64,000 nt of DNA from Ectocarpus siliculosus. Lineage: Eukaryota > Sar > Phaeophyceae > Ectocarpales > Ectocarpaceae. The notes beneath the pieces are model-generated. The model was given only the letters and a program-made list of their open reading frames with translations. It was not told the DNA's origin and ran no database searches. Below, in pieces: positions 1-64,000 of the stretch. The position numbers and the translations under genes were made by a program. The number at the start of each line of letters is the position of its first letter. The stretch's first letter is position 1. Location of the stretch: contig FN648498.1 of assembly GCA_000310025.1 (NCBI GenBank), positions 39,194 to 103,193 on the forward strand, given 5' to 3'.

Positions 1-186
1 TGTCGCTGTCTGACACGATGACCGAGCATGATAAATCAATTATCGATACCTCGGGAGGAGGATTGTTGGAGGAAGCGCGTCGCGATGGGTCGCTTTTCAT
101 GGCTCTGGGGTTGGGTGGGTATCGTGCGACGAATACCACCGGCTTTGCCACAAATGGGTGCCGATTTTCCGACCGCCACATGACAA

Positions 187-2178
187 TTGTCAACCTCTTA
201 TTCGCGCACCCCACGCGTCGTAGAAGCTGAGCCGTCCTACCAGCGAGGAGTCGTGCATCGCTCCTCTTTCGGCGAGGGTGGCGACCGACAAGCTTTCGGT
301 GGGGCTAGCGGTCGACGAGCTTTCGGAGGATGCGGATTTGCCAAAATACGCGACGAAGCAGACAATCTGCACCATCAGACCCGAGGACGCGTCCAAGTTG
401 GACTGGGTACACGGTTGTTTTTTGCCAGGGCCAGGGTGTCGACTGGTCACGGTGTTTCGGATTGCCGCATGAAATGGTTACACTGTCCGCTTTACAGACA
501 GATCGAGGTCACCGTCCCGAGCACCTGGGTGACATCCAACCCACGACCGAAGACACGTCTAGGGTCTCCCAGACGCCACGACAACGGCCGTTTTGCAAGA
601 GTGCGGTAGCAGTCAGTTTGACAAAGGATAAGGACCTGCGTGCTCTCACCGGAATCTTCGACGAGTATGATCCGGTGGCGTCCGGCAAGAGGATAAGGCC
701 AACGCTTATGAGAACGGCCTATCTCGGTTAGAAAAAGAGACCAAGGTGGACAAAGGCCGGCTTTTCGATTTCAGCAGCAGGAACGAACAAATCAACTTTT
801 TGGGCGACTTGGTGGAGGAGAATGGCATCAAGCCCATCATGGAAAAATCGGGGACGATGAACGGCAGAAGGAAATGATCGGGAAATCTGGACGTGCTTCA
901 CGACGATGGGGGTGCTACCATCGGGAAGCGCGATGATGACAGTCACCTGTATCCCGAGAATTGCGAGAAACAGTTCGACGCGATGGTCCGATTCCGGCGA
1001 AGGCGGGGGTTCTGCCGAAGAGCTAGAGCAGTTCAGCTGCGCCCTTCACATCATCGACCCGCTCACGCCAGCATGCCCTCTGACGCAAGCTTCGCTGGGG
1101 TCTGGCGTGCAAGGAGTACGTAAAGAATGGCCGGTTGGTGTTTGTCCTCCCACTGGTCGGGAAAAACTACTGGACCCTGGTCGAGAGCGTACTTGGGATG
1201 GTGGTGCACCACGCAAAGAATGGCAGACGACAGGTTGGTCATAATTGTGTGCTGGCGCTAAAACATTGGGGAACCACTATGTTTGTAAGTGCCGGCCGAA
1301 GGTGTCGTCAGCGGTAGCGCGTTTCACTCAGTTTTCTCTTCGATATTAATCCGCAGGTCAATTTGCGGTGATGCTCGTGATCGGGCGACGGTTGATGAGG
1401 ACGCGCCTCCAAGAAAACTACGAAGATGCGTGTGCCAAACAACAGCGGGCGCTTGAGCAACAGAGAGAAGCGGAGGGCCGACTTTCAAAGGTGATCAAGT
1501 CAGAAACGTTCAGCGTGCGCAGAGACCTTCCTGCTGCGAGTGATTCTCTCGAGAATGCCATAAAAGAGGTTAACATTACGCACCCAGAGATTGACAGAAA
1601 GCTGACCAGGAGGATAGGGTGAGAAATGGCCGTTGTAGGCAAAAGAGGGTTTTACAGTTTGCCGAGCTAGGTGACAAGGCCGCTCCGTTCACCAAGTACG
1701 GAAAAGACTACAACGACGGTCAGTTGCGCAGCATGTATCTCCACGTGGGGAAGTATGCCTTGGGCTTACCCGCGTTCGGGCCGAATATCCTCCGTACGGT
1801 TCATATCACGACCGTTGTGACTAATCGGATGACAGGGTGTTGAACTACCTTGCGTTGGCTAGGCACGGGGAGTACGAGATGAGAAAAACGTACAACTTGC
1901 CAAAGAGTGACACCGTGAATGACGATCCCAATTCCTTCAGTAGGCAGACACAATGTGCAGGACGTTCATACTTGAGTGACAAGGATGCGATATGTGATCA
2001 ACAGCACGACTCTCTGCACACGCGGATCGGTGATGGTGATGCTTTGTTTGACTGCAACAAACCCGAACCGAGTGATGGTGTTGAAGAAAAGCTGATGCGT
2101 GAGATGCTTGCACAGAATCGAGAGATTCTGATGAAGAGCAGAGGAATCTCAACTCAAAATCATTCAGGGAGACGATGA
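187..2178 (+). pseudogene. Decayed ORF with a tyrosine-recombinase-like C-terminal region
   Basis: Coding-like sequence continues across this stretch but changes reading frame repeatedly: about 620-720, then another frame at 704-877, then 1368-1622, 1619-1843 and 1837-2178. The 1368 piece is charged and probably coiled coil. The 1619 piece contains an Arg-x-x-His motif (FGPNILRTVH, about 1775-1804), and after a frame change comes ARHGEYEMRKTYNL (about 1858-1899). The order RxxH, then a helix, then a final Tyr resembles the end of tyrosine recombinases (Crypton, DIRS or viral integrase type). I see no splice sites that would explain the frame changes, so it is probably dead. The family assignment is my inference from two motifs; it could be an unrelated decayed gene. 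Confidence 0.35.
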
Positions 2179-3632
2179 GACGAAAGAGCCTCACAAGCAT
2201 CTTGGAAAAGAGGAAGCTAAGTTCAAAATAGTCACAACGCAAGTCGAGAGGTAGGAGATTGAACAAAAGCATGGGCTTAGTGCGAGCGCGGGGTCGGAGT
2301 CGGGGTCGGGGTCGGGGTCGCTGGCGTCGTGTACAAATGTCAAGAGGTAGACGAGGCCTAGCAGCCCGCGAGAAAGCGGGTGAAGAGGGGTGCGTTTTCG
2401 GTCGATCTTATGTCACTCTTGTTGAGTATGAATGTGCATTTCAGCGAGAAGGTTGTCAAGATGTTGGTTCCTGGTAAGTCATACCCGTGAGTCATATTGG
2501 AGAACTGCATGTTTCCACGTTTGGCGGATTGTGTAGGGATCAGGCCAGAGAGTACATGGTGGCGCGCGTTGGGGAAAACGATTCCGGCCGTCGCGATGTG
2601 TTTCAATTCTGTGGACTGTTTCCCACCAGAGAGAAGGAGAAAAGGGTAATGGACATTGTTCGGAAGCAGAAGCGGGGGGAAAGAAGCGAGTGGTCCTATT
2701 GGTTTTGCAAGGAGGGTTGCAAGAAGGTAGAGTGTGGGTGACAACCAGGATATATGATATTTTTCAACCGTTGTCGATGCGCGCAGAGGCGGCGGCGGCC
2801 ACGGTGTTCGATCGATGCCGACGCACCGAAAGGTGCGGCAAGCAAGAAATTACAGTATACCGTAGACGACACAAGATAGCACACACATAAGAAACCCCCC
2901 ACAGAATGAGACACCTCGGTGATAATTTTGGGCGTTTCTGGTAAACCATCGATTTATCACCGGGGCTATGCATGTAAGACAACACACCCCTTGAGGCTAC
3001 GCCGCATACACTCGCGGGACCCCTCTTTCTATCACCGGGGTGATGCAGCATCTGCCCCGTGGGTATCGCACAAACACACAACATCTGCATGCGGTGAAAC
3101 ACCCCGCATGAAGACCTCCAACAACATGGACGTGCAGGGAGAGCAGAAGGCCATCGCAAGTACCTCCGCTTCTTCCACAACTGCTTCGACTGCAGCAGTA
3201 CAATGCAGTGCATAGGCTTGAACAAACTCCAAATAAGCCCAGTTTCCAGCCGGTTTCCCTCCACTCATTGAAAAGACTTCCGGACATCCCTTTCGACTGA
3301 GGTTATATAATATCTCGAACGGGTAGTCATTCTGTGATATATTGTTTATTGTCAAGAACCACAGATCACCTCGTTCTTCACCGCGAGCGAGCACACTTGC
3401 TCTACGCAAGCGGCTCCTGCTACTTCTCGTCCTCCTGCTGCCGCGGATCTAACAGTAGCAGCAGCTGGCACAGCAACAGGCGCCACCATGACAGCCACCG
3501 CATCGCCTCACCAGCAGCAGCCACGCCCCTTCAAGTGTGCGGCAGTAGCGGTTCAACTCTACAAGCAGCGTCATCACACCCCACTTTTAGCACACAACCT
3601 CATTATCACACCCCCAAACACACCCTCCCCTT
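2179..3632. other. No gene recognised; short GGGGTC repeat
   Basis: The only structured element is a short GGGGTC/GGAGTC simple repeat at about 2290-2321. Open frames here, including a 166-residue minus-strand frame at 2764-3264, lack recognisable motifs and look like chance. Confidence 0.4.
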
Positions 3633-4076
3633 CCCGGTGTTTACCATCGAGGTTGGGTTTTCGTCGCTTGGCAGCGATGTTGGCAACCAGGTTACCGCTT
3701 GTTTTTGCCTTTGGGTTTTGATTTGTTGCGGTAACCATGAGTGGTGGTCGAGTAGATCATGTTGTGCAGGGTCGAGAACCCTCACTCCGCGCAAAAGGGG
3801 GTAATCGCACTACGTTGTGTTCAATTGGTCAAACACCCTCGAGGCAGTTTCACGGTGCTTGCAACTGCCTCTGGAAGTGAAAGCACCAGAAAATAAATTA
3901 AGCCATATGCAGCTGCCATCCGTACGCAAGGAAGTAAGCACAAGATGCCGAACACCCTTAGCAGGACGCAGTGCACCCTTCATGCGACTCGCCGAATACC
4001 TCACGGCGCTTCGCGCTTGGTGATATGAGAGCCTGGTCCGGTGAGAACCCGGCGTGCTCCGTTCCGGCTTTGTAGG
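3633..4076 (-). repeat. Dispersed element, inverted 5'-truncated copy
   Basis: Read on the minus strand this matches the repeat at 7966-8503, including the CGTCGTTGCCAAGCGACG-type tail, the stretch with GATCTACTCGACCACC, and the GGGTTCTCACCGGACC segment. It stops at the sequence equivalent to CCTACAAAGCC, so the 5' head is missing. It is the only copy in the window lying in this orientation and is more diverged than the others. No coding capacity is seen. Confidence 0.85.
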
Positions 4077-6430
4077 AATGCAGTATTCCGATCATCCCGG
4101 TGCCTGAGAAAGCAGGGCAGCCTGTTCGTGAGAAGATCCCCCCGTATATTCCGGGCAAGAAACTTGTTCCACCGTTCCTTACTCTATGGCATAAAGCATG
4201 AAGAGGTCACTCCCCTGCATGCTGACTGTCCGGAGGTTCACGTTTGCTACCCCGCCGGCGACGGCTGCTTCATCCTCGGGAACAAAAGGCCCGGTCGCGA
4301 TCTGTGCTGTCAGTTCGACCAACGAAACCCGTAGGAGTTTCTCAGTACATGCACGCACTCGCGGCGACTACCTCGAGAAATCGAGGCAATGACTCCAGAT
4401 GTTCATCCACGTTTTTGGCTTTCATTTTCATTTCAGCAACAAATGTAACGCCGAAATCGGCCTCTGAGATTCCCGCTAATACGATTGGCTTTGTCGGCTC
4501 ATAGTGACTAAAGCTATGTAATCCCTGTTCCATTCCAAGTGGATCTCTCGGAGCCAATTTTTTCGGATGTTTGTCATCATCCCGAGAGGGATTCCGTGAT
4601 AACACAACTTGAGCCCGCAGTTACAAGCATTTCCGGCATTTTTTTCAGGTCAATGGTAGACCCCGCACCTTACCTAGGTTCCTCTAGACAGTTATCTGTC
4701 TCGCGAACCAGAAGGCTTGCGAGAAATGGCCCCGCTGCAGTTGCTAATAATCTCAACCGAATTGCGCATTTTTGAAAGCATTGTCCGAAAACTGGAGACA
4801 TTGGACAGCATACCGTGCACGGCGATTATCGACGCTGCGTGCACAGGCGTTTGTGGCAGATTCTTCGACTGTGACACAAGCTTGCCAAGGCAGTGCTTGC
4901 AAGGAGAGGATTGTATGTAGCATAGAGGAGGGAATGTTGATCAACGAAGGCATTTTGAACGGCACGTGTATTGGTCATCTAAGCAATCTACGCGACAGAC
5001 CCGCCGGCTAGCGAACAGGTAACTTTCCCGAACATCGACAAGAATCCAAGAGTTTTGGTAATTCAGCGATGACTTTACTATGTACCAGGATCCGCGCACA
5101 GAGGCGGCGGAAACGCCGGACCAAGCGCTCGACTCGTGGCGCCATACCTGTCAGAAAAAGGTGTGCCTGAGGGCCTTTAAAGGTGCACTGAAGCAGTCTG
5201 GCTTCGCTCCCCGCTCCCGGGCAAGTCGTCGGAAACGCGCTACGGAATTTTGGCCACACAACCGCTGAAATCCCAGAAGGAAAAGAAAAGCCTTCTTGAG
5301 CTGTTACGGGGTGGGAACACCACAGGAAACTTATTTCGGGCAAATCAATAGAAGACTCCGAGGCATGACACTGAGACAAGCTCGAAATGGTGGTCTGGGC
5401 ATTTTAAGACGTAAACTTTGTGTTGAAGGAGGTGGTGCCAAAGGTACTCGCGTACGGACGCCTCGCGTATGGCCATCTCCTGAACGAGACGGGGTCGTCG
5501 CCACTGGTGGTGCGATCGGAAACGATGCCAACGCTTCGTACAGCATACATGCGCTGGGACGACAGCTCCGATAGCAGCACGTTCACCACGCCGGCAGTTC
5601 TCCTCCGCGCTGTCGCGGGTCAGGGTGTCGTTTCGCTTCAAGAAGACAAGGACAGGTTCGAGATATGATTCCTGTGCGGGGCGGGGCTTTAAGGGTAGTA
5701 TTGTCCACGGTTACCTGTTCCTCATTCAAGAACAACACGATCCCCCAAGTCTGGCGTGTTCTATTAGACGATGATGCAAAGACACGAGCAGGCACTATTC
5801 GAAACTTCGTTTGGTACATCCCAGATTCTGAAGGCCAATGAGACGGTCAGCACCCACGAACGAACGCGAATGGATCTCGCCGGACAAATAGCTCCTGGGC
5901 AGCTTGACAAAGAAAGGCGGTTCCTTCCTGAAGATGCCGGCGTTGCAGCCTTTCAAGGAGGGACATCTGAATAGACTGATTTAAATAAAATGGTATTTTA
6001 CACCCAGCACAAGGATTTCGTCAAGCACATCTTGCGTGGAAAATACTGCAGGTCCGTATCGAGTCGTCTATTACGCCCATCACTGCTGATCGAGCTTCCT
6101 TCGTTGTGGATATGAACTGGATTCCCGCTGCACCGATGGCACAGAATTGAGGGTCGATAGAGCGAATTTGGATAAATAAATGTGGTCTGCTGGCTACATG
6201 CGAGGGCTATTGTTCTGGCCAGGTCATCCAATGGCGAAGAGGGCGACGAAGAACGACGATACGTCTGGTTTCAGCACGTCCCTCTCTACCAGAACAGAAA
6301 TGAGCACTTTTTGGAGGACGCGACGCTGCCAACCCCGTTGGTTTGAGGCACTCCGTCGGGGAGACGCTGGAGGGGCGGCAAAGGGTAATAAGAAAATAAA
6401 AAAAAGTTACATAGAGTCTGGACCACAGTA
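4077..6430. other. Coding-like patches without a coherent gene
   Basis: Several short open frames have protein-like composition, notably 4342-4605 on the minus strand and 5420-5668, 5771-5974 and 6180-6431 on the plus strand. Neighbouring plus-strand patches are in different frames and convincing splice sites do not join them. They may be remnants of one or more dead genes. No domain was recognised. Confidence 0.25.
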
Positions 6431-7629
6431 GTCCTGCCTACTGCTGTATGTATGTAGTCTTAGAGATTATGTAGCGTTCCAGAGAAAGGAGGTAGGATCC
6501 GGATAGGGCGGATGCGCTGGTCGCCTGTAGCTTCATGTGGCACTGGCGCGTATGCATACTGAAAGCCCAAATAAATGGGGATGACACTTTGGGGACACAG
6601 CACTCAAACGCCTATTTACCGCACTGCTGTCGTCACCCTACCGTAGTGTAGGCTCCGCTGTGTGTAACGCACGTGAGAACCCTTGGTCGTATTATGCTTG
6701 GCTGAGGCGGTAGACTGTGTGATACGCTGTGTGATGCCTTTCCTGGGCCTCTGACTTGCTGTACACATTTCCCAACCCGCCTGCCCCCTACATAGATAGA
6801 CTACTTCGCAGCAGTCAAGTGGGTCGTAAAACATAAACTTTGCACACCCTGTGCAACTGCGATACAACAGCAGTAGTTAGTTGTATTTGGTTGGCCGACT
6901 GGTTCCAGTCGTACAGTCTAATGAATCTTGTTGTGCTATTGCAGTTGATTCCTACTGTATCAACTACCGGCTCAGAACCCTGTGCAACGACAAACGTACA
7001 GGAGTACAGTATTCGTCTACATGTACTAGAAAAAATTACTGACTTGGCTCAGCAGCTGCAAGTCTGCAAGTCACCCTTTCTCCGATTCTTTGGAGGGACT
7101 GTAGCCCCTCGACCAATGGCTGACAAACATTATTGCGACATTTTTTTGTTGCGGAGGAACTGGGGGTGACTGCTGGGTACCAGGTAGGTAGGTCACTTGC
7201 TGTACAGCAGTAGGATGTACTACTGCTGCAGCTTTCTCTTATGTTTACCCTTCGTGCGCCACTTACTTGCGAGATGGTGCGCAAGCACTTTAAGCCATGC
7301 ACGGTATGTGGTAGGATTACTGCTGTAGCACTGTGGAGCCAGTAGCAAGGACCGTGGAAGAGAAACAAGCGGGGGAACATCTCCTCTACACTGCTGATAT
7401 CCCAGCTTGCTACGTGTACTTTTTTTTTTTGCACTGCTGTTGTTGTTGTCTTTTCACACTCTAGCTTGCTGAATTCCATAGTCGTGTGTCTGATGTTGCT
7501 GCTGCTACATTGCTGTAGTCCTGCACGGCCATAGCATCAGGCAGGCGTACACCCAGAACAGACACTTGTAGCTACGCATGCCAAATCGTCATCTCTTGTG
7601 GACGTCATGATTCAGTTGGTATTTTTTTT
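6431..7629. other. Gene-free stretch rich in CAGCAGTA / TACTGCTG motifs
   Basis: No coding exon is recognised. The octamer CAGCAGTA and its complement TACTGCTG, or one-base variants, recur about ten times (near 6435, 6622, 6863, 7204, 7217, 7319, 7397, 7434, 7510). The same motif is scattered over the rest of the window at lower density. Confidence 0.5.
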
Positions 7630-7835
7630 TTTAATTCTAGGTCGGCGCCATGGTTCAACTCCCACTAGGGTTGGCCCATTTTTTTTCGAGTCTGGGTCGG
7701 CGCCATTTTTCAACTCCACCTAGGGTTGCGCCATTTTTCTTTCGATTCTGGGTCGGCGCCATGGTTTATTCCCGATAGGGTTGGGCCATTTTCTTTCGAT
7801 TCTGGGTCGGCGCCATGGTTCAAATCCCGATGGGG
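7630..7835 (+). repeat. Four-copy ~55-bp tandem repeat (GTCGGCGCC unit)
   Basis: The unit consists of a T-run, then CGATTCTGGGTCGGCGCCAT, then a GGTTCAACTCCC-like stretch and AGGGTTGGGCC. GTCGGCGCC cores sit at about 7641, 7696, 7752 and 7806. Two more units occur at 10182 and 10239, so this repeat brackets the whole 7.6-10.3 kb satellite block. The GGTTCAAATCC-like part resembles a tRNA B box, which may be coincidence. Confidence 0.8.
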
Positions 7836-7957
7836 AATCGGTGAAAAAACACTACATTTCGGTGAGATCACCTCCCATTTCAAACAGGGATCCGCGGAAA
7901 AAAACTACATTTTGGTGAGGTCACCTCCCATTTCTTCGCAAGGTCACCCTCCACTCC
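7836..7957 (+). repeat. Start of GTGAGGTCACC satellite array
   Basis: These are units of the same family as the large array at 9003-10070: GGGATCCGCGGAAAAAAACTAC, then TTTTGGTGAGGTCACCTCCC. The array is interrupted directly downstream by an inserted element and resumes at 8504. Confidence 0.75.
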
Positions 7958-7965
7958 GACCAGGG

Positions 7966-8503
7966 GGGGGGGCGGGGTGTACTCATAGTCGTGCATGCCG
8001 TAGTCGTCAGACCATTGACCTCGCATCCCTACAAAGCCGGGACGGAGCACGCCGGGTTCTCACCGGACGAGGCTCTCACATCACCAAGCGCGAAGCGCCT
8101 TGAGGTATCCGGCGAGTCGCATGAAGGGTGAGCTGCATCCTGCCAAGGGTGTTCGGCATCTTGTGCTTACTTCCTTGCATACGAATGACAGCTGCGTAAC
8201 TTATGACTTAATTTATTTTCTGGACTTTCACTTCCGGAGACAGTTGTAAGCACTGTGTAACTGCCTCGAGGATGCTTGATCATTTTAACACAACGTGGTG
8301 CGATCATCCCCCTTGCGCGGAGTGAGGGTTCTCGACCCTGCACAACATGATCTACTCGACCACCATTCATGGTTACCGCAAAAAAAAAACAGAGGTAAAA
8401 AAAAACGGTAACCTGGTTGCCGAGTTCACGAAGTGACTTGGCTTGTTTTACAACGTCGTTGCCAAGCGACGAAAACCCAACCCCGATGGCAAATACCGGG
8501 GGG
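7966..8503 (+). mobile_element. Non-autonomous dispersed element with 8-bp target duplication
   Basis: A 538-bp insertion splits a satellite unit. GACCAGGG occurs just before it (7958-7965) and just after it (8504-8511), whereas the undisturbed unit near 9950 carries the motif once. This is therefore a target-site duplication. The element starts with a G-rich run and ends with a GATGGCAAATACCGGGG tail; no terminal inverted repeat is apparent and no protein is encoded. Its 5' part has TAGTCGTTAGACC and GCCGGGTTCTCACCGG, which resemble the D and T arms of a tRNA, so a tRNA-derived SINE is possible. An 8-bp duplication would equally suit a hAT-type MITE. Related copies lie at 3633, 47362, 63178 and 63365. 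Confidence 0.8.
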
Positions 8504-9002
8504 GACCAGGGATCGGAGAAAAAACAACTACATTTTGCCAACGTCACCTCCTATCGTCTCCTAAAAACCGAAAATTGCTTAATTACTTGAGATTGTATGG
8601 ATTAATTAAATTGCCAGGGCAGTGGCAAGTGTGAGAGGATTCGTAGAAGAACTGTTCCTCCGTACACGATTTCGCTCGTACAGAATATAAGCCGGGCTGC
8701 ACTGACTGACACCTGGCACCAAGGCTATTCGTTGTTTTTTTGCTGTTGAGAAAGGAGTTTCTTAACACAAGTTGTCTTGAAGAGTGGGCCGCGTGTGTGC
8801 TACGGGGCAGACTTCTGTCCTTGAGCTTGTCCGCCTTGAGGTCGATCCCACCAACTTTGTCGATTTTTGCACACGGCCTTTGAGCGTCGACTGGAAGGCG
8901 GTTGCGCCCGAAATAATTGATCTTGCCTCCATATAGATATGTTCCCCCCGAACCCAAAAACAATTAATTAATTAAATCAAACACCCCCATATATATATAG
9001 TT
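8504..9002. other. Array remnant, then no recognised gene
   Basis: 8504-8570 resumes the satellite unit. From 8570 to 9002 there is AT-rich sequence. A 126-residue minus-strand open frame (8583-8963) has no motif I recognise and is likely a shadow or relic. Confidence 0.4.
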
Positions 9003-10070
9003 TTCAATCAGGGATCCGTGGAAAAAAACTATATTTTGGTGAGGTCACCCTCCACTCCGACCAGGAATCGGTGAAAAATGACAATATTTTAGTGAGGGCA
9101 CCTCCCATTTCAACCAGGAATCGGCGAAAGAAGCATTTCAGTGAGGTCACCTCCCATTTCTTAGCGAGGGTACTTTGGTGAGGTCACCCTCCACTCCGAC
9201 CAGGAATCGGTGAAGAATGACAATATTTTAGTGAGGTCACCTCCCATTTCAACCAGGAATCGGCGAAAGAAACATTTCAGTGAGGTCACCTCCCATTTCT
9301 TAGCGAGATCACCTCCCATTTCAACCAGGAATCCGTGGAAACAAACTATATTTTGGTGAGGTCACCTCCCATTTCAACCAGGGATCCGTGGAAAAAAGCT
9401 ATATTTTGCCAAGGTCACCTCCCAGTTGGACCAGGAATCCGCGGAAAAAAACTATATTCTGGTGAGGCCAACTCACCATTTCTTCGCGAGGTCACCCTCC
9501 ACTCCGACCAGGAATCGGTGAAAAATGACAATATTTTAGTGAGGGCACCTCCCATTTCAACCAGGAATCGGCGAAAGAAGCATTTCAGTGAGGTCACCTC
9601 CCATTTCTTAGCGAGGGTACTTTGGTGAGGTCACCCTCCACTCCGACCAGGAATCGGTGAAGAATGACAATATTTTAGTGAGGTCACCTCCCATTTCAAC
9701 CAGGAATCGGCGAAAGAAACATTTCAGTGAGGTCACCTCCCATTTCTTAGCGAGATCACCTCCCATTTCAACCAGGAATCCGTGGAAACAAACTATATTT
9801 TGGTGAGGTCACCTCCCATTTCAACCAGGGATCCGTGGAAAAAAGCTATATTTTGCCAAGGTCACCTCCCAGTTGGACCAGGAATCCGCGGAAAAAAACT
9901 ATATTCTGGTGAGGCCAACTCCCATTTCTTCGCGAGGTCACCCTCCACTCCGACCAGGGATCGCAGAAAAAACAACTGCATTTTGCCAAGGTCACCTTCT
10001 ATTTCAATCAGGGATCCGTGAAAAAAAACTACAATATGCCAAGGTCAATTCCCAGTTCAACCAGGAGGAG
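9003..10070 (+). repeat. GTGAGGTCACCTCCC satellite array with a 447-bp higher-order duplication
   Basis: Units of roughly 45-60 bp alternate CAGGAATCGG(C/T)GAA or CAGGGATCCGTGGAAAAAA with GTGAGGTCACCTCCCATTTC. A block of about 447 bp (9041-9487) is repeated almost exactly at 9488-9933, differing by about one inserted base. Open frames inside merely translate the repeat, which is why near-identical frames begin 447 bases apart at 9335 and 9782. Confidence 0.9.
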
Positions 10071-10164
10071 GACTTTCGTGTTTGTTTTAAAATGGTCTCC
10101 AAGTTGGACCTTATAGTGTCAATTTCGGTTTCCAAATCTAAGGATACCCTGGAGCTCTTGAACC

Positions 10165-10260
10165 AATTTTTTTCGATTCTAGGGCGGCGCCATGGTTCAA
10201 CTGCCAATAGAGTTGGGTCGTTTATTTTTCGACTCTAGGTCGGCGCCGTGGTTCGATTGG
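10165..10260 (+). repeat. Two further GTCGGCGCC repeat units
   Basis: These two units of the family described at 7630-7835 have their GGCGCC cores at about 10182 and 10239. Confidence 0.7.
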
Positions 10261-10830
10261 TTCAATTTTTGTATGAGGACATGTCGTTTATCTTGAACGC
10301 CAAAATGAACAGGATGTTTTCGTCGCATTTTTGGGATGGGCCAAACTTTCTGGCCAGCCTCAGATCATTTCTGTTTTACGAAGAAATCACTTTTGCGATT
10401 TGCGTTTTGGGACGTCTCGTGAGCGCGCGCGGACGTGAAAAGGAGACTTTTTCCATCGAAAAACACTCGACGTGCAAGTACCTTCTACCTCGTGAACCCC
10501 GCTTGGTTTGCTGCTCTCGAAAAAAGTCTCGCTTTGCCTCGAACGGAGACTTTTCAAAATGTGTTTACCGTGCAAGGACTTTGAGATCGTTGTTAGTTGT
10601 GGGTAAATAGGCCCCGATGTCACCGACAAATTCTCGTGAAATCTCTCAAGTCGTTTCAAACGGAGACTTTTTCGGCAGAGGTAGAAATTGCGTGCAAGTG
10701 AGGGCCAGTCTTCTAGGCAACTCACGGGAAATAAATGTCACTACGCACGCTGACACGGCAGATATGGTTTGCGATTTTGTTCAAACGGAGACTTTTTTTC
10801 ACACTGGTTGACGTTCAAGTGTGAAAACCC
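10261..10830. other. Non-coding, with repeated ACGGAGACTTTTT motif
   Basis: No gene is recognised. (T)CAAACGGAGACTTTTT or a close variant occurs near 10442, 10542, 10661 and 10786 at irregular spacing. Confidence 0.45.
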
Positions 10831-11520
10831 CAGGCCGGGATCTGCATTGAAGTGCGAGTAGAGACCCCCTCAGCTTTTTATGGCAGTATTTTCACAAATT
10901 GGAAATAGAAACACCCAGGCCGGGCTCTGCATTGAAACGCGAGTTGAGCCCCTCTCATCTTTTTATTCAATATTTTTACACATTGGAATTTGAAACACCC
11001 AGGCCGGGTTCTGTACTGAAATGCGAGTAGAAGCCCCCTCAGCGTTTTATGGCAATATTTCCACACATTGGAAAAAGAAACACCCAGGCCGGGCTCTGTA
11101 CTGAAGTGCGAGTAGGTTCCCCCTCCGCTTTTAATGGCATTGTTTTTCCACATTGGAAAAAGAAACACCCAGGCCGGACTCTGCATTGAAATAAATGCGA
11201 GTAGAAGCCCATTCAGCTTTTTATGGCAAAAAATTTACACATTGGAAATAGAACACCAGGCCGGGCTCTGTACTGAAGTGCGAGTAGAAGCCCCCTCAGC
11301 TTTTCATGGCAGTATTTTTACAAATTGGAAATTGAAATCCCCAGGTCGAGCTCTGTACTGAAGTGCGAGTAGAGGCCCCCCTGAGGCTTGTACGGCAGTA
11401 TTTTTACAAAATGGAAATTGAAACACCCAGGTCGGGCTCTGCACTAAATTGCTAGTAGAGGCCCCTTCAGCTTTTCATGGTAGTATTTTTACAAATTGGA
11501 AATTGAAATCCCCAGGTCGG
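10831..11520 (+). repeat. 85-bp tandem repeat, nine copies
   Basis: The unit contains CAGGCCGGGCTCTG, a GAAGTGCGAGTAGA stretch, GCCCCCTCAGC, TTTTTATGGCAGTATTTT and ACAAATTGGAAATTGAAACAC. The CAGG cores lie at about 10831, 10916, 11000, 11085, 11170, 11257, 11342, 11428 and 11513, a spacing of 84-87. Later copies drift (CAGGTCGGG). The last unit is cut short and runs into the coding-like segment that follows. Confidence 0.9.
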
Positions 11521-11522
11521 GC

Positions 11523-11736
11523 TCTTTACAAGGTCATCAAGGACCAAGGCGATACCCTTACCAACGCCACCAAAGACCAAGGCGACGCTCTTTCCAAGGC
11601 CATCAAAGATTTGGCGGGAAAAGTTGACGACAGCTTGAAAGAAAGAAGAGCCAAATGGATCGGGTCTGTACCTCTCTCTGTAGATTCGCTACAGAAGTCG
11701 GTAGAGAGACTGGGGGACAGGGCAAGGAACGAGTAG
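11523..11736 (+). CDS. Coding fragment with an 11-residue repeat (hypothetical)
   Basis: Directly after the 85-bp array the frame becomes protein-like. It shows successive 11-residue repeats built on xxIKDQGDxLx (VIKDQGDTLT, ATKDQGDALS, AIKDLAGKVD), followed by LKERRAKWIG and an amphipathic tail ending near RLGDRARNE. The corresponding DNA has a 33-bp period. An undecad pattern of this kind suggests a right-handed coiled coil or LEA-like helix. No start codon belongs naturally to it: the upstream ATG at 11449 lies in satellite sequence. It may be an exon or a captured gene fragment. Function is unknown. Confidence 0.35.
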
Positions 11737-12165
11737 CGCACGGATCAGTGGGAAAGCAGGGCTTGGATATGTCTCAGAGCGGTACTTGTGTGCGCTGTAC
11801 GCGCTTTTTTCCTGCTTGCAAGAGACGGATTTGGTAAGACTTCTGGAAGACAAAAAAAATGTGTCGGGTGCTCCTCCACCCCCTTCCTCTCACAACCTCC
11901 CTGCCTTCCTCTTCCAAGCCTCGCATTTTTTTCTTCAAGGGCACGAAAGGTGCCAAACAAAATGTGAGCGGAGTACACTTGGTGCGTGGAGTCATGTTGG
12001 AAGCCAAGCTTGGCCTCCGCTGTCATTTTGTTTTCTTAAACAAACCGGTCCTTCCAACCGGGTAATCGGACCAGGACCGGTTCAATACTATTTTCAGTAT
12101 GCTTTTTCGTGAGGACATGGCCATTTCTTCTAATGAACAAAATTTTTCGGAAAATAATGTCACAA
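11737..12165. other. No recognised gene
   Basis: I see no motif, splice-bounded frame or repeat of note here. Confidence 0.35.
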
Positions 12166-12475
12166 GAGAGAGAGAGAAAAGGTGCCCGCAGTTTTCTGAT
12201 CGGCCAGTTTTTTTAAAGGAGATTTTTTTTCAGGTTGGCCAAAAATCCCTGGCCGACATGACGTGTCACCTACGGCGGGTTCACTTTTTTCTAGAAAAAT
12301 CAAAATATTTCAACCTGACCGTGAGAGAGAGAAAAGGTGCCCGCAGTTTTCTGATCGGCCAGTTTTTTTAAAGGAGATTTTTTTTCAGGTTGGCCAAAAA
12401 TCCCTGGCCGACATGACGTGTCACCTACGGCGGGTTCACTTTTTTCTAGAAAATCAAAATATTTCAATCTGACCG
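12166..12475 (+). repeat. 155-bp direct tandem duplication
   Basis: A 155-bp block starting with GAGAGAGAAAAGGTGCCCGC and ending with CAAAATATTTCAACCTGACC occurs twice in a row, at about 12166-12320 and 12321-12475, nearly identical. It contains CGGCCAGTTTTTTTAAAGG and TGGCCGACATGACGTGTCAC. Confidence 0.9.
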
Positions 12476-14816
12476 TGGATGATGCTGGTTGTTGTATCTG
12501 CTGATTGATGATGATTGGTCAAAATTTTGGCACGTAAAAATACACACAAACAAATAAAACTGTTGCTGCGGTACCATACACTGAATTACTTTAGTGGTAG
12601 CCTGTGTGTGGTGTCATCACACGAGTCATACGTACGTACCCAACATAGACCAATCACCGAGGTTACTGTAGCAGCTACCAACGCTGTTTGTTGTCTTTGG
12701 ATGGGGGACGTACGCGGATGTATGTAACCACACCGACCGACTGTTTGTGTGTGTTTGTTCGTGAAGCACTCTTGAATCACCACCACACTCACTCCACACA
12801 GCAGACTATACATTATCGACCCTTCATCCACCCAGACTTCATTCACCACACACAAGCACGCCACATGGTGGTAGCAGGCAGCATCGAAATCGCACACAAT
12901 ATAATAAACAAATAAATACAGCAGTATACTCATACACACTTATTCTTGTACACGACGAGATTAATATCATTCATTGTAAAGAACGATCAATCTTCATTTC
13001 GACGAACCGTTCGGAAGATACATATAACTCACCACCAATCTTACCGGGAAATAGTCGGCTGACCACACGTTTGCTGTATTCATCCGCCCCCTGCACCAAC
13101 GCATTTAGCACATCCATCAAAACATCGACTGATTGTGGTGGATGAACGAATTCAAACGATTCACATATGTACTCCGGTCCACGCTTGACCGACCACACCC
13201 ACACGACGGACGGACGGACTCTGGAAAAAAATGGCACGCAGGAACATATCCTAACGGGAAAAAACCGTCGTCAGAAAACACCCGCACACGCTCAGTGCTC
13301 TACTCCACCTCTCCCTCCCTCTCTCTCTCTCTCGGACACCGGGTAAGGGCGGTCTCTCGCGTTATCATTAAACACCAAGTATTGACTAATAGTGTCAAAT
13401 ACAACAGCAGGACAGATCATCACCGCCACCCCTGCTACCGGTATTTTGGACCGCCTACGCCTATATTTGCTGAGAGAGACTCAACTTCACAACACTTATA
13501 GTACTACTGTAGTCCGTATCCTCGAACCCTTCTTCATGTGATTGAGGGCAAGGTGGCAGTCAATGATGAGAATCCGGTGGATTCACCTACTACGCCTCGT
13601 GATAGGGAGGGGTGGATGTGGCCTCCGAAAAAAACTCATTTGAATTTTTATATCACACCCGTGGGTACCACATCGACTCCTGTCTTCCGAGCCCCCATCG
13701 AATTCACACACCCATCTCCCATCAACGAGCACACCGACCCACTGTGACGAAGACTACAGGTGAGCTGGGTCGTGTTGCTTGATGCCTCTCTGTATTCCGC
13801 GCGCGAGGGATAGGTTCATTTGGACGACCCACAGAGAGAGAGAGAGAGTAGACGATGGATGTAGTTTCACGGAGCGATGTATCTTATGCATATGTGCGGA
13901 GTGTTTGATGCAACAGCAGACGCAAGACCGCACACCCGCGTGCCCAGCCTAACGAGCGTTTGTCCTGATGATTCGTCTCGTAGTATTTTTGAGGGGCTGT
14001 AGCACGCTCAGTGTTAGGACTTTAGGTTCCGCCGCATTTTGGTTTTTACACTGGGTATCGATCTCGCGAACGCTGTAGGCCACCGTCTCATCACACACCC
14101 CGAAAGATAGTACACCACCGAGTGTGTGCTCATTAAGGGCGTTAGCAATCGTTTTGTTGCCCTGCTCAAGCTTTGCTTTCGGTGTTCATAGCTGCAAAAG
14201 CTTCCGCTCGAGGCCCCTCGGTGAACAAGTGATTTGTTGTCGTGCCCGGGTGTACAGGGGTAGTACCGTCCCGTTCTCTCCTCGCTCGTTCTGTCCGTCT
14301 TTCTGTCTGTATCCGTCCACGTGCCTGCCCGTCTTCGTCTCTCTCCCAACACCAAAGATGTTCAGGCCATACTGTGTACCTCTTTCCACATGGCTTGAAG
14401 TAGAACACACTGATTTTACAGCAGTAGCACAACAGCCCCGGTACCACCATGGTTGAAACGGGGTTTTGGAACGTCCCAGCAACGATTCATTGACCGGCAA
14501 ACTTACGCCACCATGAAGAGAACACGATGACTCGTCTACAATACATAGCGTTCGACATGACTCTCAGTTGAATGCCACGCACGAGGCGGCTCGGCGTGCT
14601 TGTCGCGTGAACAACATTGCCCCTGGTTCAATGCAGAGCGCCCTCAGCGGCGAGAGTGAATCGGTATATACTGCATGTAGTCAAACACACGTGCGCGCCG
14701 AGTCCATCGAGTGGACTTCATTTACATCCAGGCGAAACTGGCTGGACTGAACGCCCATCTAGACAAAACTGAATTAGATTTGCTTCCGCGCGTCTGATTG
14801 CTTTTTCAAACACCAG
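12476..14816. other. No recognised gene; microsatellites
   Basis: The stretch holds a CT-rich microsatellite (about 13308-13334), a short GA run (about 13832) and scattered CAGCAGTA-type motifs (12669, 12919, 14421). A minus-strand frame at 12971-13237 has protein-like composition but no recognisable domain. Other open frames appear to be chance. Confidence 0.35.
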
Positions 14817-15626
14817 GGCCGATGGCGTACCCCGAGACTCCGCCGACGAAGAAACTGGGATCATCGGACAACTACAGCACGCCTCCGAGCGAGGAGGTAG
14901 GAGCAGCGCTTGGAACATAGAGGCACACAGTTTCTATGCGGCTTGTGGTGCTCACATCGTGTCAACAAAAAACTTCTCGAGATCTTCGATGCACCCAACA
15001 GACAACACTTAAGGTACCCCGTCGTGTGCACCTGCTCTTTTGCATCTACAGGACTTCGAAGCGCCAAGGGAGCCGAAAAAGGCATCCGCTCCACGCAGCC
15101 CGCTATCACCATCATCGCTCAACACGGGCAGAGCACCTTCCGGAGCACGGGTGAGAAGGATCAACGCTGATATACACCGTCGTACACATATGCAGTTACA
15201 ATAGTGTTCCTCGTTTTGTCTCACTACCGTGGTAATAATCAGACATGAATATTCCGCGAAACCACATTTTGGCTCTTGGGAAAGCCTACTTAGCGAAGAT
15301 GAAGATGGTTTAGAGTATGCAGCAGATTCAAGCGCCGATGAACGAGTTCGGTAACACGAGCAGTAACGCCTCCATTGGTTTCGATCTCCCACGCAGTGAT
15401 CGCGACACCCCCCCCTTCCTTCTCCTTGCTCTGTGGAGTGGACGCCGTCGACGGTGAGGAAGCCTTTCGGGTCACGACTAGTGACCTTGTTCCGCCGAAG
15501 AGAGTCGGGGAACGGATCCGGCAGCCGGGGGACTTCACGGACGGCGTGTCGCTGTTCCGGCCACCCCCCGAGGCGCAAGCGTCTGCCTACTACAAGTTCG
15601 GCAAGTTGAGGAGCCCGAATGAATGA
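14817..15626 (+). CDS. Unidentified multi-exon gene, partial model
   Basis: Several short splice-bounded segments fit one gene. Segment 1 (14817-14896) follows CACCAG and precedes GTAGGA, and encodes a Pro/Thr-rich start, MAYPETPPTKKLG. Segment 2 (15052-15150) follows CTACAG and precedes GTGAGA, joins segment 1 in phase 0, and encodes DFEAPREPKKASAPRSP. Segment 3 (about 15243-15350) is acidic (SWESLLSEDEDG) and precedes GTAACA. Segment 4 (about 15397-15626) follows CCACGCAG and ends in YYKFGKLRSPNE and a stop. Joins 2-3 and 3-4 do not fit in phase as drawn, so an exon edge is wrong or the gene is damaged. The protein would be hydrophilic and disordered. Family unknown. Confidence 0.35.
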
Positions 15627-16011
15627 ATGTTGGGTGTTGGCATGTGTCCTATGTCCCCTCTTGTCTCATGCACCCGGCCTTCCGAATGTGTCAGGGCAAT
15701 GTATCATGTCACAGCGCGTCCGTACAGGAAGATTGAATAGTGTTAGTTGTGTACTACTGTATGACGAAGGAACGCCTACCAATGGGGACCGTTCCGTACC
15801 CTAGTTTCATTGAAATCCTTTCGGCCGCTCTTGGTCTCGATTGCGGTTACTTGAACAGATTGTTTTTGCTTGTTGCCTTGTGTGAGAGGCACCCAACGCA
15901 AGCATGACATCCCCGCTCCCTGCCCCATGCAATGCGTTGATACCGTGGCGTGCAATGGACCCGTGGGATGGAATGTTCGCTGGTTTTTTTGCTTGTGTGG
16001 TTGTTGTTGTT

Positions 16012-16051
<40 letters not shown>

Positions 16052-16539
16052 CCCCGCGCCCCATGTGCTCACCGCATCTCCGCTCTCTCTTTGTGATGCT
16101 ACCAAGGCGTGTGACCCTTTGAATGAAGCTGTGTGGCCTCTGGGTCGAAGATTCGATTGTCAGCTTATCGTTGCCTCTGTTGTTGTTGTTGTTGTTGTTG
16201 TTGTTGCCTCATAGTCGAGTCAGTTCCACCCCTCCCTTATCCGTGTGCGGTGCACACCATTTACTGTCGGCATCCCCGCCCCCTGTTCCATTGGATGTGT
16301 TGATACCAAGACGTGCGGTTTTGACGCTTTGAGTGAAACTAAATGCCGTGGCCTCTTGGTCGAAGAATATGATTGTTGTTGCTACGTTCCTCTCTCGTCA
16401 TTCGCTATTTTACCCTTTTGAGTGAACTTGTGCTAACACGGACAGTGAACTCCACCCTCCGAAACCCCGGTGGGCGTGGACCACCGGAGATTATGTCGCT
16501 CCACACATACATCAACCGGTTACCTGTCCTGTTCATCAG
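15627..16539. other. Intergenic or intronic, with (GTT)n microsatellites
   Basis: There are two GTT/TTG trinucleotide runs, at about 15999-16048 and 16175-16206. They create an antisense poly-Gln/Thr open frame that should not be taken as a gene. No exon is recognised. Confidence 0.5.
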
Positions 16540-17006
16540 GCATTGACAGTGGTGGCGGCGACAACCAGACTGGGAGCGCTGGCTGGTGCGGCGCCGGACG
16601 CGCTGCGAGGGATTTCAGCGCGGAGGGCGCGGGAGAGAAGTACTTCGGACTCCGCTTGAAGATTCCGGCGGACAAACTCGCAGCGACACTCCAACGCCTG
16701 GTGGAGGAGGACGGGAGCCTCCTCGAACCGCTCCCCCCACTCTGTGGCATTGACGTCAGCCCAGGCTACCCCGGCGTCATCAAGGCGAAGGGCACATTTG
16801 GCCTGGACGAGGGCAGGGTGGTCCTGCGCGTCCACAATAGCAACAAGCCGAACGTGTGCGTCAGCGAAGGAGCCATCCCCGTGACGACGAGAACGCCACC
16901 TTTCAAGGTGCCGGCATTCGCCATCGGTCCCCCACGCGCGGGGAAGTTAATGCTTCGTAACCAGAACAACGCAAACGCGCTCAAGAAGAAGAACAAGAAG
17001 AACTGA
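16540..17006 (+). CDS. Unidentified gene, probable 3'-terminal exon
   Basis: A clean open frame runs from a good acceptor (GTTCATCAG, ending 16539) to a stop at 17004-17006. The frame entering the exon needs a phase-1 intron upstream. It encodes a Gly/Ala-rich start, then a compact-looking region (EKYFGLRLKIPADKL, PLCGIDVSPGYPGVIKAKG, GRVVLRVHNSNKPNVCVSEG) and a basic tail, ALKKKNKKN. The region after the start codes with high GC at third positions, unlike the AT-rich flanks, which supports it being real. An in-frame ATG at 16470 lies before the acceptor and is less likely to be the start. No family recognised; upstream exons are not found. Confidence 0.5.
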
Positions 17007-17495
17007 CCGGCGTCCGTTCTCCCGAGTTACGCTCATCGTGTTGGCCCGGGAATCCTCCTTTACTACCTTTTGCCCTATTCGTCCTCGCGATAGATAGTCG
17101 TGTGCGCTCTTCTTCCGCGTTTCGACTGTTGGTTGTTGTCGCAGTCAATGTAGGAAAAACACCAATTCAGTGGCATGTGTGGGTGTTGTGACAGTGTCAC
17201 CTATCCCATCACTGTTGTTCCGGGTATGGGGTAGAGAGAGAGAGGGAGAGAGAGAGTTTCAACTTCGAATGTATGTAGACTACGTATCTCGTCATCAATT
17301 TTTTCATTGTGTAGATTTTAGGTCGGTAGGTGCAGTGTGCACCGGCTCTACCGGGATAGCCCAAAAAACGCTGCTGCTATGGTCTTCAACATCCTCCTTC
17401 TATGTGTGTGTGCGTGTGTGTGTGAAAACTGTTTGTTTGTGCAACACAAAGCCCCGATCAAACTAGAGAAAAGAAAGGTGTTTCTCCCGGGGTGG
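17007..17495. other. No recognised gene
   Basis: A GA-rich run lies at about 17234-17258 and a GT run near 17403-17423. Nothing else stands out. Confidence 0.4.
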
Positions 17496-17987
17496 TAGTC
17501 TCAGTCAATAGGACGTGTTGGAACATTTTGTTTCCAACACAAGATATCGGTGGTGGTGGTGTGAAAACTGTGCGAGAGAAAATTGGAAATTCGCACTCAC
17601 GAGGTAGATGTCAAGGTTGGTGGAGGAACCTGCCGGATACCATTATTATGCGAATACGAACACTTCATGGGTGGTGTCTATCGGTTGCGCGGAATGAAAG
17701 ATACATCCCACCTAACGCCCGCCGAGGTAAACCATCGATTTAGTAAATCAGTTAATTTGTACGCCTGAAAATGGCTTCCTGAAGAAGTCGGATTCCGTGT
17801 ATTCGGCAATTTAAAGACGCTCCACGTCGTGATTAGTCATAACGTATTCACGGGGCACGAGTTTGATTTGGGTGAATGGGTAGAAGTAGCACGCGGTGGT
17901 CCGAGTCCGCCTGCCTTAAATCGCAAGTGCGCGGTTGCGAAAGTGAGAGATATCCAAGGTGATCATTTCCGGCAGTGGACGGTGTGA
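17496..17987 (+). pseudogene. Hypothetical ORF interrupted by an in-frame stop
   Basis: One frame reads as plausible protein from about 17583 to the stop TGA at 17985-17987, but is broken by a TGA at 17766-17768. Before the break it encodes VDVKVGGGTCRIPLLCEYEH and MKDTSHLTPAEVNHRF. After it come KWLPEEVGFRVFGNLKTLHV and CAVAKVRDIQGDHFRQWTV. Composition is consistent on both sides of the stop, which suggests a recently broken gene. It lies next to the decayed replication element at 18.9-22.9 kb and may belong to it, but no shared motif proves this. Confidence 0.3.
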
Positions 17988-18221
17988 CTTCGAGCCACTA
18001 ACATCTTCGTCGTCAGTGGCCTTCCTTTCTCAGTAAATGCGCAAACACTGTGACTCGTTGGATTTGTGTTGTACGCGCACACATACTCTACATTTTCACG
18101 CGATATTCACTAAAACTTCATTGTTCATACAGTTTTCGTAGCACCAATAAGTTCTGGCAGCGACCTCCCCGAGGCAAATGATAACGCGCACACCAATTCG
18201 AAGTAGTGTGCTCTAGGATTT

Positions 18222-18764
18222 CTAATGATTGCTACCATGAGATCGATAAGATCGCTTGCGTTCACTCTGATGCTCTTCTCGACGTCTTTTCCTTGGAATG
18301 CTCTTTTCTTCCTGTGTGAGTTCCAGCTGAGAGACGTAAGGTAGAAGTATATTTACCTTTCGCAGGAGCTCATCTATTTCGACGACCCCAGTGAAGGACT
18401 TCTCCCGTGAGTGAACGGTATTTCGCGCTGCCCATTTGCCGAACAAATCCGAGTTCGCGAACAAAACGAAACGTTTCTCGGCCATTTTGAGCTGTTTCAA
18501 GCTGTATTGCTTCCTTGATTCACTTGAGGTTTTCTTGGCCAGCGACGACACCTTTCTCTGTATGACTTTGAGTATGTGCTTGAGATCCTTTCTGATGGCG
18601 CCGTCGTTATAGCTGGGACCGTATGCTTGCATCCATTCTCGCCTGACTCGCCGGACATTCTTGTTGAGAGAGTCCGGATGCAGGGTTCTCAAGGCCTCGA
18701 GTACATGGACCGGGTCTTTGTTACCCTCCAACCAACTAGCACACTGGGAAATAAGATCGTTCAT
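18222..18764 (-). CDS. Hypothetical basic protein, 180 aa
   Basis: This is an uninterrupted minus-strand frame of 180 codons starting at an ATG. The product is hydrophilic and rich in Lys, Arg and Leu, with likely helical stretches (DLKHILKVIQRKVSSLAKK, QYSLKQLKMAEKRFVLF), then VVEIDELLRKVNILLPYVSQ and a strongly basic tail (KRRREEHQSERKRSYR) that could bind nucleic acid or serve as a nuclear localisation signal. It lies just downstream of, and on the same strand as, the broken helicase gene, so it may be a second gene of the same element. No family recognised. Confidence 0.45.
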   Translation of the reverse strand: MNDLISQCASWLEGNKDPVHVLEALRTLHPDSLNKNVRRVRREWMQAYGPSYNDGAIRKDLKHILKVIQRKVSSLAKKTSSESRKQYSLKQLKMAEKRFVLFANSDLFGKWAARNTVHSREKSFTGVVEIDELLRKVNILLPYVSQLELTQEEKSIPRKRRREEHQSERKRSYRSHGSNH

Positions 18765-18956
18765 GATTGAATTACTGAGTTTCTTGGTTTAACAGCTACC
18801 AGTCGACCACGGCACAATCAACATGTCTTCCTCTTTTTTGACTTCCCACTCCCTAGGCTTCCTCTTGCTCTGTTGCACTTGAGACACTTGACGTCTACAT
18901 TTCCGATGGTGTGGGGCAAAGCACAGTCAAGACGGTCAAGAGTCGGTTGGCGTTCG

Positions 18957-21900
18957 CTATAAAAGGCCCAGAAAGTTCATGGTTGCACAAGTTACACCTC
19001 CCCCGCAGGAGCGGTGGAGTTCTTGAACGAGAGCTTCTCTATGCTGCCCCTCCTCATCAGATTGTATACGCCCGGCCGCGACGTCGGCGTAGATGTAGCT
19101 TGAAACCTTCCTAGAAACCCATGACATCCTCTCTCGATCGGACATGTCGCTCTTGCTTCGGTGAATGTCGTCGATGACCCTGACGTTCGACGGCCCGGTC
19201 GCTCGACTTACAGCCGTGTACAGCCAGTGGGCGTCAGCGTGACGGTGCCGGGCCTGATGTATGATCAACCTCCCTTCCACTGTACGGCCTTGGACGGCGT
19301 GTACGGTACATGATCCAGGGGGGTCGAACAACGTTTCGGCCACTGCTCGACAAAGGGACGTCTCCCCTAGACTGACAGCACCATCAAAAACGCTTGCGAC
19401 AACGACCTCGTCTGCTGATGAACGGGTGATGCTGTAGGTGTGATTCTTGTGAACCTTGCCCGGGTTCCCGAGGTCTCGGTATTGCGCACCGACCACCGTC
19501 TGACACCCCAGCCCATCCCGGTCCCCAGCTTCGTCGCACTCCAGCAAACCTCGAAAGGCGTGGAATCGAGCACATTCTCTTGTGTACGCGAGGTGAAAAT
19601 CTGAAGTGCTAGGATTGTCAGCCTTTGGGCAATCACCACCAAACCTCTCGATGGCTCGAGTCTGCGCCTCGTGACTGTCGTTTCCTGCAGCCAGAATGTG
19701 CAAGAGTCCATCATCCATCTCCACCTGGTCTTCTACAGTTTTGTCTCGCTTGCGCGCGAAGACATGGAAGCACGTGGGGAAGGCTTTTTCGAGAATGACC
19801 CTCCTGTCAATGTTGTCCCTGCTAGTCGACATGCCGCTGCTATCGCAAACGGGCTGGAGTTGATGCATGTCATACGTCCCGATCACGTGCGTACCGCTGC
19901 TATGGGCAGCCGCCAGGATCATGCTTAAAGTCCGGAGAGGCATATAAGCAGCTTCTTCGATGATGATTACGTCGACCTTGAGCGTTCGTATCGATCCCGC
20001 CGTCTTCTCACGTAAGAATCATCACTCAGGTAGAATCCGAGCTGGTGGTCAGCGGTCTTTCCACTCCACCCGGATGGCAGATTTGTGTAGGACGTGCGTA
20101 GGCTATTGGTGGGGGTCAAGACTAGGCCTGTTTCGAATGTGGCCGTAGCAGTGCGGATAGTGCAGTAAATTTTCCCGGCCCCTCCATGTTCTCCGGTCAC
20201 AGCGCAGACGATCCTTGAACCTTGCGGAGTCAACAAGCCGCGGAATAAACTTTTTAGTTTCGATGGTGACTCGGCCTCGCATATTTCCGGCCACAGATCG
20301 CGCTTGGTGTTCTTGCCGAGACGACGCCAGGCATTGTGCGCGCCTTCCATCGAATGGAAGCATGCCCCGATGCCATCCCACAGCGGGACCACTAAAAACG
20401 GGGGGTTTTAATGGGCAAGGAATTTTCGTCATTGCCGGAGGTAACGCATTTAGCGATAGCTTCACCACGATGCCTTCGAACACCCTCCTCTCCAAACATA
20501 GCGGGTTCTTCAAAGCCGGTTCAATTTTAAGAGTGCCCTGGAGTTTTTTCGCCGCCGCTATACAAATGGTCGAAGCGGAGTATCATCTTTTCTTGTACTG
20601 CGTTACACTGGTAGCTAAAGTCGGACGCTCCGCACGATGCGAGAGCGTTCCACGCCTCCAACACTCGCAATCGAGTTTTGTCGAGGATGAGGGTTCCTAA
20701 CGCCCAGAAGCCATCTCTACAGGTCCGTTCTGCGTCGAAACAAAGGTATGCATCACTCGATTCCAAGGTCCCCTTGTCCCGTCCGAAGCTCGGCCTTGAC
20801 ACGATCGACTTCGCACAGGACAGGGACGATTTTTCCACCCACAGCCGAAGCCTCGTCACTGCTCGTAACCATGACGGCATCTATGCTGTACGCGTATCTC
20901 TGCTGCAACATACCGCTGGCCCGCACGAATATTCCTTTTTTGAATCGGCGTGCACAGTCGGCATCCTCGAGGAGGGGATCACCCAGCTCATGCGCGAGCA
21001 GGTCTTTCACTAGTTTGGGTATGTGGCACCTGCTGACCGTTCTGCATGGTCGCACGAAGTGGGTGACTCTATGGCGAGGCGCGTTGTCGATGAGGTCGAG
21101 GTAACGCTTGTAGTTTCGACCGAAGACGGGCGTCACGTCCGCGTTAAGGATTACGTCGGATTCTTCGAGCGCGTCCAGATTTATGATGTACAGGGTCCAA
21201 TCCTCGATGTCTTGGCCATCGAATTCCTCCACCTCATCCATGTGGCCGAAGACGGGCACTGTCTCCATGTCCATATGAGCCGCCGTGTGTGCCCCATTGA
21301 TGTCGCATTGCCAGTCTTCCCTCCCGTAGGAACTCCCGGACGCGTCCACTGCTCCGACGATCGGCCCCCGCCAGCATACTTCAAGGAGGGCGAGAAGAGA
21401 CTGGCGGTACTGACTCGACACTCGAAAATCCAATACACCGCGGTAGAACTTAAGACCCAGCGCATTATGCAGCTCGATCAATCGTGTTGCCTGATCGGGC
21501 TCGAAGTCATCGGGATCGAGCCCACCTATGCTCGCGCTGCACCAGGTTCGGATGATTATGCCGTGCGCTGGTAAGGACAGTGAATTCCAGCGACTGTAGT
21601 TCGTGAGTTTACCCTTGCAAAAGACCCCAGCGAGGTGTAGGTGGGGCATGAGTTCGTCGAGGGCCGTTCCTGGAGGCGCGTACCACGTCTTGCATTCTGA
21701 TACCTTCCTCCCATGCTTCCGCTTTTTTTCCACTGGCTGTCGGTTGTGGTCCCCCCCTGTTTGTTTGATGGCCATGATATCACTCACAATGTCAGCGACA
21801 CACGAGAAGGTCTTGGTGCCAAAACCAGTCGTATCTGGTTCCTCTTCTTCCTCGGTCATCACAGAAATTCGGCGGAATTTACGGTACGTTCGTACGCTGT

Positions 21901-22860
21901 GCTCAATTGCCACGTCTAGAGACGATCCAAACCTGTCTCTCCAAGGCCCCTCGAGCACAAGCCGGTACACGTGTCCCTCACGCACGCCAACGTGTACTGT
22001 GGGCGGTCGGAGGTTCGTTTTCCCGTCGGATGGTCCAACAATATTGGCACCAGTGCCCCGATGTGACCACACCACCACGCTGGCCTTGGTCATATAGAGC
22101 CACTTTTCGAGATGGAGTAATGTCAAGGCGGGTGGTTCTGTATCCCCCGAAACCCATTTGTCGAACTCTACTTCCCCGATGTCTCGCTCCAGCAGAATCG
22201 AATAGAGGTTGCGGAAGTAGTTCCCACCGTCAAGAGCGTTCTTGTTTTGTACAGGCGCGCCCTTTTTTGGTCGACTACCACGAGATGAGATCATAAACGC
22301 ACCCGTGGGATCTACATCGCGGAATCCAAACCTTCTCCCCTCCTGTGCTTTTAGCAGGTCGACTTGACTGTCACGCCAAGCGTCGGCGACGAGGACAGCG
22401 AGACAGGCTCCTGGGAGCTGTTCTTGCCATTTTTTGCCGAACGCGGTGATGGGGGCATATCTCACAACTCTGTGCCCGAAGATCGCTATGTTAAGCTGTC
22501 TGAAAAAAGGGCTCTGTGAGTCGACACCAGAACAGTGAGATCGGGATGCCCTGGGTGTCGACGTTGATCCTCCTACCAGATGACGCCCAGCAGAGGATTG
22601 CTCGCCAGGTATCGTCGGCCGCTGACACAACCAGCTGTCCAAGGCCACCACCCTCTACATCTACAAACGCTGTGCGCCAAGCCTCGGTGTCACGCGGGTG
22701 GACCATGCCTCTCTGCAGCACCGTCCTCGCCCAAGTTTGAAAATTGTACAGGTTGGGATCTCCTCCAAGGGGGTGCGAGTTGAACCACATGTGTCCCGGC
22801 CCTGGCGAGGAAGGGAAGGAGATACGAACCCTAAACCCCGTGCCGAAGATGGTCCGGCGC
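18957..22860 (-). pseudogene. Broken replication gene: polymerase-B-like region plus SF1 helicase
   Basis: Minus-strand coding runs through several frames. About 22860-22500 is one frame. 22651-20753 is a 632-codon frame; near its middle CDINGAHTAAH (about 21277-21309) followed by DWTLYIINL resembles family-B DNA polymerase motif A, and YSIDAVMVTS (about 20862-20892) could be motif C. Further frames follow at 20880-20527 and 20513-20400. Then comes a P-loop, TGEHGGAGK (about 20171-20197), Walker B DVIIIEEA (about 19950-19973), motif III GTYDMHQLQPV, and motifs V/VI VHAVQGRTVEGRLII and LYTAVSRA, which together define a superfamily-1 helicase. The frame changes near 22.5, 20.77, 20.5, 20.4 and 20.01 kb lack introns that would explain them, so the gene is probably dead. 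The helicase call is firm; the polymerase call is tentative. Likely origin is a mobile or virus-like element. Confidence 0.6.
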
Positions 22861-23639
22861 CTATTAGGTGACCCCTCCAGGCCCCATGTACCGCCACCCG
22901 TTGCTCCTGCCTGCGAGGGGTGCGGCCTGGTCTACCTGCTCCACGTAGCACCACCGGTAGCTGGTGGCATGTGTTGATGATACAGCTGCTGTGGTTGCCC
23001 GTGCCATTTTCTCTTTTAAATGAGCCAACAAAATGTTTCTCTTTTTTTACCCGAAGCGTCAACCACGGTGGTGGCACCGTTGACTGATGACAGTATATCT
23101 GTCAGGTGATGAGTGACTGTCTGTCTGCCTGTATGGTGAAGACGCAAGTAAAATAAATGTAGAAAATACCTCTTTTCATGTGAGGGGGGGTGTAGTTGTG
23201 AGCGGGAGTCGGTGTTTCCTGCGGCGAATGTTTCCCGTTGAGATTTGTCCCTGCTGTGTGCCTCTCTTTGTTTTTCCGAAGATCGTCCGTCGTCGTGTGG
23301 GTGCGACAAAAAAAAACACAAGAAGAGGGACGGGGATGGTGGGTTCAACACCACCCAGCGTAGGGTGGATCGTAGCAGCCAGGAGTAAATGCGTTCGTCC
23401 AGGAAACGAATGACTGTATCCGTCCGTGTGGTCAGCGATTCCCGTGAAAGTCTGGCGTCATCATCAGTCCAATCAGTCGTCCACGGCGAAGTTGAATTTT
23501 TTTAATTTTTTCAAGAGGTGACGTCATGACCGTGGCTGACGTCATCGGTCGACCATGGAATTTTCTACACGCAGGAAATTTCCTTTCAAAAAAATCGGCC
23601 AATCAGAAAACTGCGGGCACCTTTTCTCCTCTCTCAATG
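22861..23639. other. No recognised gene
   Basis: The frame entering the broken replication gene can be followed up to about 22925 before it meets a stop. From there to 23639 nothing coding or repetitive stands out. Confidence 0.35.
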
Positions 23640-23935
23640 GTCCAACCCGTGGTGGGAGTCACCAGCGAAGTCAGTGTCTTGGAAAAAAAATGGCCAACCC
23701 GGAAGAAAAAAATGGTCACAACGTGGTGGGAGTCACCGGCGAAGTCACTGTCTTGGGAAAACATGGACCGGTGGTGGGAGTCACCAGCGAAGTCACTGTT
23801 TCGATAAAAAATGGTCCAACCCGGAAGAAAAAAAATGGTCAAACCGTGGTGGGAGTCACCAGCGAAGTCATTGTCTTGGAAAAAAAAAGTTGTCCAACCT
23901 GTGGTGGGAGTCAACAGCGAACCATTGTCTTGGAT
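23640..23935 (+). repeat. Five copies of a GTGGTGGGAGTCACCAGCGA repeat
   Basis: GGTGGGAGTCACCAGCGAAGTC followed by TGTCTTGGAAAA and often GGAAGAAAAAAATGGTC recurs, with cores at about 23651, 23725, 23773, 23848 and 23903. Spacing alternates between about 75 and 50, indicating long and short unit forms. The plus-strand frames here only translate the repeat. Confidence 0.85.
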
Positions 23936-24198
23936 CCCCTTCAGCGGTTCCATACTCTGAGTGATCAGCTCACGAAGAGCATTGTCTCGGCTCCCGTTGA
24001 GCTGAGCGTTGATCTGGGCGTGCTGGCCGTTCACACCGTAAAACACCAGTTACGGGCATCCTCGTCCATGGCCCCACTACTCCGGGAGATCGAGGCGCGG
24101 ACCGTACGAGTTTGGCTACAATACGAAACTACGACAAACACCAGGCGGTGGACGCAAAGCATGTATTTAAGAGTCGTGATACCTCGCTTTGGCTTGGC

Positions 24199-24440
24199 CT
24201 ACACAGGTGGACGTCCATCCCCCTTCCCCAAAATGTCGGATGCCCGCGCCCCCTTGTGGAGACCTTGACAAGGTCGAACACCTTGGAGAAGACAACCAAG
24301 GCCTCGACAGGGGAGAAATCGAGGTATTTTTTTTAGGCCTTGGTTGTCTTCTCCAAGGTGTTCGACCTTGTCAAGGTCTCCACAATGGGGCGAGGGCATC
24401 CGACATTTTGGGGAAGGGGGGTCGACCTCCACCTGTGTAG
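24199..24440. repeat. Large imperfect palindrome, 106-bp arms and 30-bp loop
   Basis: The left arm 24199-24304 is the near-perfect reverse complement of the right arm 24335-24440. Both outer ends are CTACACAGGTGGA-type and both inner ends read AGGCCT. A transcript would form a very long hairpin. It could be a foldback or MITE-type element or a small-RNA precursor. No protein is encoded. Confidence 0.9.
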
Positions 24441-24977
24441 CGTGATGGTTTAGAGAGGGTCCAGCGAGGGAGCAACGGCAAAGAGCAACCCGACAGGGGA
24501 AACCGGGAACCCTTACCTCGACCATTTCGGTGGGAAGGCGTGTGCACTCGCTATCTCCGAGAATCCATTGGCGTAGATGTCTAGAGTCATTTCCCCTGTC
24601 CCTACCCGTGCGAATGCTCCACCGATCCTGAGCAGCAAGTGCAACCTGGGTGAGCTGGAGATGTGGATGTGCGGAGGAATTACTTAGTGGGCTCTAGAGT
24701 ACACTCTGCGGAGCCTCCTTTTTTCGTCTCCTAGCGAGGCACAAAGCAAGCACAGCAGAGCAGCAGGACAGGGGGGGCAGCAGGGCAGGGAGGTGAGTAA
24801 GCTATGACGTACCTCGCTTGATGTTGTTCGTGGTGGTGGTGGTGGCAATCCAGTAACTTTTTCGATGCTCGTCTAGCTGAGTTGGCGGCCGTGTCCCCGA
24901 GTGTGTACGCAGTCGTCACTACTGTCGTCCGGGTGGGACCTGTTCTTTGTCTCGTGCACGACACACAGAGGCAGCCG
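24441..24977. other. No recognised gene
   Basis: A short GTGGTG run lies at about 24830. Nothing else is supported. Confidence 0.35.
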
Positions 24978-25510
24978 ACAGCAGTAGCGAGGGCGCATAG
25001 GCGCAACCACCACAGAGAGGGGAGCTAGGCAAGGAGAGAGGCGGCGCAGAAGGAAAGGGATCGCAGGATCTAGCTTCGCCCGACGTACAACCGCGCTTCG
25101 GCAGACTACAAGGTGGGTTTATTCGCAGGAGCTTCGCTGACGCTGGTGATTTTTCGCAGACACGTGCAGAGATTAGCAGTGTACGAGATGACACGCACGC
25201 GGCAACCCTGGTGAAGATCGGTGCCTAGAGTAAGGGGTACCTGACAACTCGGCCAACAGCAGTGGCGAGGGCGCATAGGCGCAACCACCGCAGAGGGGGG
25301 AGCCACACAAAGAGAGAGGCGGCGCCGAAAGAAACGGATTATCGTATCTAGCTTCGCCCCGCGTACAACTCTGCAATATCCATAGACTAGAGGTGGGTCT
25401 TTTTTCGCAGGAGCTTCTCTGAAGCGGGCGTGCGTTCGCAGACACGTGCAGAGAATAGCAGTGTACCTGATGACACGCACGCGGTTACCCTGGAGAAGGG
25501 TACCTGATGA
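24978..25510 (+). repeat. Diverged ~280-bp tandem duplication
   Basis: The block starting CAGCAGT(A/G)GCGAGGGCGC (24978) and ending near GCGG(C/T)(A/T)ACCCTGG recurs at about 25256-25510, offset 278-282 bases. Shared stretches include GCATAGGCGCAACCACC, ATCTAGCTTCGCCC, CGCAGGAGCTTC and CGCAGACACGTGCAGAGA. It lies just upstream of the ROCO gene. Confidence 0.85.
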
Positions 25511-25670
25511 GTCGGTTTCTTTACTAGTCCATGTTGCCCTGTTCTCCCTTGTTCTGTGTACAACCAAACCGTGATGTAGATAGATGCCCTTTCGGAGTTG
25601 TGACATCGTCCGTACCACGGCAAAACGTTCAGCATGATTCATGCTATCATCCTGTTGTACACTAAGGCTG

Positions 25671-25708
25671 GCCTCAGCCGCGAAAGACGGCCTCAGCCGC
25701 GAAAGACG
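25671..25708 (+). repeat. 19-bp perfect tandem duplicate
   Basis: GCCTCAGCCGCGAAAGACG occurs twice without a gap, about 120 bases before the ROCO start codon. Confidence 0.9.
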
Positions 25709-25824
25709 GCCGGCAGCAAGCGATTGCGCACACTCAACTAGACTTACTCCTGCCACAGCCACACCCATGTTTGCAATTGCCCCGCAAACTTCCGTCCTTC
25801 TGAATCCCCACAGGTCCCCCTACA

Positions 25825-28800
25825 ATGGCACCGACCGATCGTGACGTACTGGTAGCCCTCTACAACGCGACCGATGGACCTAATTGGAAGAACAAGACCA
25901 ACTGGGACACAAATGCCGATCTGTCGGACTGGCACGGGGTCAAAGCCGACGACCAGGGCCGCGTGGTGAAGCTGTCTCTAAGCGCGAACAAACTCCGAGG
26001 TATTTTTTAACCTATCCTACGGACATTGCGTGTCGCTCTCGTGCGATGTTTTTTTACCTTTCCCAAGAATTCGTTGATCGAAGATGATCCTTCCATGACA
26101 TTGTCTTTCTGGTGCGTCCCCGCGTTCTGCACGCGGTCAACGCCTTTATGTATCCTCGCCGCAGTACCAGTACGCTGTGCGTACTATGCTGCTGTACTCG
26201 TGAAAGTTAATCGACACCTGAATACTCTGCCTTCTAGCCTGCTCCTTAGACACACGCCATCTGTAGACAATTCACAGCCGGGCACCTTTTCTTTTTATTC
26301 CCCGCTGAACTTGAATTCCTCTGCCACAGGTTCTATCCCGCCGCAGCTTGGAAACCTCATCGAGCTGAAGGAGATGCAGTTCAACGACAACCCCCTCACA
26401 GGTATTCATCTTTTCTCCAACTGAATTCCATGGATGAACGCTGCCGACATGTGTCCTGCCCACGAGTTGGCAGGACCATTGTTCTTGAAGCTTCATCGCT
26501 CGATATTCTTATTCTGTTTCTTGCGCTGCGCCGCTCTCCGCAGGGTCAATACCGCCGGAGCTGGGAAGCTTATCCCAGCTGAGGCTGCTAAAGCTTTACC
26601 GGAATCAGCTGAGCGGTGAGTCATATATTCATAGTACACTTTGGTATTTGCAACTTTCCGGACGAATCCCACCCACGCATTGGCAGGATTCATTCTGAAA
26701 TTTAATGGAGCAAGCAACAATGTAACACTTTCTCAGTATTCACTGCTTCTTCTTCAAAGCAGAGGTACTGAAGTGCTGTAAAGTGTCTTAGCTCCGGGGG
26801 GATGGGGTCTGCAAGCGGACGCGCACATCCAAAGTCAGTGAGGGGAGTAGCGAGCACCATTTTTCCCGGCTTCTAGAACACGCCTACTCACCGACGTAGT
26901 ACGCGGGCCAAAACCTACGGAGATCGATTATCTCGAAAATGAGAGCTGGGTAACTTGATTTTTATTTTCCTGTTGAACTCGTATTTGCTCTTTCGCTTGC
27001 AGGTCCCATCCCGCCAGAGCTGGGAACGCTCGCAGCACTGAAAAACCTCTCCCTTCGGGGAAACCGCCTATCTGGTGAGTTGATGTTCAAATTGCGGGAT
27101 GACTCCCGCCGAGGCGTGGGCGGGACAAGATGTGCGATATCGAACACCTAGAAACGACTTGTTTCTCCGGAATTCCAACAAGAGAATTACTCGCATTTCC
27201 ACAGGACAAATACCACCGCAGCTAGGAAATCTGCGCGCCTTGGAGACTCTCGCTCTCAGCGGGAACAAGTTAAATGGTGAGTCCCAGAAGTCGGACATGC
27301 AACTCTCTTATTGTTGAAGTTATCTGCGTGAACCCCGCCGATGCGTGGGTGCGTTGTTGTATAAGCCGAGCAAATTACTCTTATTCCCCGCTTAGTTCGT
27401 GTGGCACACGGTTGTTGGCCATGCGCACAGGAACGATACCGGAGAAGCTAGGGAAACTGACTGCGCTGGAGGACCTTTCTCTCAGAAACAACAAACTCGT
27501 AGGTGAGCAACCTCCAACGCTCGTACTGGACTTTAGGAAAAGTGTCTTACCCACAGTGGGTGGGGCAGGATCTACGGGATCGAATAGCTACAAACGATTG
27601 ATGTTTCCCCGGAATTCCAACAAAGACAATCGTTCGCGTTTCTACAGGACAAATACCACAGCAGCTAGGAAGTTTGCGCGCCGTGAAGACTCTCAAACTC
27701 AGCGATAACAAGTTACGTGGTGAGTCGAGCATGCAACTTTCTTTGACTTTTACAGGAGTGATACATGCATGAGTTCCGCCGATGCGTACGCAGGATTCAT
27801 CCTAATGCTTGATCGATACGTGGGGACTCACCGCTTATCTCGTTGAAACCAAGGTGGAGCTGCACTAGCCCTGAAAGCTTTCCTAGCTCCGGTGGGATAT
27901 AGCCTGCGACCAGAAGCGCAATACAATTCTAGCGGGCACTAAAACGATAGTTTTCCCGGCTCTCTACGTTGAAGATAGCGATTTGCGTAGAGTAGAGTAG
28001 CTTCTCGAAGCCGATGTGTTTCGTTGTGTTCCCCGCTGAATTCGTCTCTTCTTCCGCTTGCAGGTCCTATCCCGCGAGAGCTGGGAAATCTGCGACAGCT
28101 GCAGACTCTGTGGCTCAGCAACAATCAGCTCACAGGTGACTCTTTAAGTTTGGCAGTGGTTTCAATTTTATTCTCAAACTGGATTAACTGGATGCACGGA
28201 TTGACCCTGCCGATGCAGTGGGTGAGTAGGTGCGTTCTAGAAGCGGGGTGCTTTTAAGTATTCCTTTCTTCAAAAAAAGTCTGCGCTTGCGCTGCATGCC
28301 CCATCTTGCCGGAGCTTGGAAATCATGCAGCAATGTGGTCCCTTCTCCTTGGAGGCACCCAGCTGAGCGGTATGTCGTTCAGTTTACATGTTACAACTGT
28401 TCGCGGTATCATTTTTTAGGATGAATCCGGTGTGCGTGGGTGGGACACATGCATATGTCCTAGAAATATAAATTGAAAGAGCGGTCAAAGTCCAGCACCG
28501 TCTCTCGTCGCTGAGCTGGTTGCTGTAGAGGTGCAGCACCCACAGCTCGTTGAGAGCTCCCAGCTCCGATGGGATGGATCCTTCAAGCAGAAGAGTAAGA
28601 GTGTTACTAAGTTAGAGGGGAGTAAACAAAAGTGACCCCGGCTGTCTTGTTTCAATATCATCTAACTCCGTAGATCTTGTCCCGCCAACGCTTTCACCCG
28701 TGAGCTTGTTGTGGTGTCTACAGTCCCATACGGGATGCCTCCTGAACGAGAAGTGCGTAGAATTCCGGAATGAAATGGCGTCGGCTTTGGAGGAGAGTAA

Positions 28801-31800
28801 GTGAAAGAGCCGCAACTCGGCGTTTGAGCACCCCACGCTAGCACCCTTCGGCTCCTCCACCTTTGCTGTAGCAACACACGAGACGTAGTGGTTACTTAAC
28901 GTTCTAGTAGTTTTACTCAGTATTCTCTACTCTACCAGTAGGGTTTAGACGACCTCTTCATGTTCGACTGTCAATAGTAGATATGCATGGAATAAAAGGA
29001 GTTTGCAGCACCACCCCGCATCGGCACAAAAGAACGTGTGGCAGTAAGGAAGGGCCAAGACACCTCGACCGCTGAACGTGAAGACACTAATGGGGTATCA
29101 AGATGTCACGTGAGGATATATTGACATAACTCATACAACTTGAGACGCAGGAATGGTTCTGTGTCGCTTTGCAAAGACCTCCTTGAACTAAATCGTTCAT
29201 GCATGCCCGCGTTGGATTGGGGCTTGCAGAGATCCCCCCCGAGGTTCTTGAGCTGTGTCGGGAGATTCTAGGAGAGCCGTCGTGGCATGCAAACCCTTGG
29301 TCACGGCCGCCGTCGACGGTGCTGGAGTCTGGGTTCGAGAGGGCGCTGGGCTGGTGGGAAGACGTGAAGCGGTTTGGTGAGGGCAAGTCAAACAAGCTGA
29401 AGATGGTGCTCGTGGGCCTGGCAGGGGCCGGGAAAACCACCATTGTTCGCCACATGACAGGTAGGTCAGTCCCCAAACGTTCTGACCGCACGGTGGGCAT
29501 CGAGATCACAACGGACTGGAAGCCGGGAGATGAGGTGCCCCTGCAGGTTAGCGTCTGGGACTTCGCTGGCCAAGCGGACTACTACTCCTCCCATCAGCTG
29601 TTTCTGACCAAGGGTGCTTTGTTTCTGCTTGTAGTGGACCTCCATGCCTTTTCCAAAGAGATAGGAAGTGGAGTGGACAACTTTACCGACCCTCGTCGGC
29701 GTATCTACTGGTGGCTTGAGATGCTCCACATGCGTGTCCCTGGCGCGGCCGTAGCTCTCGTAGGGTCCCACGTCGACCAGATGGAGAGTGAGGATGCTCG
29801 CCAAGCCGAGACCCATCTTCACACCGGTGAGGCATCGTGGTTCTTTCGAGGACGAGTACCATGTTCTTTGGGCACATAACGTTACCCGTCACACGAGGCA
29901 CAGGATTGTTTAATGAACCGGAAAAACAGTGCAGTGGTAAATACTGAGCAAATTGTTTACCCTGGGAGCGTGGGGATCGTATTTCGACTCTCAACAGGAA
30001 GACGCCCACATACTGCAGACGGTTTGTGCTCTAGAGATTTTTCGATTTTCAAAAAGCGATGACTTGCGGTGGCGGTGTTCAACATGTCAAACCCGAGCGC
30101 TGTATGGCGTGTACATTCCACCGCCGATACTCGCTATTTTGTTCTGTGGTGTTGGAACAAACGCCCCTATCGAGCCTATCACATTGTACCCGCGTAGTTA
30201 GCGATCAAATTCCTCAACGAACGCACCCCGTTCTCTTTGGTCGGATAATGCTCGTATTCCTTCGCTCTGCTGTAGTTGTGAGCAAATTCATCAAGGATAA
30301 GGCCGGCAATGCATCAAGGAGGCAGAGTATTCGTTGCATCGATGCAGAGTCTACGAAACCAATGGAGGTTGATCATCTACGAGATGACGGTAGAATGGCC
30401 CCGCGGTCTGGTTCGAGTAGATTTACCGCGGAACCCTTGGTCCTCCATGGCAACGTCTTCAAGGTTTCTCTCGCCCCTACGAGCGTTGTCGAATTACGAC
30501 AATGGATCGTGAAAGCAGCGTCCGGACGAGAGTGCCCTACCGGGTTTAACTTCCCTGCCGTGGATCAGACCGTTTCCAAGGCTTGGATCGAGGCCTACGA
30601 TGCCATGGACGTTCTGAAGGGGACAGCACCGTGTGTGCTTTGGAGCAGAGCAGTCGAAGAGTTCCGTAGAAAGATGAGCGGAATTCCTCCCGTCGCCGGC
30701 GACGCCGGCAAGGTGCTGTTGAGAGCGATGCAGCACCGTGAGGCCGAGGGCGGCGTGCTGCTGTCGCTGGCGGACGACTCGGCACCTGTGGCGAGCGACA
30801 TGCTTCACCTGGACCCGTCGTGGCTCATCGAGCTGGTGAGGCGCTTGGCAGATCACAACCTTGTGGACAAGGACAAGAAGAAACGTGGATCTCTGGAGCA
30901 GGGGCTCCGTGTGTACGCCAAACGACAGGGCCTTGCAGCGGCGCCGCTCTTCGACATACACAAGTGAGGTGGCTTGAGAAATATGTTGCCGACCTAAGTT
31001 GTGTTCGTAGCAAATGTCGTCAGTCTATGGTGCCGTACGGCGACGTCGAATTCACGGCTACAACCATCAAGGCCCACTCTTGTGACCAAATCAGTTGTAG
31101 TGCGACAATCGCGGCCATCCCAATTTTTTCTTTCTGGCCCACACTTAGAGGTTCTCTCCGGGATGCTGTGGTCGGTCGAATTGGTGCACCCGAGTGCTCC
31201 TCGATGAAGATTGCATCATAGCCATCCCAATGACATCCAATAGACCTATAGACGGATTTCCTACGGGCTGAGGGCTCACGAGAACGCAGGAAAGGCAATC
31301 CTGATGATCTCGTGAGCCTAGAGCCCTTTTTTTCGAGGTTTCTCCGCCCGTTGACCTCGCCTCGAAACGAGACTTGCACCTACCGATAGCCCTGTGTTGC
31401 GAGGGCCCTCCCGGCGTGCCGCGCGCTCTCGGGGCAGACTGCGTGCAGCGCTAGCGAGGGCAGAAAGTCGCGTCTCCGACATCTACCATGGATCCACCAA
31501 TCACACCCCGATTTCTTGACAGTGCAGGCCACTCATACATACATTCGGCAAGCGGCTGACGTGGATTGTGCGTGTGCGCTGGCGTCACACCACACACCCT
31601 GCCACACACGACAACCAAGCCACCAAGTCTCCGCATGAGACGAGACAAAGTGCTCTACTGCTGTAGTGCGTCTCCCTTTTGATCCAGGCGAAAGGCGGGG
31701 GGGTTAGCGGCCAGTGTCGTGCGCACAGCTGTCTGCAAAACTACACCCGCCCGAGAAAAAAAAAAATGAAAGACGTTGTTTGTTCCTCCGTTTCATGGAT

Positions 31801-34373
31801 ATACTTTTTTTTTTCCCGGAAATATCTTCTGGAACCTACCGCACTTTAGTGTAGAGCGGCTACCGGGACATGCTCCGCATCTCACCCACCAACACACACC
31901 AACACACGAACTTCTACAGTCATCTGACTCCCAAAACCCTCTAGCAGAACATATAGAAATACTAGACTACTGCTGCTGTGGGTTTCCATATTTTCATAAA
32001 TCGGCAGAAAAAGTTGTCTGCTTTTCTGTGGTTTCGTGGTGCAAAAACTAAAAAACTACGATGTGGCCCAGGAGCTATTATTATGTTACGTAACCAACCC
32101 TATTGTCCTACTTTTTTCGTGGAAAGTGAACCTTTGTTTCTGAAAAACAAACTTCTTACTCCGAGCAATTAAATACTCTGTCCTCCGGCCGTCGCGTAAC
32201 ACAACATATGAATATAGTCATTGTGCGTCTCTGCTCTTCGAACAAACAAACAATTTTTTCCCTCTTCGCAGCATTTTTTCTTCGTAGCTCTCATTTCAAA
32301 ACTCCACCCGCACACACTTGCCATCGCCATTGAACCTACGAGCGTAGCGGCGACCGCGAAGCGGTACGCCGCGAAGCGCCCTTGTAGTGTTTACAAATGG
32401 GTCTAGTCTGAGCCCGGTTTCGCTTAACCCCAAAGCATTTCGGCTAGTGATCTCCTGAAATGCGCAAGGTGAGCTTCATGTTCTTGCTATTGGGCCGCAT
32501 CTTATCCAGTCTTGAGGGCTGGGGCTGCGGTGGTGAACCTATCCAGGTGCAAACGTTTCTATTGTACTGACATTCTCAACGCACCTTGCTCCCGCCGTAA
32601 ACCTATTCAACAGCGTATACTGTAGGTCTGGTCGTCTAAACCGGGCTTACCTCCGCTTCCTGTGGATGCACCGCAAAATTGAAGGCCCAGGACCAACGGT
32701 GGACCTCACCGACCCCGAGTTCGAGTCAATCGTGTCAACGATGGAGAGACTCTTGGTCATGTACACGGCCCGCGATGCGGACAATCTTGTGGTTCCGGCC
32801 CGTCTCCAAGAGTACGGTGATCAGCGTATCCCGGACAGACTGACGAATATGGTTCTAAAAATAGAGTGTTCGTTTGGTCAAGTCTACCCCCCACCAGGCA
32901 TAGTTGGTCGTTTCCTTGCCTGGTCAGCGCAGCAAGTTGCCGACTACGGCGAGTGCTGGCAGCACGGAGCGTTCTTCAGCTATAAATACCAATACGCGCG
33001 GTACGACGTCTTTCTGTATGAGTCGGAAGTCGAAGAGGCCCACCAGGATGGGACAGTGGATATGTTTGCTGGTCTCACATTGGGCATCCAGGGGCCACCA
33101 CCCCAGGCTGCAGAGGTTCTCGAAGAGCTGAGAAAGTCGCTGGAAAGCCTAGTGTCGGATTCAGCTTACGGATACCCTGGCCTCGTCGGCCCGATGTACT
33201 TCAGACCTGCGGAGGAAATCGAATCATCCCTACTTGTCCGCTTGGGCTCCGTCCTTGACAACCTGGGCAACGTCGCAGATCGGATGGAGGTAGTCACTGG
33301 CAGGGTGGAGGTAGTCGCAGACAGCCTGGAGGAGACAGTGCGGAAGCTCGGTGGAATTGTAACCCAGCTGTTGGAACAAGATTTGCTGCCCGCGAGCGAT
33401 GAGCAGAGCGCGTACCCGCGCCTGGTGCTCGTGCGGCCGGAGCTGGAGACCGCGGAAGATATGACACACGAACGGATCCAGCGTGCGGGTTGGGACAGGT
33501 GGACGAAGGCCCTTTCCGAGATGGGGTTTCATAAGTTTCGAGTCCACTTCCTCTGTGGGCATGACCTTTCGGAGGTCCCCTGTGGTCCAGGGGGACGTGG
33601 CTTTCCCATCAAGCACCCTAAAGATTGGGTCAAACAGTGGCTCCCGCTAATGCAGGTGACCGGAAGTATGATACGTAACTGCTCTCCAGTCCATAGCGAT
33701 AGGGCTGTGTACTTCTTAGACGTTGCTTCCGAGCACCACGGTGTCAAGGCATTGATCATTATGTGTTTCGTTTCTTTCCGCTGTGGGTCGGTGTACTGTG
33801 GAGCTACGCCATAAAGTATCGCATCGTTGGCCGTCCCTTATTTTGGTTATCACGCGTGTAGTAATCGCCTTGCTTGTTCCCCGCCGTCGCCCCTAATGAC
33901 TCGCCCGCCTCGTTTTTTCTCAGGTGTCGCTGTGGATGTTGCGGGTGGCCGTTGGCGCCGTGTCAAACGTTGACCTGCCCCTGAACAAAGTGCTGGGTGC
34001 TTTCGTTATGGCAACAGGTGCTGAGCTATTGGAGGGTGTGGGTAAGGTCCCCGATAGGATCAGTAGTGCTGCACTCCCCGTGTTCAGCGAGGGGGCGACA
34101 CGAGCAGAGATGGATGGGTTTAAAGACTTGCGGGGCAAATCTTATGAAGGCCTGTGCAAGTTCATGCGGGATGTGGAATCATCACCTCCTCAGTGTTTGT
34201 CAGGGTGTCTTCCCTGCCACCGCACACTAGCTGTCGTCGACTGGAGGGATCACATGGTTCAAGTGAGGAACCCCAGCACGGGGAGGCGTGCTTGGGTGCT
34301 GAAAACGAACGAAAAGGCATTTCTTCGCGAGCACGGAGGCGCTCCGGCAACGGCTGGAGCCCCGGTTTCGTAG
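25825..34373 (+). CDS. LRR-ROCO (LRR-Roc-COR) GTPase, 12 exons
   Basis: The model is 25825-25999, seven 72-nt LRR exons (26330-26401, 26544-26615, 27003-27074, 27205-27276, 27431-27502, 27648-27719, 28064-28135), then 29230-29826, about 30348-30963, 32626-33655 and 33924-34373. All introns are GT-AG and phases agree; the sum is 3372 nt, or 1123 aa. Residues 1-58 form the LRR cap (VALYNATDGPNWK). Residues 59-226 are plant-type LRRs (GxIPPELGxLxxLxxLxLxxNxLxG). The Roc domain (from 227) has P-loop GLAGAGKT (289-296), DFAGQ (337-341) and a GSHVD G4-type motif. COR follows (from about 460; YPPPGIVGR). A heptad-like stretch lies near 830-890. ROCO proteins are large multidomain GTPases; in brown algae they are proposed pathogen receptors. 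The start codon is typical of the family. The 30348 acceptor is the least certain edge. A non-coding exon may end upstream at 25812 (CCACAG). Confidence 0.88.
26737..26808 (-). pseudogene. Inverted, degenerate LRR exon
   Basis: The minus strand shows a good acceptor (CGCTTGCAG) followed by a frame reading PIPPELRHFTALQYLCF, clearly an LRR cassette. The second half has lost the NxLxG end and the donor site. It lies in the intron between the second and third plus-strand LRR exons. Confidence 0.75.
27832..27903 (-). other. Inverted LRR exon with intact splice sites
   Basis: The minus strand shows GGTCGCAG, then exactly 72 nt, then GTGAGTCC. The frame, entered in phase 1 as in the plus-strand cassettes, reads GYIPPELGKLSGLVQL and HLGFNEISG: a complete LRR without damage. 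It lies in the intron between plus-strand LRR exons 27648-27719 and 28064-28135. In the present orientation it cannot be spliced into the ROCO mRNA. Confidence 0.88.
28298..28369 (+). pseudogene. LRR exon with destroyed acceptor
   Basis: A 72-nt stretch in the correct phase reads PILPELGNHAAMWSLL and GGTQLSG and ends at a usable donor (GCG then GTATGT). The acceptor position reads CTGCAT instead of CAG, and conserved Leu positions have drifted. It is thus an LRR cassette no longer spliceable, left in the intron before the Roc exon. Confidence 0.75.
28509..28580 (-). pseudogene. Inverted LRR exon with damaged splice sites
   Basis: The minus strand reads GSIPSELGALNELWVL and HLYSNQLS over exactly 72 nt: a full LRR. 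The acceptor is AAG (TGCTTGAAG) instead of CAG, and the donor has AC in place of GT. Only the splice signals are lost. Confidence 0.82.
28690..28760 (-). pseudogene. Inverted LRR exon fragment with internal deletion
   Basis: The minus strand has CAGGAGGCATCCCGTATGGG near the start and HNKLTG-type coding (ACAACAAGCTCACGG) followed by a GTGAAA donor-like site, but the middle of the LRR is missing. It looks like a third minus-strand relic in the same intron. Confidence 0.5.
28761..29229. other. Last part of the pre-Roc intron
   Basis: No further LRR cassette is found on either strand. It ends with the acceptor GGCTTGCAG at 29229. Confidence 0.5.
30964..32625. other. 1.66-kb intron of the ROCO gene
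   Basis: It is bounded by the donor CACAA/GTGAGG (30963/30964) and the acceptor ACTGTAG/GTCTGG (32625/32626), joining in phase 2 to restore a Lys codon. It contains an imperfect hairpin (31266-31322) with arms ending in GGCTCACGAGA, and one TACTGCTGTAG motif near 31656. No other exon is seen. Confidence 0.7.
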
Positions 34374-34678
34374 CGTTTCGGCCAGGTAGGTGATCCATCT
34401 CGTTGTAATTGTTTGCAAATATTTAGAATCGGGCTTGATGGCAGTAGTGGGGCTGCCCGGTTGGGGCAAGGAGTGAATTCGGAGTCGAACTACGGTCAGA
34501 TACACAACACACGAGATGCATTGTGATTGAATGGAACGTCTATAGAGCCACCCATGCCCTGTAGCGTATGACGTGGTTGTCGACCACTGCTAGATATTCC
34601 AAAGATATTGCATGACATGAGAAAAGCAAAAACCTTCAGGTATGTTGATATACCTGACGTTTTTTTTTTTTTTTGTAG

Positions 34679-35533
34679 GTGCTGGACGAGTGGAGCCGTT
34701 GGCGGTGTCTGTGGTGGACTTTTTGGTCCCTCTCTGGCATGTCCTTATTCCGATATTCGACGATGTCAGAGATGGGATTCTGTTGATTGAGATTTTCGAG
34801 GATCGCGGGGGGCTTTGGTGGGCGTTCTGTGGTGCGTTCGTGCTAGCAGATGTTGAGCGGGTGCTTGTGCCCCTCGTCACGTTGTTGCTCGTTCTGTTGT
34901 GGGTTCCCTTTGCTCTGCTTGGCACTAGTGAATCAAGAGGCGGGCGTTTTAAGGTGCTCGAACGGTTGTAGTGACTTGCGCCTGAAACCTTTTTTCGATG
35001 AGCATCGCGGTGAGTGGGGAGTCCCGAGGTCCGCTCTGCGATGGCCAATCTTGGATGGTTTTTGTGGGTTGTGGTGGGATCACGCTCGAAGTCGAGTTCG
35101 TTGATGAGGTTGTGTGAATTGGCAGGTTACACGCCGGTGGACAGATTGGAGCAGTCTGGGTTTGGTCTTTCGTTGATCGATAGAATCGTTGACCACCATC
35201 CCTACAGTTTGCTCGGCCGCGCTCTGTTTTCCTATCCTCATGGACACCGCCTCCCTGGTTCCGACGAGGCCACTCGTAGATCATGGGTTATGGTGCGGGC
35301 AGTGGGAGAGACGTTGGTGGTAGACTCGCTGTTTTTGGGCTCTTTTCCTATCTTCGGAGTCTTGGGAGGATAGCGTGTCGATTGGGATATTTTCGCTGAT
35401 ATTCTCGGTGTTGGAATTGCTCACGGAACTCCAGTATTACGTGTCGGAGGCCAGAGCGGACATCGTGACGGGTGGGGAGGAACCAATGAGCACTTCGATC
35501 GAGGAAGCAATTCAGCGCGCACCAGCCGTATAG
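34679..35533 (+). pseudogene. Frameshifted membrane-protein gene, possibly XK-related
   Basis: After a strong acceptor (T-run then TGTAG, ending 34678) a frame encodes VDFLVPLWHVLIPIFDD, WWAFCGAFVLADVERVLVPL and a hydrophobic run, LVTLLLVLLWVPFALLG, then stops at about 34971. Coding resumes near 35041 (RLCELAGYTPVDRLEQSG, GRALFSYPHGHRLPGSDEA, VRAVGETLVVDSL). It shifts frame near 35330 and ends as SVSIGIFSLIFSVLELL with a hydrophilic tail and stop at 35531-35533. At least two hydrophobic segments suggest a membrane protein. The pattern of an early Asp-rich helix, a WW pair and a mid Arg-x-x-x-Glu helix faintly recalls XK-related proteins; that is only a guess. Frame breaks may be mutations or sequence errors. 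Confidence 0.4.
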
Positions 35534-36235
35534 CGTAGACTTGTGTGTTTCGTGCTCAAGTATAGCCAAGAGCGGCGGCAGCATGAGAATATACAGGAGC
35601 TATTTCTGGGCAACAGAAGATGAACAACCAGGAAGAATAGGATTCTTGAGAGTCAACTCTTGAGACTGTTTTTTTTTCGAGTGTCGAAAGATGTTTTTTG
35701 TTACTTGCCTCCCTCCCCCCTCCTCTCACAACCTTCCTGCCTTCTTTTTCCACACCGGTGGCCATTGGGTTCAGCCACAGGGTTGGGGGGGGGGGGGTCG
35801 ACTTTTCGATGACGCCCCCCATTATCACATGACTAGGGTTAGGTAACCTGGGCAAGATCAAGTACCTGGGCAGGGTTCGGCACTAACGACTTTTTGGGGA
35901 CGCCCCCCATTATCACATGGGTAGGGTTAGGTAACCTGGCCAAGGTCAGTACCTCGGCAGGGTTCGGCACGAAAGGCACCTTGGCCTAGTTCCAGACCCT
36001 GCCAACGTACGTCAATGGTAGCCTGGACACAGTCCGAAACTGGGTAGGATTCGGCATACAAGGAACCTTGGCCTAGGTCCAGACCGTGGCTACGTAGGCA
36101 CAGCGACCTTGGGCGTGGTTGTGGGCATGCCAACGTCGCGTCTGTACCACTAAAATAGGTATGCCCAGACCCTGCCAACGTACGCACAGCGACGTTGGCC
36201 CATCCATGCGTAGGGTAAGCAACTTTTTCTAGGCC
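35534..36235 (+). repeat. Local repeats around GACGCCCCCCATTATCACATG
   Basis: A unit of about 88 bp starting GACGCCCCCCATTATCACAT and containing TAGGGTTAGGTAACCTGG and GCAGGGTTCGGCAC occurs at 35811 and 35899. Degenerate continuations with CTTGGCCTAG(G/T)TCCAGACC and TGCCAACGTACG(C/T) recur to about 36210. 35534-35800 shows only T and G homopolymer runs (35669, 35785). Confidence 0.75.
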
Positions 36236-37729
36236 GACGCCCTCACTAGGGATTCGAGCATGACGTTGCTCAAAAAGTTGATTTTTAAGTTGTATCGCAG
36301 ATCGTGCGGCCGAAAAACGATAAGTCACACATGTCGGCCTCTGAAATCGTCCATCGTACAAAAACGCAGAGGCGAAAGCGCAACGTACTCCTCACCCGCC
36401 CCCTTCACGGAGCTACAACATGAGAACAACGCGCACACGTTTGTCTCGCTCCTCTCGCGTAGAGCAAAGTCGAGCATAAAAATACGCCCAAGGAGGCGTA
36501 GAGAGAACGGGCCTACACAATCCTTCAAAGACATACACGTACGGATATGACCTCAGCAAATTGGGCTCAAAACTCACCCCGCGAATGTCACAGGCTCCCA
36601 CACACAGAGTCCATGATGGGCACCATCACGCTGCGCCACATCAGAAAGAAAACAGGAACAACAAAAAGTCTCACTAAATATGACTACAACAATACCACCA
36701 GGCGGCGCGCGCGGTCTCTCTATCTGCTGTACGCATGTGTGATGGCATATCAGCCAAACAACAGCCGAGACCACCACACCAATGGCTGCCTGAACTACAG
36801 GCGACAACCGCGCCTGACTTTTACCACAGGGTGTACGAAAATAAAAAACCCAACCATGATGCAATAAACTTGGATATATTCTGCGAACGTGTACATAATA
36901 TCAATCATCTCTGTACACACTGATGTGTGTATCTCACCGAAGATTCCAAATAAATGGCGGAGCTACAAAAGATAAAAGTTCTACTTAATACATGTAATCC
37001 GGCGGTACGCGCAGTCTTTCTGCCCCTCCCTGCAGTACCTCACCACCTTCTTAAACACGCGAAGCTACACGATCGCACCGCTGCTCCATCACCCATGATG
37101 CGTAAAAACAGGAGGGAAACACACAATTCATGAATACCCGCGCCTGATGATGCCGGCCGCGAAGCGAAATCAGGGCGTGACCACCTCGACAGCCATTGCC
37201 ACCGCGTCGTCGTCCAGATATTCGTCGTCGTCGCTCGCGCCATCTCCGAACCGGCCGCCCGTGCAAGGGGCTGCCACAAAAGCGGTCATATGTGCAAGTT
37301 TGAGGACATCAGATGGTTAGAACCGAAAAGTGAAACAGACAAAATTGGAATGTGAGCGGATGTGCAGCTGATCAAAGTAAGGTCAACGACGGCATTGGAA
37401 ACCACTGGGTGAGGGTCCAGGTGGGGTGCCTGCAGGGTATTCATGGGTAGCGTGGGTATAGTCTATAGTCTAGACATGAAAGCGATTGCGACGACAAAAC
37501 CCAAATAGATTATGTGACCGCTGGATATGTACACCATGAAAAAATAGTGCGAGTGTTTGCTAGACTGTAATTCTGAAATCCCAAATAATACTCTGGGGTG
37601 GCGAGCACGGCGAGAAACCTCTCATCAGGTATGCATAGCAATAAAACAGGCGAATCCCGGACATGCCCAACAGATAAGTAGCACCCAGGCTTACATGCAC
37701 CGCACAACATTTGGATTTCGAAAACGTAC
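36236..37729. other. Mostly non-coding; one possible acidic terminal exon
   Basis: No confident gene is seen. On the minus strand, after TTTTGTGGCAG (near 37274), one frame reads FGDGASDDDEYLDDDAV and ends VEVVTP and stop near 37168. It could be the 3' end of the gene whose exons lie at 37730-38980, but the phase does not match a direct join. Confidence 0.3.
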
Positions 37730-38980
37730 CTCACTTGGACAGGTAGGGGCACGCGTACTGGGTGAGATGCCAATCTTGCCAAACGCCTCCGCGTCAACGT
37801 CGAGAGGCAGGGCTGCAGCGTCTGGTTCTCTCAAGTCACTCGTACGAAGAAGTTCTGGAACAACCTGTTGGGTTTTGAGAGGGGTTGCGGCGGGCACGTG
37901 ACAAGGAGGTGCCACGACGAAAAGGCCGGCGGAACAATTGGTTAGGGATAAGATGTGTGTAATAATATTGTTAGAAGGACTAGTTTATGGGGTGTCGTAG
38001 AATCTCGCGAGAGCTGCGCAATCGTCTGCATGGATCCTAAAAACAAAAGCTGCTCCGGAGAAAGTGTTGGCGTATCATTTCGCATAAGGAGAACAAGGCG
38101 TGCGCATGAGAGGGCTTGCTTAGATTGGAGAAGCACAGAAAAAAAGGACCACGCCCGACAACATGTTTCAAAGCGCGCTGAAGCATACAGCCGTAGCGTT
38201 CGCTTTGGAGTCACACCTCATTTTCGTTTTTTTCGTCTGTCTTGACAGCCAGGAGTTTCTTCAAGGTTTTAGGGGAGATTATTCCGCCAACCCCGTGGTC
38301 AATGGAGGCGTGATATACATCAAGATGCGCCTTACGCGAGCGAAATCACTGTGCATGCATATCGGCGGGCAACGTCGTGGACGTGCCGAAAATTGTTCTA
38401 TATTTCTGAGACGTAAGTTCATCGTGAAACTGTTGAGCTAGAACGCTAGCCTGATTCACGATGGCACGCTATCAACCCATGCACCAAGGATACAGTCAAG
38501 ACTGCCACCGAAGCGAACATAGTAAATTTGCCTTCCACGAAGTCGCGAATCGTGGCATGCATCTCCCCTCGCCCATCCTTCTATTGTACGCATAGCTAGC
38601 TCTCGAAAACTCAAGGTGGTACGGAACGAGCCGATAGCTAAGTAAACTCAAGGTCAGGTCGAGGTCCAACCTCGAGTTTTGGTGTACACAATGACGTCAA
38701 AGTGATAATATTACTGAAATGGGGGTTCGGCAACGAGTTTCCCGGTATTCGCCATCCAGTTAAACCTAGGACCGCCTGAATCGCTCAAGAGAAAAGCGGA
38801 TCTCAACCTCTGTGCAGGCCTACCTCGTGGCAGGCTTACCGCGGTCACGACAGCCGCACTCAGATGAACAAGGGTCTCATGCCCCCCCCGAGACCCTCCA
38901 AGTTCCAGGGCATCCCAGCCTCCCGAACCGTGGGCCTCGAGGTACAGCTCGAGCGTACAACCGACAAACTCCATCATGTC
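37730..38980 (-). CDS. Two candidate internal exons of an unidentified gene
   Basis: Two minus-strand segments have good splice sites and whole-codon length. 38840-38980 (141 nt) follows CGTACAG, precedes GTAAGC and encodes DMMEFVGCTLELYLEAHGSG, then GWDALELGG and HLSAAVVTA. 37730-37864 (135 nt) follows CCCAACAG, precedes GTACGT and encodes VVPELLRTSDLREPDAAALP, then LDVDAEAFGKIGISP. Both are phase 0 at each end, so they could join directly or with others between. No family is recognised and neither start nor stop is secure. Treat as exon predictions, not as a complete gene. Confidence 0.4.
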
Positions 38981-40139
38981 CTGTACGCGGGAACAAACGA
39001 GACGAGAGGATCGGCGGGAGCAGGTTGCTAAATAGGGGGCAACGTCACATTATCACTTGCGTAGATACGCATGAGCTTCCCCTCTCCTCAGGCTGACGAC
39101 CTCTCGTCCACCTCCACAAAACTGCACAATCCAGGTGTGGTTGCTGCTAACTAGCTGTTGGTGCTTGTGCTGCTCTGTCTCGTGTACGATACCCAACGCG
39201 CGACAGGACCCACCCATCCTCCCTCCGCTTGAGCACTACAGTACATGATATACATACTCACGTCACACTACGTGCGAGTCTCGGTATCTGACGCCATCAG
39301 CCCGCGACCACGACCCTCATCAGTCAGTACGCAAGCTTCTTGAACACGAACTCGACCACGGCAGCCCGACGGCCTTGTGCAACTGGGCACGCGAAGATTG
39401 CAGTGGTGCGCGAAATAATTCTGTGTTTTGAGCGGCGAGAAAACGAATGAACGACGATTCGAACGGACGTTCAGGTACACATAGATAATTAGGATGAGAT
39501 ATTTAGTCTCAACGAAGGAACCATTGAAAACCTAGGTAGATACATCGATATCTTGCGAACAGACGGATCGATGTACGTGGCAGGAACGTGCGTTTCATGG
39601 GTGCAGTATCTGTTGAGGCAACAGCACTGTCACTGCAGTTGCTGTACAGCTATTCCTTCAGCTGTGTACAAAGTAGCTGGCATGTGATGCGAGGTTAGGT
39701 AGGCAAACACACAGAGTGATCTTATTATCCACACAGACGCCCAAGCTGTCTTCACCTGACGGTTACAGACTTGGCAACGCCTTCACAATACCGCATAAAC
39801 CCATGCAGTAGAATAGAGTCGTTCTTGTACCGCAATTACTCCAACATGTCCTCTCAAGAACTACGTCATTCTAGTACCAATGCATCAGATCCAATTCTCT
39901 CTCAATGTCCTCTCGAAACAATATCCATGTCCTCTCGAAACAATGCTATCTTAAGAACTTCTGACTCAATATCAATTGTTTTGCCTTTCTCAGCTGCGTT
40001 GCATCAGCAGCGATTTATTTTCCTTCGACACAAATCTCCCGAATTTTCTTCTAACATATACACACACATACACCATCCAACCCTCAAGACATAAAGTCTG
40101 ATTACGAAGAGGGGAGGTGATCAAACTCCTATTAATAAC
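38981..40139. other. No recognised gene
   Basis: The stretch contains TGCTGTACAGC-type motifs near 39610-39655. It ends where the Copia remnant begins. Confidence 0.4.
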
Positions 40140-41195
40140 AGCATGCCACGGGCGCGGAGAAACTCCGACGGGTTTAGCCCTTTCGTAAAAATGTCCGCTT
40201 TCTGAAGCGACGTCGATATTTGCTTCACGTCTACGACTCTACCAGCGACCTTACGTGGTGAAACTTTACGTCAATGTGCTTAGTCCTTGGGGTGATGCGG
40301 AAACTGCGAGTTAATTTGAGAGCTCCCGAGTTGTCCTCCCACACCACGGTTGCTTCTTCCTGAGTCTGATTTATGGTGTCCAGCAGGTGGCGGAAGTACT
40401 TGATGATGTTGCACCCCTTTGATAAAGCCACGAACTCTGCTTCAACGGAAGAGGTCGCCACCACCGTCTGCTTGGATGATGTCCATTCCACCGGTCCACC
40501 AGCGAAGTACAACACAACTCCCGTGGTGGAGTAGCCCTTGTCTAGGTCGCCTGCAAAATCTGAGTCGACAAACGCCGTAATGACGTTTCCATCTCCGGCA
40601 TCCTCGCCGTAGCGTACACCGATTGATATCGTCCCTTTCAGGTACCTGAGTACGCGTTTGAGTTTCTGCATCGCCCTCGGACCTGGTTTCGCCATACTCC
40701 GCGTCAGAACCATCACGGAGTGAGTAATGTCGGGCCTTGTGCACCTGCTGAGATATATATAGAAGCGAGCCTGTGGCGGAGCGGAAATATGTTGTATCCT
40801 CCGCTGACATCACCTCGTCCTCCAAGTCGGACACCGGTCCAGCCTCAGACAGAGATGTCGTCGGACGCGCGTCGGCCATGCCGAACTTGTCCAACACTGC
40901 GTTGGTATACGCTTCCTGTTCCAAAAGAATTGTCCCTGCGGCTCTGTCTCGGTTGATTCCCATACCGAGTAGGAATCTGGCTCCTCCCAGGTCCACCGTT
41001 TCGAAACGCTCATTCAGCTGATCGACTATGCTCAGCACTTTGTTCTCGCCCTCCCCGGTCAGCAGAATGTCATCCACATAAACGAGAAGGAGTACATCTC
41101 CGTCGTCCAGGATGTACAAGCACGGTTCAGCGGTGCTCTCAACAAATCCGATCTTCAGGAGAAAGTCGTGCAGAGTGCCCCACCTGCCTTTTGGG
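40140..41195 (-). mobile_element. Ty1/Copia retrotransposon, 5'-truncated pol remnant
   Basis: The minus strand encodes the end of a Copia polyprotein. First comes reverse transcriptase with the catalytic YVDDILLTG (about 41054-41080) and FLLGMGINRD. The RNase H part follows with FVDSDFAGDLDKGYSTTG, WTSSKQTVVATSSVEAEFVA and TKHIDVKFHHVR. The usual end follows (KADIFTKGL, then RARGMLL). The protein begins abruptly at about 41195 (WGTLHDFLLKIGF), so gag, protease, integrase and most of the reverse transcriptase are absent. Two frame breaks are visible: a TATATATAT expansion near 40755 and a shift near 40245. No LTRs are recognised. The copy is dead. Confidence 0.92.
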
Positions 41196-43774
41196 GAAAA
41201 AACGCAACCCGTAAAAAAAAATCATTTTACCTTTTTTTGTGATTACGGTGTTTGCGAAGTTGAAATTTCAGTTTCATCTTGGTCTTTTTGATCCCCCCGA
41301 GCGCCGAAGACCGATGGATCTTTAGGAATTCAATCTTTTGCTTTATGGAATTGCCCCCAAAGACCGCAGGAAAGCTTGAATTCAGTCTTGCTCATTTTGG
41401 TCTTTGAAGGAACAATTTTTGATTGGCCTACACACCTCGAGATACTCCCGACGTCCTCCCGACACCGCCGCACCATCCCGTGGAGCTGCCCAAACACACA
41501 CACCTTGGCCGCCGTAGACGACACCATGCATGGCGAACCAACTACAAACAGCAGCAGTGCCGCCAGACCACAGACGGTCAGGCAAACGTCGCTGCACCGC
41601 ACACCCGGTGCGCATTGCATGCTGCCGACATGGTGCAACTTTTGCTTCATCTTAAATGTTGAGACTATGCGTGGACAGAAGCATGCCGCTCTACATGCAT
41701 GCTCATAATAAGTGACACATCAAACCGCGGCGTGAGGAGGGTGAGGCGGTGAGGCGGGCGGCATAGATCTCAGGAGTGCGGCACAGGTGGTGGAGGCGGA
41801 GGTGATGGAGATGGGAATGCTTCAAGCGGCGTGGGGGCGTGAGGAGCTGCAGCGCGTGCGTCCTGTGGACCGTGCTGTGGTGATTTGTTTGACAGGAAAC
41901 TATCGACTCCGTCGACGACTGACTGCGATATGTATCACAACTTGTTCGCGTGCTGAAGGGGTACGTACACACATACATGCATGCCTCCGCTTTTTGCGGC
42001 GCTACGCTTCCCATGCACTCCCGGTAACTGAACTGGGCCAACCGCCTGTTCATGAATTAGTACGTTGCTCCATCAGTATTCTCCATGACTGGGGGTGGGT
42101 GAGGGTGCAGTGATAGTGGAGTAGTAGTAGCCTTGTTGGGGTGAAAGCGGAAGCTCGGAAATATGTTTGGTGTTCCGAGTCGGCTCAACCATCTGTCTGC
42201 CGCCGCCGGCAAAGGGGCTCCGTCGTATTGAACGCAGCGTTCTAGGAAATTTCCGCATGTTCAAGACTGAAATATTGCGCTCCGGTCTTCGCAAGCTATT
42301 TTTGAAACCAAAATTCAATCTTGGGCCGGAGTTCCTTCAAACTTCCAAGACTGAAATGGGAACACCCTATTCCCGATTTGGAGAGGGGGGATCCGATTAT
42401 AAGTCCTAAAGATTCCACGGGTTCCAGAACTTTTAGCCAATCAACAAGAGAGTTCTTTGGATCTTGTGATCTTATAATCAAATCGGGAAGTGAAATCGGG
42501 AACCGATTCCTTCGTTAAGACCGGCCCTTAGGTGGTGCAGATAATCAAGTTCAAAGCAACATCGATCTCCGGACGACCTTCCTTAGTTTTCTGACTTTTT
42601 TTATGTTCTGAACAGAGATAGTTCTTAAAATCAGAACGTATAACAGTCAACATTTTTTTACCCCAGGAGATTGCAGGAGAGCCGATTTTTTCTTACATTC
42701 GGGCCGTACCCGATGATGTTGATTTTTTTTTTATCACAAAAGCAAGTTTCCCTCCCTAAATTACTACCACTAGTATCTTACCGCTTCCGAACAGAAGCTG
42801 TGACGGCAACAGCAAGTGCTCTGCCCCTGAGGTACCAACGCCATCAAATCTCTCTGTCCACATACACTGCTGTCGTCACAGCTTTTGTTTGAATTTTTGG
42901 AAGACCGCTTCATTGGCCACTCGGTCTCGCCAAAAAAGGTACATAGGTTCTCGACAGAAAAATCCGACAGCATATCGTAGCAATCACAATTAGTCTACCC
43001 CTAGTATACCCCAGCATCTCAACCAGATTCAACGAACATTCTTTGCCCTTTCGGTCGATAATTGTAAGCCTCATTTTCATATTCTTTTTTCACGTATGTG
43101 GGACGTGGATGCACCAGAGATGACTTGGCACGTGCCCGGCAGCCTTGAATTCGTCTACACAGTCTTCCTACTTGATTTGTCCCTTAGGTGTCGGGTTCAG
43201 ATACCATTGGTGTTTGGCCGTATGTGTGATACAAATCATTTCAGTGACACGTGCGCAGCTATTGTAAGATCAGTCAATTGGCTTTGACCTTTCCGGTGGG
43301 GTCCAATCGTTCAGTAGATGCAGCTTTTGTTTCCTTTCATGTGGACCTCGGTGTTGATTTGCTTTTCTCTCCTTCTTGCAACCCTTCCAGATCGACGCCG
43401 ACTTGTTCACGCAAATCTTGGATCTCGAGGTGGCACAGGGAGATTAGGACGGGAGGTGCAACATCACGTGTGGTCCTCTTGTCCGCGCAAGGTTTCTTTT
43501 TTCCGTGCCCAAAACTAGCTCAAGGTTGCCGGAAATCGGACAGACGCTTGGGTCATGTGCTCGAAGCACCAGAAGCAAAGACTTTTGTTCATGCAGCGTT
43601 GTAAAACCCGATGATTTTGTGCAGATGTGTATTTGGATTGCGTACTGGCAGATCAGTAGTGCGATCTTCCCACAACCGTCGTGCGTCGGTGTAGAACATA
43701 AAGTTGACATGTTGCCGCGAAGCATATATATATATATCTTGTGCGTTGCGTTTGTTACAACTTCTCCTGCACAG
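41196..43774. other. No secure gene
   Basis: The sequence is AT-rich at 42400-43100. A possible short exon at about 43391-43447 follows CCCTTCCAG (IDADLFTQILDLEVAQGD and stop) but has no confirmed partner. No repeat family or known domain is seen. Confidence 0.3.
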
Positions 43775-44000
43775 GGACAGTTCGGTGTTCATCCATGATA
43801 TGATGCGGGCCATGGCCAGGGTGGACAAGGCAAAGGCGCTCAAGGTGTCCGAGGATATGTGAGTTTGTTGGCAGGAAGCCTTTGGAAGAATAGCACGGGC
43901 GTTCTCTGTGGCACCGGATACGGACGGTACGTTGTGCTGTTTCCCAGCGAAGTAACAGTATTGAAGGCATTGCAGGGGCGATGTAGAGGGATTCTATTGA
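43775..44000 (+). CDS. Two candidate 3'-terminal exons of an unidentified gene
   Basis: 43775-43858 follows CTGCACAG and precedes GTGAGT, encoding SSVFIHDMMRAMARVDKAKA then LKVSEDM. Its phase-2 end joins 43976-44000 (after CATTGCAG), which adds GDVEGFY and a stop. The join restores a Met codon. The product end is a charged helix. The short second exon makes the model tentative. No family recognised. Confidence 0.35.
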
Positions 44001-44968
44001 TGGGGTAAGCAAAGACTTTGACCTTTTCGCGGCCAAGCGAGACATCTTCATGCTTGAAACATTCTTGGGGACAACGGCGCCAGAGAGATTTTGGGCCAAA
44101 TCCAGGAAGTTTTTTTGTTTGTTTTATGTCCTTCGAGTGCAAGAGGGGGGTGAATGTACTTCGGGCAAACCGAAAAAATCAAATACGAGCGAAGGTCACG
44201 CACACAGTCGAAGCGTCAACAGTAGAACAATAATAGCCCTAAGCCGTGCACAAATGATGAAAGGCAGACAGAGCACATGCCCCACTTTGGGATCTAGAGA
44301 CCGCTTAACGCGGTTAGCACAGAGACTGAGGATGCAACACAACCAATGCATCACTTTTTTGGGAAGCGATGGTGTCAACGCTTCCTATTTCAGATGGCAG
44401 ATAGAATTTCAGATGGCAGATAGTTATGTTTCGAATGGCGCTGGGTGGAACTCGTGCAGACTGTACTGGAACGAGTTCTGTGAGAGCCGCAGTTATGTCG
44501 AAGCAGAGAAGGATTGTTTGGAACGCTGACTGAAAGAGTACCAGCAGAAGCGTGCAGCACACCAAAAGGCCCGCAGCGCACACCCTGATCCGACGAAACT
44601 GGACGCTGATTTCTTCAGGGCCCTCCACAATGTTCGGATATTTTGCCGTGATGAGACGGCAGATGCCGCACTCAAGATCGCAACCAATATTCTCCTCAGC
44701 GGTATACGCGCCACCACCTGTTACGGCCCAAGGGAGTGTGTGCAAGGCAAATACCGCCAGACTGGCCCTCTTTGCTACCCTGACTGCAACGAAGGTGCGT
44801 GCTGCACCGGCCCCGTTCCCTACTCTGTGGACGTGCCCGTGGGCGACGCCCACGTCGCCCCCCATGAACTTGGCCCAGCAGGAGAGCACTCTGGAGTTCG
44901 ATTTTTCGGGCGTTTCCAGGACCATGGGGCATGGAGGACAAACTTGGGCGATATCGTGGACATACTTG
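44001..44968. other. Coding-like but unresolved
   Basis: Plus- and minus-strand frames overlap extensively from 44314 to 45027. The minus-strand 237-codon frame has no start context or motif that singles it out. One plus-strand frame (44552-44980) or another (44740-45021) could be upstream exons of the next gene. None is convincing. Confidence 0.25.
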
Positions 44969-45644
44969 AAATCCACATGAGGGCGTCGAACGGACCAGCC
45001 CGGAGCTTGAGGCCTTCCTAGAGGCACTCGCGGCGAGCGGGTCGGTGACTTTATTGACCAACAAGCGCACAGACGGTGGTGGGGGAAGAGCGCTGCACCA
45101 GTTGCTGGCCTCGACGATATACCGTAGACCCTCCTGTCTTAGCTGTGCAAAGATCCATCGGTTGGGGTTTCGGCTGTTGGTGCGGATGTCGTTCCTCAGT
45201 GCAGAGCAAGCGGCGGCCATTGGTTGCACCCACCCCTTCATGGCGCTCCCTCGGGTCCGTCCACGGTCGAGAGGAGTGTACTCCGTCGAGGAAATCGACA
45301 ACATCCACCGCCGTCACAGCTACGGGACCGGCGCACCCTTACTGGATGACGCCATCCTCCATTTGTTTTACCTGACAAACTTCATGTATCGGCGCTATCC
45401 ATGGCCTAAGGGACAGCAGTATCGTATCGATGCAACCATCGCGAAATGGGTCGAAGAGGACGTCGATCGTTCGGTTTACGAGCCCAGCAGGCGGAGTCTA
45501 GTGAGAAGCGCTGACGTGGGCATTTTACTCCAAAGGCTTATTTCAGGCGCTGATGAAGGACCACAGCATCTGGCTTTTGCTCGCAGCATGCGACGTGGAA
45601 GAGCGCACCCTTGGACGCAAAAAATGAAGCTATTGTTAAATTAA
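44969..45644 (+). CDS. Hypothetical protein exon
   Basis: The frame is open from just after a TGA at about 44967 to the stop at 45642-45644. It reads as globular protein: TSPELEAFLEALAASGSVTL, SFLSAEQAAAIGCTHPFMAL, VYSVEEIDNIHRRHSYGTGA, AILHLFYLTNFMYRRYPWP and DATIAKWVEEDVDRSVY. Aromatic and charged residues are spaced as in a folded helical protein. No family is recognised. The 5' part may be an exon, with the first ATG only at about 45186. A possible continuation lies upstream in another frame. Confidence 0.45.
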
Positions 45645-46473
45645 TCCTAGTTTTTCAAGTCGGCGACATGAAGACCTTCTCCATCGAGAGTTGAAGAACA
45701 ATCGGCTCCTTGCCTGTTGGGTGTGCGACAAAGCCCGGCGGTACGTACTGCTAGAGATCTGTCGGCAACGTCGACGGCGGGTGATTCAGGTGAGAGTGAC
45801 TACTTTCCCCGTTTCTACATCGGTATTGATATCACAAACCACTTCGAACCTTAGTTGAAACCACATGCTCAGCCTCCCTCTTGACGCCCCTGCCTACGCG
45901 CCATTGCGCCCCCGCACACATAAGGGGGCAAGGGAGGCAGCATCTCGTGCATGTAGCGGCACGCAGCGTATGTATGCGGTTCATTCCTCGCCACATGTCT
46001 CTCCGCCCCGACGTTGGTTCCGTCTGCGACCGTTATTGTGTGAATCGACTGGCAGGCGAATGGTACGGCTGCACCGTCTGCATTTGCCGCAGCTGTACCC
46101 GAATTGCTGGCGTTCACACGTGGACCGAACGTACGAGGCAAGAAAGAGCGGCTCGTGGACTGGTTGATGTCGAAGCTTGACGAAAAGGAACAACAGGACA
46201 TGCATGTCCACATCCTCGATCGGAAATGATGCACGTGTCCATCGGTGCGATCATTTTTGTTTGTGAGATAACATTTGACAACAACAACAGAAGCTGCACG
46301 ACAAGGACACAGTATCTGTCAGACAACATGTACAGTGCACGCCCGCACATATTAAGTTGGCAGTTCAGAAGTTGAGGGAATCCAAAATGTAAGAACGTTG
46401 GCATAAGAACAGGTGACGAGGTGCCAATGAGAACGAGAACCGATCTCCCACACTATTTGACAAATGCGCACCG
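45645..46473. other. No recognised gene
   Basis: Overlapping short frames occur on both strands between 45865 and 46234, without motifs or good splice borders. Confidence 0.35.
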
Positions 46474-46769
46474 CTTCCGTGGAAGTATATGTCAGCTTCC
46501 ATGAGTTGGATCTACTTCCATGGAAGTTGATACCACTCAAATGGAAGCCACACGTTTTGTACTTCCATGGAAGCGCAGAACGACACTTCCATGGAACTAA
46601 ATGTTTGAAATGTGGATGTGCCACTGCCATGGAAGTTATCTTCCACGGAAGTCCCATGGAAATCCCATGGAAGTCGAAACTTAGGCTCCCATAGAAGCGC
46701 TATTCAAAACAGGTTTAGGGCATCTTCCATGGACGGAAGCGTTAAGTCTCGGGTTAGCTTCCATGGAAG
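46474..46769. repeat. Cluster of CTTCCATGGAAG palindromes
   Basis: Twelve or so copies or one-to-two-base variants of the self-complementary 12-mer CTTCCATGGAAG lie within 300 bases (about 46474, 46495, 46515, 46562, 46586, 46625, 46640, 46654, 46665, 46688, 46723, 46758). Spacing is irregular and the sequence between copies is not repeated, so it is not a simple tandem array. Confidence 0.85.
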
Positions 46770-47361
46770 TCCTTCTCAGAGAGAGGTCGAAATCGACAAG
46801 TGCTACTGTCTTGTGACGACGACCTGCCTTCCACATGTGAGTACATCTGATTTCTCGGAACTGCCAAACGTGTGTACATACATGTAGATTCCGACGACTT
46901 CGATCCACCCAAACAAAACGCGAAATACATCCATGTCCACCTTCCACGCCGACTTACATTTCACCATGCCTGCGACCACCAGAGGAAAGCCCAATGCCAC
47001 CCAAGTACGACCCTCTACAAAGAACATATGCTTGTTACACCCAATCATTTTTAGACACCGATGTTCACAAAACCCACCATCGACAGTACATTTTTCTCTG
47101 CTGTTGCTATTGCTTAGGTGTACATGGAGACGAACAAAAAATATCGAATAAATCGATGCGACAGGATTAACGATGTCATGTGTTCTCACGTCGCCTCAAG
47201 GACGCTATACCCACTTAGCACACGAAGAGAACCTTGTATCATTTTGTGTCTGGGTGACTTCCTGTGCTATGGCGGTATTTTTCGGGACCCGCCGCCCTCA
47301 CGGCGGCGGGGCCCGCTAAGTGCCCTAGTTCCTATATATGAAGGGGCATCGTGTCTGTATA
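46770..47361. other. No recognised gene
   Basis: Nothing with splice borders, a motif or a repeat is seen up to the dispersed element. Confidence 0.4.
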
Positions 47362-48009
47362 GGGGGGGGGGTACTCATAGTCGTGCATGCCGTAGTCGTT
47401 AGACCATTGACCTCGCATCCCTACAAAGCCAGGACGGAGCACGCCGGGTTCTCACCGGACCAGGCTCTCACATCACCAAGCGCGAAGCGCCGTGAGGTAT
47501 TCGGCGAGTCGCATGAAGGGTGAGCTGCATCCTGCTAAGGGTGTTCGGCATCTTGTGCTTACTTCCTTGCGTACGGATGACAGCTGCGAATGACTTCATT
47601 TATTTTCTGGTGCTTTCACTTCCAGAGACAGTTGTAAGCGCGGTGTAGCTGCCTCGAGGATGCTTGACCAATTTAACACAACGTGGTGCGATCATCCCCC
47701 TTGCGCGGAGTGAGGTTTCTCCGCCCCGCACAACATGATCTACTCGACCACCATTATGGTTACCGCCAAAAAAAAAACAGAGGTAAAAAAAAAACCGGTA
47801 ACTTGGTTGCCGAGTTCACGAAGTGAATTGGCTTGTTTTACAACGTCGTTGCCAAGCGACGAAAACCCAACCCCGATGGCAAATACCGGGGGCGGCGGCT
47901 TGTTTTACAACGTCGTTGCCACGCGACGAAAACCCAACCCCGATGGCAAACCCCGTAGGGAGGGCGTTCAGAGGGGAATGGGTTAGGGGGGGGGGGGGGG
48001 GGGGGGGGG
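47362..48009 (+). mobile_element. Dispersed element, copy with tandem 3' tail, running into the gap
   Basis: This matches the 7966-8503 element over its whole length. Here the final segment (GGCTTGTTTTACAACGTCG to GATGGCAAATACCGGGG) occurs twice, at 47830 and 47898. It continues past a variant into a run of about 22 G and then the assembly gap, so its 3' border is not visible. Confidence 0.85.
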
Positions 48010-48208
48010 NNNNNNNNNNNNNNNNNNNNNNNNNNNNNNNNNNNNNNNNNNNNNNNNNNNNNNNNNNNNNNNNNNNNNNNNNNNNNNNNNNNNNNNNNNN
48101 NNNNNNNNNNNNNNNNNNNNNNNNNNNNNNNNNNNNNNNNNNNNNNNNNNNNNNNNNNNNNNNNNNNNNNNNNNNNNNNNNNNNNNNNNNNNNNNNNNNN
48201 NNNNNNNN
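48010..48208. other. Assembly gap (199 N)
   Basis: 199 undetermined bases are bordered on both sides by long G runs, as expected where reads failed in a homopolymer. The gap length may be nominal. Confidence 0.98.
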
Positions 48209-49509
48209 GCGGGGGGGGGGGGGGGGTATTGTGCATTTCGGTGCCCCTAGCCGTGTGCCCTCGTCCGCGCTAGCCGCGCCTGTACGCTGTTTGACGTATC
48301 ACACCTAGACGAGTAGAGGGAGAGCATGATCAGCGCACCCTCAGGGCGTGTCATAGGCCTAGCCCAGGCTGTTGCGGCGCAAGACTATAGCCAAAAGTGT
48401 TCTCGGAAGCAATAGAAGAAGCAAACTCGGGGTCCAGTGCGAGAAACATGGGGGAGGGAGGGGGGTGGGGGTCGGGGAAAGGGGGACAAGACGAGGAGGA
48501 CGGGGAGAGGAGAAAGAGGAGGAAGAAGAGCCGGACGTGCGCTCGACAGGGACTAGACTCCACCCGAAACGGCGTTCGTTGTTGGTTTGCGTAACTAGTT
48601 GTACGTTCGAGAATATCGGAAAGTGGTGTGGAACGGTAGTGTAATTAAGCAACTCGTGCATGAGCGCTGTATGAACATTATATGAGCATTTCTTGAACAT
48701 ATTGAATTTTGGTTGGATCTGGATATTTGGCGTCGTTGTGGGGTATTGAAGTAGCTTGAAGGAGGATCAAAACCCCAAGCCCCGCTCCCTCACTCTCCGA
48801 GTGGGCGCTGAGCAGACCTGGTCTAAGAAGGCTAAAACAAGAGATCAAACAACACTGTGAGCAAAATAGTACCCGAAGCTAGGCGCAACGGACTTGCTCC
48901 CTTCCCTTTCTATTTCTCTGTTCCTCCATAACAGTAGTCGAACACGGAACACTTCCAGTACTTACTTGCGAGCTCAATATGACATACGTACGGCGGTTTC
49001 CGTCGAGCTTTCTTTGTGGGGTTATTTTCGTGCACACGCGTCGTGAGCCTACTCCGCGATTTGAGAGTCTCTCTCTCTGAAAATTGACTCGAACATGTAG
49101 GTGGATGATGTGGTGGCTTCTCCAACAAGAACACGCTATTAAAAACGCAGGCATGTAAGGCTCACACTGCTGTGATATCTGTGTAAAATAGGTCAGGTTG
49201 CAACAGGTTTGAGTTGCTCTAACGAATGCATGCTGAAAACACAAGAACATGGGAAAGGAAGAAAATAAAACGAAATCGGGTCCTCTCCGGGGAGATCTGT
49301 GTCGTGTGTCTCCCAGGACGTTCGTTTACTCACACCGTCTTCCCTCGGCCCTCGCCCAAGTCCAGTGCATGTTCCAGTCGCCGGTATGACCTGGCATGTT
49401 CTCGTTCACCACGCCTTGTCGCCGCACGTTGGCACATTCGAACACCGCACAGAGGCGAAACAGATAAGTGCCAACCCAGTTAAAAAAAAGTGGAATGCAA
49501 CACACGACG
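48209..49509. other. No recognised gene
   Basis: A G/GA-rich purine stretch lies at about 48450-48530. No exon is recognised. Confidence 0.4.
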
Positions 49510-49755
49510 GTAGGCTTGCGTATGTGATCTCAACCTACTGCTGTCACCACTACCCTTGCGAATGTGGTCTCAACTTACAGCAGTACTGTTGTAACCACGC
49601 CTGCTTGCGTGTGTCTCAACCTACTGCTGTAGCCACGCTTGCTTGCGTGTGTCGCAAGGTGCACTGCTGTCACCACTAGGCCTGCGTATGTGATCTCAAC
49701 CTACAGCTGTAGCCACGCGTGCTTGCGTGTGACTGCTGTCGTCGCGCTTACGTGC
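49510..49755 (+). repeat. Irregular repeat: CTCAACCTACTGCTGT / CCACGC(C/T)TGCTTGCGTGTG
   Basis: Four to five units of about 40-80 bp have CTCAAC cores near 49529, 49569, 49615 and 49695. Each carries a TACTGCTGT or TACAGC(A)GTA motif followed by CCAC. This ties the widespread CAGCAGTA motif to a repeated context. Confidence 0.75.
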
Positions 49756-51337
49756 GTCTGAAGTCTCAAGGACCTTGCTGTAACCGCCTGTCCCGAGCTG
49801 TGTCACCCTATGCTCAATATGGTGCAGGCACAACGACTACAGCACCGCGTATACACACATTGTCTCGCGCCAATCACCAGTGGCTTGGACACGAGAACGG
49901 GAACGCGAGAGAAAGTGGGCTGGGAGGAGATGGGAGGAGAAGAGGCAACGCAGCGACTGCTGCTGCTGTACAGTCCTGTGGGTGATCCAAAATCGACGAT
50001 GGTGTAGCGCTGACTACTGCTGCCGTACACATCACACGAACCAACTAACCTCAGCAGCAACATCAACGACCATGCCGACAACCAGGAAACCACCAGGATG
50101 CCACTGAGAAGCTTTACAGCAGCACACAAGGCCCCCCTACACGTCCCGCCTCCTCTCCGCTCGCGCTGGCGTTGGGCCTCTCATACGTGGATCTCGTACG
50201 CAGCAGCAACGCCTTTCACAGGCGATTAATCTATTTCCTCGACTGCGATGGGGCCCAGCTGCGAGGCTCGCATCATGCCCTGAGTTGTGCATCGAGGGTG
50301 AGAGAGGAAGTCACGTGTGGCGGCGTAGTAGCTAGGGTTGAACGCTGGAACCCGCGCAACGCCGCAACGGCTAGCAATGGCTGCCGTCTGTAATCTCGCC
50401 GCATTTTTTGTCGGCGGGATTTCCGTACAGGTGAGCAAACAGCAGCCTATCTACCTATCTAGGAATTAGTATTGAGCTCCCGACAATCTGGAACGAGGAC
50501 CAAATTCCCCCGGATCCTGATTGGCCGGCCCTGACAAGGGCAGAGCCCAATAATGGGGGTGCCTGGTGAGGGCCCAGTTTTGATTGAAACTGGGAACACC
50601 ACTCCCTTTGGACCCGCTTTCCCCGCTCAGCCTACCAACACTTCATGGCAGAGAGGACGCCTGGCCCCGGGAGAGATGGTGAACATCTAGCGCTGTCGTT
50701 ATCCGGACCCTGTTGCACGCTTCGTAGGCGGACTCGGGCCGCGGTCCGCGTTCAGGTATTGATTTGAATTTTGAAAGACATCCAAGGTAGTCTACAGCAG
50801 TAGGAAGGAGCCCTTTCCCCTGCTGGGACGAACCCCTAGACTGGCCTGCACGCCAGAACTCTCTTCAGATCTGATGCAGCAAAACAGTAGACCGCTTCAG
50901 TAAACCTGCATGGATCGTCGTTGTGTACCGTGCAGAAGAATTGGTTCGGGATCGAACAATCATCAAGGTGTGTACTATAATAATAGTCGTGTACACGACT
51001 GAGTACAGCAGTATGCACTCAAGATCTCATAGTGTACATGCTATGAATCCACTTGGGAACGTCGAAACATTGGGTGACTGACTTCATCGCGTGTTCTGCA
51101 GCCAGAAAGCACCAGAGATGGCTTTGGAGATTTTGAGAGCCGTCCTCTCCTGTACCAATATGTTAAAGATAGGGCGGGGTAATGAGTCGCGGGGCAGCCG
51201 ACAAATACCTTGCAGTAGTCTATCTGCGATGCTTGTGTGCGGTGGCGGGTGGCCGTCGATCGTCAACAACAACAAAAAAAGCTCCTGGAACGAACCGGCC
51301 GTTGGCGTGTGCATAAAGCGGTACCGTATGTGACACA
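49756..51337. other. No recognised gene
   Basis: Frames near 49810-50130 and 50172-50438 overlap on both strands without motifs. The segment 50470-50750 contains a phrase reminiscent of retrotransposon pol (IETGNTTPFGPAFPAQP), too short to assign. CAGCAGTA motifs occur at 50793 and 51003. Confidence 0.3.
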
Positions 51338-51466
51338 AGATACCACACCCCCTGGACCGATTTCGAAGCTCGGTTGCTCCACACCACAAAGAGTGGCGGT
51401 GCCGATAAATCCTCTTCGACGTGGATTACTCGAGCTGTCAAAACCGGTACAGGGGTGTGGTATCTT
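51338..51466. repeat. Inverted repeat, 15-bp perfect arms
   Basis: AAGATACCACACCCC at 51338-51352 is the exact reverse complement of 51452-51466, with about 99 bases between. It could fold into a stem-loop; no function is apparent. Confidence 0.7.
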
Positions 51467-51648
51467 ACGTTACCTACGGTAGACGTCATACATATACGCT
51501 CCCCCACCGATTTGGGTTTTCGGTGGTTTCTCTGCACAGAGTGACGCACAGCAATTTGGAAAGCTGTTCGCCGCGAGCTGTGTGTGTGTATGCAACGTTT
51601 TGCGTGACGGCTAATAGAGGACGCGGGGCAATAGGACCCACGGAAGCT

Positions 51649-51755
51649 GAGGTGGCGAGAGTCGGTAAAATGCATGCATGCAAGAAAAAGAAAACACCGC
51701 CAAAAACGGCATTTTTCCCGTGGCAAGCACTGGTTTGAATCCAGGTGACCCCTCC
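51649..51755 (+). other. Possible tRNA-derived sequence
   Basis: GAGGTGGCGAGAGTCGGTAA resembles a tRNA acceptor/D-arm start, and CACTGGTTTGAATCCAGGTG forms a T-arm-like stem with loop TTTGAAT, close to the B box. The distance between them is larger than in a normal tRNA and the acceptor ends pair only partly, so it is at best a decayed tRNA or SINE head. Confidence 0.25.
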
Positions 51756-52568
51756 CCACACACCGAATCAGCAGCAATGACAATGGCATCCGCCACGAGC
51801 TGTGTGTATGGCTCCCTTCCCCCGGCAGGGATGTCTTGCCCCTGCCAGCGTTGTTGCGTGTTTGGCTGAGTGTTTCCTCTGCGTTCCAACTGCGTGACTG
51901 CGTGTGTGTGTGTGTGGGAGATCTATGATGCCTTGGCTTGCCTTTCCTCTACAACCACCCGCCCGAGTGCCCCGAGATGCCAACGTGAAACCACATGACG
52001 GAGGCGGTCCGCACGATGATTTCTCGTGCGGGGTGTACGTAGACGATTCGCTTTGCTGAAAGTACAACCGCGCGGGGATGGGGTGAGTATATCCTATGGT
52101 TTTTGGGTACAGATGCCGGTGAAGCATGGCCATCTGCTGTCGGAGCACGACGAAACCGGTGTGGTGAAGAGGGCCCTATTTTTCTTGTTCGTCACAAGCC
52201 AGCAGATCGCCAATCGCATCGGTGCTCTATAGAACTCGTGCTGGTCGAAAAGGATGGAAATTCAGATGGTCGCTTTCAGAAACTTGGGCCCCTGGTAAAT
52301 AGAGCCTGATTTTTCCTCCTCGGACGGAGGGAAAAGAACGGTCGCGCTTCGCGCTCCGCGGCTCATTCCAAAGGTGACGAGAGGAAAAATCGAGTGAAGA
52401 GCAGCGTACCTGTAGACCGTGTTTCACAACACACGTTGCACGCCCGCGGGAAAAGTCATCTGTTACAGCAGGAAGCCCTACAGGGAAGAGTAATAACACC
52501 ACGTTGAAACCTTAACCGTACTTGAGCCGCGGCAAGGCTCAATCTAGATTAATGAGCGGTGTCCTGCC
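51756..52568. other. No recognised gene
   Basis: A short GT run lies at about 51900-51915. No exon or repeat family is seen. Confidence 0.35.
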
Positions 52569-53437
52569 TAAGGCTACGCAAGGCTCCTCGCCGTCCCTTG
52601 TGTCCCCGGGGCTCCGCTACTTTTTGTTTCCCCAACCCTTTTTTTTCTCACAGCTCAAACTGCTAGGTAAAAATCCCGGGCGGTGCCCCCGCCGACTGCT
52701 GTAAAAACTCATCTGTCCCCCTCTGGCGCTTAGCCCTGGAGACGCAAAGCTTTACCATATATTTGAAGAAATCATACCACCTTAGCAACCCTGTCGATCA
52801 ACAATTTGCCGCTTATCAGTTTTAGGCCTTGTAGCGCGAGATCGAGGTGCTTCAAAAAATGCAATTTGAGCACAATCTTCATGCCGAGGTTTCTTGTGAA
52901 CAAGCTCGGCAACAGTGTGCTTCAGTTGCAGACAGCTACAGCACGCCACTACACTGCTCCAAACTGCCAGAGCCTACCGACATGGTGTGTGAGTGGTGTC
53001 GTATGACTTGACAGCAGTAGCAGACAACCAGAAACGGTTCTAGAGGGTGTTCGCGTGAACTGTATGTAGTTGCATGCAGTAGCGCGAAATTTGGCCAAAA
53101 TGACAGATTTTGTTCTCCACGTGTGTATCCCCGATTCTCAACAAACCGATTAAGCGCGAATGTAGCTGGCCACCGGGTGTTCTCATACTGCAAAAACATG
53201 TACTTATATTAGAGGCTTTGGACTTGGCACATTACAACTTTTCGATCTACGGTGCAAATCGTTATTTAAGAGATGTCATTCAAAATATGTTTTTCGGTTT
53301 ATTTTTTTCGTCCCCCCCGTATAAAGCTGCTTTTGTGCAAATCCCTGACTCTAAATTCGAGTGATTTCGTTTGGTTTGCGAAACCCCGTTTCCTTTTGAC
53401 AACGATGTTTTTTTGTGAGGAGCCTTGCGTAGCCTTA
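52569..53437. repeat. 869-bp segment bounded by 21-bp inverted repeats
   Basis: TAAGGCTACGCAAGGCTCCTC at 52569-52589 (21 bases; the last C completes the match) recurs inverted at 53417-53437. Flanking bases show no obvious target duplication. The interior has no recognised protein. It could be a small DNA transposon or chance arms of an older inversion. Confidence 0.45.
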
Positions 53438-53749
53438 ATAGCGGTAGAACTACAGTACGCATCCGCATATGTCGATACCAAACAGTAGCGCCCTTCTGTG
53501 GAGCTAGGTGTTGCCTTTGGCACGATAGATCAACGTGTTGCCGCACCTTTGCAATAGAGTGTCCAGCACGCACCTGTGCTTTTCTCGAGCTTTACACACT
53601 CTCGCCAAACAGAAGGAGCGAGTACAGGCAGTGCCCAGCGCCTACAGAGACCCTCACACCCTTTTCCCCCCGCCAACCTTCCCCTCCCGCATGCCTTCTT
53701 GCTCTCCCCGTGACGCAAACGGCACGTGACATTTTTTCGGGCCACTCAG
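53438..53749. other. Upstream flank of the long exon
   Basis: No further exon is recognised. The stretch ends with the acceptor GGGCCACTCAG at 53749. Confidence 0.4.
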
Positions 53750-55795
53750 GCTATCTACCGTGGCGAGAGAGCCAGAAACCGCGTGGTGCAACCCGCCCTT
53801 GACGCTTTCCGTGACGTTTGTGAGAGAATCTCCGCCGAATGTCCCAGTGGCTTGACGACGGCAAGTATTTGCGGACCCGTGAATCTCCCGCGTTGGTTCA
53901 GCGACGACCACAGCGGCAGCTCCCGATGCCCAGGTGTTTATGGTTGTGATTTTCATGGCGTTGCTGCTAGTTGTGACTGCAATGCTGATGCCGCTGCAGC
54001 TCCTGCTCCTGCTCCTGCTCCTGCTGCGGTTATTGCTGTCGCTGATGCGGCTACAATGCCAACCCCAGTCATCGAGGAGCACCAAATGCAACCCTCTCCG
54101 CCAGCCACGCCTTCGCGTCTTGGTCCAGGTGCTGCCGCTGCTATCCTTGCTTGCACTGGCAGCCGCCGAGACCACATCGAGACGACGGAGCAAGAGAGTG
54201 GGAAAGAAGAGGAGATCGTGCAATCGAACGCCACAGCAGCCGAAGAACCGAGTCAGCCTGGGCATTGCGGTAGTAGTGGCCTCGGCCTGCCCCAGATCCC
54301 AGAGAAATCTACAGAAGGACGCGATCTGATTGGTGGAGGCGATGGTGCAGTAGCTGAACAATTGGCTGGAAGTGATAAACTTCGGCATCAGGAACAGTCG
54401 GTGGTGTCGAGCAATGATAAAGAGAAAGCTCTCGGGTGCCGCCTTGCCCCACCACCTTCCGCGGAAAGAGGGGCGACAACGCAAGGAGGAGGCAGCGGCG
54501 GCGCTAGTGTTGGACTGCCCGCCGGGAGCACCGTGAAGCGGGGAGAGGTGGATAGCCAACCACCGTTGATGGCCAGGTCTACCACCGCAGCTGAAACGGA
54601 CTGCTTCACCTACAGCGACGGCGAAGGTGACGGCTTCGCCTCTTCGACACCAGCAAAGAACGCCATCGAGAACTCCGATGTACTCATACCGAACGACGAT
54701 GCCCCTGCTTCTCCCGAAGTTGTGGTGCCGGTCACGGCTGTTGCACCGCGTTATGGCGCCGAGGGTGGTGTCGTCCAAACGCCATCGTACAAGCAACAGG
54801 AACCACGCCGACCTTCGCACGTTGTCGGTGGAATCGTTGCTTCTGTCGCAGGAACCAGCAGCATCAAGTATGGCAAAGACAACGACGATGGTGAAGCGGT
54901 TTTCGGTGACGATGTGGCAACCGGATATGAAGACGACGAACACGACAATGACACCCCGGCGGCGGACGACGTGGGGAATTTGAACACAATGGTGACACAC
55001 ACCAGGTCCGGAGGAAACGCGTCACCGGGGCATTCGTGGGATACAGCGAGTGTGTCTGTCCCAAAATCCCAAGGTGGGGGGAAAAATAGTCGAGAAGAAG
55101 ATTTTCTCGGAGAACGACGAAGCAGACGCGAAGGCAGAAGAAGGCGAAACGCTGATCTTCTGGTCGACGCCTGCACCGCCTCCTCGTCCCCGACTCGAGA
55201 TGACTCCCAGCCTTTCGGCAGAGAGCGAAGCGGCGGTGAGCGCCTCTGGTCGAGCCTCGCCTTGTCGACCAGCAGTTTTGAAGCATCGCCGCTGAAGGGG
55301 GAGTCTATCCCGGCTCTGGCGCTATCCGCGAGAAGCGATTGCTCCACGGCGCGTCGTCTCGGCGATGATGGCGGCGCCGGTGATGACTTCCTTCTGGCGG
55401 ATGGCGCGGAGGTGCCGGCTATCAGCAAACCATCCTCTTCCATTTCTGTCGGTGTTGGTGACGATGTCCCGAAACCTTTCTTGGCGTGGTTGGACGAGGG
55501 CCCACGATACTCTCACCCAGACGACGACCCTGGGGCTGCGGGAGGGCACGACAGACTACCCTTATTCTGCCCTGACATCGATCGGCGAGCAACGGGAAGT
55601 GCCGATGTCCAGAAGAGCCACCACCCAAGGGCGCCGCGGACTTTTGCGGCTCACGGTGTCGGCGTACTCCGTGGCCAACACCACGAAGACAGAACACATG
55701 AAGTCATCGGAGCAGCGAGCATCGAAGACTGGAGTTCGCGAGAGCTCGAGGAGGAACTACGCCGAATTCGGGGAGCGGTAGAGAGTCGAGTGAGA
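53750..55795 (+). CDS. Long low-complexity exon, hypothetical protein
   Basis: An open frame of about 680 codons runs from an acceptor at 53749 to a good donor (GTGAGA, then GTGAGT at 55796). The ATG at 53726 lies before the acceptor, so this is probably an internal exon. A possibly folded start (AIYRGERARNRVVQPALDAF, RDVCERISAECP) precedes a long disordered region rich in Ala, Pro, Gly, Ser, Asp and Glu, including (AP)n from a GCTCCT microsatellite (about 53997-54032). Acidic runs (YEDDEHDNDTP) and a basic RRSRREGRRRR follow. It ends in a helix, SSRELEEELRRIRGAVESR. GC-rich codon use contrasts with the flanks. No family is recognised. An overlapping 448-codon minus-strand frame is treated as a shadow. 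Confidence 0.5.
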
Positions 55796-57619
55796 GTGAG
55801 TGCACATGCGTGACCCCTGCAAAAGTCGGGCGGGTGTTGAGAGTGGGTGTTCTACGAGTAAATACATGTTTTACATACAACTGCCTGAACCAGACGCGAA
55901 CGACCTCCACCTCGCCGATCTGTTCCGGTCGTTTGTTTGGAAAAGACTCCGGCCGGGTGTCGAAAAACTTTCGAAGATCAGGCGTTTTTTGTCGACCAAT
56001 GAGCACCACCGCGCATTGCTTGCTTCCATTGCTCGTTATTCTTGTAGACTGGCGAAAACGCCGGGAGCTCCCGCACACACCATGCTTTAGACGAAGTCGT
56101 TCTATTAGCGCCCTTTTGGAATGTCGTTCTATTTGCGCCATTGTGATGACACACCCCTCGGGCGTTAAGTTTGCGGTGGATACCCCCGCTTCTTCTTGCG
56201 TTCACGAAACGCCCTGTTGTGGGGGGCAGAGCGGTGTGTCCAACCCATCTTCTACCGCCCATGAGAGAGACGTCTGATGTAACTTGGTGACATCCGCGCA
56301 CAGATACAAAGCTCCTTTGGGCTACCTTTTTTTCCCGCGCCCTAACCAGGGTGCCCAACTACGGCCCCTATTTCATCCCGCCGTCTCGTGTGTACTCTCT
56401 CGTGCAGTATCTACGCTCCATCATGCAGCAGCCTGGATCCGGAGCGACTTGATTGCTCTTCTTCATGTGACATGGCGACAAGTCTGGTCGGACCCCATCG
56501 ACAGACGAAAGGAGCATTTCCGGTCGATCCAGCAACAGCAGCAACAAGTCATGCCTGGTTTGGTTCCGCGAACACCAGTCATTTTCTATTCCGATTTGGT
56601 AGGAAGTTGTGAACTTGTGTGCGTTAGCTTGTACGGCAGCTACCTCATGTCCTCAATCGGACCTCCAGGAAAAGACAGCTACACCGCCTTCTGCCTCTGA
56701 ATCTCCCACTGCTTGCACGCCCCCAAGCTTTTCATGGGCTTGGGTGGACGGTCGCAAGTTTTTGCTGTAAGCTTTGTGCTTGGTTTCTCTTAGTGTGGGA
56801 GATGTACGTGCTCCCGGGGTTCGCCTTGATTGACGGTTCAGAAAGTCGGAGAGGTCGTTGGTTACTCACCAGGAAAATGTTTTTGGAAACGAGAGCGGTG
56901 GACCCCACGTTGACGTGATAACACATCTGATGGTCATCATGCGGGACAGACTTTCAATACTCCGGGCCACAGCACCCAAATCGTGTCGTCTTATCCTGGC
57001 GCAACACCCGGCGGCACTTTCTCAAGCTCGGACTTCCATGAATACCGTCTACTCAGACGTGCTGATGTTCTCGTATATGTTGCAACCCAAGCACCGCGTG
57101 TGCGAAACGTGTACTACGTGCGCAAAATAACTCGATGAAGACTCCTTTTTAATCAATTTTACGCGTTGGGTGTGGGCCGAAAATCCAAAAACATTTCTGT
57201 CAGAATGTGTCAGCTACAAACTCGCAACAGAATGTGTCAGCTACAAACTCGCAAGCAAGAGCGTCACTGTTGCCTCCGGGGACTTGTCACGCTGGCGATC
57301 AAATTCGCCGGACTTTCGTCAACAACCCGAACGCGTTCGATGGTGCCACAATTGATCGAAAGATGCACGAGGCGGATAGACGCGGAAAACTCCGTGGACC
57401 AGCCGTTCTTGAAGCAACATACCCGAACAACAGTAGGGGGAGCAACCGTCTCAGCTAGGTACGCATGTTCGCATACCGTTACGGGGTGGAATAGCCTGAT
57501 GCTCGTCAAGGCAACGGACTCCAACCCGTGGAAAAAAGAAACGAACCGCTGCGACCAGTGGAAAAAGACAAGAGCCTATATTTCTACACCTAGCCTAGAG
57601 CCTAGACTACGCGACGTCC
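55796..57619. other. Possible downstream exons, unresolved
   Basis: A plus-strand frame at 55864-56090 (YIQLPEPDANDLHLADLFRS) and one at about 57270-57458 (RTFVNNPNAFDGATIDRKMH, then LRGPAVLEATYPNNSRG and stop) read as protein and may continue the gene of 53750-55795. Splice links are not established. Confidence 0.3.
57201..57254 (+). repeat. 27-bp perfect tandem duplicate
   Basis: CAGAATGTGTCAGCTACAAA plus CTCGCAA occurs twice head to tail (57201-57227 and 57228-57254). Being a multiple of three it would keep a reading frame. Confidence 0.95.
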
Positions 57620-60600
57620 CTAGTGGTGGAAGAGCCTGATGCCCGTGAAGGCCATGGACATGCCGTACTCGTCGCAAGCCGCGATCACTTGCTCGTCCGC
57701 TACCGACCCGCCTGCCTGGGCCACGTAGGACACCCCCACCTGTAGTTACGTCCAACGAGGCAGGTTAGGGAAGCGGTGGGCAGCCACGGCGGGGGTTAAT
57801 CATGTCGTTGTGTGTGCGCCAATGTGTGCGTGCGCACAGCGTGAGCCAAAACGAGTGGTGTGGAAAGAGATGAGAAAACCTGTCACACGGCAACACCAGG
57901 ACCCACAGCAACACCGACCTCCCTCCGACCCTTTACACCGAAAAAACTCCAACAAGCAGACTGACAAACCCAAGCTCAACAGCCTAGAGAGAGCTGAACC
58001 TAATACCACTATAGTAGACACCAGAAACAAAACAACGACAACCGTACCGACCTATTATACATGTAACTCAACAAAACAAAAACGAAGGCTTGCTTCCTCC
58101 CGCGATACCTTGGAGGCGTGGTCGATGGAGTCGCGGAAGGGGAAGAAGGCGTCCGATGACAGGCTGACGCCCGAAAGCTCTGCGAGGAACGCGTCCTTCT
58201 CCTCGGCCGTCAGGGCCTCCGGCTTGGCCTCGAAGTTGGACTCCCACGCCGGCCGCTCCGACGCGGTGATGTCACCCTCGATGTACCTTTTTTCGCGCGA
58301 TCGTGGGTCGCGTGTTACTGGGGTTGGAAGGCAAGCTCTATTTCCCCGATGCAGTCGAGAACAAAAACAATCCCAAGGCAAAAAAGACTACAACCCCCCC
58401 CCATCAGCTGGAAGTGAGAGCTCGGTCGAAAAAGGGTCTGACCCACAAAATGCATCAATACCACGCTCGCCCTCCCTCCCCCCCCTCCATCCCTTCATCC
58501 AGACTTGGCCGTAGATTTCTGCGGGTAAATGAGAAAAAACGCCGTCGCCCACGCACCTGACGCGCGCGTTGACACGGTCCTGCCTCTTGGTCCCGTCCTT
58601 GAACTGCAACCCCTGTACCTTGGGGTGGTGCCTCAACCACCACACGGATACCTGCACCAGGCAGTTTGTCCGGGGGGGGGCAGCAATCAACTGAACCGCT
58701 GACGAGCGATGCGCTGCTGAGCCCCGGCGCGAAACATCCACTCATGCGCCAGCAACAATACACAGAGAGCAAGATGAGTAGCAACAGCAGCAACGAGGTC
58801 ACCACCCCACTCAAATCATCACCGCAAAAACACGCACAAGACTATTTAGCGCACGCACACACGGGCAAACGCATACATGCGCGCACGTACCTTTCTGGCG
58901 GCGAGCTTCACGCAGTCGACGCGGCTCTGCTGCCCGGCCCCGACGCCCACCATCTGCCCGCGCTTCGCGTACCCCACGGAGTTGGACTGCGTATACTTGG
59001 CGCAGATGGAGGCCACCACGAGGTCGCGCTGGGCTTCCTCGGGGAGGGTGCTCTTCGTGCGGACGTCCTGCAACGCGCGCCCGATGAGGGAGAGAGAGAG
59101 AGGGAGTCGGCCGAGCGCCGCGCGTTACGTGAGAGGGGGGCTATTTTGACGGCGTGTGGTGTCCTTGCGCGTTGATTTGGTGGGAAAAGCTGAGCCAAAA
59201 AAAATAGAAAATACCCACTAGAACGTCGGTTGAGAGACTTACGTGGTGGTTGTTGTGTTACTTTTTTCCGTCGGCTTTCGTGGGCGTTTTGCGGCGAGAG
59301 TAACGAATAATATCCCCAACAACTACAAGACCCGAGAGTGGATGAACGTGTGCTGACCTTGAGGTTATCCTTTCCGAACGCAACCGAGTTCCTGTCCTGG
59401 TAGAAGCCGACGCCGTACACCTCGCGGAACTCCCCCGCGGGAGCCTCGTAGTCTGGCTTGGCCTCGAGGACGATGAACTTGCCACCCTTCTTCTTTTTAA
59501 GGATCTCCAAGGCAGCAGGCTCGTACCCGGGGGCGATGATGCCGTCGGCAACCTGCACATGAATGCGATGCGTGTGGATGTTAGTCGAAAGTTGCGTGGC
59601 CAAAAAGGGAAGCAGACAAGTTCGTGAGGGGAGTGGGGCACGACGTTACACGAGACAGGCATAGATATTGAACGGGAAAGCTGGGAAGAGAAAGCCTTGC
59701 GTTCTTTTTCAGTGAAAACACTGATCGAAGGCCTTAACGTCCACTGTTTGAGTAGACAACACGGACTGCACCTGCACCCTTGACAAAGAAACCAAACCCT
59801 ACTGAATCCCCAGTTTCCCTTACCGTGCCCCTACCGCCACCTACAGGTTGGCGACCTCAGCGATAGCATCGCTTCCAACACCCGCAGCGGCACATACCCT
59901 CACCCCTTTTTCCCCACACGCCTCGAGAACGACCACCCACCACACACACACCCATAACATATAACCTTCCCATAACCCTACCGCACACGCGGGCATTGTC
60001 AGCCCAACAGACAACGACCGCCGGTTTCCGTGGACGAAAATAAACACGAAAAGATAAAGATAGGGTGCTGGTCTTAGGGTGTCAAGGGCCTGCCAATCTC
60101 TCAACACGTGTGATGCCTACAACTAGAACAACAACGACGACGACCACGACGACAATATTCTTACCTCCCTCTTGAGGACCTTAGCGGTGGCCTCGTCCAC
60201 CACGTCCGACACCGCGGCGAAGTCTCCGAAGGACGACATGGGGTCGGCGTTGCGCGCTCGGATGTAGGCGATCGCAGTCGGGGTCATCTCGACGGTGCCC
60301 ACCTATGCATACGTATATTGTTGTAGGTGGGTGTTGGAAACAAAGGCAGACCGTCGTTGAAGAGGTGCGGCACGCATTTCGTGTTGCATAGGGCAAGAAA
60401 AAGAATATATGCTGTCTGGGAAATCGTAGACATACAGGTACTTTATGACGCTATGAATTCATTGCTAATCTGTCTCAGACTATTTTCTATGATAGAGATG
60501 GATTCGCTGTGTCATATTAAGAAAAAAAAAAAAAAAGAGCACTGTAGTACGTACGCACATTTTGGAGCGCCCTTCACATTTTGGAGCGCCCATCATTGCA

Positions 60601-63121
60601 ACCTGAAAAAACGGCAACCACCTCTTCAGATCGCAAGTAATAGCCTTTGCCGTTCGAGTGAAAGCTGCTGTTCAAGAAAAAGCAAACAAAAGGAATAAAC
60701 ACCATCAGATCTTCTATCACACCACAGGAAATACAAGTAAGTAGACATTAGAGCAACGGTAGAGGATAGGGGTCTAGACAGATAGAAGTAGAACACAGAG
60801 ACTAATGTGCTTTGAGCTAGTGACGGGCCAAATGGAGTGAATCGAATTTGGATAGAAAGCACAACCCATTGCGGTATTAAGGGTGCTACTATAGCACAGG
60901 CTTAGACACCACAGCAGGATGGAGGTAAATAGTGGTGATCTGTCGCCTCCTTGTGCAAGTACTTCAACTCCGGAGACTGGACCCTGTCGTGTGCCCGTCC
61001 AACCCGCCCTAGCGATGGAACCCAACGACTAGAACGCGTATTCGCGAATATTGTCCCACCGTAACACCGACCTCTTCTCATCGGTCACGTCACGGAGTAC
61101 TGTAGGCGGGTCCGATGCCAACGAGAGAAAAACGCACACTCGACACACACACAAACGTGTAACCCCCCCCTGACGAAGCGTGTCTGATCGTCTCTATTTT
61201 GTCCCCGCTACATCACAACGGTTTTCAACACGCAGTCGGTGCGAACAAATGTAAAGATACACACACACACGCCCCCACGGGGTGTCCCAGATCATGGCCT
61301 TTGGAAACAGTTCATTTGAGCATTTGATGTTTTCAGCCGCACTGAGACTCGAGTCTTTCCCTTAGTTAGGTGTTTCGCGTCTTTTCCTTAGTTAGGTGTT
61401 TCGCGTCTTTTCTTTAGATAGGTGTTTAGCGTCTTTTCCTTAGTTAGGTGTTTCGCGTCTTTTCCTTAGTCAGGTGTTTAGCGCGGTCTGTGACGCTACT
61501 GGCCTAAATCAACACGCCTACCAAAACTCGACACACATATACACACACCTCGTAAGCGGCTATCTCCTCCTCGCTGAGCGGCACGGCCACCGCCGCGCCG
61601 GCGGGGCTGACGTGCTTGAACGACGCCGCGGCGGGCAGTCCCGTCGCTGCCTTGAGCTCCTTCACCAGCTGCCACGCGTTCGTCGCGTCCAGCAGGTTGA
61701 TGTACCCCTGTGGTCGGCGACGAGGAGGAGGAGGATGCGAGGGATTGGCGTCCAGTAGCCTACGCAGGTTTTACGTTAAGCAAACATATTGGGTAGAGTG
61801 TGGAATCGGTGGGTTTTCGGTTAGGGTCAGGGTCGACGTAACCCCTGCCTCTCAATTCCATAGATAAACTTGAATAACTCGCGTAGGCAGTCCTTGGCCT
61901 TCGTGTAAGGGAGGGGTGAGGGATTTGATGGGAAACACAAACACACACACACACAGAATGACTGAGACGGTGGGGACTGCACGTGGGCAGGGGCGGGGTG
62001 GGGATGGATCGAGGGATGAGCGTGGCGTTGGCTCGAGGCGGGTGGGCGGAGGCCGGAGGCGGCGAACGCACCCCCCTTTCATACCCGGTATGTTGAGATG
62101 TGGACACTTCCATCAGACCCTCTACCATAGCATACTCAGTATATTTCACAAGCTGGCGGGCGGTGGCGGGGTAAGGGGATTGGGTTGTTGCCGTATGCGA
62201 CCACGGAAACCACTACCACCGTCAAGAGCAAATGGCGCAACAACAACACCAAGCCAACAGTCTCAACAAGCCACCGCCGCCGCCGCCAAACAAACCAACA
62301 CCACCATAGACACGACAACGACGACCATCAAGACGACGACGTACCGGGACTCCGCCGAGCACCGTGAACGGAAGATCCCTCCCGGACAGCGAGTACACCC
62401 CGGCCGCCTTAGGCGGAAGGATTTAGTTTCGAGATAGAGCAGACAGAGCAGCAACAGCGCGGGGGAGCGTGGTTGGGGGAGATGTCAACGACAGCGGTGA
62501 GAAAGGAACAGAAGAGACCAACGAACCACGAGATTTGGTTGATTGGCGCGAAGGCCTGGGAAATCCGATAGGTCTGCTGCGGGGCACGGGTGGGCGGTAA
62601 GCATCATGCATCTGTGCTGCACACCGCTGCTGTGATTGTTGTTATTTTATTCCTCAACAACAATGTAGAGCAATACCTCAACAACAATGTAGAGCACAGA
62701 GTAGTGGTTCGTCCCCCGTGTAACTATCAACTTGCTCGTGTCCTCCTTCACGTCCCAAGTGACTTATCATCCAGCCCACGTACAGACTACTCATCTAAAA
62801 ACAAAGAAAAGTGTGGCATCAAACCGCCCACTTCCTTGAAAGATCGATCGAGAGAGGTGTCCCGGACACCATGCGCCACTTCATGCACAACAACCAAAAC
62901 GAGCACTCATCAATACAGCCTGCTTGTCTCTCTCTCACCTTCTGCTGAGGGTTGCACCCGTACTTGAGACCCATCTCTCGGTGGTACACCCGAGACGTCA
63001 CGGGGGCAGCCGAGCCAAGCTCCCCGCAGAACCAGGAGCTGATGGCGCTGTCGTACGCCGCGGACAGCGCGTACGCGGCCGCCGCGAACGTCCGCCGGGT
63101 GCCGAGGGTGGTGCAACCGTC
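57620..63121 (-). CDS. ATIC: Bifunctional purine biosynthesis protein ATIC/PurH, C-terminal part
   Basis: Nine minus-strand exons: 63121-62939, 62407-62345, 61707-61549, 60302-60165, 59552-59358, 59067-58891, 58651-58557, 58286-58109 and 57739-57620. All are GT-AG with matching phases, totalling 1308 nt, or 435 aa plus stop. They cover the AICAR formyltransferase domain, which converts AICAR to FAICAR with 10-formyl-THF in the last two steps of IMP synthesis. Visible hallmarks are [38 protein letters not shown] with the catalytic Lys-His pair, [59 protein letters not shown] and the C-terminal RLFHH. The family is about 590 residues long, so some 150 residues (the IMP cyclohydrolase domain) lie in exons beyond the window. 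Upstream is repeat DNA to the window edge. Confidence 0.95.
61358..61484 (+). repeat. 26-bp tandem repeat, five copies, in an ATIC intron
   Basis: TTTTCCTTAGTTAGGTGTTT then CGCGTC recurs, with GGTGTTT cores at 61369, 61395, 61421, 61447 and 61473. It lies in the intron just downstream (in gene direction) of exon 61549-61707. Confidence 0.9.
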
Positions 63122-63177
63122 CTGCATGGTGGCGGCGTTTTCAGGAGGGGGGAGGGGACGGGAACGGTAAGGGGGGG

Positions 63178-63355
63178 GAGGGGGGGGGGGGTACTCACAG
63201 CCGTGCATGCCGTAGTCGTTAGGTCATTGGCCTCGCATCTATAAAAGCCGGGACGGAGCACGTCGGGTTTTCAACGGACCAGGTTAGCACAACACCAAGC
63301 GCGACGCGCCGTGAGCTATTCGGCGAGTCGCATGAAGGGTGAGCTGCATCCTGTT
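63178..63355 (+). repeat. Dispersed element, truncated copy
   Basis: This is the 5' 170 bp of the dispersed element, from the G run and GTACTCACAGCCGTGCATGC to GTGAGCTGCATCCTG. It is cut off there and followed by a second, longer copy. It is more diverged than its neighbour. Confidence 0.85.
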
Positions 63356-63364
63356 ACGGTAAGG

Positions 63365-64000
63365 AGGGGGGGGGGTGTACTCATAGTCGTGCATGCCGTA
63401 GTCGTTAGACCATTGACCTCGCATCCCTACTAAGCCGGGACGGAGCACGCCGGGTTCTCACCGGACCAGGCTCTCACATCACCAAGCGCGAAGCGCCGTG
63501 AGGTATTTGGCGAGTCGCATGCAGGGTGAGCTGCATCCTGCTAAGGGTGTTCGGCATCTTGTGCTTACTTCCTTGCGTACGCATGACAGCTACGTATGAC
63601 TTAATTTATTTTCTGGTGCTTTCACTTCCAGAGACAGTTGTAAGCACTGTGTAACTGCCTCGAGGATGCTTGACCATTTTAACACAACGTGGTGCGATCA
63701 CCCCCGTTGCGCGGAGTGAGGGTTCTCCACCCCGCACAACATGATCTACTCGACCACCATTATGGTTACCGCCAAAAACAAAAACGAGGTAAAAAAACGG
63801 TAACCTGGTTGCCGAGTTCACGAAGTGAATTGGCTTGTTTTACAACGTCGTTGCCAAGCGACGAAACCCGATCCCGATGGCAAACACCGAGGGGGGGGCT
63901 TGTTTAACAACGTCGTTGCCAAGCGACGAAAACCCAACCCCGATGGCAAACACCGGGGGGGGCGGCTTGTTTTACAACGTCGTTGCCAAGCGACGAAAAC
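63365..64000 (+). mobile_element. Dispersed element, copy with three tail units, runs off the window
   Basis: A full-length copy starts at a G run and TGTACTCATAGTCGTGCATG. Its tail unit (GGCTTGTTT(T/A)ACAACGTCGTT to CAAACACCG(A/G)GGGG) occurs at 63832, 63897 and 63964 and continues past the window end. Tail copy number therefore varies between copies: one at 7966, two or more at 47362, three or more here. Confidence 0.9.

Follow-up and report, generated by a model that had tools for sequence, protein, structure and literature searches.

A ROCO gene with LRR exons on both strands

The window analysed here is a stretch of 64,000 nucleotides of the Ectocarpus siliculosus genome (contig FN648498.1, positions 39,194 to 103,193) and it carries a ROCO gene on its plus strand. 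The first coding exon (25825..25999) supplies the ATG and an N-terminal LRR cap (N-cap) and ends in a phase-1 donor, with the frame open into the LRR exons. Seven 72-nt LRR exon cassettes follow at 26330..26401, 26544..26615, 27003..27074, 27205..27276, 27431..27502, 27648..27719 and 28064..28135 (cassettes 1 to 7), each open and flanked by AG and GT, as an earlier note on this DNA had claimed. Within the window the unit around cassette 6 is 83% identical to that around cassette 4 over 139 nt. The Roc GTPase domain exon (29230..29826) lies after the array and has a phase-compatible acceptor and a donor inferred by eye. Its domain was matched by PF08477 (E 1.1e-16, within 29250-29870), and the ATG exon, seven LRR exons and Roc exon give a single open frame when joined. 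The earlier placing of the cassettes in a Roc GTPase gene is supported. Pfam searches for a COR domain gave no match in 30278-30967, 32537-33811 and 33900-34370. In standard usage these exons are correctly called "phase 1"; the same exon structure is termed phase 2 in the main text of Teng et al. 2024 (PMC11378527). With exon length and phase constant, cassettes can be added or lost with the frame intact, and copies are present on both strands, in agreement with the earlier note.

Cassettes were scored with an exon model using a cut-off of 11.3 bits; the controls, in which 23 LRR loci were each shuffled once and reversed once, reached 10.3 bits at best. The 11 cassettes accepted in the window score 15-55 bits, and chance is thus a poor explanation for them. 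Three are on the minus strand. The one at 27832..27903 (42.4 bits; YIPPELGKLSGLVQLHLGFNEIS) is fully intact, with AG, 72 open nucleotides and GT. That at 28509..28580 (54.6 bits) is open but its donor GT is now AC, and that at 26753..26806 (26.4 bits, model positions 3-56) is truncated and unspliceable, with splice sites and frame broken. A fourth minus-strand element at approximately 28690..28760 is probably an antisense relic; its translation, read by eye, ends in NKLTG followed by a donor, and its exon-model score is below threshold. Four minus-strand cassettes had been described previously; three stand above every control, the fourth is reduced to a sub-threshold fragment, and a single one is spliceable. 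The dead plus-strand cassette reported with them is present at ~28298..28369 (HMM match 28308-28369, 15.0 bits) and has lost its acceptor. The N-cap exon has 67 matching places across the genome (E <= 0.001). Membership of the minus-strand cassettes in a gene on the opposite strand was set aside, since this 67-place list shows only the array's own sense-strand N-cap in the window and in nine young array stretches, a check whose reach is this type of first exon.

LRR cassettes across the genome

In 23 LRR loci of the E. siliculosus genome the exon model found 186 cassettes in sense and 108 in antisense orientation. The cassette reservoir that had been attributed to the window gene is real, and it belongs to a genome-wide pattern and not to a single locus. 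Nine arrays were labelled young, a label assigned after inspection of the data and within one genome, and in these AG, GT and an open frame are retained by 71/76 sense and 50/61 antisense cassettes. Over 13 other loci 91/99 sense cassettes are intact against 13/44 antisense ones, which shows that antisense copies decay. In local alignments, window units match their closest relatives at about 67-83% identity, while other loci share units at 95-100%; judged from sequence, the window ROCO gene is one of the system's older arrays. The orientations of successive cassettes (++43, --25, -+33, +-30) follow permutation expectations (41.4, 25.0, 32.2 and 32.4).

Exon shuffling of LRR-ROCO genes with hypervariable residues 14, 16, 18 and 19 is described in the main text of Teng et al. 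2024 (PMC11378527). Among 41 pairs of young-array units these concave-face residues differ at 0.132 per nt, compared with 0.018 in the flanks. In 15 antisense/sense pairs, 17/25 changed codons fall on the four hypervariable sites, and the pairs bear the signature of coding selection.

Exon units and a palindromic junction

The cassettes are parts of larger units. Each unit consists of half an intron, an LRR exon in the middle and another half intron (median 246 bp), and both ends bear a short inverted half-site with a shared 8-nt end, CRTNGGCG. Where two units abut, the half-sites form a palindromic junction whose consensus reads TCCCGCCNAYGC up to the centre and RTNGGCGGGA beyond it. This junction is the main finding of the analysis; the earlier reading of the locus had recognised the cassettes and overlooked what lies between them. 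In the window, junctions occur at 26454..26475, 26667..26688, 27104..27125, 27333..27354 and 27774..27795, with centres between 26464 and 26465, 26677 and 26678, 27114 and 27115, 27343 and 27344, and 27784 and 27785, respectively. A degenerate copy with one additional central base is at 26886..26908, and another, centred near 28215 (28205..28227), was seen in the pattern scan only and lies outside the window's set of six sites.

The nine young arrays hold 114 junctions, none of them inside an exon; a single shuffled control had no junction at the chosen threshold. Among the 130 gaps between young-array cassettes, 100 have one junction, six have two and 24 have none. Junctions are sparser elsewhere, in 6/10 gaps in the window and 36/105 in other loci. 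One or two extra central bases are present in 22/114 junctions (A4, C5, G5, T6, plus CA and TA), so joining is sometimes inexact. The mixture of bases follows no P-nucleotide rule, and hairpin-type addition was rejected. When the halves of each site were tested for symmetry, some positions showed a weak excess, and junction density correlated weakly with the antisense share (Spearman 0.44, p 0.052, 20 loci).

The full-site pattern has 32 matches in the genome (25 places; control 0), all at LRR loci by position, an assignment that was checked for the place on C20. Contig C234, reached through a search with a half-site motif, carries an LRR array missing from the N-cap list. A looser 14-nt half-site pattern gave 43 matches, of which 30 fall at LRR loci and 13 away from them (control 16); the place on C68, one of the 13, had no similarity to LRR loci by blastn. 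Half-site matches on C122, C6 and C25 have no LRR cassette within 1.1-1.4 kb by the exon model, and scattered insertion outside arrays was not encountered with the exact patterns, these cassette-free half-sites being the matches off LRR loci. A generic mobile repeat was rejected as the source of the junction because the three specific patterns match LRR loci, isolated cases apart. The match at C12:2121283, outside the three places checked for cassettes, has a Roc-like match 3.8 kb away.

Changes of neighbour at the palindrome centre

Half-unit pairs at least 97% identical have different neighbours in 61/63 cases (38 direct, 23 inverted) and the same neighbour in two, with the caveat that the pairs are not independent. 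Across the 61 swapped pairs, identity on the unit side is 0.97-1.00 from position 2 outward, and on the other side it is near the baseline for unrelated sites from position 2. In most cases the switch to a new neighbour comes at the centre of the palindrome.

Recent copies (>=92% identity, >=120 bp) number 146, of which 72 are inverted and 124 are between loci. In 219/283 cases their ends come within 15 bp of a site (null mean 50.5, max 67 of 200), a score that is partly circular, as the motif was derived from copy boundaries. With a stricter site set and one count per distinct boundary, only 81/185 end clusters are within 15 bp of a site, a figure that stands without a null. The array on C234 and the base-level profile are better tests than the scoring of boundaries. 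Under the stricter set, 24/283 ends are inside exons and 52 are elsewhere, indicating that other exchange occurs too, and the exchange away from junction sites is probably ordinary homology. Two gene pairs have stayed collinear at the start of their arrays: L024 and L026 share 1.2 kb at 92%, and L013 and L023 share 1 kb at 90%.

The antisense cassettes had been interpreted as inversion products, a term that suggests flips in place. Adjacencies between named unit families, which cover 61/137 units, are all distinct (32/32); among them no neighbour pair recurs and no in-place inversion between conserved neighbours was seen. Together with the 124/146 copies between loci, the distinct adjacencies fit relocation or copying in random orientation better, and relocation is the more likely origin of the antisense cassettes.

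Proposed mechanism and alternative explanations

Most joints fall in the middle of one and the same short palindrome, and this points to a site of cutting and joining. We consider it probable that the genome holds a common pool of LRR exon units which are exchanged at this site regardless of orientation, and that only sense units are spliced into the receptor. DNA would be cut or exchanged at the palindrome centre and the unit ends then joined; since the site is symmetric, units could be joined in any combination and either way round. With junctions in introns and exons equal in length and phase, a sense unit would add one receptor repeat and an antisense unit would be silent, leaving with the intron and staying in place until its next move or its decay. 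The window ROCO gene would be an older array of the same exchange system. As the exchange is read from an assembled genome, it is at least germline (evolutionary).

A fragile palindrome could also explain this with no dedicated enzyme. The junction would extrude or stall forks and break at its tip, and end joining or template switching primed by microhomology would then connect it to any other half-site. Neighbour changes exact to the centre and an orientation order equal to permutation agree with such breakage, the 1-2 mixed extra bases in 22/114 junctions resemble end joining, and no new enzyme is required. However, many sites have only a short, imperfect inner palindrome, and an exact centre in 61 pairs is sharper than priming anywhere along the half-site predicts, which leaves fragility a possible but doubtful explanation. 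The inverted end common to 5' and 3' sides, the discrete unit length and the duplicative spread between contigs would also suit non-autonomous elements of a TIR-transposon-like kind (MITE- or introner-like), which have short terminal inverted repeats and which a transposase would insert into the middle bases of junctions already present. We think this unlikely, as off LRR loci the three specific exact patterns match the cassette-free places on C122, C6 and C25, plus C12:2121283, and the looser pattern has 13/43 matches elsewhere (control 16).

That the minus-strand cassettes are dead relics, left by old inversions through ordinary ectopic recombination with the junction as inherited intron sequence, agrees with the two of three detected in the window that are broken and with the poor survival of antisense copies over the 13 other loci. 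It is already contradicted for the young arrays, where 50/61 antisense cassettes are intact; five antisense copies match a sense copy at 120/120 flank bases, neighbours change at the palindrome centre, and overall we regard such an origin as very unlikely. Misjoining of near-identical units in assembly is scarcely credible: many units are >95% identical and a single assembly was used, but misjoins follow shared repeats and by reasoning would make no motif-placed unit ends, and the diverged arrays of the window, L022 and C20 are built in the same way.

A dedicated nuclear enzyme might recognise the palindrome TCCCGCCNAYGCRTNGGCGGGA, cut its centre and move LRR units, either way round, from one receptor locus to another. 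Such a system would be an exon "shufflon" of a eukaryote, and it might be active within an individual's life. We put this forward as speculation and think it rather improbable. Were it true, the enzyme acting at TCCCGCCNAYGCRTNGGCGGGA would give a brown alga a recombining receptor repertoire.

Comparison with other recombining systems

Diversification of receptors by recombination has been proposed for brown algal immunity since 2012, and Zambounis and colleagues reportedly described exon shuffling in brown algal LRR-ROCO genes in that year. The window gene shares with the shuffling LRR-ROCO genes one LRR per 72-bp exon, a constant phase and a Roc GTPase. In bacterial shufflons, segments flanked by inverted recombination sites are inverted in place by a linked Rci recombinase and occur in both orientations. 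The algal arrays resemble them, in sequence only, in having inverted sites between segments (106/130 young-array gaps have a palindromic junction), but different contigs hold copies of the same algal units, the compared adjacencies show no inversion in place and the enzyme is only postulated. Lamprey and hagfish VLRs likewise diversify a receptor from a pool of LRR cassettes, which enter one gene by somatic copying guided by short homology and have no splice sites of their own, whereas algal cassettes are complete exons joined in introns, most with AG and GT. MITEs and introner elements are short, intron-creating units with inverted ends. The algal units are also short and carry terminal inverted repeats (the 8-nt CRTNGGCG), but they bear a coding exon and their full-site matches are confined to LRR loci.

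Receptor genes of this brown alga are built of small interchangeable units with one recognition-repeat exon each, and exon movement blind to orientation is possible without harm to the reading frame. With a defined junction and a centre-exact change of neighbour, the recombination idea of algal immunity becomes testable. The main text of Teng et al. 2024 (PMC11378527) notes that neither a somatically recombined locus nor a site-specific recombinase has been reported. Both-strand cassettes, discrete units and a palindromic centre-exact junction were not found in a term search of it, and they may have been mentioned in the 2012 work. A wider literature search, as far as the sources were accessible, found no description of such palindromic junctions. 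The same main text states that repeat exons of brown algal NB-ARC-TPR genes are also shuffled. TPR_10 matches in this genome, seen by eye among 150 scored of 669 candidates in clusters presumed to be NB-ARC-TPR, keep almost entirely to a single strand within each cluster.

Sense and antisense LRR cassettes

An earlier note described seven spliceable plus-strand LRR exons in the window's ROCO gene. All seven were found, each 72 nt long, bounded by AG and GT and open, and together with the ATG exon (25825-25999, the N-cap exon) and the Roc exon (29230..29826, plus strand) they form a single open frame. An exon model trained on strict cassettes from 23 loci (cut-off 11.3 bits, best control 10.3 bits) placed 11 window cassettes above every control, eight on the plus strand, one of them dead, and three on the minus strand: a truncated copy (26753-26806), an intact one (27832-27903) and an open one without a donor (28509-28580). 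Four minus-strand cassettes had been claimed, of which the fourth is a sub-threshold fragment. Among 51 proteins found with the Roc exon, the named relatives belong to Scytosiphon promiscuus (79%, best-scoring), Hapterophycus canaliculatus (73%), Ectocarpus fasciculatus (82% across 54% of the query length) and Laminaria digitata (65%, best-scoring), which marks the source as a brown alga.

The genome in which the window lies at C483:39194-103193 (189.5 Mb, 492 contigs) contains 144 matches to the window's cassette region, with both strands represented within many clusters, and 67 matches to the N-cap exon, which served to anchor the sense strand. In 23 loci (the window, 19 loci at 10 kb and three shorter) the exon model found 186 sense and 108 antisense cassettes, of which 156 and 46, respectively, passed the strict test. 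Nine arrays with recent copies (L009, L011, L013, L023, L024, L026, L030, L031 and L032) were grouped as young post hoc, with the data already seen. A splice site at each end together with an open frame was present in 71/76 sense and 50/61 antisense cassettes of the young arrays (Fisher p 0.059), in 91/99 and 13/44 at 13 other loci, and in 7/8 and 1/3 in the window; these counts omit three of 294 cassettes, all sense, which had too little flank. Antisense units thus decay with age yet are mostly fresh in young arrays. In two older arrays, L012 and L022, intact sense and broken antisense cassettes partly alternate, a pattern that would follow from amplification of a head-to-head pair with selection keeping the sense half alone.

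Units abut at a palindromic site

Sequence blocks shared between and within loci are mostly 200-330 bp long, carry one exon each and are 93-99% identical; they occur in both orientations and their neighbours are usually unrelated. A palindrome was discovered at their ends. Read from its centre outward, each half-site has the consensus CRTNGGCGGGA (178 half-sites from 89 sites at 8 loci), the inner 7 bases having belonged to the selection pattern. Units end in CGTTGGCG.GTACG on the exon-5' side and in CRTCGGCGGGATTC on the exon-3' side, with a median length of 246 bp (87 units). A matrix scan detected 114 junctions across the nine young arrays, compared with 0 for one shuffle at the chosen threshold (0 or 1 at the others). 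Young-array gaps shorter than 600 bp (n=130) held one junction in 100 cases, two in 6 and none in 24; in the window 6/10 gaps held one, and at the other loci 36/105 held one or two. The six window junctions found by matrix are joined by a degenerate one near 28215. No junction fell inside an exon in the matrix scan of young arrays, window and other loci.

Half-units with 97% or higher identity over 60 nt had an unrelated sequence across the junction in 61 comparisons (38 direct and 23 inverted) and a matching one in 2; for those at 93-97% identity the sequence across the junction was unrelated in 69, the same in 3 and intermediate in 3. On the unit side of the 61 swapped pairs identity was 0.97-1.00 from the second base onward, and on the other side, again from the second base, it was close to that between unrelated sites, variable positions 2, 4 and 9 included. 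This places the exchange point of these pairs at the palindrome centre. Within arrays there were 146 recent copies, 72 of them inverted and 124 lying between loci. A junction was no more than 15 bp away for 219/283 copy ends, where 50.5 would be expected (maximum 67 in 200 randomisations). Counting against junction-bound ends, only 81/185 distinct boundaries were near a recognised site, a figure that has no null for comparison, and a stricter site set left 24 ends in exons and 52 elsewhere. Collinear stretches at the array starts also remain in two gene pairs, L024 with L026 (1.2 kb at 92%) and L013 with L023 (1 kb at 90%). The order of orientations could not be distinguished from permutation. 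Eighteen unit families with at least two members cover 61/137 units; named families adjoin one another in 32 places, and no pairing recurs.

Exact patterns of the site match mostly at LRR loci. A 19-nt full-site pattern had 32 genome matches (25 places; reversed control 0), by position all at LRR loci; an odd-looking match on contig C20 lies among decayed LRR cassettes in both orientations. The 3' half-site had 43 matches (control 0), 41 of them by position at LRR loci; of the others, that on C122 had no cassette and that on C12 had a Roc match 3.8 kb away. Two of the 3' half-site matches led to an LRR array missing from the N-cap list, L034 (C234:43400-44900), with six cassettes in both orientations and junctions within 1.5 kb. 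L034 is a young both-strand array on a small contig, and the match spacing suggests that some 1.8 kb is duplicated in tandem. The 5' half-site had 21 matches (control 0), with no cassette at those on C6 and C25, and a looser 14-nt half-site had 43 against 16 in the control, 30/43 at LRR loci. By contrast, clusters of TPR_10 matches judged by eye (150/669 candidates scored) had nearly all their matches on a single strand, with one clear exception (C6:3474238) and one possible (C25:254771).

Imprint of selection in antisense copies

The four hypervariable codons differed at 0.132 per nt, against 0.018 in the flanks and 0.016 in the remaining exon, across 41 pairs (33 units) whose flanks were each 95% or more identical. 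Hypervariable codons made up 17/25 of those changed in antisense-sense pairs (n=15, no unit entered twice; p 3e-8 against 4/23), 20/29 in sense-sense pairs (n=14) and 11/21 in antisense-antisense pairs (n=8). Antisense copies thus bear the marks of selection on coding sequence, which is what one would expect if units switch orientation faster than their sequence decays. In one comparison, L011 8784 with L013 3226 (antisense), the flanks are identical at 120/120 positions and the exons differ by three amino-acid changes, two at hypervariable sites. These changes fit strong selection; raised local mutation of the hypervariable codons may also account for them.

Mechanism and published record

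Compared with one another, the loci show discrete units with mostly centre-exact joints, in either orientation and with copies common to several loci. We infer that DNA is cut, or strands exchanged, at the palindrome centre; a symmetric site would make every unit end compatible with every other, which would explain the random orientation. Candidate agents are an enzyme, breakage of the palindrome itself and a transposase that uses short inverted ends as its substrate. Extra central bases at 22/114 junctions incline us to end joining rather than conservative recombination.

The arrays share 72-bp LRR exons and shuffling with the system of Teng et al. 2024 (PMC11378527), who describe both, along with alternative splicing and LRR-only reservoirs. 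Those authors note that neither a somatically recombined locus nor a recombinase has been reported, and a term search of their paper found none of opposite, antisense or orientation.

Other features of the window

Downstream of the Roc exon, inside or beside the ROCO gene, lies a high-copy repeat (31241-32386) with a full-length copy 97% identical at C29:221957-223104 and many further copies, probably a recent mobile-element insertion. Upstream of the gene are a MITE-like 106-nt inverted repeat (24199-24440; arms 95% complementary, 30-nt loop) and a tandemly duplicated segment of about 280 bp (24974-25498; copies 85% identical). A 353-aa open frame on the minus strand (18960-20018) has a weak UvrD_C_2 helicase match (E 4.3e-5, below the curated cut-off) and adjoins a 633-aa open frame with no Pfam match; the two perhaps form a helicase-bearing mobile element.
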